From Frankiaceae bacterium (GTDB lineage: Bacteria; Actinomycetota; Actinomycetes; Mycobacteriales; SCTD01), in the NCBI GenBank assembly GCA_016650445.1, contig JAENVS010000044.1, positions 1-37,482 of the forward strand: DNA of 37,482 bases, given 5' to 3'. Every line of letters starts with the position of its first letter. Position 1 is the first letter of the stretch. Made by a program: the position numbers and the translations under genes. A model generated the notes under the pieces. That model ran no database searches and was not told the origin of the DNA. It saw nothing but the letters and a program-made list of their open reading frames with translations. Of this stretch, positions 1 to 37,482 are shown piece by piece.

Positions 1-1
1 C

Positions 2-481
2 ACGTACCAGCTCAACGGCGGCGGCAACATGGACTTCAAGAACATGCTCGAGCGCGACCGCCTCGAGTCGAAGAAGATCTCCAAGACCCAGGCCGTGACC
101 TCCAACATGGAGCACGACATGGGCAAGCGCAACGTGCACATCGGCCCGTCCGACTACGTGCAGTGGCTCGACGACCGCAAGTGGGCCTACGTCCGCCTCG
201 AGGGTCGCGCGTTCGGCGACGTCCCGCTCAACCTCGAGTACAAGCTCGAGGTCTGGGACAGCCCGAACAGCGCCGGCGTCATCATCGACGCGGTCCGCTG
301 CGCGAAGATCGCCATGGACCGCGGCGAGGGCGGCCCGTGCCACGCGGCCTCGACGTACTTCATGAAGTCCCCGCCCAAGCAGGTCCGCGACGACATCGCG
401 GGTCCGGCCCTCGAGGCCTGGATCAACGGCGAGGACGTGGCGGAGTACGTCGGCGACGAGGCCGCCGCAGCGACCGAGTAA
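2..481 (+). CDS. ino1: inositol-3-phosphate synthase, C-terminal part (partial)
   Basis: The product converts glucose 6-phosphate to 1D-myo-inositol 3-phosphate in the cytoplasm, the first step toward phosphatidylinositol and mycothiol in actinobacteria. The window opens inside the gene; the reading frame is already open at base 2 and runs to TAA at 479-481, giving about 159 residues. The stretch [20 protein letters not shown] followed by SKTQAVTS is the hallmark C-terminal region of the actinobacterial enzyme, with the lysines that bind the substrate. The tail is acidic and alanine-rich, as in homologs. A strong hairpin terminator lies 14 bases downstream, so this is the end of a transcription unit. 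The N-terminal NAD-binding part lies outside the window. The family call is secure. Confidence 0.95.
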
Positions 482-495
482 CAGCACGGCGTACG

Positions 496-529
496 ACGGC
501 CCGGTGTCCCGCAAGGGACGCCGGGCCGT
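496..529 (+). terminator. hairpin terminator of ino1
   Basis: A perfect 9-bp stem (ACGGCCCGG at 496-504 with CCGGGCCGT at 521-529) encloses a second 5-bp stem (GTCCC/GGGAC) capped by a GCAA tetraloop. It starts 14 bases after the ino1 stop. There is no long T tract, which is usual for high-GC actinobacterial terminators. It sits well upstream of the probable start of the next gene. Confidence 0.8.
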
Positions 530-595
530 TCTGCGTCGCGCCGTACTGCTCGCCCCGCCGTGCCTCCCGCACAGACGACGCCCAGCGCACCCCGC

Positions 596-651
596 CGTAC
601 GGATCAACTTCCAAAGATGCGAGCGTGGCCCGGCCGAAGATGATCCGTACG
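596..651. promoter_or_regulatory. 11-bp inverted repeat upstream of the MFS gene; candidate operator
   Basis: CGTACGGATCA at 596-606 is repeated as its exact reverse complement TGATCCGTACG at 641-651, with 34 bases between. The right arm lies 17 bases upstream of a TACGCT -10-like hexamer (668-673), so it overlaps the expected -35 area of the MFS promoter. The spacing suits a dimeric or looping repressor better than a terminator. No regulator gene is adjacent, so the binding protein is unknown. Confidence 0.45.
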
Positions 652-680
652 ACGCCAGCTGCGCGCCTACGCTGCGGGCG

Positions 681-1982
681 ATGACCGCCGGCCGCCACAA
701 CCTGCGGCACGTGCTCGCGGTGCCGGGGTTCCGCCGGCTGATGGGGGTACGGCTCGCCGGGCAGTTCGGCGACGGGCTGTTCCAGGGAGCCCTTTTCTCC
801 TCCGCCTTCTTCAACCCGGAAAAGGCGACGACCGCCGGCGGCGCATCGCTCATCTTCGCGGCGACCCTGCTTCCCTACAGCGTCGTCGGACCGTTCGCGG
901 GCGTCTTCCTCGACCGCTGGCGCCGCCAGCGCGTGCTGCTGAACGCCAACATCGGCCGGAGCGCCGTCGTGGTCGGCCTGGCCCCTCTGCTCGCGGCGTT
1001 CGGCGCGACCAGCGCCCTCAGCGTCGGGGTCGCCCTGCTCGTCGTCTCGGCGAACCGGTTCATCCTCGCCGGTCTCAGCACCGCGCTGCCGCACGTGGTC
1101 GAGGCGCGGTACCTCGTCACCGCCAACTCGTTCAGCACGACCGTCGGCGGTGGCGCGGCGGCCGTCGGGGGGATCTGCGCCGTCGGCCTGCGCGAGGTGC
1201 TCGGCAAGGACGACGTCGGTGCGGGTCGCATTGCGCTCATCGCGGCGGTCGTGTACATCGCGGCCGGCCTGCTCGCCCGCCGGCTCGGCCAGGACGAGCT
1301 CGGGCCCACCCACCCACCGCTGCACGAGCGCGTGCTGACGGCGCTGTCCGGGGTGGCCCGCGGGGTGGCACAGGGCGCGGTCCACGTGCGTCAGCGCGGC
1401 CAGGCCGGCCGGGCTCTGGCCGCGATCGCCGCGCACCGGTTCTTCTACGGGCTGTCCTTCATCGGGGCCCTCCTGCTGTACACCGACCAGGGTGCGCTGC
1501 ACCGCGGCTTCGCCGGGCTGAGCCAGGTGATCGGCGCCTCGGTCGTGGGCGGCCTGCTGGCGGCGCTCGTGACACCGGGCGTCACCCGACGGCTGGGAAC
1601 GCAGCGGTGGATCGCGATCGTGTTCGCGGTGGCGGCCGTCGTCGAGGTCGCGTTCGGTACGCCGTACCTGCACTGGTCGTTCCTCGTCGCCGCCTTCTTC
1701 CTGGGCTTCGCAGCGCAGGCGTCGAAGATCTGCGTCGACACCCTCGTGCAGGAAGCAGTCGACGACGACTTTCGCGGCCGGGTCTTCTCGTTCTACGACA
1801 CGCTGTTCAACGTCAGCTTCGTGTCTGCGGCGGCGGTCGCCGCGGTGCTGCTCCCGCCAGACGGCAAGAGCTACGTCGTGATCGCGGTCGTCGCCGGCGG
1901 GTACGCCCTCACGGCCGCCGGCTACATGCTGGCGACGCGACGGCGCATGGCGCAGGAGCCGCCCGAGCCCATCGTCGTCTGA
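681..1982 (+). CDS. MFS family transporter (probable exporter)
   Basis: A 433-residue integral membrane protein of the major facilitator superfamily, probably a drug/proton-antiport-type exporter; the substrate cannot be inferred. Multiple hydrophobic helices fill the chain. The loop FLDRWRRQRVLLNANIGR, after the second helix, matches the MFS signature loop, and FRGRVFSFYDTLFN near the C-terminal half is typical of the MFS_3/enterobactin-exporter-like group. The ATG at 681 is chosen because a TACGCT hexamer sits 7 bases upstream, giving a leaderless-type start, and because the protein begins directly with a short cytoplasmic lead (MTAGRHNLRHVLAV). The frame stays open upstream to 504, but that start would lie inside the ino1 terminator hairpin. 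Its stop (1980-1982) abuts the stop of the convergent lipoprotein gene with no spacer. Confidence 0.85.
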   Translation: MTAGRHNLRHVLAVPGFRRLMGVRLAGQFGDGLFQGALFSSAFFNPEKATTAGGASLIFAATLLPYSVVGPFAGVFLDRWRRQRVLLNANIGRSAVVVGLAPLLAAFGATSALSVGVALLVVSANRFILAGLSTALPHVVEARYLVTANSFSTTVGGGAAAVGGICAVGLREVLGKDDVGAGRIALIAAVVYIAAGLLARRLGQDELGPTHPPLHERVLTALSGVARGVAQGAVHVRQRGQAGRALAAIAAHRFFYGLSFIGALLLYTDQGALHRGFAGLSQVIGASVVGGLLAALVTPGVTRRLGTQRWIAIVFAVAAVVEVAFGTPYLHWSFLVAAFFLGFAAQASKICVDTLVQEAVDDDFRGRVFSFYDTLFNVSFVSAAAVAAVLLPPDGKSYVVIAVVAGGYALTAAGYMLATRRRMAQEPPEPIVV

Positions 1983-3197
1983 TCAGCCGGCGGTGAGGCC
2001 GAGACCGCCGACACGGACGGAGATCAGCGGTGAACCGGAGGGACTCGGCAGGATCGCGAGCGGTGACGGCGGCGGCGTCGGCAGCAGACCCGTCACCGTC
2101 GTCACGACGTCGTCCACCGGGTCGGAGGACGGGGACGGCGACGGGGTGGGCCGGCTCGAAGGCCGGCCACCGGGCTGCGGTGACGGCGCGGGCGACGGGC
2201 CGCCCGTCGGACCCTGTGACCCCCCGGTCGACGGACCGGGCAGACCGCCGTTGCCCAGGGCGACTGCGGGCCCGTCGTCGGCCGGCTCGAGGATGCTGTC
2301 GAGGGCGGCGCTGACGTCGGCGACGTCGGCACCCGCGAGCGCGGCCACCACGCCCCACGACCCGCCATCGGCGCGCCAGGTGCGCACGTCCTCCGGCTTC
2401 GCGCCGGCGGCCTTGGCGACGACGTAGGCGAGTGCCGCTTCGGTAGGCGACTGACCGGCGGCGGGCGATGAGCTGAACGACACCGGCAGCACCCGAAGTA
2501 CGGCGGCCCGCGAGCCGGCGTCGCGGTCGAGACCGTCGGCGAGGACGCCGAGGTTGATGTCGGCGGTGACGAGGTCGAGGGCGTAGCGCCGCTCCCAGCC
2601 GTCGCGGGTCAGTGCGAGCGGGGTGACGCGTCCGGGGACGCCGCCGTCCGGCACCTGCACCTGCTTGAGCCGCTCCACGTCGGCTTCGGCCCGTCGCCCG
2701 GTGGCGCGGACGGTCACGGTGCCGCGGAACGACGCGGCGCGCAGCAGCACGCCGCGCTCGACGCGGGCGAGGCCGCCGCGGGGCGTCCGGACAGTGGCGG
2801 CGCCGGCGGCGAGTGACAGCGCCGGTGCACGGCGCGCATCGACCATGACCAGGCCCCGCCGAAGCTGTTCGCGCTCCCCGTCGACGACCGTGACGGCGGT
2901 GGCGGAGCCGAGCAGCACGCTGCGGCCGGCCGCCACCAGGGTGGCCGAACCGCCCTCGGCGGTGCGGACCGTGGCGCCGTTGGGCACGGTCATCCCCGCC
3001 GTCGCGGGACGGGTGCTGCCGTTGGGGAGGTCGACGGTCGCAGAGCGGGCGGCGCGCAGGACAGTGCTCGCCTTGGCCACGTCGGGACCGCAGGCGGACA
3101 GCCCGAGTGCGGCCAGCATCGAGCCGGCGGCAAGAACGGCGGTCGCCGTCATGCCCCTGCCCGCCGGCCGTCCGAGATGTCCGGCTCTGCCCGTCAT
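1983..3197 (-). CDS. lipoprotein with FecR-like domain
   Basis: A predicted secreted, lipid-anchored protein of unknown function (404 residues). From the ATG at 3197 it has a basic n-region, a hydrophobic stretch and a lipobox LSAC with the lipidated Cys at about residue 36. Residues 45-175 are rich in glycine and short beta-strand patterns (NGATVRTAEGGSATLVAAG; VRTPRGGLARVERG), which resemble FecR-type domains. A central helical region follows, then a Pro/Ser/Gly-rich linker from about residue 300 (SPAPSPQPGG, SRPTPSPSPSSDP), typical of a wall-spanning tether. An upstream in-frame ATG at 3233 would add 12 residues before the signal peptide and is less likely. It lies 48 bases downstream of cca on the same strand, so the two may be co-transcribed. 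The domain call is by pattern only. Confidence 0.7.
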   Translation of the reverse strand: MTGRAGHLGRPAGRGMTATAVLAAGSMLAALGLSACGPDVAKASTVLRAARSATVDLPNGSTRPATAGMTVPNGATVRTAEGGSATLVAAGRSVLLGSATAVTVVDGEREQLRRGLVMVDARRAPALSLAAGAATVRTPRGGLARVERGVLLRAASFRGTVTVRATGRRAEADVERLKQVQVPDGGVPGRVTPLALTRDGWERRYALDLVTADINLGVLADGLDRDAGSRAAVLRVLPVSFSSSPAAGQSPTEAALAYVVAKAAGAKPEDVRTWRADGGSWGVVAALAGADVADVSAALDSILEPADDGPAVALGNGGLPGPSTGGSQGPTGGPSPAPSPQPGGRPSSRPTPSPSPSSDPVDDVVTTVTGLLPTPPPSPLAILPSPSGSPLISVRVGGLGLTAG

Positions 3198-3245
3198 GCC
3201 CCCATGGTGCGTTCTCGGCCCGGTCCAGGCCATGGCTAGAAAGAA

Positions 3246-4736
3246 CTAGTCACGCCCGGTGTCCGGCTGCTCCTCTACGGGATCGGCGTCGCGGGTCGGT
3301 GGCTGTAGGCCTCGCGCGACGGCCCATGCCAACAGCGCAGCTTCCGCCTCGTCACGGGGAAGCGGGCCGTGCTCCATGCGGAGCTCCTTGAGGTACGCCC
3401 AGGCCTCACCCACCTGACGGCCGGGGGGGATGCCGAGCAGCGCCATGATGTCGTCGCCGTTGAGGTCCGGCCGCATCTTGGCCATCTCCTCCTGCTCGGC
3501 CAGCCGGGCGATCCGCGCCTCCAGGTCGTCGTACGACGCCGCCAGCGCCGCGGCTCGGCGCTTGTTGCGGGTCGTGCAGTCGGACCGCACGAGCGTGTGC
3601 AACCGCGCCAGCTCCTCCCCGGCGTCGTGGACGTAGCGGCGTACCGCACTGTCGGTCCAGCCCGAGGAGCCGTAGCCGTGGAAGCGCAGGTGCAGGTCGA
3701 TCAGGCGGCAGACCGGCTCGACGACGTCCTTGCCGTAGGTCAGCGCCCGCAGCCGCTGACGGGCCAGCTTGGCGCCGACGACCTCGTGGTGGTGGAAGGA
3801 GACGCCGCCGCCGGGCTGGTGCCGACGGGTCGCCGGCTTGCCGATGTCGTGCAGGACCGCGGCCAGCCGCAGCACGAGGTCCGGGCCCTCGTGCTCGAGC
3901 CGGATCGCGCGCTCGAGCACCTGCAGGGTGTGCTCGTAGACGTCCTTGTGCTGGTGGTGCTCGTCGATCTCGAGCCGAAGGGCGGGCAGCTCCGGCAGCA
4001 CCTGGTCGGCGAGCCCGGTGGCGACCAGCAGCTCCAGACCCACCCGAGGGTCGGCACCGAGGAGCAGCCGGGTCAGCTCCTCGCGGATCCGTTCGGCGCT
4101 GACGATCGAGAGCCGGCTCGACATCGCGGTCATCGCCGCGACGACCGCGGGCTCCACGGTGAAGCGGAGCTGGGCCGCGAACCGGGCCGCCCTCAGCATC
4201 CGCAGCGGGTCGTCGCTGAAGGACGCCTCCGGGGTCCGTGGCGTCCGTATCACCCGCGCGGTCAGGTCGTCGATGCCGCCGTGCAGGTCGATGAACGCGG
4301 TCGGTGCGCGCCAGTCGGGCAGCGACAGTGCCATCGCGTTGATCGTGAAGTCGCGCCGGGCCAGGTCGCCCTCGACGGTGTCGCCGAAGGTGACGACGGG
4401 CTTGCGCGACTCGCTCCGGTAGAACTCGTCGCGGTAGGTCGTCACCTCCAGCTTGAAACCGGCCTTCACGAAGCCGACGGTGCCGAACTGGAAGCCCGCG
4501 TCCCAGGTGCCCTCCGCCCAGCCGGCCAGCACCTCCTGGATGCGCTCGGGGCGGGCGTCGGTCGTGAAGTCGAGGTCGTTGCCCAGTCGCCCGAGCAGGG
4601 CGTCGCGGACCGAGCCGCCGACCAGGTGGAGCGCGTGCCCGGCCGCCGCGAACAGCTCCCCGAGCTCGACCGCCACCGGCGAGACCCGCATCAGCTCACG
4701 CACGGCGTTCTGCTGGACCTCGGTCAGGGCGGACAT
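3246..4736 (-). CDS. cca: CCA tRNA nucleotidyltransferase
   Basis: Adds or repairs the 3'-CCA end of tRNAs in the cytoplasm (class II nucleotidyltransferase; 496 residues). Visible in order: the GGSVRDALLG motif near residue 40; the metal-binding DLDFTT motif just after it; the SAERIREELTRLL segment that belongs to the ERxxxEL nucleotide-specificity region; and a C-terminal HD domain (LHDIGKP). The fused HD domain is the actinobacterial arrangement; the Mycobacterium ortholog is annotated pcnA and occupies the same place beside the Nudix/murJ cluster. Upstream on its strand TAGCCT ends 8 bases before the ATG, which points to a leaderless transcript. It is divergent from the YbaK-like gene. 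Confidence 0.95.
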   Translation of the reverse strand: MSALTEVQQNAVRELMRVSPVAVELGELFAAAGHALHLVGGSVRDALLGRLGNDLDFTTDARPERIQEVLAGWAEGTWDAGFQFGTVGFVKAGFKLEVTTYRDEFYRSESRKPVVTFGDTVEGDLARRDFTINAMALSLPDWRAPTAFIDLHGGIDDLTARVIRTPRTPEASFSDDPLRMLRAARFAAQLRFTVEPAVVAAMTAMSSRLSIVSAERIREELTRLLLGADPRVGLELLVATGLADQVLPELPALRLEIDEHHQHKDVYEHTLQVLERAIRLEHEGPDLVLRLAAVLHDIGKPATRRHQPGGGVSFHHHEVVGAKLARQRLRALTYGKDVVEPVCRLIDLHLRFHGYGSSGWTDSAVRRYVHDAGEELARLHTLVRSDCTTRNKRRAAALAASYDDLEARIARLAEQEEMAKMRPDLNGDDIMALLGIPPGRQVGEAWAYLKELRMEHGPLPRDEAEAALLAWAVARGLQPPTRDADPVEEQPDTGRD

Positions 4737-4846
4737 GCCGCCCGAGGCTACGGGTATGGCTGCGATGTTTTGAGAACCGGGAGACCGGGTAGCGCACGGG
4801 TCCGGTCCGGCGACATCACACGGCGACCAGGGAAGGCGGTCCGGCG

Positions 4847-5443
4847 ATGAAGAGCGCTCTCGACGTCCACCGCACCCTGCTCGCGGCGGACGTACCGCAC
4901 GAGATGGTCCGGCTCCGTACGCCGATCGCCGGGGCGGACGACCTGCCGCGGGCGCTCGCGGTCGCCCGGGACGCCTGTGTGGTCGTCCGCTGCTACCGCG
5001 TCACCCGGCGGGACGGCACGACGCAGCTCTGCGCCGTCATGATGCGATCGGGGGACACCCCCGACCCGGGTTCGCTGCTCGAGGCCCTCGACGCGGTCGC
5101 GGTCCGGGTCGCCACCGGCGCGGAGGTCAACACCGCCACCGACTACGCCTGCGCGCTCGTCAGCCCGATCTGCCTGCCCGCGGAGGTGCTGCTGCTCGCC
5201 GACGCCGCGCTCGGCGGCGCCGACGTCCTGTACGCCCCCACCGGCGAGAGCTGCGTCGCGCTCGGCATCGCCACGCGTGACCTGCTCGTCGCCAGCCGCG
5301 CCCTCGTCACCAACCTCACGGCCCGGCCGCTCGCCGCCCGCGAGCGGTCGAACTGGCAGGTCGGCGCCGGTCTCGAAACCGCCAGCGGGACGGTGCTGCC
5401 GCTCGATCCACACCGGCTGGCCGGCACCCGCCGCACCGGCTGA
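4847..5443 (+). CDS. YbaK/EbsC-like aminoacyl-tRNA deacylase family protein
   Basis: A 198-residue cytoplasmic protein resembling the YbaK/prolyl-tRNA editing domain, which hydrolyses mischarged aminoacyl-tRNAs in trans. The features seen are the N-terminal pattern SALDVHRTLLAADVPHEMVR, a central hydrophobic VVVRCYRV strand, and a C-terminal region with GIATRDLL and Thr/Asn-rich segments. A GGGAAGG ribosome-binding site stands 9 bases before the ATG. It is divergent from cca, which also acts on tRNA, and is followed 42 bases later by the Nudix gene. The substrate amino acid cannot be told, and the catalytic lysine was not assigned with certainty. Confidence 0.65.
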   Translation: MKSALDVHRTLLAADVPHEMVRLRTPIAGADDLPRALAVARDACVVVRCYRVTRRDGTTQLCAVMMRSGDTPDPGSLLEALDAVAVRVATGAEVNTATDYACALVSPICLPAEVLLLADAALGGADVLYAPTGESCVALGIATRDLLVASRALVTNLTARPLAARERSNWQVGAGLETASGTVLPLDPHRLAGTRRTG

Positions 5444-5460
5444 GCGCTCCCCGCCCGACC

Positions 5461-5488
5461 CACCGGGCCGCCGTACATTGGCCCGGTG
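5461..5488. promoter_or_regulatory. leaderless-type Nudix promoter inside a perfect 9-bp inverted repeat
   Basis: CACCGGGCC (5461-5469) and GGCCCGGTG (5480-5488) are exact reverse complements. The 10-base loop contains TACATT (5474-5479), a good actinobacterial -10. The right arm ends with the GTG start codon of the Nudix gene, which lies 7 bases from the hexamer, where transcription should begin. A transcript reading through from upstream could fold and hide the GTG, while one starting at the GTG could not. As DNA, the repeat could also be an operator. Confidence 0.5.
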
Positions 5489-5971
5489 TCCTCCTCCGCC
5501 ACGCCGCGTCCCGGCCGACGGCCGCTGCGGCGCGTCGACGAGACGAGCGCGGGCGGGTTGGTGCTCGACCGCCGCGGTCCGGAGGCGCGAGGAGCGCTGA
5601 TCGGGCGGCTCGACCGCCGCGGGAGGCTCCTCTGGTCGCTCCCGAAAGGTCACGTCGAGCCCGGTGAGACCGACGAGGACACCGCGGTCCGCGAGGTCAT
5701 GGAGGAGACCGGTATCCGGGGGGCTGTGGTCGGCAAGCTCGGGACCATCGACTTCTGGTTCGTCGCCGACGGCCGCCGGATCCACAAGACCGTGCACCAC
5801 TTCCTGCTGGTCGCCGTCGACCCCGTCGGCGGCCTGGAGCTGTCCGACGCCGATGTCGAGGTGAGCGAGGTCGCCTGGGTGCCGCTCGCCGAGGTGCCCG
5901 TCCGACTCGCGTACGCCGACGAGCGACGGCTGCTCGAGCGGGTGCCGGACCTGCTCGCCGAGACAGCCTGA
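5486..5971 (+). CDS. Nudix hydrolase (MutT4-like)
   Basis: A 161-residue Nudix enzyme that cleaves a nucleoside-diphosphate-linked substrate; by position it corresponds to the Mycobacterium mutT4 gene next to murJ. The Nudix box is complete: GHVEPGE at the start, then seven residues, then REVMEETGI, matching Gx5Ex7REUxEExGU. It is preceded by LPK, common in Ap4A/nucleotide-type members. The start is a GTG that coincides with the expected transcription start after TACATT, so the mRNA is probably leaderless. Alternative downstream starts would cut into the first strand of the fold. The gene is followed after 11 bases by the DUF6049 gene, and the two are likely co-transcribed. The exact substrate is unknown. 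Confidence 0.9.
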
Positions 5972-5982
5972 GCCGCGGGAAC

Positions 5983-8244
5983 ATGCCCGCGCGCCGCGTC
6001 ACCCGCTCCCCGCGCCGTCGGGTCGCATCGTTCGCCGTCGCGCTGTGCGCGGCTCTCCTGCCCATCGCCGGGATGGGCGCCTCGTACGCCGACGACCCGA
6101 CTCCGGCTCCGACGGCCAGTCCGAGCCCGAACGACGACGCCCCCGCGCAGGTCCTGGTCACCAAGCTCGCACCGCGCGCCCCGCTGGATCCCGACGGCTT
6201 CTTCCAGGTGCGCGGCATCCTCGTCAACCGCGGGTCGCAGACGCTGCACGAGCTGACCGTCCGCCTGCGACGCGGCGACAAGCTCTCGACGCGCGGCGAG
6301 CTTGCCACCGCCGACGTCGAGCCCCCCGTCACTCCGACTCGGGTCGGTCGCACCCCGGTCCGCGCCGCCGTCCAGGACCTCGAGCCCGGCCAGAGCACCA
6401 CCTTCGACATTCGCATCCGGGTCTCTTCGCTGCGGCTCGGCGCCATCGGCGTCTACCCGCTGCGGGTGGAGGCGCGGGCCCGGTTCGGCGACGGGGGCGG
6501 CGTCGACTCGGTCGGTGGCATCACGACCTACGTCCCCTGGTTCCCCGATGGGCCGCCGCACGGCAAGATCCGCGTCGCGTGGCTCTGGCCGCTCGTCGAC
6601 CAGCCGCGACGGGGACCGCGCGAGGTCATGCTCGACGACGAGCTCGCCACCTCCTTCGCGAAGGGTGGCCGGCTCGACCGGATGCTGCGGTCGGCCGCCG
6701 ACGGCGCCAAGGGCGGCTGCGACCCCGAGCCGGACCCGCCGGTGACCCTCCCGAGGCCGCCGCGCACCGGGCCGTGCCGCGCTGAGGCCGTGCCGATGAC
6801 CTACGCCGTCGACCCTGACCTGCTGTTCACCGCAGATGCGCTGACCCGTCCGTACCAGCTGCTCGACGGCACCAAGACCGAGCGGGTCGACGACACCGGG
6901 CCGGCCAGGGGATGGCTGGACGGCCTGCGCGATGCCGTCGGGCCCGGCGAGGTGCTGTCACTGCCGTATGCCGACCCCGACGTCGTCGCGCTGACGGCAC
7001 CGGAGAACGGCCTGGCCGACGAGGTCTCCCTCCTGAGGGAGCAGGGCAAGAAGGAGACGGCGAACGTTCTCGGGCGCCAGCCGATGACGTCGGTCGTCTG
7101 GCCGCCGGCCGGGCGGCTGACGCGGCGCACCGTGGAGACACTGACGTCGGGCGGCGCCACCGCGCTCGTCGTCGACCCGGTCGCGCTGCCCGAGCCCGAG
7201 AACGAGCCGGGGCGGACGCCCGACACCGATGTCGGTCAGCTCCCGACCAACACGGGCCAGCCCAAGGTCCTGACCATCGACCCCGCGCTGTCGGCGCTGC
7301 TCACACCGACGTACGCCGACTACCCGGGCGACCGCGTCGTCGAGCAGAGGTGGCTGGCGGAGACGGCCATGATCTCGGCGGAGGCACCGTCGGTGTCGCG
7401 GACGATCCTGGTGGCGCCGGCCCGCAGAGCGGATCTGCACACCGCGGTGGCGGCCGATGCGATCCGTGACACCGGCCGGCTGCCCTGGTTGTGCCCGGTG
7501 TCGCTCGCGAGCATCGCGTCGGCCCGCGACACCTGCGCCGACGAGGTTGTCACGGAGGAGACCGACATCCCGTCGGTGGAGCTCGCGCCAGCGCGGGCCG
7601 AGGACGTCGTCCTGTCCACCGAACACCTGCGCCAGGTGCGCGCACTGCGCGCCATCTCCACGCAGTTCACCGACGAGGTCCTCGCCGAGCCGACGAGCAA
7701 AGAGGCGGTCGGCACGACCGGCCGGTTGCTGCGCGCCCGCGCCAGGGCCGAATCCAGCGCGTGGCATGACCGTCCCGGTGACGGGGAGCAGATGCTCCGC
7801 CAGCTCAAGGACGACCTCGCCGACCTGCGCGGCAAGGTCCACCTGCAGGTCGGCAGCGGGACGGTGACGCTGACGAGCTCCACCGGGGTCATCTCGGTCA
7901 ACGTCGTCAACGAGCTGTCGCAGCCCGTCCGCGTCGGGGTCGTCCTCGACGCCCGCAACCGGGCCCGCCTGTCCACCAGGGGCACACCCATCACGACGGT
8001 CCGCCCCGAGTCGGCCGCGCAGATCAACCTCAAGGTGACCGCGCAGACGTCCGGCACGTTCCCGGTGACCGCGCAGCTCGTCGATCACGACGGCCAGCCG
8101 TTCGGTGGCCAGGTTCGGCTCGTGGTGCGCAGCACGCAGTACGGCCGCGTCGCCCTGGCCGTGACCGGCATCGCCGCCGGCGTGCTCCTCGTCGCGGCCG
8201 GCGTACGGATCGCGCGCAGGGCGATGCGCCGCACCTCGGCATGA
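5983..8244 (+). CDS. secreted membrane-anchored protein, DUF6049-like
   Basis: A 753-residue protein of unknown function found beside murJ in actinobacteria (Rv3909 position in M. tuberculosis). It begins with a twin-basic n-region and a hydrophobic core ending in GASYADD, a plausible Sec signal peptide. Next come a Pro/Ser-rich stretch, a beta-rich domain, a large central alpha/beta region, and a second beta domain near residues 630-710. A single C-terminal membrane helix (residues about 722-742) followed by RRAMRRTS places the bulk outside the cell. The ATG is 11 bases after the Nudix stop. Its own stop overlaps the murJ ATG in ATGA, so the two are translationally coupled and presumably work together in the envelope. 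The family assignment rests on context, size and topology. Confidence 0.85.
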   Translation: MPARRVTRSPRRRVASFAVALCAALLPIAGMGASYADDPTPAPTASPSPNDDAPAQVLVTKLAPRAPLDPDGFFQVRGILVNRGSQTLHELTVRLRRGDKLSTRGELATADVEPPVTPTRVGRTPVRAAVQDLEPGQSTTFDIRIRVSSLRLGAIGVYPLRVEARARFGDGGGVDSVGGITTYVPWFPDGPPHGKIRVAWLWPLVDQPRRGPREVMLDDELATSFAKGGRLDRMLRSAADGAKGGCDPEPDPPVTLPRPPRTGPCRAEAVPMTYAVDPDLLFTADALTRPYQLLDGTKTERVDDTGPARGWLDGLRDAVGPGEVLSLPYADPDVVALTAPENGLADEVSLLREQGKKETANVLGRQPMTSVVWPPAGRLTRRTVETLTSGGATALVVDPVALPEPENEPGRTPDTDVGQLPTNTGQPKVLTIDPALSALLTPTYADYPGDRVVEQRWLAETAMISAEAPSVSRTILVAPARRADLHTAVAADAIRDTGRLPWLCPVSLASIASARDTCADEVVTEETDIPSVELAPARAEDVVLSTEHLRQVRALRAISTQFTDEVLAEPTSKEAVGTTGRLLRARARAESSAWHDRPGDGEQMLRQLKDDLADLRGKVHLQVGSGTVTLTSSTGVISVNVVNELSQPVRVGVVLDARNRARLSTRGTPITTVRPESAAQINLKVTAQTSGTFPVTAQLVDHDGQPFGGQVRLVVRSTQYGRVALAVTGIAAGVLLVAAGVRIARRAMRRTSA

Positions 8245-10247
8245 GCTCACCCGAGAGGTCACTCGGTCGCTCGACGCGCACGATGGCCCTCGGGACGGTC
8301 GCCTCGCGCGGGACCGGGTTCCTGCGCAACGCCGCGATCGTCGCGGTGCTGGGCGTACACAGCGTCGGTGCGGCGTACAACGTCGCCAACACGACGCCGA
8401 ACATCGTCTACGAGCTGCTGCTCGGCGGGATCCTCACCAGCGTCGTCGTGCCGCTGCTGGTGCGCGCCGCGAAGAACGACGCGGACGGCGGCGACGCCTA
8501 CGCGCAGCGGCTCCTCTCGCTGGTCGTCGTGACCCTGCTCGCCGCCTCGGTGCTGCTTGTCGTCTTCGCGCCGCAGCTCGTGGCGTTGTACATGCAGGAC
8601 GCCGACGACGACACCCGTCGCCTCGCGACCGTGCTGGCGCGGTTCTTCCTGCCGCAGATGCTGTTCTACGGCGCGGGGGCGGTGATGGGCGCCGTCCTCA
8701 ACGCCCGCGAGCGCTTCGGCCCGCCGATGTGGGCGCCGGTGCTGAACAACCTCGTGGTGATCGCCACGTGCGCGATGTTCCTCGCCCTGCCAGGGACGAG
8801 CGGCGTGTCCGCGTCGACCATTACGTCGCGGCAGGAGCTGCTCCTCGGGCTCGGCACGACGCTCGGGATCGTCGCCCAGACCATCGCCCTGGTGCCGTCC
8901 CTGCGCGCCGCCGGCTTCCGCTTCCGGCTGCGCGCCGACCTCGCGCAGGTCGGCCTCGGCGAGATCGGCCGACTGGCGCGCTGGGTGCTGCTGTACGTCG
9001 TCGCGAACCAGGCGGCGTACCTGGTCGTGGTGAACCTCGCGAACAAGCAGGAGCTCAACGACAGCGGACGCGGCTACGCGTCGTACGTCAACGCTTTCGT
9101 CCTGTGGCAGCTGCCGCATGCGGTGATCGCGGTCAGCGTCATCACGGCACTGCTGCCGAGGATGAGCCGCGCGGCCGCAGACGGGCGGCTGGTGGACCTG
9201 CGTGCCGCGCTGAACCGCGGGCTCCGGCTGACGGCGTCGGTCCTGATCCCGGCGGCACTCGGGTTCGTCGTCCTCGGACAGCTGCTGGCGACGGTGGTGT
9301 TCGGGCACCTCAACACCTCCGTCGAGGAGGCGCGCTTCATCGGGACGCTGCTCGCCGTGTTCGCGCTCGGCCTCGTCCCGTTCAGCGCCTACCAGCTGCA
9401 GCTCCGCGCGTTCTACGCGCTACAGGACACGAGGACGCCGACGCTGATCAACCTCGGCGTCAACGTGACCCTCGTTGCCGTGGACGTGCCGCTCTACCTC
9501 GTGCTGCCGGATGACCTCAAGGTGCTCGGGCTCGCTGCCGGTCACGCCTGCTCGTTCGCGGTCGGCCTGATGATCTGCTCGCGCGTCCTGTCGCGCCGCC
9601 TCGACGGTCTCGACGGCGACCTGGTGGTCCGCACGGCGGCGCGCTGCGTGGCCGCCGCCCTCGTGCCCGCGGCCGTGGCAGCCGGGGTCGTCGCGGCGAC
9701 GTCGCACAGCCTCGGCACCGGCACGGGTGGCGCATTGGTGGGTCTTGTCGGCGGGGCCGCCGTCCTTGGTGTTGGCTACGTCGCAGCCGCCCGTCGGCTG
9801 GGAGTCCCGGAGGTGGACGAGGTGCTCGGTCCCGTGCTCACCCGCGTTGGCCGACGCGTTCCCAGGATCCGCGCCGACCGGGGCGACATCGTGCTCGGCT
9901 GGCTCACCCGGCTTGTCGTGGTGCTCAGCGTTCTCGGCGTCGTCGTGTTTGACGGGATCTCCCTCATGCAGGCGCGCTTCCAGGCGTCCGACCGGGCGAC
10001 GACGGCGGCAGCGGCGGCGGCAGACGAGTACCGCACCAGCCACGACGTGCAGAAGGCCTACAACGCCGCCTACGCCACCGTCGTCGGGCTGGACACGATC
10101 GAGACGAAGACCTTCCGTGTCGACGCCGAGGGCAAGGTCACCCTGCGTCTGCACCACGAGGCCACCACGCTCGTCGTGCACCGCATCGGACCGATCAAGA
10201 AGTGGACCGACGCCGTCGAGACCGGCACGGGCCGCCCGGGCGGATAG
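8241..10247 (+). CDS. murJ: MurJ (MviN) lipid II flippase with C-terminal extension
   Basis: Flips lipid-linked peptidoglycan precursor across the cytoplasmic membrane; essential in this group. The first ~530 residues show the MviN pattern: the amphipathic N-terminus, GTVASRGTGFLRNAAI, NTTPNIVYELLLGGILTSV, and repeated hydrophobic helices with a central NANEQ-type cavity region. Residues about 549-668 (bases 9885-10244) are not part of ordinary MurJ. They form an extra membrane helix (LVVVLSVLGVVVFDGISL) followed by a ~100-residue extracytoplasmic domain with VTLRLHHEATTLVVHRIGPI. In mycobacteria the corresponding C-terminus is instead a pseudokinase plus a sugar-binding-like domain; here those are encoded separately at 11181. 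The GTG at about 9891 could in principle start a separate product, but no stop codon separates it from murJ. Confidence 0.95.
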   Translation: MSSPERSLGRSTRTMALGTVASRGTGFLRNAAIVAVLGVHSVGAAYNVANTTPNIVYELLLGGILTSVVVPLLVRAAKNDADGGDAYAQRLLSLVVVTLLAASVLLVVFAPQLVALYMQDADDDTRRLATVLARFFLPQMLFYGAGAVMGAVLNARERFGPPMWAPVLNNLVVIATCAMFLALPGTSGVSASTITSRQELLLGLGTTLGIVAQTIALVPSLRAAGFRFRLRADLAQVGLGEIGRLARWVLLYVVANQAAYLVVVNLANKQELNDSGRGYASYVNAFVLWQLPHAVIAVSVITALLPRMSRAAADGRLVDLRAALNRGLRLTASVLIPAALGFVVLGQLLATVVFGHLNTSVEEARFIGTLLAVFALGLVPFSAYQLQLRAFYALQDTRTPTLINLGVNVTLVAVDVPLYLVLPDDLKVLGLAAGHACSFAVGLMICSRVLSRRLDGLDGDLVVRTAARCVAAALVPAAVAAGVVAATSHSLGTGTGGALVGLVGGAAVLGVGYVAAARRLGVPEVDEVLGPVLTRVGRRVPRIRADRGDIVLGWLTRLVVVLSVLGVVVFDGISLMQARFQASDRATTAAAAAADEYRTSHDVQKAYNAAYATVVGLDTIETKTFRVDAEGKVTLRLHHEATTLVVHRIGPIKKWTDAVETGTGRPGG

Positions 10248-10274
10248 CCGCCGGCCACGCGCGCCGGGGAGCCG

Positions 10275-10292
10275 CTGTGACCGGCGTCACAG
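10275..10292. promoter_or_regulatory. CRP/Cmr-type binding site upstream of the NlpC/P60 gene
   Basis: CTGTGAC-CGGC-GTCACAG is a perfect palindrome that contains TGTGA-N6-TCACA, the classical CRP consensus, and also fits the Streptomyces form GTG-N6-GNCAC. Its centre is about 72 bases upstream of the expected transcription start near 10356, which follows a TAGGGT -10-like hexamer at 10344-10349. That distance is one seen for class I CRP activation. Streptomyces rpfA, another muralytic gene with a c-di-AMP riboswitch, is also under Crp control. Confidence 0.6.
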
Positions 10293-10361
10293 TGTGAGAC
10301 AACCCGCAGGCGGAGGAGGTCGACGCTCCTTCGCGAACCAACTTAGGGTCAGGAGAACCAT

Positions 10362-10569
10362 CCGCGTCCGGTCGGAACGCCGAGTCCTGCCCCCCGACCA
10401 CGACGTGCCCTTCGAAGCTCCAGGGGCAGGAGCGGGGGACCCAGGTCCCACGGCCGGATCTCGTCAGAGACCCGGCCTCGGGGTGAAGCCGCTTCCCTCG
10501 CCTTTCGTCAGGCGAAGACGCGGCCGGGCACCTTTCCAGCCCGAACCCGACAGCTCACCTCGCAGGCGT
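10362..10569 (+). ncRNA. cyclic-di-AMP (ydaO/yuaA) riboswitch
   Basis: The leader of the NlpC/P60 gene carries the conserved blocks of the ydaO riboswitch in the right order: GCCGAGTCCTGCC near 10379-10391, AGCGGGGGACCCAGG at 10431-10445, GGGGTGAAGCC near 10480-10490, and GACAGCTCACCTCGCAGGC at about 10549-10567, followed at once by the ribosome-binding site. This class binds c-di-AMP and in actinobacteria sits in front of cell-wall hydrolase genes. It normally turns expression off when the ligand is high. An internal GCCTTTCGTCAGGC hairpin (10499-10512) is the kind of variable stem seen in this class. Exact ends are estimated. Confidence 0.85.
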
Positions 10570-10585
10570 CCGGGAAGGACCGCCT

Positions 10586-11065
10586 GTGCCCACGCACGCC
10601 CACGCACTGTCCGCACGCCCCGAGACCCCCCGCCGGATCCCGGCCCTGCTGCTCCTGCTGACCGCGCTGTTCGGCTCGCTGCTCGTCTCGACCAGCAGCC
10701 CGGCCGAGGCCACCACCCCCGGCTCGGCGTACGTCCAGGAAGCCGCTCGCCACAACGGCAAGCCGTACGCCGCCGGCGCCGTCGGCCCGTACCGGTTCGA
10801 CTGCAGCGGGTTCACGCTGTACGTCTTCAGCCGCTTCGGCAAGCGGCTCCCGCACAGCAGCTCGGCGCAGTACAGCGCCGTAGAGCACATCGCCACGAGC
10901 GCGAAGCAGGTCGGGGACCTGATCTTCTTCCGCACCTCGTCCGGGAGCATCGGCCACGTCGGCATCTACGCCGGCAACGGCCGGATGTGGGACTCGCCCA
11001 AGGCCGGCGACCACGTCCGGCTGCGCGCGATGTACAGCACGAACTACGTGGTCGGCCGCATCTAA
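10586..11065 (+). CDS. secreted NlpC/P60 peptidoglycan hydrolase
   Basis: A 159-residue secreted endopeptidase expected to cut peptide stems in peptidoglycan. Residues 19-42 form a signal peptide (LLLLLTALFGSLL, then SSPAEATT). The rest is a compact NlpC/P60 domain with catalytic Cys73 in FDCSGF and His124 in GHVGIYAG. The third catalytic polar position, often His, appears to be replaced in MWDSPKAGDHV (Asp136 or nearby), so activity is likely but the triad is not canonical. There is no SH3, LysM or coiled-coil targeting domain. GTG is the start, with GGGAAGG 6 bases upstream. Expression appears to be under dual second-messenger control through the CRP-type site and the c-di-AMP riboswitch. 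It lies between murJ and the pseudokinase gene. Confidence 0.92.
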   Translation: MPTHAHALSARPETPRRIPALLLLLTALFGSLLVSTSSPAEATTPGSAYVQEAARHNGKPYAAGAVGPYRFDCSGFTLYVFSRFGKRLPHSSSAQYSAVEHIATSAKQVGDLIFFRTSSGSIGHVGIYAGNGRMWDSPKAGDHVRLRAMYSTNYVVGRI

Positions 11066-11106
11066 CGGGCGCCCGACCGACCGTGGGACTGCCCGGTCAC
11101 CGCCCG

Positions 11107-11112
11107 TACAGT
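11107..11112 (+). promoter_or_regulatory. -10 element for the pseudokinase-sigM-anti-sigma unit
   Basis: TACAGT matches the actinobacterial TANNNT -10. It would give a transcript starting near 11119 with a leader of about 60 bases and a strong GGGAGGG ribosome-binding site before the GTG at 11181. No convincing -35 is visible. The three genes downstream are spaced by 4 bases or overlap, so one promoter could serve all. Confidence 0.35.
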
Positions 11113-11180
11113 GGGCGCGGTCGCCGGACCGGCCGTCGCCGCGGGCCGGCCGGACCGCGCTGCTGGAAGGGAGGGGGCCC

Positions 11181-12782
11181 GTGACGTCGCCGTCCGGACC
11201 CCGCGCCCCTGCGCGCCCCGCCCTCGACGTCGGCGACGTGCTCGCCAACCGCTACCGGCTGGTCCGCGCCGTCAGTTCGGGCGAGGGAGCCGGAGAGGGA
11301 GCGGGCGACGGGGCAGACGGCGGACCGACGGCGCTCTGGCAGGCGACGGACGAGGTGCTCGCCCGTCGGGTGGCGGTCAAGACGCTGCCGGCATCGGGCC
11401 GGGCCGGTGCCGCTGCGGCGCGCCCCTTCCTCGAAGCGGCCGGGCGGGCGAGCTCGCTGTCGCACCCCGGGCTGGCGCGGGTCTTCGACGCGGCGCTCGA
11501 GGAGCGCCCCGCCGAGCGCGGCGCGCGGACCGTCGACGTCGCCTACGTCATCAGCGAGTGGGTAGACGGCCGGACCCTTGCCGATCTGCTGCGCACCGAT
11601 GGACCGCTCGACCCGGTCGACGCGGTCCGGCTCGCGCACGACGCCGCAAGTGCGCTCGGTGCGGCGCACGCCGGCCGCGTCGGCCACGGGCGGGTGCACC
11701 CCGGGAACCTGATGATCACCCCCGCCGGGCGGCTGACCGTGACCGATGCGGCCGTGGCCGCCGCGGTGCACGGCAACCCGCTGCCGTCGCTGCAGCCCGG
11801 CGAGCCACTCGGCGGACCCGAGATCGCCCGCGACACGCGGGACCTCGCGGCCGTCGTCTACGCGATGCTCACCGCGCGCTGGCCCGCCGCGTCCAGCCCG
11901 CAGCCGTCGGCCGGCCTGGCACTCGCTCCCAAGCCTGCGGGCGGCGCCCTCTACGCGCCGCGGCAGGTGCGGGCGGGCGTGCCACGGTCACTGGACGCGG
12001 TGGTCGTGCGCGCCCTGGAGCCCGGCCGCGAGCCCGGTCGCCACCCGATCACCACGCCCCGTGCGCTCGCGCAGGCCCTCGACGAGGCGGGACCGGACCT
12101 GCGTCCCACGCCAGGACCGACAACCGCCCCCGCGCGGCACCGCCCCTCCCGCCGCAGGCGCGTCATGCCGAAGCTGATCGCACTCGGGGTGATCGTCGCC
12201 ATCGGGGTCGTGGGCTACACGGCCGGCAAGAACGTCGGCGAGCTCCCGCGCAAGGACGGCGCGCTCGACGCGCTGGCCCAGCCGAGCCCGTCGCCCGGCG
12301 CGACGGGTGCGCAGCCTGTGCGGATCAACCTGTCGGCCAAGCCCGTCGTCGTCCGCGACTTCGACCCGGAGGGCAGGGACGGCACAGAGCAGCGCGGCAC
12401 GGTGCCCAACGCCATCGACGGCGACCCGACGACCGCCTGGCTGACGGACGGCTACGGCAGTGCCGCATTCGGCGGGCTGAAGAAGGGCGTCGGACTGCTG
12501 GTCGATCTCGGCGCGCCCACCACGCTGGCCAGCGTCCAGGTCGGGCTGCTCGCGCCGGGCGCCGATGTCGAGCTGCGCAGCAGCGACGCCGCGGCCGACA
12601 GCGCCGACGCCTTCACCGTGGTCGACCGCCAGTCCGACGCCAAGCAGGTCGCCACCCTGACGCCGTCGTCGGTCCGCCCGGCCAGGTACTGGCTGGTCTG
12701 GTTCACCGCCCTCCCCAAGGGCGACCGCGGGCGCTTCCGGGACGGCGTCGCGGAGCTCGTCTTCAACCGCGCGGTGGGCTGA
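11181..12782 (+). CDS. membrane pseudokinase (MviN/MurJ partner type) with extracellular domain
   Basis: A 533-residue membrane protein. The N-terminal ~290 residues have a Ser/Thr-kinase-like fold: NRYRLVRAV start, VAVKTL with the ATP-site lysine, and a C-lobe. The catalytic loop reads HGRVHPGN where active kinases have HRDxKPxN, and the DFG position is TDAA, so it cannot phosphorylate: it is a pseudokinase. A Thr/Pro and basic linker (RHRPSRRRR) leads to one membrane helix (LIALGVIVAIGVVGYTAG), then a ~190-residue outer domain (NAIDGDPTTAWLTDGYG) resembling discoidin/F5-8-C carbohydrate-binding folds. This is the architecture fused to MurJ in mycobacteria, where the pseudokinase binds FhaA; here it is encoded separately. 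The glycine/acid-rich insert GEGAGEGAGDGADGG replaces the usual Gly-loop. The stop is 4 bases before sigM. Confidence 0.88.
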   Translation: MTSPSGPRAPARPALDVGDVLANRYRLVRAVSSGEGAGEGAGDGADGGPTALWQATDEVLARRVAVKTLPASGRAGAAAARPFLEAAGRASSLSHPGLARVFDAALEERPAERGARTVDVAYVISEWVDGRTLADLLRTDGPLDPVDAVRLAHDAASALGAAHAGRVGHGRVHPGNLMITPAGRLTVTDAAVAAAVHGNPLPSLQPGEPLGGPEIARDTRDLAAVVYAMLTARWPAASSPQPSAGLALAPKPAGGALYAPRQVRAGVPRSLDAVVVRALEPGREPGRHPITTPRALAQALDEAGPDLRPTPGPTTAPARHRPSRRRRVMPKLIALGVIVAIGVVGYTAGKNVGELPRKDGALDALAQPSPSPGATGAQPVRINLSAKPVVVRDFDPEGRDGTEQRGTVPNAIDGDPTTAWLTDGYGSAAFGGLKKGVGLLVDLGAPTTLASVQVGLLAPGADVELRSSDAAADSADAFTVVDRQSDAKQVATLTPSSVRPARYWLVWFTALPKGDRGRFRDGVAELVFNRAVG

Positions 12783-12786
12783 CAGC

Positions 12787-13392
12787 ATGCAGGCCGACGA
12801 CGACGCGCAGGACCGCGCTCTGCTCGCCGCGCACGTCGCGGGCGACGCCGACGCCTTCACGACGTTGGTCCGCAAGCACCAGGACCGGCTCTGGGCGGTT
12901 GCGTTGCGCACGCTCGGCGACCGCGAGGAGGCGGCCGACGCCCTGCAGGACGCTCTGCTGTCGGCGTACCGCTCCGCCGCGACCTACCGCGGCGAGGCAC
13001 GGGTGACGACCTGGCTGCACCGGGTGGTCGTCAACGCCTGCCTGGACCGGGTGCGGCGGGCCAAGGTCCGCCCCACCGTTCCCATGCCGGACGACGGCGG
13101 TCCGCCCGACCCGCACGACCGGTTGGGTGACCGGGAGACGGCCATCGAGATCGAGACCGCGCTCGCGACCCTGCCGGCGGAGCAGCGGGCGGCGCTGGTG
13201 CTGGTCGACGTGCAGGGCATGCCGGTCGACGACGTCGCCGCCGTCCTCGGGGTGCCGGTCGGCACGATCAAGAGCCGCTGCTCCCGCGGCCGAGCCCGGC
13301 TCGCACTGCAGCTCGGTCACTTGCGGAACCGGCCGACCCCACCCGCCGTCCCACCTACGACACCGTCCGTCGCGGAAGGAGGCGCAGCGTGA
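12787..13392 (+). CDS. sigM: ECF RNA polymerase sigma factor, SigM-like
   Basis: A 201-residue ECF sigma factor directing transcription of an envelope or stress regulon. Sigma-2 spans residues 25-92 (AFTTLVRKHQDRLWAVALR, DREEAADALQDALLSAYR, WLHRVVVNACLDRVRR). Sigma-4 spans about 135-185 (LPAEQRAALVLVDVQGM, VAAVLGVPVGTIKSRCSRGR). The gene order murJ-sigM-anti-sigma-trxB-trxA-cwlM is that of M. tuberculosis Rv3910-Rv3915, which supports the sigM name. It is 4 bases after the pseudokinase gene and overlaps the next gene in GTGA, fitting co-expression with its antagonist. A proline/threonine-rich tail (RPTPPAVPPTTPSV) follows sigma-4. Confidence 0.92.
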   Translation: MQADDDAQDRALLAAHVAGDADAFTTLVRKHQDRLWAVALRTLGDREEAADALQDALLSAYRSAATYRGEARVTTWLHRVVVNACLDRVRRAKVRPTVPMPDDGGPPDPHDRLGDRETAIEIETALATLPAEQRAALVLVDVQGMPVDDVAAVLGVPVGTIKSRCSRGRARLALQLGHLRNRPTPPAVPPTTPSVAEGGAA

Positions 13393-14249
13393 GCACCGGC
13401 AACGAGCACCTCGACCTCGACGCGCTCGCCGACGTCCTTGCCGACGGCGACAGCCGGCCTCATCTGACGGAGTGCGCGCAGTGCCGGGCAGCGCTCGACG
13501 AGCTGCGCGTGGCCTCGGCCACCGTGGTCGCGCAGCTCGTGGCGCTGCCCCCGCTCGTGCTGCCCGACGACGTCAGCGCCCGCCTGGCCGCATCGTGGGC
13601 GGACGACACGGCGGACGGCACGGCGGACGGCACGGCGGACGGCACGGCAACCCTCACGACCCTGCCGCGGCAGCGCGAGCGGGCGATGCGGTGGCTGCCG
13701 GCAGCGGCAGCCGTCGCGGTGCTGCTCGCAGGAGCGGGCTTCGGCCTGAGCCGGCTCGGGGGCAGCGCGGGCGACACGGCGGCGACCAGCGCGGACAGCG
13801 GCGCAGCGGGCCCGGCCGGGAACGTCAGCCGCAACAGCACGGGCGCCGACTACGACGGTCGGGCGAGCCTGGCGGCGGCGATGCCCGGCCTGCTCGGTGG
13901 CGCGGCAACGCAGCAGGACGCCGCGGGGCGGTCGTCCGACGACGCCGTCACGACCCTCGGCGCTCCCGGCAGCACGGCCCCGGAGGCGGCGTCGAAGGCG
14001 GCGGCCGATCCGCTCGCCGGGCTGCGCGGAGACGCCGGGCTGGCCGAGTGCCTGCTCGCGTTGCTCCCGCCCGAGGACCCGTCGGTCCGGCCGCTCGCGA
14101 TCGACTACGCCACCTTCCGCGGTACGCCGGCGATGGTCGTCGTGCTGCCGAGCAGCATCGCCGGCAAGCTCGACGTCTTCGTCGTGGGCGCGGCCTGCTC
14201 CCGCGCCAACGACAGCATGCTGTTCTACACGTCCGTCGACGCGCCCTGA
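13389..14249 (+). CDS. membrane anti-sigma factor with HxxxCxxC zinc motif
   Basis: A 286-residue membrane protein likely to sequester the SigM-like factor encoded just upstream. The N-terminal cytoplasmic part carries HLTECAQC (His25, Cys29, Cys32), the core of the zinc-binding anti-sigma (ZAS) fold. One membrane helix spans about residues 101-120 (RWLPAAAAVAVLLAGAGFGL). The outer part is alanine/serine-rich and ends in a compact region (MVVVLPSSIAGKLDVFVVG, CSRAND) with two cysteines (Cys in AECLLALL and AACSRA) that could form a disulfide. Between the zinc motif and the helix is a four-unit ADGT repeat. The start GTG overlaps the sigma stop. It converges with the next gene with a 25-base overlap. 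Confidence 0.88.
   Translation: MSTGNEHLDLDALADVLADGDSRPHLTECAQCRAALDELRVASATVVAQLVALPPLVLPDDVSARLAASWADDTADGTADGTADGTATLTTLPRQRERAMRWLPAAAAVAVLLAGAGFGLSRLGGSAGDTAATSADSGAAGPAGNVSRNSTGADYDGRASLAAAMPGLLGGAATQQDAAGRSSDDAVTTLGAPGSTAPEAASKAAADPLAGLRGDAGLAECLLALLPPEDPSVRPLAIDYATFRGTPAMVVVLPSSIAGKLDVFVVGAACSRANDSMLFYTSVDAP
13599..13646 (+). repeat. 12-bp tandem repeat in the anti-sigma gene
   Basis: Four adjacent units of GCGGACGGCACG (13599, 13611, 13623, 13635); the first has one base changed (GCGGACGACACG). The repeat encodes ADDT-ADGT-ADGT-ADGT, in frame, in the cytoplasmic linker between the zinc motif and the membrane helix. Copy number could change without a frameshift. Confidence 0.9.
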
Positions 14250-14800
14250 CCCTGGCTCTTGCGGGGACGTGGCGGCATCGTCCAGAGCAACGCCCCGGCG
14301 ACCGCGGCCGCGTAGGGCAGCAGGACGTCCGGGCTCAGCTCGAGCACCCCGAGGCTGCCCTCCACCACGAAGCTCAGCGCGATGCCCAGCACCGCGAGCA
14401 CCGCGCCCACCGTCCTGACCCGCGTGCCGAGCAGTCCGCGGCCGTCGGTCCTCGCGGCCCGGGTCGCCGCGCCGCCGCAGGTGACTCCCACCACGAACGG
14501 GCCGAGGTAGGCGAAGACCGTGGCGCCGACGTACTCGCTCGCGACGAGGCCCCCGACCAGGCCGACGACGTACGCCGCCAGGGCCGCGCGCACCAGCCGT
14601 TCGAGGTCGCCAGGGGGACGCACCGTGCTGACCTCGGCGACCGCGTCGCCGGCGCAGCCCAGGCAGCCGATGGAGACGGCCGCCGCGTCGGCACCGCACC
14701 GCGGACGGTCGCAGACAGGGCAGGCGTCGACGGCGGGCCGGCTCGGATGGACGGCGCAGCGGGGCCGCACACCGCGCTGGGCAGACGTTGGGGCTGTCAC
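14225..14800 (-). CDS. membrane protein with N-terminal B-box-like zinc ribbon
   Basis: A 191-residue protein of unknown function. The N-terminus has a cysteine/histidine cluster, [20 protein letters not shown] then CGAD and IGCLGC, spaced as in the B-box-like zinc ribbons that precede membrane domains in many actinobacterial proteins. Four hydrophobic segments follow ([63 protein letters not shown]), and the C-terminus is short and basic. The start is GTG with GAGAGG 9 bases upstream. It is divergent from trxB and convergent with the anti-sigma gene, overlapping its last 25 bases. The amino-acid pattern and codon use support a real gene, not an antisense frame. Confidence 0.75.
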
Positions 14801-14822
14801 GCCGGCAGCCTCTCATCGCCGG

Positions 14823-14849
14823 GGGAAGGCTCTCCCTAGAGTGGTCGTT
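14823..14849 (+). promoter_or_regulatory. SigR/SigH-type promoter upstream of trxB
   Basis: GGGAAG at 14823-14828 is followed after exactly 18 bases by GTT at 14847-14849. The SigR (Streptomyces) and SigH (mycobacteria) consensus is GGAAT-N18-GTT, so only the last base of the -35 differs. trxB-trxA operons are known members of these disulfide-stress regulons. A TAGAGT hexamer (14837-14842) within the spacer could serve as a housekeeping -10, giving a second promoter at almost the same place. The leader to the trxB GTG is about 35-40 bases and has an AGGAG site. Confidence 0.6.
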
Positions 14850-14892
14850 CAGGCCTGCGCGCAGCAGGCCCACCGAGGACAGGAGACCCGGC

Positions 14893-15882
14893 GTGACCGA
14901 GCAGGACGTCCGCGAGGCGATCGTCATCGGATCGGGCCCGGCGGGCTACACGGCGGCGATCTACCTCGCCCGCGCGCAGCTCCAGCCGCTGGTCTTCGAG
15001 GGGGCGGTGACGGCCGGCGGGGCACTGATGAACACGACCGACGTCGAGAACTTCCCCGGCTTCGCCGACGGCATCATGGGCCCGGAGCTGATGGACAACC
15101 TGCGCAAGCAGGCCGAGCGGTTCGGCGCCGAGCTCGTCACCGACGACGTCACCGAGGTCGACCTCACCTGCTACCCGAAGGTGGTCAAGGTCGGCGCCGA
15201 CACGCACTACGCGAAGACCGTCGTGCTTGCCATGGGCTCGTCGTACCGCGAGCTCGGCATCCCCGGCGAGAAGGAGCTGTCCGGCCACGGGGTCTCGTGG
15301 TGCGCGACCTGCGACGGCTTCTTCTTCCGCGACCAGGACATCGTCGTCGTGGGGGGTGGCGACAGTGCGCTGGAGGAGGCGACGTTCCTGACCCGCTTCG
15401 CGCGCACGGTGACGCTCATCCACCGCCGTGACTCGCTGCGGGCGTCGAAGATCATGCAGGAGCGGGCGTTCGCGAACGAGAAGATCGCGTACGTCTGGGA
15501 CACCGAGGTGCTGGAGGCCGTCGGTCCCGAGGGCAAGCTGAGCTCGCTGCGGCTGCGCAACCTCAGGACCGAAGAGGAGTCCGAGCTGGCGGCGACCGGG
15601 CTGTTCATCGCGATCGGCCACGACCCTCGCTCGGAGCTGGTGCAGGGGCAGGTCGAGCTCGACGCCAACGGCTACGTCCTGCCGCAGCGCCTGCACTCGA
15701 CCGAGACCAACCTGCCGGGGGTCTTCGCCTCCGGTGACCTCGTCGACCACACGTACCGGCAGGCGATCACCGCCGCGGGCAGCGGCTGCGCGGCGGCACT
15801 CGACGCCGAGCGCTGGTTGGCCGCCCTGGAGGAGGACGCCACCCACCTGCCGGGACCACCGGCCGGCGGGTCGATGTCCTGA
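14893..15882 (+). CDS. trxB: thioredoxin reductase
   Basis: NADPH-dependent FAD enzyme (329 residues) that reduces thioredoxin in the cytoplasm. Seen in order: the FAD-binding GSGPAGYT at residues 13-20; the redox-active CATC at 137-140 in [10 protein letters not shown]; the NADPH-binding [10 protein letters not shown] at 154-163; and the C-terminal FAD-contacting [10 protein letters not shown]. The GTG at 14893 is used because AGGAGA stands 7 bases before it and the FAD motif then falls at the usual distance; the frame is open upstream, but that would pass through the promoter. It is followed 70 bases later by trxA. Confidence 0.97.
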
Positions 15883-15952
15883 CGGCAGGGAAGAGACCGT
15901 CGTACGGCCCTGTTCTCCTGAGGGAACACCCAAACGACCGAGGAGCAACGCT

Positions 15953-16279
15953 GTGGGCGCCAACACCAAGACCGTCACCGACGCGACCTTTGCGGCTGAG
16001 GTGCTGCAGAGCGACAAGCCGGTGCTCGTCGACTTCTGGGCCGAGTGGTGCGGGCCCTGCAAGATGGTCGCCCCGGTTCTCGAGGAGATCGCCGGCGAGC
16101 ACGCGGACAAGCTGCAGGTCGTCAAGCTGAACATCGACGAGAACCCCAACGCCGCCCGCGACTACCAGATCATGTCGATCCCGACGATGGCCGTCTTCCA
16201 GGGCGGTCAGCTGGTCAAGTCGATCGTCGGCGCCAAGCCCAAGGCCGCGATCCTGCGCGACCTCGAGGCCTACCTCTAG
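15953..16279 (+). CDS. trxA: thioredoxin
   Basis: Small cytoplasmic dithiol carrier (108 residues) that reduces protein disulfides and is recharged by TrxB, encoded just upstream. The active site WCGPC is at residues 32-36 within DFWAEWCGPCKMVAP, and the cis-proline is Pro77 in SIPTM. The start is GTG preceded by GAGGAGCAAC, a clear ribosome-binding site; the frame extends upstream but would overlap trxB. The 70-base gap from trxB and the lack of a strong terminator suggest co-transcription. A terminator follows the gene. Confidence 0.97.
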   Translation: MGANTKTVTDATFAAEVLQSDKPVLVDFWAEWCGPCKMVAPVLEEIAGEHADKLQVVKLNIDENPNAARDYQIMSIPTMAVFQGGQLVKSIVGAKPKAAILRDLEAYL

Positions 16280-16313
16280 GTCGCCTGCGCGTGGCAGTCT
16301 TTTCGGACTGACT

Positions 16314-16346
16314 GCAGCCGGGTACCTCCACGGAGGGCCCGGCTGC
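16314..16346 (+). terminator. hairpin terminator after trxA
   Basis: GCAGCCGGG (16314-16322) pairs perfectly with CCCGGCTGC (16338-16346), and the enclosed bases form a further CCTC/GAGG hairpin. A short GTTT follows a few bases later. It ends the trxB-trxA unit. Confidence 0.8.
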
Positions 16347-16399
16347 CGCCGTTTCCGGCCCGCTTAGAGTGGCGAACCGTCTCCCGAGAGGTCCCCACC

Positions 16400-17518
16400 G
16401 TGCAGCTGCTCCGTCGCGGGCACACCGGCCCCGCCGTCGCGGAGATCCAGGCTGCCCTCGCCGGACTCGGGCTCCTGACGGGGCCGCCGCCGCACGCGGA
16501 GTACGACGACGCCACCGAGCAGGCCGTCCGCGTGTTCCAGCAGCGCCGGGGCCTGTCGGTCGACGGCATCGTGGGCCCGGAGACCTATCGCGCGATCACG
16601 GCCGCGCGCTTCCGGCTCGGCGATCGGCTGCTCTCGCTGTCACCGGGCCGGCTGTACGTCGGCGACGACGTCGGGGCGCTGCAGGACCGCCTGCTCGAGC
16701 TCGGCTTCGACGCCGGCCGCGTCGACGGCGTCTTCGGGGAGCGGACCGAGGCGGCGCTGCGGTCGTTCCAGCGCGAGTACGGGCTGCTCCCTGACGGCTC
16801 CTGCGGACCGGCGACGTTGCGGGCGCTGCGCCAGCTCGGGCGGCTGGTGGTCGGCGGCCGGCCCCAGCAGCTGCGCGAGAGCGAGGCGCTGCACCGCTCC
16901 GGCTCGTCGCTGGCGGGCAAGATCGTCGTCGTCGACCCCGGGCACGGCGGCGCGGACCGCGGTGCGACCGGACACGGACTCGAGGAGGCCGCGGTCGCCG
17001 AGGACCTGGCGGCCCGCTTCGAGGGGCGGTTGCAGGCCTCCGGTGTGCGCACCCTGCTGACGCGGGGCCCGGACAGCTGCCCCACCGACGCGGAGCGGGC
17101 CGACCTGGCCAACAACGCTGGCGCGGACCTGCTCGTCTCGCTGCACTGCGACCGGGCGAGCAGTGCCGAGCCCAACGGTGTCGCGGCGTACCACTTCGGC
17201 ACCGGCACCGGCACCACGTCGACGGTGGGCGAGCAGCTCGCGGGGCTCGTGCAGCGGGAGGTCGTGTCCCGGACGGACCTGCTCGACTGCAAGGTGCACG
17301 CCAAGACGTGGGAGCTGCTGCGGCTGACGCGGATGCCCGCCGTACGGCTCGAGCTCGGGCACCTGACCTCGCCGCGCGACGCCGCCCGGCTCAGCGACCC
17401 GGCGTTCCTCGACACGGTCGCCGAAGCGCTGCTGGTGGCGGTGCAGCGGCTCTACCTCCCCCCGGACCTCGACCCGCCGACCGGCGTTCTCCGCCTCGTC
17501 GACCTCGCCTCCCGCTAG
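16400..17518 (+). CDS. cwlM: CwlM-like N-acetylmuramoyl-L-alanine amidase family protein
   Basis: A 372-residue protein with two PG_binding_1 repeats (residues about 5-70 and 85-150; FQQRRGLSVDGIVGPET and FQREYGLLPDGSCGPAT) followed by an Amidase_3 domain. Zinc and catalytic residues seem present: His in DPGHGG, Glu in HGLEEAAVAE, His in SLHCD, and Glu in RLELGHLTS. There is no signal peptide, as in mycobacterial CwlM, which acts in the cytoplasm as a PknB-phosphorylated activator of MurA and not as a wall hydrolase. Position after trxA matches Rv3915. The start is GTG; TAGAGT at 16365-16370 is the likely -10, giving a leader of about 23 bases. The stop overlaps the convergent gene by 3 bases. 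Confidence 0.9.
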   Translation: MQLLRRGHTGPAVAEIQAALAGLGLLTGPPPHAEYDDATEQAVRVFQQRRGLSVDGIVGPETYRAITAARFRLGDRLLSLSPGRLYVGDDVGALQDRLLELGFDAGRVDGVFGERTEAALRSFQREYGLLPDGSCGPATLRALRQLGRLVVGGRPQQLRESEALHRSGSSLAGKIVVVDPGHGGADRGATGHGLEEAAVAEDLAARFEGRLQASGVRTLLTRGPDSCPTDAERADLANNAGADLLVSLHCDRASSAEPNGVAAYHFGTGTGTTSTVGEQLAGLVQREVVSRTDLLDCKVHAKTWELLRLTRMPAVRLELGHLTSPRDAARLSDPAFLDTVAEALLVAVQRLYLPPDLDPPTGVLRLVDLASR

Positions 17519-18471
17519 CCGGCGCCGGGGCAGATCCGGCTGCGCAGGGCGCCGAGGGCGGTCAGCAGTCCGCCCTCGGCGCCGGCGACGTACTGCGTGG
17601 TCTGCGGCTCGCCGCTGTCGTCCAGCAGCTCGAGGGTGATGGTGCCGAACCGCACGGCGCCCCCGCGGCCGGGCGGCCCGGGCGAGGGCAGCCGCGAGCA
17701 GGCCGGGAGCGACCCGGTCACGTGCAGCAGCAGGCCCGACGTGGGTGCCACCGTGACCGGTAGGCCATCACGAATACCCATAGCCAGGCCAGGTGAGGTC
17801 ACGTCGGCGATCACGAACGGCCGGTCGGACCGGTTGTGCACGGTGAGCGTGAACCGCACGCTGTACCGGCTCGAGGAGACACCGCCGACGAACATCTGTG
17901 CGGCCTCGGCGGCGGTGAGGTAGTCGCACGCGCGGCCTGACAGGTCCGCCACCATCGACCGGTCGACGTCGAGGAGCAGGTCGCGCGTGCGTCCGGACGC
18001 AGGCGTGACCGGAACCGCCAGCTGGAACGGCAGCGGTTCACCCGCGGGACAGACCGCGCGCAGCCACACCTCGAGGTGCGCCGTGGCTCCGGTGTCGATC
18101 CGCTCGGCGACCGACTCGGCGACGCCGTACGACGGCGGGACCAGCCGAGGCGTGCCGACCGCAACCGGCCCGCCGCGGTTCGTGACGACCAGCGCCAGCT
18201 CGAACTCACCCGCGCGCACGTCGCCTCCCGCCAGCAGAAGCGTGACCTCGGCCCGATCCGCAGCAAGCCGCTCCTGCCGCCGCTCACGGCGAGCCGCCGC
18301 CTCGTTGGCCACCGCGACGAGCACCACCACCGCTACCGCGGCGGCCAGCTTTACCCACGTCGGGATGCGTCGATGAGCGGCCGGTTCCGACGCGAGGACG
18401 TCGATCGCTTCTGCGTCACCGGGCCTGGTGATGGTGACCGGCGGGAGGTCGTCGGGTAACGGCAGCGGCAT
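17515..18471 (-). CDS. single-pass membrane protein, paralog A of a tandem pair
   Basis: Unknown family, 318 residues. A proline-rich cytoplasmic tail with VTITRP is followed by RRIPTWVKLAAAVAVVVLVA (membrane helix about 39-59), then a ~260-residue extracytoplasmic part of beta-strand character with four cysteines (AVCPAG, GRACDYL, LPACSRL, SRICPG). The next gene upstream encodes a protein with the same layout: VTVTRP, RPRIPGWAKVSAVVVVVG, and four cysteines in equivalent places (EAPCVEG, GERACGL, IPSCKG, RALCPTG), plus shared APTS and LLxAxxxL segments. The two are diverged tandem duplicates. AGGAGG 7 bases before the ATG at 18471 fixes the start. No function is known; two disulfides and an Ig-like fold are guesses. 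Confidence 0.8.
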   Translation of the reverse strand: MPLPLPDDLPPVTITRPGDAEAIDVLASEPAAHRRIPTWVKLAAAVAVVVLVAVANEAAARRERRQERLAADRAEVTLLLAGGDVRAGEFELALVVTNRGGPVAVGTPRLVPPSYGVAESVAERIDTGATAHLEVWLRAVCPAGEPLPFQLAVPVTPASGRTRDLLLDVDRSMVADLSGRACDYLTAAEAAQMFVGGVSSSRYSVRFTLTVHNRSDRPFVIADVTSPGLAMGIRDGLPVTVAPTSGLLLHVTGSLPACSRLPSPGPPGRGGAVRFGTITLELLDDSGEPQTTQYVAGAEGGLLTALGALRSRICPGAG

Positions 18472-18569
18472 CGGCCGGCCTCCTGCCTGTCTGTCTACGG
18501 GCGGGCAAGAAAACACACTGAGGGATCGGGGGCAGTCCCGCCGGCGCTACGGCCGCTGGAAGCTGCGGC

Positions 18570-19520
18570 TCAACCGGAGCGGAACGACCCCGTCGGGCAG
18601 AGGGCGCGCACCAGGTCGCGGATGGCGACGAGGAGCGGCTGGTCCGGCTCAACGTGGATCGGCAAGGTCACCTCCCGCGCACTGTCGGAGCTCGTGACGA
18701 GCGAGAAGGGCTCGTATCCCTGGAACCGATGGAGCTGGTCCAGCTCCTCCGGCAACCCCTTGCAGGAGGGGATCGTCAACCGTGTCCGCAGGAGGCTGTC
18801 GCTCGTGGGTGCGAGCTCCTTCGGGAAGCCGCCGGCGACGCTCACCGACAACCCTGGCCCGGCGATGCTGTGAAGGAGCAGCCTGTCGCGTGCCTGGTTG
18901 CTCACGGTCAGCGTGAAGGAGACCGCCTTCTTCTCGAGTCTCACCTCGGACCAGTTGATGCCGATGGGTTCTTCGGAACCGGTCAAGCCGCACGCCCGCT
19001 CACCGAGCTGCGACAGCGATTGGGTCGTGAAGGCGATCGAGATGCTGTGCCGCTCGCCCGACGGCGTCAGCGCCGGAAGCAGCATTCGCGCGTCGTCCGG
19101 CACGGGCTCCCTCAGCTGCCCCTCGACGCATGGTGCTTCCAGGTGCATGACGTAGACCGCGGTGGCGCCGGCGGCCAGCACCACCGGGAACTGCTGGTGC
19201 GGTTCCAGAACGAAACCCGTTGCCGTGAGGAACGGCCTCGACAGCCAGAGCGCCTGACCGCTGTTGCGGACCGTCAGGATCAGCTGGACCTCGGGCGGCG
19301 TCACGGTCGACGTCAACGTCGTCCGTGCGGAGATGGCGTCCTCCGGCTTCTCCTCTCGGTTCTTCGCCGCGTTGTTGCCGACCGCGATGAGGCCCACGAC
19401 GACAACGACTGCCGAGACCTTCGCCCAGCCAGGGATCCGCGGTCGGCGCTCCCCGGGATCCGGTGCAGCAAGGAGCTCATCCGGTCCAGCAGGAAGCTCA
19501 TCCGGTCGGGTGACCGTCAC
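18570..19520 (-). CDS. single-pass membrane protein, paralog B of a tandem pair
   Basis: Unknown family, 316 residues from the GTG at 19520, with one membrane helix at about 32-52 and an extracytoplasmic part holding four cysteines that line up with those of paralog A. The GTG start has no ribosome-binding site. The frame continues upstream with Y-A-A-P-P before VTVTRP, matching L-P-P before VTITRP in paralog A, so the true start is probably upstream. No ATG, GTG or TTG is available before the overlapping acetyltransferase gene, but a CTG at 19551-19553 would give exactly the same 11-residue lead as in paralog A. It is 25 bases downstream of the GNAT stop (or overlapping it, if CTG is used), which implies one operon. 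Confidence 0.78.
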   Translation of the reverse strand: MTVTRPDELPAGPDELLAAPDPGERRPRIPGWAKVSAVVVVVGLIAVGNNAAKNREEKPEDAISARTTLTSTVTPPEVQLILTVRNSGQALWLSRPFLTATGFVLEPHQQFPVVLAAGATAVYVMHLEAPCVEGQLREPVPDDARMLLPALTPSGERHSISIAFTTQSLSQLGERACGLTGSEEPIGINWSEVRLEKKAVSFTLTVSNQARDRLLLHSIAGPGLSVSVAGGFPKELAPTSDSLLRTRLTIPSCKGLPEELDQLHRFQGYEPFSLVTSSDSAREVTLPIHVEPDQPLLVAIRDLVRALCPTGSFRSG

Positions 19521-19545
19521 CGGAGGTGCGGCGTACTTCTCCGAG

Positions 19546-20163
19546 TCAGACAGGTCGCAGCACCGGATCCGGCGACATCGAGCCGAGCAGCCGCTCCAGC
19601 GCCACCTCCACGTCCTCCCGCCAGGACACGACGTTCTTGAGCTCGAGGCGCAGCCGCGGGTAGCGGTGGTGCGGCCGCACCGTCTTGAAGCCGACGGCGC
19701 GCAGGTGACCGGCCGGCAGCACGCACGCCGGCTTCTCCCAGCGCTCGTCGCCGAACGCCTCGATCGCCCGCACGTTGCGGCGGGTCAGGTCCTTCGCCAC
19801 GCCCTGCAGCAGCATCCGGCCGAGCCCGCCCCCCTCGAACTCCGGCAGCACGTGTCCCGTCATCAGCAGCACGGCGTCGGGCGAGACAGGGCTCGTGGGA
19901 AAGGCCAACGATCGAGGCACGTACGCCGGCGGCGCGTACATCACGTAGCCCGCCGCGACGCCGTCGGCGTACACGATCTTCCCGCACGAGCCCCACTCCA
20001 GCAGCGTCGCGGAGACCCACGACTCCTTCTCGAACTCCGTGTCACCGGCGTCGATCGCCCGCTCGAGACCGACCGGGTCGAGCTGCCAGAACACGCACTT
20101 GCGGCAGCGACCGGGCAGGTCGTCGAGGTTGTCCAGCGTGATGTTGACCGCGCGCCGGCTCAT
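19546..20163 (-). CDS. GNAT family N-acetyltransferase
   Basis: A 205-residue acetyl-CoA-dependent transferase; the substrate is unknown. The core motif EFEGGGLGRMLLQGVAKDL contains the pyrophosphate-binding loop, and it is preceded by VLLMTGHVLPEF, the beta-4 strand. The N-terminal CRKCVFWQLDP (Cys20 and Cys23) is a feature of an actinobacterial subgroup often found near the origin of replication. The ATG at 20163 overlaps the stop of a small upstream ORF in ATGA. Downstream, the paralog B gene follows closely. An acetyltransferase grouped with membrane proteins could modify a cytosolic or membrane partner, but nothing here identifies it. Confidence 0.9.
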   Translation of the reverse strand: MSRRAVNITLDNLDDLPGRCRKCVFWQLDPVGLERAIDAGDTEFEKESWVSATLLEWGSCGKIVYADGVAAGYVMYAPPAYVPRSLAFPTSPVSPDAVLLMTGHVLPEFEGGGLGRMLLQGVAKDLTRRNVRAIEAFGDERWEKPACVLPAGHLRAVGFKTVRPHHRYPRLRLELKNVVSWREDVEVALERLLGSMSPDPVLRPV

Positions 20164-20306
20164 GAGCGCGACGCCCCGTCGCGCGGTGCGCGGAGCAGGC
20201 CGGCAACCCACCCGCCCACGACACCGAGAACCAGGCCGAGACCGGTGCGCCGGACGGCTCGACCGCTCGGACGCGCGCGGGAACGACGCGACTCGGAGCG
20301 GATCAC
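20160..20306 (-). CDS. small single-pass membrane protein (48 aa), leaderless start
   Basis: Not a recognised family. From the GTG at 20306 the ORF encodes 48 residues: a basic N-terminus (IRSESRRSRARPSGRAVRR), a membrane segment (LGLVLGVVGGWVAGLL) and a short basic tail. TACCCT (20319-20314) ends 7 bases before the GTG, so transcription should start at or near the codon. Its stop overlaps the GNAT ATG in ATGA, which would couple translation of the two. It faces the aminotransferase gene, whose own leaderless-type start is at 20377. Small size means the call rests on promoter spacing, overlap and the clear membrane segment. Confidence 0.5.
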   Translation of the reverse strand: MIRSESRRSRARPSGRAVRRTGLGLVLGVVGGWVAGLLRAPRDGASRS

Positions 20307-20364
20307 GTCTCGCAGGGTAACGACGCCGGGCGAAAACGAGAAGGCCCCCTTGTCCCTGCGCGGG

Positions 20365-20370
20365 TAGCCT
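20365..20370 (+). promoter_or_regulatory. -10 element of a leaderless aminotransferase transcript
   Basis: TAGCCT lies 6 bases upstream of the ATG at 20377, placing the expected start point at the codon itself. The opposing -10 for the small ORF is at 20314-20319, so the two divergent promoters are only 45 bases apart. No -35 is clear for either. Confidence 0.45.
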
Positions 20371-20376
20371 CGACGC

Positions 20377-21702
20377 ATGGAAGGCCGCCCGCCGAGCAGA
20401 CCGCTGCACTCGACCCTCGACGCCTTCACCGACCGCTACGCCGACCGCACGGCGGGCATGACGGCGTCGGAGATCCGAGCGTTGTTCGCCGTTGCGTCCC
20501 GGCCCGAGGTCGTGAGCCTGGCGGGCGGAATGCCCTATACGACGGCACTTCCGCTCGATGCCGTCGGCAAGCTGATGTCCGACCTGATGGCGACGCGTGG
20601 CGCGCAGGCCCTGCAGTACAGCTCGGGGCAGGGGGACCCCCAGCTGCGCGAGCTCATCTGTGAGGTCATGTCGCTCGAGGGCGTGATCGCGTCGCCCGAC
20701 GACGTGGTCGTGACGGTCGGGTCGCAGCAGGCGCTCGACCTGGTCACGCGGGTGTTCTGCAACCCCGGCGACGTCGTGCTCGCCGAAGCACCGTCGTACG
20801 TCGGCGCGCTGGGCACCTTTGCGGCGTACCAGGCCGAGGTTGTCCACGTGCAGATGGATGCCGACGGGCTGGTCCCCGAGGCGCTGCGCGAGGCCATCGC
20901 CACGGTGCAGGCGAGCGGCAAGACCGCGAAGTTCCTGTACACGATCCCCAACTTCCACAACCCCGCCGGCGTCTCCCTCGCCGAGCCGCGACGCGACGAG
21001 GTCCTCGCGATCTGCCAGGAAGCCGGCCTGCTCGTCCTCGAGGACAACCCCTATGGCCTGCTCGGGTTCGACGGTCCGCCGACGCAGGCGATCCGGGCCC
21101 GCGCCGAGCTCGACGACGTGGTCTACCTCGGGTCCTTCTCGAAGACGTTCGCGCCGGGGCTGCGGGTCGGCTGGGTGCTCGCGCCGCACGCCGTGCGCGA
21201 GAAGCTCGTGCTGGCCAGCGAAGCGACCGTGCTGTGCCCGCCGCAGCTCAACCAGCTCGTCGTCGTCGACTACCTCACGACGCAGGACTGGCGCGGGCAG
21301 GTCGAGGTCTTCAAGGACATCTACCGCGAGCGACGTGACGCGATGCTCGACGCGCTGACGCAGCTCATGCCCGAGGGCACCACGTGGACGAAGCCAACGG
21401 GCGGGTTCTACGTCTGGCTGACCCTGCCGGAGGGACTGGACAGCAAGGTGATGCAGCCGCGCGCGCTGAGCGCCCGCATCGCGTACGTGCCGGGCATCGG
21501 CTTCTACGCCGATGGTCAGGGCGGGCGAGACATGCGGCTGTCGTACTGCTTCCCCGAGCCCGAGCGCATTCGGGAAGGCGTACGCCGGCTCGCCGGTGTG
21601 CTGGAGCAGGAGCTCGAGCTGCTCGAGACGTTCGGCCCGACCACGCAGCCCATCCGCCTCGGCCACGCCCAAGCCGAGACCCCGTCGCCCGACATGGCCT
21701 GA
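20377..21702 (+). CDS. PLP-dependent aminotransferase, class I/II
   Basis: A 441-residue fold-type I aminotransferase of the LysN/2-aminoadipate or MocR-catalytic-domain type, without the GntR DNA-binding domain. Seen: VSLAGGMPYTTALP near the N-terminus, LQYSSGQGDPQLRELI, VTVGSQQALDLVTRVF, PNFHNPAGVSL (substrate/PLP contacts), LEDNPYGLL (Asp and Tyr contacting PLP), and GSFSKTFAPGLRVGW with the Schiff-base lysine. The substrate is probably a dicarboxylic or aromatic amino acid but cannot be fixed. It is followed after 9 bases by the Ddl-like gene, so the pair is probably co-transcribed; a D-amino-acid or amino-acid supply role for the ligase is possible. Confidence 0.92.
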   Translation: MEGRPPSRPLHSTLDAFTDRYADRTAGMTASEIRALFAVASRPEVVSLAGGMPYTTALPLDAVGKLMSDLMATRGAQALQYSSGQGDPQLRELICEVMSLEGVIASPDDVVVTVGSQQALDLVTRVFCNPGDVVLAEAPSYVGALGTFAAYQAEVVHVQMDADGLVPEALREAIATVQASGKTAKFLYTIPNFHNPAGVSLAEPRRDEVLAICQEAGLLVLEDNPYGLLGFDGPPTQAIRARAELDDVVYLGSFSKTFAPGLRVGWVLAPHAVREKLVLASEATVLCPPQLNQLVVVDYLTTQDWRGQVEVFKDIYRERRDAMLDALTQLMPEGTTWTKPTGGFYVWLTLPEGLDSKVMQPRALSARIAYVPGIGFYADGQGGRDMRLSYCFPEPERIREGVRRLAGVLEQELELLETFGPTTQPIRLGHAQAETPSPDMA

Positions 21703-21711
21703 GAGGCCGGC

Positions 21712-22662
21712 ATGACGTACTTGATCCTCGCCGGCGGCCTGTCGCACGAGCGCGACGTCTCGCTGCGGTCCGGCCGGCGCTGTGCCGACGCACTGCGGGC
21801 GGCCGGCCATGACGTCGAGGTCTGCGACGCCGATTCCTCCTTGCTGGCAAGGCTTTCCGAGACGCCGTACGACGCCGTGCTCATCGCACTGCACGGCGGT
21901 GCCGGCGAGGACGGTGCGCTTCGGCAGGTCCTCGAGCTGACCGGCGTCCCGTACGTCGGGTCGACGCCCGACGCGTGCCGCGCAGCCTGGGACAAGCCGA
22001 CAGCGAAGGCGACAGCCGTCGCGGCGGGGCTGTCGACACCGGAGTCGGTGACGCTTCCGCACGCGACGTTCCGCGAGCTCGGCGCAACGGCAGTGCTCGA
22101 CCGCATCGTTGCCCACCTCGGGCTGCCGCTGATGGTCAAGCCCGCGCGGGGCGGCTCGGCGCTCGGCTGCACCGCCGTCGACAAGCCCGATGAGCTGCCG
22201 GCAGCAATGGTGCAGTGCTTCTCGTACGGCGAGGCGGCGCTCATCGAGCAGCTCGTCGTCGGCACGGAGGTCGCTGTGACCGTCCTCGACGGTGCCGGCG
22301 CAACGGGTGATGGCGGCGCGCGGGCGCTGCCCGCGGTCGAGGTGCACGCGCTGTCCGGTGTCTACGACTACACAGCGCGCTACACGGCTGGGCAGACCGA
22401 GTACTTCGCACCGGCGCGGTTGTCCTCTGCCGTCGCCGCTGAGGTGTCGCGGGTCGCCGTCGCCGCCCACCAGGCGCTCGGGCTGCGTGACCTGTCGCGC
22501 GCCGACCTCATCGTCGACGCGTCGGGCGTTGTTCAGCTGCTCGAGGTCAACGTCGCGCCCGGGATGACCGAGACGTCGCTGCTGCCGATGGCCGTCGAGG
22601 CCGATGGCCTGGAGCTCGGTGCGGTGCTCGGCGAGCTGCTGGAGCGGGCCGCTCGGCGTTGA
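21712..22662 (+). CDS. D-alanine--D-alanine ligase family protein
   Basis: A 316-residue ATP-grasp enzyme that joins two D-alanines for peptidoglycan synthesis, or a close relative. Seen: GGLSHERDVSLRSG at the N-terminus (D-Ala site 1), HGGAGEDGALRQVLE, VGSTPDACRAAWDK, KPARGGSALGC (ATP lysine and glycine loop), TEVAVTVLDG, YDYTARYTAGQTEYFAPA (omega-loop with the Tyr of D-Ala-type rather than lactate-type ligases; the usual Lys is Arg here), and RADLIVDASG with LEVNVAPGMTETSLLP (metal-binding Asp, Glu and Asn). It is slightly shorter than typical Ddl (about 360). Many actinobacteria have a main ddl elsewhere, so this could be a second copy. It ends in a strong dyad. Confidence 0.88.
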   Translation: MTYLILAGGLSHERDVSLRSGRRCADALRAAGHDVEVCDADSSLLARLSETPYDAVLIALHGGAGEDGALRQVLELTGVPYVGSTPDACRAAWDKPTAKATAVAAGLSTPESVTLPHATFRELGATAVLDRIVAHLGLPLMVKPARGGSALGCTAVDKPDELPAAMVQCFSYGEAALIEQLVVGTEVAVTVLDGAGATGDGGARALPAVEVHALSGVYDYTARYTAGQTEYFAPARLSSAVAAEVSRVAVAAHQALGLRDLSRADLIVDASGVVQLLEVNVAPGMTETSLLPMAVEADGLELGAVLGELLERAARR

Positions 22663-22676
22663 GAGATCTCAACGCC
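22655..22676 (+). terminator. 10-bp perfect dyad at the 3' end of the Ddl gene
   Basis: GGCGTTGAGA (22655-22664) and TCTCAACGCC (22667-22676) are exact reverse complements separated by GA. The TGA stop lies inside the left arm. The run CTTTCCT follows, so it can act as a terminator; the tiny spacer means the RNA hairpin would open to an AGAT loop. As DNA it is also a good protein-binding palindrome upstream of the receiver gene. Confidence 0.6.
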
Positions 22677-22718
22677 TTTCCTCGTGCAGCCGGCGGCCCG
22701 GCGGTGGACAGTACGGGT

Positions 22719-23093
22719 ATGCACGCACCCACCGCGATCGTCGTCGACGACCAGCCGTCGTCGTACGAAGCGGTGCGCGGGGTCCTTGAGGACGCGGGGT
22801 TCCAGATCGTCGGTGCTGCCGCGAGCCTGACCGACGGGATGGACCTGCTTCGTCACCACCGGCCGGACGTCGCGGTTCTCGATCTCGCGGTCGAGGGGCT
22901 CGCAGCACTGCACGCGTTGCATGACGCAGCACCGGAGTGCGCCCTGCTCGTGCTGACACGGCAGCTTGACCACACGGAAGCGTTCGTGCTCGCCGGAGCT
23001 CGGGCCGCCATCGGTCCCCGTGACGTTCGCCAGCTCGATGCGGCTGTGCGCAACGTGCGGGTGCGGCTCGAGCAGTCCGCCGCTCGTGTATGA
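22719..23093 (+). CDS. stand-alone response-regulator receiver protein, atypical
   Basis: A 124-residue protein consisting of one receiver domain and no output domain. Acidic residues Asp10 and Asp11 (VVDDQPS), phospho-acceptor Asp55 (VAVLDLAV) and Thr80 (LLVLT) are present. The lysine that normally closes the active site is missing: the region reads GARAAIGPRDV, with Arg or Pro in its place, so phosphorylation-driven switching may be altered. No histidine kinase lies in the window. The ATG at 22719 is preferred because it starts directly at the first beta strand; an in-frame GTG at 22704 would add 5 residues. It is downstream of the dyad that ends the Ddl gene. Confidence 0.82.
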   Translation: MHAPTAIVVDDQPSSYEAVRGVLEDAGFQIVGAAASLTDGMDLLRHHRPDVAVLDLAVEGLAALHALHDAAPECALLVLTRQLDHTEAFVLAGARAAIGPRDVRQLDAAVRNVRVRLEQSAARV

Positions 23094-23131
23094 CACCAAC
23101 CCCGTTGAGGTGAGTCCGCAGATCGACGCGG

Positions 23132-23890
23132 CTACGTCGTCAGAACCTGCGTCAGCCGGAACCGTCTGTCCGTCGGCTGCGTGAGCAACCGCTCGAGCGA
23201 CGCAGCGTCGATCACCTCTGTCGAACCAACAGCATCGAGTACGCCGAACGTCGTGAAGCTGCCGCGCACGACATGCTCACCGGACATGTGGTCGCGCATC
23301 GCGCGAGCGTGTACTCCGCCGCGGTACGCCCACGCGCGGGCGTCCGCCCAGGACGCCCACAACGAGAAGGTGAAGGCGTCAACGGTCTGCGGGAAGTCCT
23401 CCGCGCCACCGAGCCGGTAGCCAAGGGAGCCCGGGGCCTCGGCCATCGTGTCGACGACGGCTTCGACGTCGCGGGCAAACCGCAAGGCCTCGGCGAAGTC
23501 GGGCGCCAATGACACCGTGGTGACAACGGCGACCGGACCGGTCGGCTCCTCGATCCATGGTGATCCGAAGGGCGGGACCGAACCACCGTCAGCCCAGGCG
23601 GCCGCCGCCGGGTTGTTGCGCGTCTCACCCGCCGACAGCAAGCAGGACCACGACTCGCGCGCTCCCGTCCAGGGACCGAACTGGTCGACGGCCCGCCGCC
23701 ACTGGTCACGGTCCGCCCAGGTTGCGAGAACGGTCCACTCGCGCTCGTCGGGGATCGGGATGCCGCTGCTGTCACGTTTGGCGGGCACGCCGGGGTGCCA
23801 GTAGAGAGCGGTGTCCGGCCGCGCCGCGCGCAGCTCCGGCCAACCGCGGCCGGCGTCGTACCGAAGCACGTGAACACTCGTGACAGTCAT
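23132..23890 (-). CDS. CrtA (spheroidene monooxygenase)-like protein
   Basis: A 252-residue cytoplasmic protein made of two related halves. Each has a strand pattern like the ferredoxin-like barrel of the monooxygenase group: IPIPDEREWTVLATWADRDQW in the first half, and VDAFTFSLWASWADARAWAY in the second. The latter, followed by GVHARAMRDHMSGEHVVRGS and FTTFGVLD, resembles the C-terminal part of CrtA-type proteins (FSIWP..., PHA.AIR..., WF.E...F..LG). No carotenoid genes are nearby, so a carotenoid substrate is unsupported; homologs of this sort are common in non-pigmented actinobacteria. GGGGGGATC precedes the ATG. It is 79 bases downstream of parB on the same strand. Confidence 0.6.
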   Translation of the reverse strand: MTVTSVHVLRYDAGRGWPELRAARPDTALYWHPGVPAKRDSSGIPIPDEREWTVLATWADRDQWRRAVDQFGPWTGARESWSCLLSAGETRNNPAAAAWADGGSVPPFGSPWIEEPTGPVAVVTTVSLAPDFAEALRFARDVEAVVDTMAEAPGSLGYRLGGAEDFPQTVDAFTFSLWASWADARAWAYRGGVHARAMRDHMSGEHVVRGSFTTFGVLDAVGSTEVIDAASLERLLTQPTDRRFRLTQVLTT

Positions 23891-23969
23891 GATCCCCCCG
23901 GAACCGCTCCTGCAGTTTGCGGCTTCTGCGCCGGTCGCGCAACGGGGAGGGCAAAAGGTAGGGGGCGTC

Positions 23970-24860
23970 TCAGGAAGAAGTAGGGCCGTCGATCACGTCG
24001 ACGATGCGCTGCAGATCTTCCAGCCCGGCGAACTCGATGATCACCTTCCCGCGACCCTTGCCGGAAGCGTCGACCCGCACCCGCGTCTCGAACCTCTCGG
24101 CGAGCCGGTCGGCGACCACGCCGAACTCCGCCGGCGACTCCCCGCGGGACCGCTTCTTGCGAGCCGGCGCGTCGTCGTCGCCGCCCGCCATCGCGACGGC
24201 TTCCTCGACCCCTCGCACCGACAGACCCTCGGCGACGACCCGCTCGGCCATCCGCTCCTGCGCCTCCGGGCTCGCCAGCCCGAGGATCGCGCGCGCGTGC
24301 CCTGCCGACAGCACTCCGGCCGCCACCCGGCGCTGCACACCCGACGGCAGCTGCAGCAGGCGGATCATGTTGGTGATCGTTGAGCGGGACCGGCCGATGC
24401 GGGTGGCCAGCTCCTCGTGCGTGGCGCCGAAGTCCTGCAGCAGCTGGGAGTACGCCGCCGCCTCCTCGAGCGGGTTGAGCTGCTGGCGGTGCAGGTTCTC
24501 CAGCAGCGCGTCGCGCAGCATGACCTCGTCGCCGGTGTCGCGGACGATGGCCGGGATCCGCTCGAGCCCGGCCTCCTTCGCGGCCCGCAGCCGGCGCTCG
24601 CCCATGACGAGCTCGTAGGACTGCGGCCCGGTCGGCCGCACGACGATCGGCTGCAGCAGGCCGACCTCGCGGATCGAGTCGACGAGCTCGCGCAACGCTT
24701 CGTCGTCGAAGTGCGTGCGCGGCTGGGCCGGGTTCGGCGCGATCCGCTCGACGGGAACCTCAGCGAAGCGGGCTCCTTCGACGGCCTGGTCGCCGTCCGC
24801 GGCCTGCGGGATGAGGGCACCCAACCCGCGGCCGAGTCCACCGTGCCGTGGGGTGCTCAC
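23970..24860 (-). CDS. parB: chromosome-partitioning protein ParB
   Basis: A 296-residue DNA-binding CTPase that loads at parS and spreads on DNA to segregate origins with ParA. The N-terminus has the [11 protein letters not shown] motif that contacts ParA. Next are [13 protein letters not shown] and the CTP-binding [13 protein letters not shown], then the helix-turn-helix [21 protein letters not shown] basic linker ([11 protein letters not shown]) leads to the C-terminal dimerization domain ([24 protein letters not shown]). The start GTG overlaps the parA stop in GTGA. No consensus parS was found in the window, so its sites must lie outside or be divergent. Confidence 0.97.
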
Positions 24861-26041
24861 ACTGAGATCCTCTCGGCTGCGCCGCGGGTCGCGATCTCGC
24901 GTGCGGCCTCCAGGTAGGCGATCGAGCCGCGCGACCCCGGGTCGTACGTGACAACGGACTGCCCATATCCGGGGGCCTCGGACACGCGGACGCTGCGCGG
25001 GATGGCCGACTCCAGCACGATGTCGCCGAAGTGACCACGCACCTCCGACACGACCTGGTCGGCCAGTCGCGTCCTCGCGTCGTACATGGTCAGCAGGATG
25101 GTCGAGACCGACAGCTTCGGGTTGAGGTTGGCGCGCACGAGGTCGACGGTCTTGAGCAGCTGACCGAGCCCCTCCAGGGCGTAGTACTCGCACTGGATCG
25201 GGATGAGCACCTCCTCCGTCGCGACCATCGCGTTCAGCGTCAGCAGGCCGAGCGACGGGGGGCAGTCGACGAGGACGTAGTCGAGGTCGCTGCCCGGCCC
25301 CTCGCAGTACGCCGCGATCGCACGCTGCAGACGGGACTCGCGCGCGACGACACTGACGAGCTCGATCTCGGCGCCGGCGAGGTCGATCGTCGCCGGCACG
25401 GCCCGCAGGTTGGGGATGCCGGTCGCCGGCTGCACCACATCGGCGATCGGAACGTTGTCGAGCAGCACGTCGTAGATGCTCGGGACGCCGGCGTGGTGCT
25501 CGATGCCCATGCCCGTGGACGCGTTGCCCTGCGGGTCGAGGTCGATGACCAGCACCTGGCACCCGTGCAGTGCAAGCGCGGCGGCCAGGTTGACGGTCGT
25601 CGTCGTCTTGCCGACGCCGCCCTTCTGGTTGGCGACCGTGAGGATGCGACGGTGCACCGGCTTGGGGAAGTCGTCGCGCCCTCCCGGGTTCAGGACCCGG
25701 ACGGCGGCGGCCGCCGCGACGCCGATCGGGGTGTCGTCGCCGAGCCCGGTCACCGTCGTGTGCGGGACGGCCTCCGCGTCGTTCTGCAGCACCGCGCGGA
25801 TCCGCTCGATCGGCTCATCGAGCAGCACACGGGGAAGGGCGTCTTCTCCGGAGCCGGCAGCCAGGTCGATGGGTCGGTAGTCGGGCATCGGCTGTCCGGC
25901 CAGGTCGAAGGCGGGCCCCGACCGCGCGGGCGCCGCCGGGATGTCGTTGGACGTCGGGCTCTTGTCCGGGTCGCCCGGCCAGCCGAGCGGTGCGTCACGG
26001 GACGACTGCGTGCGCCCCTCCGGCCAGCCCAGCTCGGTCAT
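24857..26041 (-). CDS. parA: chromosome-partitioning ATPase ParA (Soj) with long N-terminal extension
   Basis: A 394-residue Walker-type ATPase that positions ParB-bound origins. The deviant Walker [12 protein letters not shown] is at residues 140-150, Walker A' is DLDPQGNAS, and Walker B is [10 protein letters not shown]. The catalytic domain begins only after about 130 residues. The extension is low-complexity and starts with two LGWP segments (MTELGWPEG and PLGWPGDPD), then [10 protein letters not shown] and an Ala-rich part ([11 protein letters not shown]). Extensions occur in other actinobacterial ParA proteins but are usually shorter. The ATG at 26041 overlaps the rsmG stop in ATGA, which supports this start over shorter ones. 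Confidence 0.96.
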
Positions 26042-26721
26042 CGCCGGTCCACCCGTCGACGATCGACGGCGCCGGCACCGCGCACCACGACGACCACCCG
26101 TGCCTCGGTCTGCTCGGCGGCGTTGCCGACGGTGACCACCTCGGCGCTCTCGGCGCCGGCCCGGCGAAGGGCCGGGCGACCCGCCCCGAGCTCGGCGTCG
26201 GCCTGGTCGCCCTTGAGCGCCAACAGCCGCCCGCCCGACCTCAGCAGCGGCAGCGTCCATGCAGCCAACCGGTCCAGGGGCGCGACGGCGCGGGCCGTGA
26301 CGACGTCGACGAGTGCCTTGCCGGCGAGCTCCTCGGCGCGGGCGCGGCGTACGGAGACGTTGTCGAGACCGAGGTCCTCGACGACCTCGGTGAGGAAGGT
26401 GGCGCGTCGCAGCAGTGGCTCGACGAGCACGATCGACACGTCGGGGCGACGGATGCCGAGCACGACCCCCGGGAGGCCGGCGCCGGAGCCGACGTCGAGG
26501 ACGTCCTGGCCCGGCTCGAGCAGCTCGCTGAGGCCGGCGCAGTTGAGCAGGTGCCGGTCCCAGAGCCGAGGTGCCTCTCGAGGACCGAGCAACCCGCGCT
26601 CGACGCCGGGGCCGGCGAGGAGCGCGGCGTAGCGCACCGCCAGCGGCAGCCGGTCGCCGAAGACCGACTGCGCCGCGGCCGGCACGTCGGGGAGCTGCAG
26701 GACGGACGCAGGCATCTGCAC
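26038..26721 (-). CDS. rsmG: 16S rRNA (guanine527-N7)-methyltransferase
   Basis: Methylates N7 of G527 in 16S rRNA using S-adenosylmethionine (GidB family; 227 residues). Seen: [14 protein letters not shown], the SAM-binding [39 protein letters not shown] and [11 protein letters not shown]. The C-terminus is basic (VDRRRVDRR). Loss of this gene gives low-level streptomycin resistance in related bacteria. GTG at 26721 or ATG at 26715 may start it; AGGT stands 5 bases before the GTG. It follows jag by 6 bases and overlaps parA by 4, so it belongs to one long operon. Confidence 0.95.
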
Positions 26722-26727
26722 GCGGAC

Positions 26728-27240
26728 CTAGTCGTTCCCCACGGGGAGCACGACGACGCGCCGCTCGGGCTCGACGCCTTCCGACTCGCTCTCGACGCCG
26801 TCGATCGCGGCGATCGCGTCGTGCACGATCTTGCGCTCGAACGGTGTCATCGGTGCCAGCGAGATCGCCTCACCCGACTCGAGACAGCGAGCTGCGGCGC
26901 GGTTGCCCACCTCGGTCAGGTCGGCCTTGCGCTTGGCCCGCCAGCCGCCGATGTCGAGCATCAACCGGCTGCGGACACCGGTCTGCTGCACGACCGCGAG
27001 CCTGGTCAGCTCCTGGAGCGCATCGAGGGTGGCGCCGTTGGGGCCGACGAGGGCGTCGAGCCCCTCGCCGACGATGGCGACGATGGCGCGGTCGCCCTCA
27101 ACATCCATGTCGATGTCGCCGTCGACGTCGGCGATGTCGAGCAGCCGCTCGAGGTAGTCGCCTGCGATGTCGCCCTCGCGGACGAGCAGGTCGGCGGTGC
27201 TCGCGGTGCCGGTCGCTGTATCGGTGTCGCTGTCCGTCAC
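26728..27240 (-). CDS. jag: Jag/KhpB RNA-binding protein (KH-R3H)
   Basis: A 170-residue cytoplasmic RNA-binding protein of the Jag/EloR/KhpB family, linked to cell elongation and usually encoded beside yidC. A KH domain occupies about residues 45-110 (VGEGLDALVGPNGATLDALQ has the GxxG-like loop). The R3H domain follows at about 115-168 (NRAAARCLESGEAISLAPM, FERKIVHDAIAA). The N-terminal Jag_N domain found in Firmicutes is absent; instead there is a Thr/Asp-rich lead (TDSDTDTATGTAST). The GTG at 27240 with GAAGGA 9 bases upstream is used; the open frame upstream would overlap yidC. Confidence 0.93.
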   Translation of the reverse strand: MTDSDTDTATGTASTADLLVREGDIAGDYLERLLDIADVDGDIDMDVEGDRAIVAIVGEGLDALVGPNGATLDALQELTRLAVVQQTGVRSRLMLDIGGWRAKRKADLTEVGNRAAARCLESGEAISLAPMTPFERKIVHDAIAAIDGVESESEGVEPERRVVVLPVGND

Positions 27241-27295
27241 GGGTCTTCGGTCCTTCGTCGGGGTGCGGTGCGTCGTACGACGCAGGGCTCGTGGA

Positions 27296-28336
27296 TCAGC
27301 GCTTGCCGCGCTTCTTGTTCTTGCGACTGCCGGCGGCGCGCTTGTCGGCGGGCCGGTTCGCGGTCGGGCGCACCGGTCCGGCGGGGGTGGTCGCGAGGAT
27401 CTCGCTGCCGGCGGTGGTCGCCTCTGGGGCCGCCGGCTTGTCGGGCTCGATCTTGTTCGCCTTGCCGCCGGGCTTGGGCTTGCCGCCACCGGCCGGACCC
27501 TTGCCGCCGCCGCTGGGACCGCCCTTGGCAGGGCCGCCGCCGGTGCCGCCGCTGCCGGGCACCACGGGCGGCATCCGCTTGATGACCCAGGCCTGCTGGC
27601 CCATGGACCACACGTTGGTCGTGAGCCAGTACAGCAGCACGCCGACCGGGAAGTTGACTCCGAAGACGGCGAACGACAGCGGCAGGACGTAGAGCATGAA
27701 CTTCTGGATCTGCTGCTGCTGCTTGTCGACGACCGTGCCGGCCCGCGCCATCATCTGACGCTGCGTCCAGAACGTCGTCGCACCCATCAGCACGATCATG
27801 AGCGCGGCGACGACCCGGACGGTCGTGATGTTGCCGTCGAGCTTGGTCAGCAGGTCCTGGCCGCTGGTGAACGACGCCGCGATCGGCGCGCCGAACACCT
27901 TGGCCCGGCCGCCCTCGGCGAGCTGCTCCGCTGAGAGACCGAACTTCGCGGACTTGCCCGGGCGGAACTCGTTGATGACGCTGAACAGCGCGAAGAACAC
28001 CGGCAGCTGCAGCAGGAGCGGCATGCACCCGGAGATCGGGTTGGCGTTGTTGTCCTTGTAGAGCGTCATGAGCTCTTTGTTCAGCGTCTCCCGGTCGCCC
28101 TTGTGCCGGGTCTGCAGCTCCTTGATCTTCGGAGCCAGCTCCTGCATCCGCCGCTGCGACTTGATCTGCTTGACGAACAGGGGGAACAGCAGCAGCCGGA
28201 CGCAGACGGTGAGCAGCACGATCGACAGCGCCCACGCAGGCCCGCTGCCCGGGATCAGGACCTGGGAGAGCAGTGCGTGGATCGCGCGCAGCACCGTCGC
28301 GACAGGGGTGGCGATGGCGGCGATGAGGCCATTCAT
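27296..28336 (-). CDS. yidC: membrane protein insertase YidC
   Basis: Inserts proteins into the cytoplasmic membrane, alone or with SecYEG (346 residues, Oxa1 superfamily). The first helix is followed by a cytoplasmic loop (KQIKSQRRMQELAPKIKELQ), then GCMPLLLQLPVFFALFSVI, VRVVAALMIVLMGATTFWTQ, MLYVLPLSFAVFGVNFPVGV and LLYWLTTNVWSMGQQ. The large periplasmic domain of Gram-negative YidC is absent, as expected. The C-terminal ~90 residues are Gly/Lys/Pro-rich and end in SRKNKKRGKR, a tail suited to ribosome binding. The ATG at 28336, 7 bases after the yidD stop, is chosen; a TTG 24 bases earlier would overlap yidD. Confidence 0.95.
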   Translation of the reverse strand: MNGLIAAIATPVATVLRAIHALLSQVLIPGSGPAWALSIVLLTVCVRLLLFPLFVKQIKSQRRMQELAPKIKELQTRHKGDRETLNKELMTLYKDNNANPISGCMPLLLQLPVFFALFSVINEFRPGKSAKFGLSAEQLAEGGRAKVFGAPIAASFTSGQDLLTKLDGNITTVRVVAALMIVLMGATTFWTQRQMMARAGTVVDKQQQQIQKFMLYVLPLSFAVFGVNFPVGVLLYWLTTNVWSMGQQAWVIKRMPPVVPGSGGTGGGPAKGGPSGGGKGPAGGGKPKPGGKANKIEPDKPAAPEATTAGSEILATTPAGPVRPTANRPADKRAAGSRKNKKRGKR

Positions 28337-28343
28337 CGGGCAA

Positions 28344-28661
28344 TCACGGTGCAGCTCCAAGACGACGGGTCAGGGGTACGGCGGCGGCGGGCGGACGGGC
28401 CGGCGGCGCAGGGGACGCAGTGGCCATCATCGTCGCCGACGAAGAACGGGCTGGCGGCACCGGGTCGTGCCCGCCGGGGTGGAACGGGTGGCACCGGCCG
28501 ATGCGACGCAGGGCCAGCCAGCTCCCGCGGAGCGCTCCGTGCACCGTGATGGCCTCGGCGGCGTAGGCGCTGCAGGTCGGTGCGAACCGGCACCGCGGCG
28601 GCATCAGCGGCGAGACGAACCGCGCATAGCCGCGGACGATCGCGAGCAGCAGGTGCTTCAC
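28344..28661 (-). CDS. yidD: membrane protein insertion efficiency factor YidD
   Basis: A small inner-membrane-associated protein (105 residues) that aids YidC-dependent insertion. The first ~72 residues hold the family pattern: [64 protein letters not shown]. The three conserved cysteines are present. The remaining ~33 residues are an Ala/Pro/Ser-rich tail ([13 protein letters not shown]) not needed in the family. The start GTG overlaps the rnpA stop in GTGA, and the stop lies 7 bases before yidC. Confidence 0.95.
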
Positions 28662-28993
28662 GAGGGGACCAAGCGGTCGAGGGCGCTGCGCAGGTCGCGA
28701 TCGAGCGCGGCGCTGCCGGCGTCGGCCGCCGAAGGCGCGGCCCGCACCACCAGCCGGCTGCCGGGGGGGAGGCCTGGGACCACCTCGCGCAGCAGGTGCC
28801 GGAGCTGCCGGGCGACCCGCGACCGGACGACGGAGCCACCGACCGCCTTGCTGATGACCAGTCCGGCCCGCGCGGGCGCCGGGTCGGCAGCCGCGAGCAG
28901 GTGGACGGTCAGCAGCGGCCGGGACGCGCGGCGACCCCGGCGTACGACGTCGGTGAACTCGGTCCGGCGACGCAGGCGGTTCTCAGGCGACAG
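28658..28993 (-). CDS. rnpA: ribonuclease P protein component, non-ATG start
   Basis: Protein subunit of RNase P, which matures tRNA 5' ends (111 residues). The N-terminus reads [20 protein letters not shown], which matches the family start exactly, and the core motif [21 protein letters not shown] corresponds to the RNR helix, with Ala where Lys is usual (RVARQLRH versus RVKRRLRH). There is no ATG, GTG or TTG at the expected start; the codons are GTT-CTG-TCG, so translation must begin at CTG (28991-28993) or GTT (28994-28996). The next standard start would delete most of the protein. It lies 7 bases after the rpmH stop and overlaps yidD by 4, so it may depend on coupled translation. Confidence 0.9.
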
Positions 28994-29000
28994 AACGGCG

Positions 29001-29138
29001 TCAGGCCGAGAGCTCGGTGCGGCCCTTGCGCCGGCGCGCGGCGAGGATGGCGCGGCCGGCGCGGGTGCTCATGCGCAGCCGGAAGCCGTGGGTCTTGGCG
29101 CGACGGCGGTTGTTCGGCTGGAAGGTGCGCTTGCTCAC
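29001..29138 (-). CDS. rpmH: 50S ribosomal protein L34
   Basis: Small basic ribosomal protein (45 residues). The sequence [20 protein letters not shown] followed by [19 protein letters not shown] is diagnostic. The start is GTG at 29138 with CAGGAG 11 bases upstream. It is the first gene of the rpmH-rnpA-yidD-yidC-jag-rsmG-parA-parB series and is divergent from dnaA, the standard arrangement in bacteria with this origin layout. Confidence 0.98.
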
Positions 29139-29217
29139 GGGAACGGGGCTCCTGGCTGGCGGGGGCTGACGATCGTGTCTGACGAAAAGCCCCGGGATGA
29201 GGGCACACGACCGTCCT

Positions 29218-29246
29218 AAGGTACGGACCGCCGAGCGGGGGGTCAA
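29218..29246 (-). promoter_or_regulatory. housekeeping promoter of the rpmH operon
   Basis: On the minus strand TTGACC (29246-29241) is followed after exactly 17 bases by TACCTT (29223-29218), a near-consensus sigma-A promoter. Transcription would start near 29211, giving a leader of about 73 bases to the rpmH GTG. This is the best-formed promoter in the window and fits the high output expected of a ribosomal-protein gene. Confidence 0.75.
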
Positions 29247-29286
29247 ACAACCCCGCCTCGACGCGCCGAAATCTGGTGTCTCGCCC

Positions 29287-29478
29287 TGTGGACAACTGCT
29301 TGCGGGGCGGTCGCGGGGCTGTTAGCGTCCCCGCGCCGGTCCTCCCCGCCATCGTCGGATCCGCGACGGTGGACGCACCCGCGTCGTCACCCTTCCCCAG
29401 TCACGACGAGCGCTGCCGGTTCGGTCCACCCTCCCGAAGATCGTCGCCTCCACAGGCTGTGGACAACCGTGTGGACAC
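29287..29478. promoter_or_regulatory. dnaA: DnaA boxes in the dnaA promoter/leader region
   Basis: Two perfect actinobacterial DnaA boxes on the minus strand (TTGTCCACA) lie at 29287-29295 and 29458-29466. A third with one change (GTGTCCACA) is at 29470-29478, 3 bases from the second. The first is just upstream of the candidate -35 of dnaA, and the other two are in its leader, fitting autorepression by DnaA. The rest of the 400-base rpmH-dnaA gap shows a 12-bp palindrome CGGGACGTCCCG (29492-29503) and no ORF. Confidence 0.7.
29300..29328 (+). promoter_or_regulatory. dnaA: candidate dnaA promoter
   Basis: TTGCGG (29300-29305), a 17-base spacer and TAGCGT (29323-29328) form a plausible sigma-A promoter. 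It would start transcription near 29335 and leave a leader of about 200 bases with two DnaA boxes. A perfect DnaA box ends 5 bases before the -35. Confidence 0.5.
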
Positions 29479-29536
29479 GAGGTGGCCGCTTCGGGACGTC
29501 CCGTACCACACCCACGTAAAAAAGGACCCCGCACGC

Positions 29537-31126
29537 GTGACTGACCGGCCGACCGACCCCGGAACGGACCAGGAGACGAGCTCCAGCTCAACCCCCGTGG
29601 CGGTGGCCACGCTCGAGCTCGAGGAGGTCTGGGCTCGGGCCCTGGACGGCCTGTCCGACGGGCAGCTGTCCCCGCAGCACCGCGCCTGGGTAGGCCTGAC
29701 CCGGCCGCTCGGCCTGGTCGAGGACACCGCCCTGCTCGCCGCACCCAACGAGTTCGCCAAGGACGTGCTCGAGAGCCGGTTGCGACCGATGATCGCCGAC
29801 GCGCTCTCGACGGCGTACGGCCGGGAGATCCGGGTCGCCGTCACCGTGCAGCCGCTGCCGCCTGGCACCGACGACGCCGGCTACGACGACGACGCCTACC
29901 CCGACCGGGACAGCGCCGGCCGCGACAGCGGGCGCGGCGAGCAGGCCCGCGCGGATGACCGCGACGACCGGCTGTCCAACGTGCGGGCGCTGCCCGGCAC
30001 CGGCCGCGACCGGCACGGGTCCGACGGCCCCGGGAACCACGGCGGGTCGGGCCACCGCTCCAACGGAGGGGGCGCGCGCACGGCAGAGCCGGCCCGACTC
30101 AACCCGAAGTACACCTTCGAGACCTTCGTCATCGGTGCGTCGAACCGCTTCGCGCACGCCGCCGCGGTCGCGGTCGCGGAAGCGCCGGCCAAGGCCTACA
30201 ACCCGCTGTTCGTCTACGGCGAGTCGGGCCTGGGCAAGACCCACCTGCTGCACGCGATCGGGCACTACGCACAGAACCTGTTTGCCGGCGCCCGGGTGCG
30301 CTACGTGAGCTCGGAGGAGTTCACCAACGACTTCATCAACAGCCTGCGCGACGACAAGGCCCAGGCCTTCCAGCGCCGCTACCGCGATGTCGACATCCTG
30401 CTCGTCGACGACATCCAGTTCTTGGAGAACAAGGAGCGCACGCAGGAGGAGTTCTTCCACACCTTCAACACGCTCCACAACGCCAACAAGCAGATCGTGA
30501 TCAGCTCGGACCGGCCGCCCAAGCAGCTGTCGACGCTGGAGGACCGGCTGCGCACCCGGTTCGAGTGGGGTCTGATCACCGACGTCCAGCCGCCGGACCT
30601 CGAGACCCGCATCGCCATCCTGCGCAAGAAGGCCGCGCAGGACCGGCTGGCGGCGCCGCCGGACGTGCTGGAGTTCATCGCCTCGAAGATCTCGACGAAC
30701 ATCCGCGAGCTCGAGGGCGCGCTGATCCGGGTCACGGCGTTCGCCTCGCTCAACCGGCAGCCGGTCGACCTGTCGCTGGCCGAGATCGTGCTCAAGGACC
30801 TCATCCCGGCCGACGGCGGCCCGGAGATCACCGGGGCGACGATCATGGCGGCGACGGCGGAGTACTTCGGCCTGACGATGGAGGACCTGTGCGGCTCCTC
30901 GCGCTCGCGGGTCCTGGTCACGGCCCGCCAGATCGCGATGTACCTGTGCCGCGAGCTGACCGACCTGTCGCTGCCCAAGATCGGCCAGATGTTCGGCGGC
31001 CGGGACCACACGACGGTGATCCACGCCGACCGCAAGATCCGCGGCCAGATGTCCGAGCGCCGGGCGACCTACAACCAGGTCGCTGAGCTCACCAACCGCA
31101 TCAAGACGCGGTCCCGCCAGTCGTGA
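29537..31126 (+). CDS. dnaA: chromosomal replication initiator DnaA
   Basis: AAA+ ATPase that binds DnaA boxes and opens the origin (529 residues). Domain I is at residues 10-100 ([21 protein letters not shown]). Domain II is a long acidic and Gly/Asp/Arg-rich linker of about 100 residues ([38 protein letters not shown]), typical of actinobacteria. Domain III has [20 protein letters not shown], Walker [10 protein letters not shown] and Walker [11 protein letters not shown]. Domain IV has the signature [15 protein letters not shown]. The GTG at 29537 follows AAAAAAGGA and gives the family N-terminus; the frame is open further upstream but crosses the promoter and DnaA boxes. Confidence 0.97.
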
Positions 31127-31508
31127 CGGTCACGGTCGGGTGGCCCCTGTCGGCGGCGGTGACACCGGTCACAGGACCAGTGCACAGGCTGGGGACAAGG
31201 GTGTGGAGAACCTCTCCGATCGGTGGAGCGGGCTCGACGGCCATCGGCTCATCCACCGACCGCACCCGGTACGGCGGGGGCCGGTCCACAGCCGGCGTAC
31301 TGCTCGACATGCCGTCTGACCTGCACGAACGCCGTCCGTCCACAGCCTTGCGCCTACAGACGACGACGGCTGTCCTTCCATCCTCCAGAACACCAAGACC
31401 GGTCTAGGGCCGGGCCGATCCTGTGGGTGAACCCACCGGATCCCGGACGTCACACCCCTCTGACACGCTGTGAGCCGTCCGGTTCGCAGCAGCAGGAAAG
31501 GCGAGATC
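31127..31508. other. oriC: candidate chromosomal origin (oriC), dnaA-dnaN intergenic region
   Basis: A 382-base non-coding region between dnaA and dnaN, where oriC lies in Streptomyces and Mycobacterium. Box-like sequences are degenerate: TTGTCCCCA (minus, 31190-31198), TTCTCCACA (minus, 31202-31210), CGGTCCACA (31282-31290), CCGTCCACA (31336-31344, fits the Streptomyces consensus) and weaker TCACCCACA (minus, 31422-31430). A CRP-type motif, GTG-ACACCG-GTCAC, lies at 31159-31172, and a dyad at 31417-31442. No strongly AT-rich unwinding element is visible. The two perfect boxes are on the other side of dnaA, so the origin could span or lie in either gap. Confidence 0.55.
31417..31442. repeat. 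interrupted dyad upstream of dnaN
   Basis: GATCC-T-GTGGGT (31417-31428) mirrors ACCCAC-C-GGATC (31431-31442) around GA; 11 of 12 positions pair. It is 66 bases upstream of the dnaN ATG and overlaps a weak DnaA-box-like sequence. It may be an origin element or a hairpin in a dnaN leader. Confidence 0.6.
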
Positions 31509-32675
31509 ATGGAGCTCAGGGTCGAGCGCGACGCGCTCGCCGACGCAGTCGTCTGGACGGCCCGGTCGTTGCCGGCCAGGCCGCCGATGCAGGTCCTGCT
31601 GGGGCTGCTGCTCGAGGTCGGCGACCAAGGACTGGCGGTCTCCGCGTTCGACTACGAGGTCTCCTCCCGGATCGAGCTGCCGGCGACGGTTGCCGAGCCA
31701 GGGCGGGTGCTGGTCCCCGGGCGCCTGCTGGCCGACATCGTCAGGTCGCTGCCGGCCCAGCCCGTCGACCTCCGGCTCGAGGGCGCACGAGTCGTGCTCA
31801 CCTGCGGTGCCGCCCGGTTCACGCTGCCGACGCTGCCCGTCGAGGACTACCCGGCGCTGCCCGACATGCCGACCACCACGGGTGCGCTGGAGAGCGACGT
31901 GTTCGCCGCGGCCGTCGCGCAGGTGGCCATCGCTGCTGGCCGCGACGACACGCTGCCGGTCCTGACCGGCGTACGGCTCGAGATCGAGGGCGAGCAGCTG
32001 ACGCTGGCCGCCACCGACCGCTACCGGCTGGCCGTCCGGACGCTGACGTGGCGGCCGGAGCAGACCGGGCTGTCGGTCACGGCGCTGGTGCCCGCCCGGA
32101 CGTTGGCCGAGACGGCGAAGGCGCTGACCGGCGGTGCCGAGGTGACGCTTGCGCTGTCGAGCTCGGGCAGTGGCTCGGCCGGCGACGGGATGATCGGCTT
32201 CGAGGGCGGCCCGGCCGGGTCGCTTCGTCGTACGACGTCACGCCTGCTGGAGGGCGAGTTCCCGAAGTACCGGTCGCTGCTGCCGAGCGAGAGCACCTCG
32301 ATCGCCGAGGTGTCGACGCTGCAGCTCGTCGAGGCGGCCAAGCGGGTTGCGCTGGTGGCTGCCCGCAACGCCCCGGTGCGGCTCGGGTTCTCCGCCGACG
32401 GCCTGGTGCTGGAGGCGGGCGGTGCCGACGACGCGCAGGCCTCCGAGCGGCTCGAGTGCGGCTGGGAGGGTGCCGAGCCGCTGCAGATCGCGTTCAACCC
32501 GGCCTACCTGCTCGACGGGCTGGCGGCTGTCGACTCCGACACGACGACGCTGTCGTTCACCGGCCCGACCCGGCCGGCCGTGCTCACCGGGAAGCGCGAC
32601 GGTGACGCCACGGGCGACCTGTCGGCCACCGCCGACTACCGCTACCTGCTGATGCCGGTGCGCCTGTCGGGCTGA
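31509..32675 (+). CDS. dnaN: DNA polymerase III sliding clamp (beta)
   Basis: Ring-shaped clamp that tethers DNA polymerase and repair factors (388 residues). Three beta-clamp domains can be followed: the N-terminal MELRVERDALADAVVWTARS, the middle segment with VAIAAGRDDTLPVLTGVRLE and LAATDRYRLAVRTL, and the C-terminal end in YRYLLMPVRLSG, the conserved partner-binding cleft terminus. The ATG at 31509 has GGAAAGG 8 bases upstream. In this gene order (dnaA-dnaN-gnd-recF) it resembles Streptomyces and M. smegmatis rather than M. tuberculosis, which lacks gnd here. Confidence 0.97.
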   Translation: MELRVERDALADAVVWTARSLPARPPMQVLLGLLLEVGDQGLAVSAFDYEVSSRIELPATVAEPGRVLVPGRLLADIVRSLPAQPVDLRLEGARVVLTCGAARFTLPTLPVEDYPALPDMPTTTGALESDVFAAAVAQVAIAAGRDDTLPVLTGVRLEIEGEQLTLAATDRYRLAVRTLTWRPEQTGLSVTALVPARTLAETAKALTGGAEVTLALSSSGSGSAGDGMIGFEGGPAGSLRRTTSRLLEGEFPKYRSLLPSESTSIAEVSTLQLVEAAKRVALVAARNAPVRLGFSADGLVLEAGGADDAQASERLECGWEGAEPLQIAFNPAYLLDGLAAVDSDTTTLSFTGPTRPAVLTGKRDGDATGDLSATADYRYLLMPVRLSG

Positions 32676-32717
32676 CGGGTAGGGCACCCCGCAACCGGTA
32701 CGACGACAGGAGCTCGG

Positions 32718-33710
32718 ATGGGCACGCTGGGGATGGTCGGTCTCGGCCGTATGGGCGGCAACATGGCCGAGCGGCTGCGCCAGGGGGGTCACACGGTCGT
32801 CGGCTACGACCGCGCGGCCGGACATCGCGACGTGGAGTCGCTCGAGGACCTCGTCAAGGCGCTGCCGACGCCGCGGGTCGTGTGGGTGATGGTCCCGGCC
32901 GGTGAGCCGACGTACCAGACGGTCGATGCACTCGGACAGCTGCTCGAGCCGGGCGACGTCGTCGTCGATGGGGGCAACTCGCGCTACACCGACGACCAGC
33001 GGCACGCGCAGGACCTCGCGCCCAAGGGCATCGGCTTCGTCGACTGCGGTGTGAGCGGGGGCGTGTGGGGCCTGACCGAGGGCTACGCGCTGATGTGCGG
33101 CGGGACGAAGGAGCACGTCGCGCTCGTGCAGCCGTTCTTCGACGTGCTCAAGCCGGCGGGTGAGTCGGGGTTCGTACATGCCGGCGAGGTCGGCGCGGGC
33201 CACTTCGCGAAGATGGTGCACAACGGCATCGAGTACGGCCTGATGCAGGCGTACGCCGAGGGCTGGGAGCTGATGATGGCGACCGACGTCGTCACCGACG
33301 TCCCGGCCGTCATCGCGAGCTGGCAGAAGGGGACCGTCATCCGGTCCTGGCTGCTCGACCTGATGGTCAACGCGCTGCAGCAGGACGACGACCTGTCCGA
33401 GCTGCGCGGCTACGCGGAGGACTCCGGCGAGGGCCGCTGGACCGTGCAGGCGGCGGTCGACCACGCCGTGCCGCTGCCGGTCATCACCGCGGCGCTGTTC
33501 GCGCGGTTCGGCTCGCGGCAGGACGACTCGCCGGCGATGAAGATGATCGCGGCGCTGCGCAACCAGTTCGGCGGCCATGCGGTCACCTCGTCCGCCGGTT
33601 CGCACGAGAAGGGCGCCGACAGTCCGGGTGCCGACGCGCACGCCGAGGCAGGCCACGACCCGGCCGACAGCCGGCAGCGCGGCGAAGCCGGCACGCCCCC
33701 CGGCGCCTGA
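32718..33710 (+). CDS. gnd: 6-phosphogluconate dehydrogenase, decarboxylating (short, NAD-type)
   Basis: Oxidises 6-phosphogluconate to ribulose 5-phosphate in the pentose phosphate pathway. Seen: the Rossmann GLGRMGGNMAERL, VVVDGGNSRYTDD, CGVSGGVWGLTEGYALM with the substrate-binding serine and glycines, and KMVHNGIEYGLMQAYAEG with the catalytic lysine. It is of the short (about 300-residue) class, but its last ~40 residues form an Ala/Gly/Asp/His-rich tail (SHEKGADSPGADAHAEAGHD) that looks unstructured. AGGAGC precedes the ATG by 6 bases. It lies 3 bases before recF, so they are co-transcribed. Confidence 0.95.
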   Translation: MGTLGMVGLGRMGGNMAERLRQGGHTVVGYDRAAGHRDVESLEDLVKALPTPRVVWVMVPAGEPTYQTVDALGQLLEPGDVVVDGGNSRYTDDQRHAQDLAPKGIGFVDCGVSGGVWGLTEGYALMCGGTKEHVALVQPFFDVLKPAGESGFVHAGEVGAGHFAKMVHNGIEYGLMQAYAEGWELMMATDVVTDVPAVIASWQKGTVIRSWLLDLMVNALQQDDDLSELRGYAEDSGEGRWTVQAAVDHAVPLPVITAALFARFGSRQDDSPAMKMIAALRNQFGGHAVTSSAGSHEKGADSPGADAHAEAGHDPADSRQRGEAGTPPGA

Positions 33711-33713
33711 CCG

Positions 33714-34865
33714 GTGTACGTCAGCGGCCTGCAGCTCACCGACTTCCGGTCGTGGGCGGAGATCGATCTCGAGCTGGGCCGTGGACCGACCGCGTTGATC
33801 GGCGCCAACGGGCAGGGCAAGACCAACCTCGTCGAGGCGATCGGTTACACCGCGACGCTGGCGTCGCATCGCGTCGCGGCGGATGCGCCGATGGTGCGCA
33901 GCGGTGCCGACCGCGCGGTGATCCGGACCCGGGTCGAGCGCGGCGGCCGGCAGACGCTGGTGGAGCTGGAGCTCAACCCCGGCAAGGCCAACCGGGCGCG
34001 CATCAACCGCTCGCCGGTCCCGCGGGCCCGCGAGGTCGTCGGGCTGTTGCGCACCGTGCTGTTCGCGCCCGAGGACCTCTCGCTCGTGCGCGGCGACCCG
34101 TCCGAGCGCCGCCGGTTCCTCGACGACCTGCTCGTCGCGCGGGCGCCGCGGATGGCCGGCGTGCGGGCCGACTACGAGCGGGTGCTCAAGCAGCGCAACG
34201 CCTTGCTGAAGACCGCCTTCCTGGCCAAGCGGAGTGGCGGCGGTGACATGCGCACCCTCGACGTGTGGGACGCGCACCTCGCGCAGTCCGGCGCGGAGCT
34301 GCTCGCCGCGCGACTCGAGCTGGTCGAGGCGATGGCGCCGCATGTCGAGTCGGCGTACAAGGAGATCTCGAACGGCCAGGGCGAGACGGGCCTGGCCTAC
34401 AAGTGCTCGCTCGGTGACGCGATGCCCGACAGCAGCGACCGCGAGGTGCTCGGTGCCGCGCTGCTGTCGGAGCTGGCCCGGGTGCGGCCGCAGGAGGTCG
34501 AGCGGGGCGTGTCGCTCGTCGGGCCGCACCGCGACGAGCTCGTCCTGACGCTGAGCTCGGCTGGTACGCCGCTGCCGGTGAAGGGCTACGCGTCGCACGG
34601 CGAGTCGTGGTCGGTCGCTCTCGCGCTGCGACTCGCGTCGTACACCTTGTTGCGCGACGACGCCCCCGGCACGGACGGCGAGCCGGTGCTGATCCTCGAC
34701 GACGTGTTCGCCGAGCTCGACGTCGGCCGACGGCAGCGGCTGGCCGAGCTGGTGCAGGGCGCGGAGCAGGTGCTCGTCACCGCGGCCGTGCCCGACGACG
34801 TGCCCGAGGCGCTGGTCGGTGGGCGGTACGACGTGCACGACGGGACGGTGACGCGTGTCCGCTGA
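33714..34865 (+). CDS. recF: DNA replication/repair protein RecF
   Basis: SMC-like ATPase that helps load RecA at gapped DNA (383 residues). Walker A is GANGQGKTN at residues 30-38. The family segment [20 protein letters not shown] follows, then the ABC-type signature in [15 protein letters not shown] and Walker B with [15 protein letters not shown] is the start, only 3 bases after the gnd stop. The 3' end overlaps the next gene by 11 bases. Confidence 0.97.
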
Positions 34866-35418
34866 CGAGCCGGAGCAGCCGGGCAGCCAGCCGCCCGACG
34901 CGTCGACAACCGAGCCGGTGCGGGGACCCGACCTGGTGCGGGCTGCGCTGACCCAGGCCAGGGCGCGGGCGCGCGCGAAGGGGTTGGCGCCCGGGGTGAC
35001 GCCCAAGCGCCGGCTGCGTGCGGTCGAGGGCCGGTCGGGCAGCGGCGCGGATGCTCGCGACCCGGTGCTGTTCGGCGCGGCGATCCGGCGGCTGGTCGCC
35101 GAGCGCGGCTGGGAGGAGACGACGACCGCGGCCGGGGTGCTGGCCAACTGGGACCGGCTGGTCGGCCCGGAGATCGCCGACCACAGCCGGCCGGAGAGCC
35201 TGGTCGACGGGGCGCTCGTCCTCGTCGCGGAGTCGACCGCGTGGGCGACGCAGCTGCGGCTGCTTACCCGGACGATCCAGGCCCGGCTGCGCGAGCAGGT
35301 GGGCGAGGGCGTGGTGACCTCGATCGTCGTGCGCGGACCGGCCCAGCCCGACTGGCGCAAGGGTGCCTTCCGGGTCCAGGGACCGGGGGCGCGTGGCCCC
35401 CGCGACACCTACGGCTGA
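34855..35418 (+). CDS. DUF721 / DciA-like protein
   Basis: A 187-residue cytoplasmic protein of the DciA (DUF721) family, the ancestral helicase-associated factor that helps load DnaB; in actinobacteria it is always found after recF. The N-terminal ~70 residues are Pro/Glu and basic and probably disordered ([11 protein letters not shown]). The DUF721 domain spans about residues 75-165 ([54 protein letters not shown]). The GTG start overlaps the recF end by 11 bases, so translation is coupled. Mycobacterial ortholog: Rv0004. Confidence 0.92.
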
Positions 35419-35430
35419 GCCGACGCGTAA

Positions 35431-37482
<2,052 letters not shown>

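Follow-up and report, generated by a model that had tools for sequence, protein, structure and literature searches.

Predicted dual control of a Frankiaceae NlpC/P60 gene by Crp and a c-di-AMP riboswitch with a candidate 5'-side helix

Our analysis suggests that a gene for a putative NlpC/P60 cell-wall hydrolase in a Frankiaceae genome is controlled by two second messengers, with Crp-cAMP activating its transcription and c-di-AMP blocking its translation through a pseudoknot that takes up the Shine-Dalgarno sequence of a class B leader carrying an extra helix, P0; we consider this reading probable from the sequence and its conservation among relatives. The window, by which we mean the whole stretch of 37,482 nucleotides that was analysed (contig JAENVS010000044.1), adds a further case of such dual control, a design already in print for the nlpC gene of C. 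glutamicum and the rpfA gene of S. coelicolor. The P0 helix looks new as a structural part.

The hydrolase gene and its promoter region

The 338 bases that separate murJ from the NlpC/P60 gene contain a Crp-type site, a TAnnnT box and a match to the riboswitch family RF00379. The features of the locus are as follows.

8241..10247, forward strand: murJ, the lipid II flippase gene (PF03023, 299.8 bits; TIGR01695, 310.8 bits), an upstream neighbour outside the element's control
10276..10291, no strand assigned: Crp-type operator, an exact match to TGTGA-N6-TCACA (TGTGA-CCGGCG-TCACA), extended to 10275-10292 by a flanking C/G pair
10320..10325, forward strand: weak -35-like TCGACG, 18 bases before the -10 (the corresponding hexamer is TGGACA in G011 and G013)
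10344..10349, forward strand: -10-like TAGGGT, with a predicted start near 10356
10363..10375, forward strand: P0 5' strand (10363-10368 and 10370-10375), own-strand duplex of -19.9 kcal/mol
10377..10569, forward strand: predicted c-di-AMP riboswitch aptamer, P1 to P1 (RF00379 match; edges by alignment with orthologues)
10377-10381/10565-10569, forward strand: P1 (ACGCC/GGCGT), from the orthologue alignment
10385-10393/10423-10431, forward strand: P2, from the orthologue alignment
10394..10407, forward strand: P0 3' strand (10394-10399 and 10402-10407), which lies within the P2 loop and abuts the P2 5' strand
10432-10439, forward strand: class B signature GCGGGGGA
10531..10537, forward strand: loop CCUUUCC, predicted pseudoknot partner of the Shine-Dalgarno sequence (complementary core in 10/10 orthologues)
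10572..10579, forward strand: Shine-Dalgarno sequence GGGAAGGA, of which 10572-10578 (GGGAAGG) is the second pseudoknot strand
10586..11065, forward strand: NlpC/P60 gene, GTG start, 159 aa (PF00877 NLPC_P60, 81.6 bits)
11181..12782, forward strand: kinase-like gene, a pseudokinase (PF00069, 26.8 bits, under the cut-off of 31.7; translation without HRD and DFG motifs)

The preliminary description of this DNA had placed a perfect palindrome at 10275-10292, a -10-like box at 10344 and an NlpC/P60 gene at 10586, between a lipid II flippase gene and a pseudokinase gene, and these placements agree with the features above. The palindrome sequence occurs six times in the 3.44 Mb genome, compared to zero occurrences of its backwards control, and about 0.0006 would be expected in the 338-base gap by genome frequency. 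It is the exactness and the conservation of the site that carry weight, since matches with one mismatch are common in shuffled sequence: the window has two against 0.54 expected, and 12 of 100 shuffles reach that number.

TAGGGT is the sole TAnnnT in the 260 bases before P1 of the window, and exactly one such box is found over the same distance in each of the ten orthologous leaders; a strict sigma-70 scan found no promoter. All three elements (Crp site, box and riboswitch) recur in the ten orthologous leaders of the family, with the Crp site decaying. Its best match has no mismatch in G000, G011 and G013, one in G006 and G002, two in G014, G010, G009 and G004, and three in G012, and since each is the best match within 260 bases, the two-mismatch sites alone prove little. 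Six orthologues have the centre of the site 57.5-61.5 bases before the -10 (60.5 in the window), three have it at 47.5 and G012 at 40.5; roughly one helical turn separates the two main spacings. With the start set 12 bases after the beginning of the -10, the centres fall near -60 and -70 to -73, which are activator-like, class I positions.

The protein has a PF00877 domain with catalytic cysteine and histidine, and in alignments to PDB matches Cys73 and His124 occupy catalytic places, with Asp136 as a candidate third, polar residue where the aligned hydrolase has a histidine; RipA has a glutamate at this position. The N-terminus is hydrophobic and its predicted signal peptide was judged by eye only; secretion and hydrolase activity are both inferred from the sequence. 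A terminator-like hairpin within the reading frame (10907-10921; one found against 0.3 expected in shuffles) is probably due to chance. Further along the same cluster, an Amidase_3 gene (PF01520) with two peptidoglycan-binding matches (PF01471) lies at 16400-17518.

The genome encodes the signalling partners that such control would call upon: one DAC-domain (DisA-type) gene, ten PF00211 cyclase matches and a close Crp relative of the actinobacterial type, whose scores are 341 bits against PDB 3i54 (the Crp of M. tuberculosis) and 312 against 4byy (the GlxR of C. glutamicum).

The riboswitch leader and helix P0

The preliminary description had recognised ydaO riboswitch blocks at about 10362-10569 and proposed a covariance-model search, which returned an RF00379 match at 10396-10582 (+) scoring 53.7 bits (E 7e-10), above the gathering score of 38. 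The match ends three bases before the GTG start codon; at the 5' side, the blocks came nearer the true edge than did the Rfam match, P1 spanning 10377-10569. The aptamer is predicted to sense c-di-AMP. The RF00379 matches of many class B leaders, such as that of the window at 10396, begin within the P2 loop, and the annotated edges consequently cut off P1 and P0.

P1 is followed after 16 bases by the start codon, and a terminator scan found no terminator-like site in the leader or the murJ-NlpC/P60 gap. The core of the predicted loop-to-tail pseudoknot CCUUUCC/GGGAAGG is kept in 10/10 orthologues, with weak covariation. In a test of 95 leaders from both classes described below, own class B strands paired at -14.0 compared to -12.8 kcal/mol for swapped strands (84/20,000 permutations reached the observed mean; 2,701/20,000 in class A), a difference that is small because both strands vary little. 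A translational OFF switch is the probable mode of action, as indicated for C. glutamicum nlpC. Two other candidate structures were rejected: an anti-aptamer stem formed by TCCTGCCCC and GGGGCAGGA, a pair that is in fact P2, which the Rfam alignment misplaces because the P2 loop is long; and an extended P1 covering the Shine-Dalgarno sequence, which by eye is not conserved among orthologues.

To place this leader among its relatives, we surveyed 133 RF00379 loci, drawn from the family, a sample of its order and four Frankia loci. Of these, 119 could be parsed (14 could not): 71 were class A, with CCGGGG after P2, 45 were class B, defined here by a GCGGGGGA-type motif after a long P2 with a long loop, and three belonged to neither. 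In class B, P2 averages 8.6 pairs and its loop 30.6 bases, and the 20 bases preceding P1 pair with the start of that loop to give P0. Among 42 non-redundant class B leaders (3 of 45 removed as near-identical, including the window's own, whose P0 was tested separately), the mean duplex energy was -20.3 kcal/mol for own strands versus -12.9 for swapped ones, and 0/20,000 permutations reached the observed mean; a first test on 34 non-redundant leaders of 38 had given 0/100,000. P0 lies in register, at most three bases before P1 and at most one after the P2 5' strand in 41/42 leaders, and a junction run of at least four uninterrupted pairs occurs in 34/42, compared to 22% of swapped pairs. The P0 pairs vary among GC, CG, AU, UA, GU and UG, and across 43 aligned P0 regions P2 differs in length and the register shifts. 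With a duplex of -19.9 kcal/mol and gaps of 1 and 0, the helix of the window qualifies as a class B P0. P0 falls within the predicted transcript in 10/10 orthologues.

The same pairing was seen in 40 held-out loci of other orders, chosen by score (about 64-78 bits) and genome spread, not at random, and with near-identical leaders kept (L241 and L244 are alike); two of the 40 were unparsed and four fell in neither class. Its 14 class B leaders gave -21.9 for own strands versus -13.7 for swapped ones, with 0/20,000 permutations and 14/14 in register. A P0 in every RF00379 leader was rejected, since class A taken together lacks this pairing: 42 non-redundant leaders with loops of at least 5 bases gave -11.6 versus -10.9 (1,559/20,000 permutations), and 19 hold-out leaders -12.6 versus -12.4 (8,252/20,000). 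By a loose criterion, 17/42 class A and 6/19 hold-out class A leaders have the same register, and the class label, being a motif, is imperfect: a long P2 with strong class B-like pairing is also found in some leaders labelled A (L014, L196, L254, L256) and in some assigned to neither class (L019, L242, L251, L253). We regard the P0 subclass as a candidate new variant of the c-di-AMP riboswitch class.

The fact that P0 abuts P2 suggests that the two helices are stacked coaxially as an H-type pseudoknot. In minimum-energy folds of leader prefixes, by predictions that cannot represent pseudoknots, P0 is present in those ending at 10404-10425, is lost once P2 is complete at 10431 and returns in those ending at 10440 and 10500; P1 and P2 replace it in the full aptamer, and P1 is absent from the fold of the leader extended to 10600.

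Crp-like sites and genes associated with other RF00379 leaders

Crp-like sites are enriched upstream of the 133 surveyed RF00379 loci. With at most one mismatch, they occur within 350 bases upstream of 21/133 loci, where five control palindromes give 0, 0, 0, 2 and 5, and a downstream stretch of the same length has them at 0/133; with at most two, they occur upstream of 54/133 loci versus 3-17 for the controls, and downstream of two. These counts span related genomes and are thus dependent observations. Broken down by class over the 300 bases before P1, sites with at most one mismatch precede 16/45 class B and 4/71 class A leaders (controls 0-2 each), and with at most two, 26 class B (controls 2-8) and 22 class A leaders (controls 4-9). 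The pairing of a Crp site with a class B riboswitch is strongest in the order of the window, since only 1/14 hold-out class B leaders has a site with at most one mismatch (5/14 with at most two), these hold-out counts being without control palindromes.

Among ten class B-led proteins, picked for spread, a domain scan identified four NlpC/P60 proteins and six Rpf-type transglycosylases, three of the latter with LysM; among nine class A-led proteins it identified seven NlpC/P60 proteins and one C39-like protein, with one giving no match. The genome of the window has three RF00379 matches, all with P0, and the other two riboswitch-led genes lie away from the murJ cluster. The second leads another NlpC/P60 gene, immediately downstream of which is a bacterial RNase P RNA (L120 5147-5531 (-), 294.5 bits); the third leads an Rpf-type transglycosylase-like gene (L002 1674-2441 (+)).

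Proposed regulation, alternatives and known systems

In the reading that we consider probable, cAMP-bound Crp would activate transcription from about -72, and c-di-AMP would lock the Shine-Dalgarno sequence into the loop-to-tail pseudoknot of the aptamer, preventing translation, with the result that the enzyme would be made at high cAMP and low c-di-AMP. P0 would join the 5' flank ahead of P1 to the part of the P2 loop that directly follows the P2 5' strand; stacked on P2, it would form an H-type pseudoknot whose connecting loop holds the P1 5' strand, and it would likely gate the timing of P1 formation. Crp binding and activation, like the role of P0, are what we infer from the arrangement of these elements. 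A broader proposal, which we put forward tentatively and which may well need revision, is that actinobacterial c-di-AMP riboswitches fall into two subclasses, that P0, in class B, draws the 5' flank into the P2 loop, forms an H-type pseudoknot by stacking on P2 and gates P1 as a control element on the 5' side, of a kind not known from the ydaO structures of Firmicutes, and that in the order of the window this subclass is preferentially joined to Crp promoters, which would place cell-wall hydrolases under a cAMP-AND-NOT-c-di-AMP gate.

The same two inputs could also be read by a riboswitch that acts on transcription through attenuation, with P0 as a switching helix competing with P1 and P2 during transcription. 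The prefix folds, in which P0 yields to P2, are compatible with this, and the effects reported on rpfA transcripts keep the idea alive: the S. coelicolor transcript goes up when the riboswitch is removed (PMC9960051), and in M. smegmatis both the transcript and a transcriptional fusion drop at high c-di-AMP (PMC9338955). We nonetheless think it unlikely, as only 16 bases lie between P1 and the start codon of a leader with no terminator-like site, the C. glutamicum effect is translational according to PMC9960051, and the near-absence of a gap between P0 and P2 is explained by coaxial stacking but not required by mere competition. Less probable again is that Crp is a repressor here, or acts mainly on a diverged or read-through transcript, in which case a rise in either cAMP or c-di-AMP would reduce the enzyme. 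Sequence does not tell whether Crp activates or represses, and read-through from murJ is possible because the gap has no terminator-like site; against this, the Crp centres lie in activator-like positions about one helical turn apart between orthologues.

The preliminary description had further proposed that the place of the hydrolase in the murJ cluster couples wall opening to precursor export, a reading under which hydrolase and lipid II flippase would be regulated together. The arrangement does recur: 10 of 24 family genomes, counting that of the window, have the kinase-like gene preceded by an NlpC/P60 gene with an RF00379 leader, and seven of the ten carry murJ on the same contig (G004, G012 and G013 do not); six of the 24 gave no call. 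However, six genomes (G016, G017, G018, G021, G022, G023) lack a hydrolase in the interval from murJ to the kinase-like gene, and G003 and G008 have one there without a riboswitch; the placement is therefore a trait of part of the family. The genome's other riboswitch-led genes are located elsewhere. Nor does the layout support coupling to export: murJ comes before both promoter and riboswitch, and a switch at the level of translation would affect only the NlpC/P60 gene. We consider this coupling very improbable. Some relatives have an extra NlpC/P60 gene, absent from the window, that follows murJ and comes before the riboswitch or the kinase-like gene (L099 1366-1677, and at the same place in G012, G013, G004, G006, G003 and G008). 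G003 also has a pair of oppositely oriented RF00379 riboswitches, spaced by about 1.5 kb (L110 4210-4363 (-) and 5894-5996 (+)), each with an NlpC/P60 match next in line.

Control of a hydrolase other than RpfA by both messengers, as the preliminary description had it, is well supported by sequence and conservation, but this is not the first NlpC/P60 case. In C. glutamicum, cg2402/nlpC follows a c-di-AMP riboswitch that has no canonical terminator, most likely acts on translation and, as the authors suggest, pairs with the ribosome-binding site; binding sites for GlxR, MtrA and EsrR are present as well (PMC9960051). This system resembles the window in joining an NlpC/P60 gene to such a riboswitch and a cAMP-dependent Crp-type regulator (GlxR), and differs in heading a seven-gene operon and in its MtrA and EsrR sites, the window gene lying between murJ and the kinase-like gene. 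The same paper names both c-di-AMP and cAMP in the regulation of S. coelicolor rpfA, in line with the preliminary description; there too a muralytic gene lies behind a c-di-AMP riboswitch with a cAMP input, the enzyme being of the Rpf type, unlike here. The Firmicute ydaO switch, by contrast, works through a terminator (PMC9960051).

The ydaO crystal construct (PMC5393176) and the RF00379 consensus share core motifs and P1 with the window. The construct paper mentions a pseudoknot, and the loop CUCCUUCG is complementary to the 3' tail CGAAGGAG, a strand assignment that we read from the printed sequence. Neither has a P0: the construct, which has almost no P2, begins at P1, and the 5' flank is shown unpaired in the Rfam consensus. 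Among the entries listed by searches of an open-access library, no title or opening of an abstract describes P0 or surveys Crp sites upstream of c-di-AMP riboswitches; P0 may already be in print in the original papers on ydaO and rpfA.

The leader offers a testable structure for the terminator-less c-di-AMP riboswitches of Actinobacteria, in which the aptamer pseudoknot would have the Shine-Dalgarno sequence as one of its strands and the 5' side would bear an additional, conserved helix; structural work with constructs beginning at P1 would have missed this helix. Crp-type sites recur before c-di-AMP riboswitch genes in several families of the window's order, and the single cases in print thus look like examples of a broader design.
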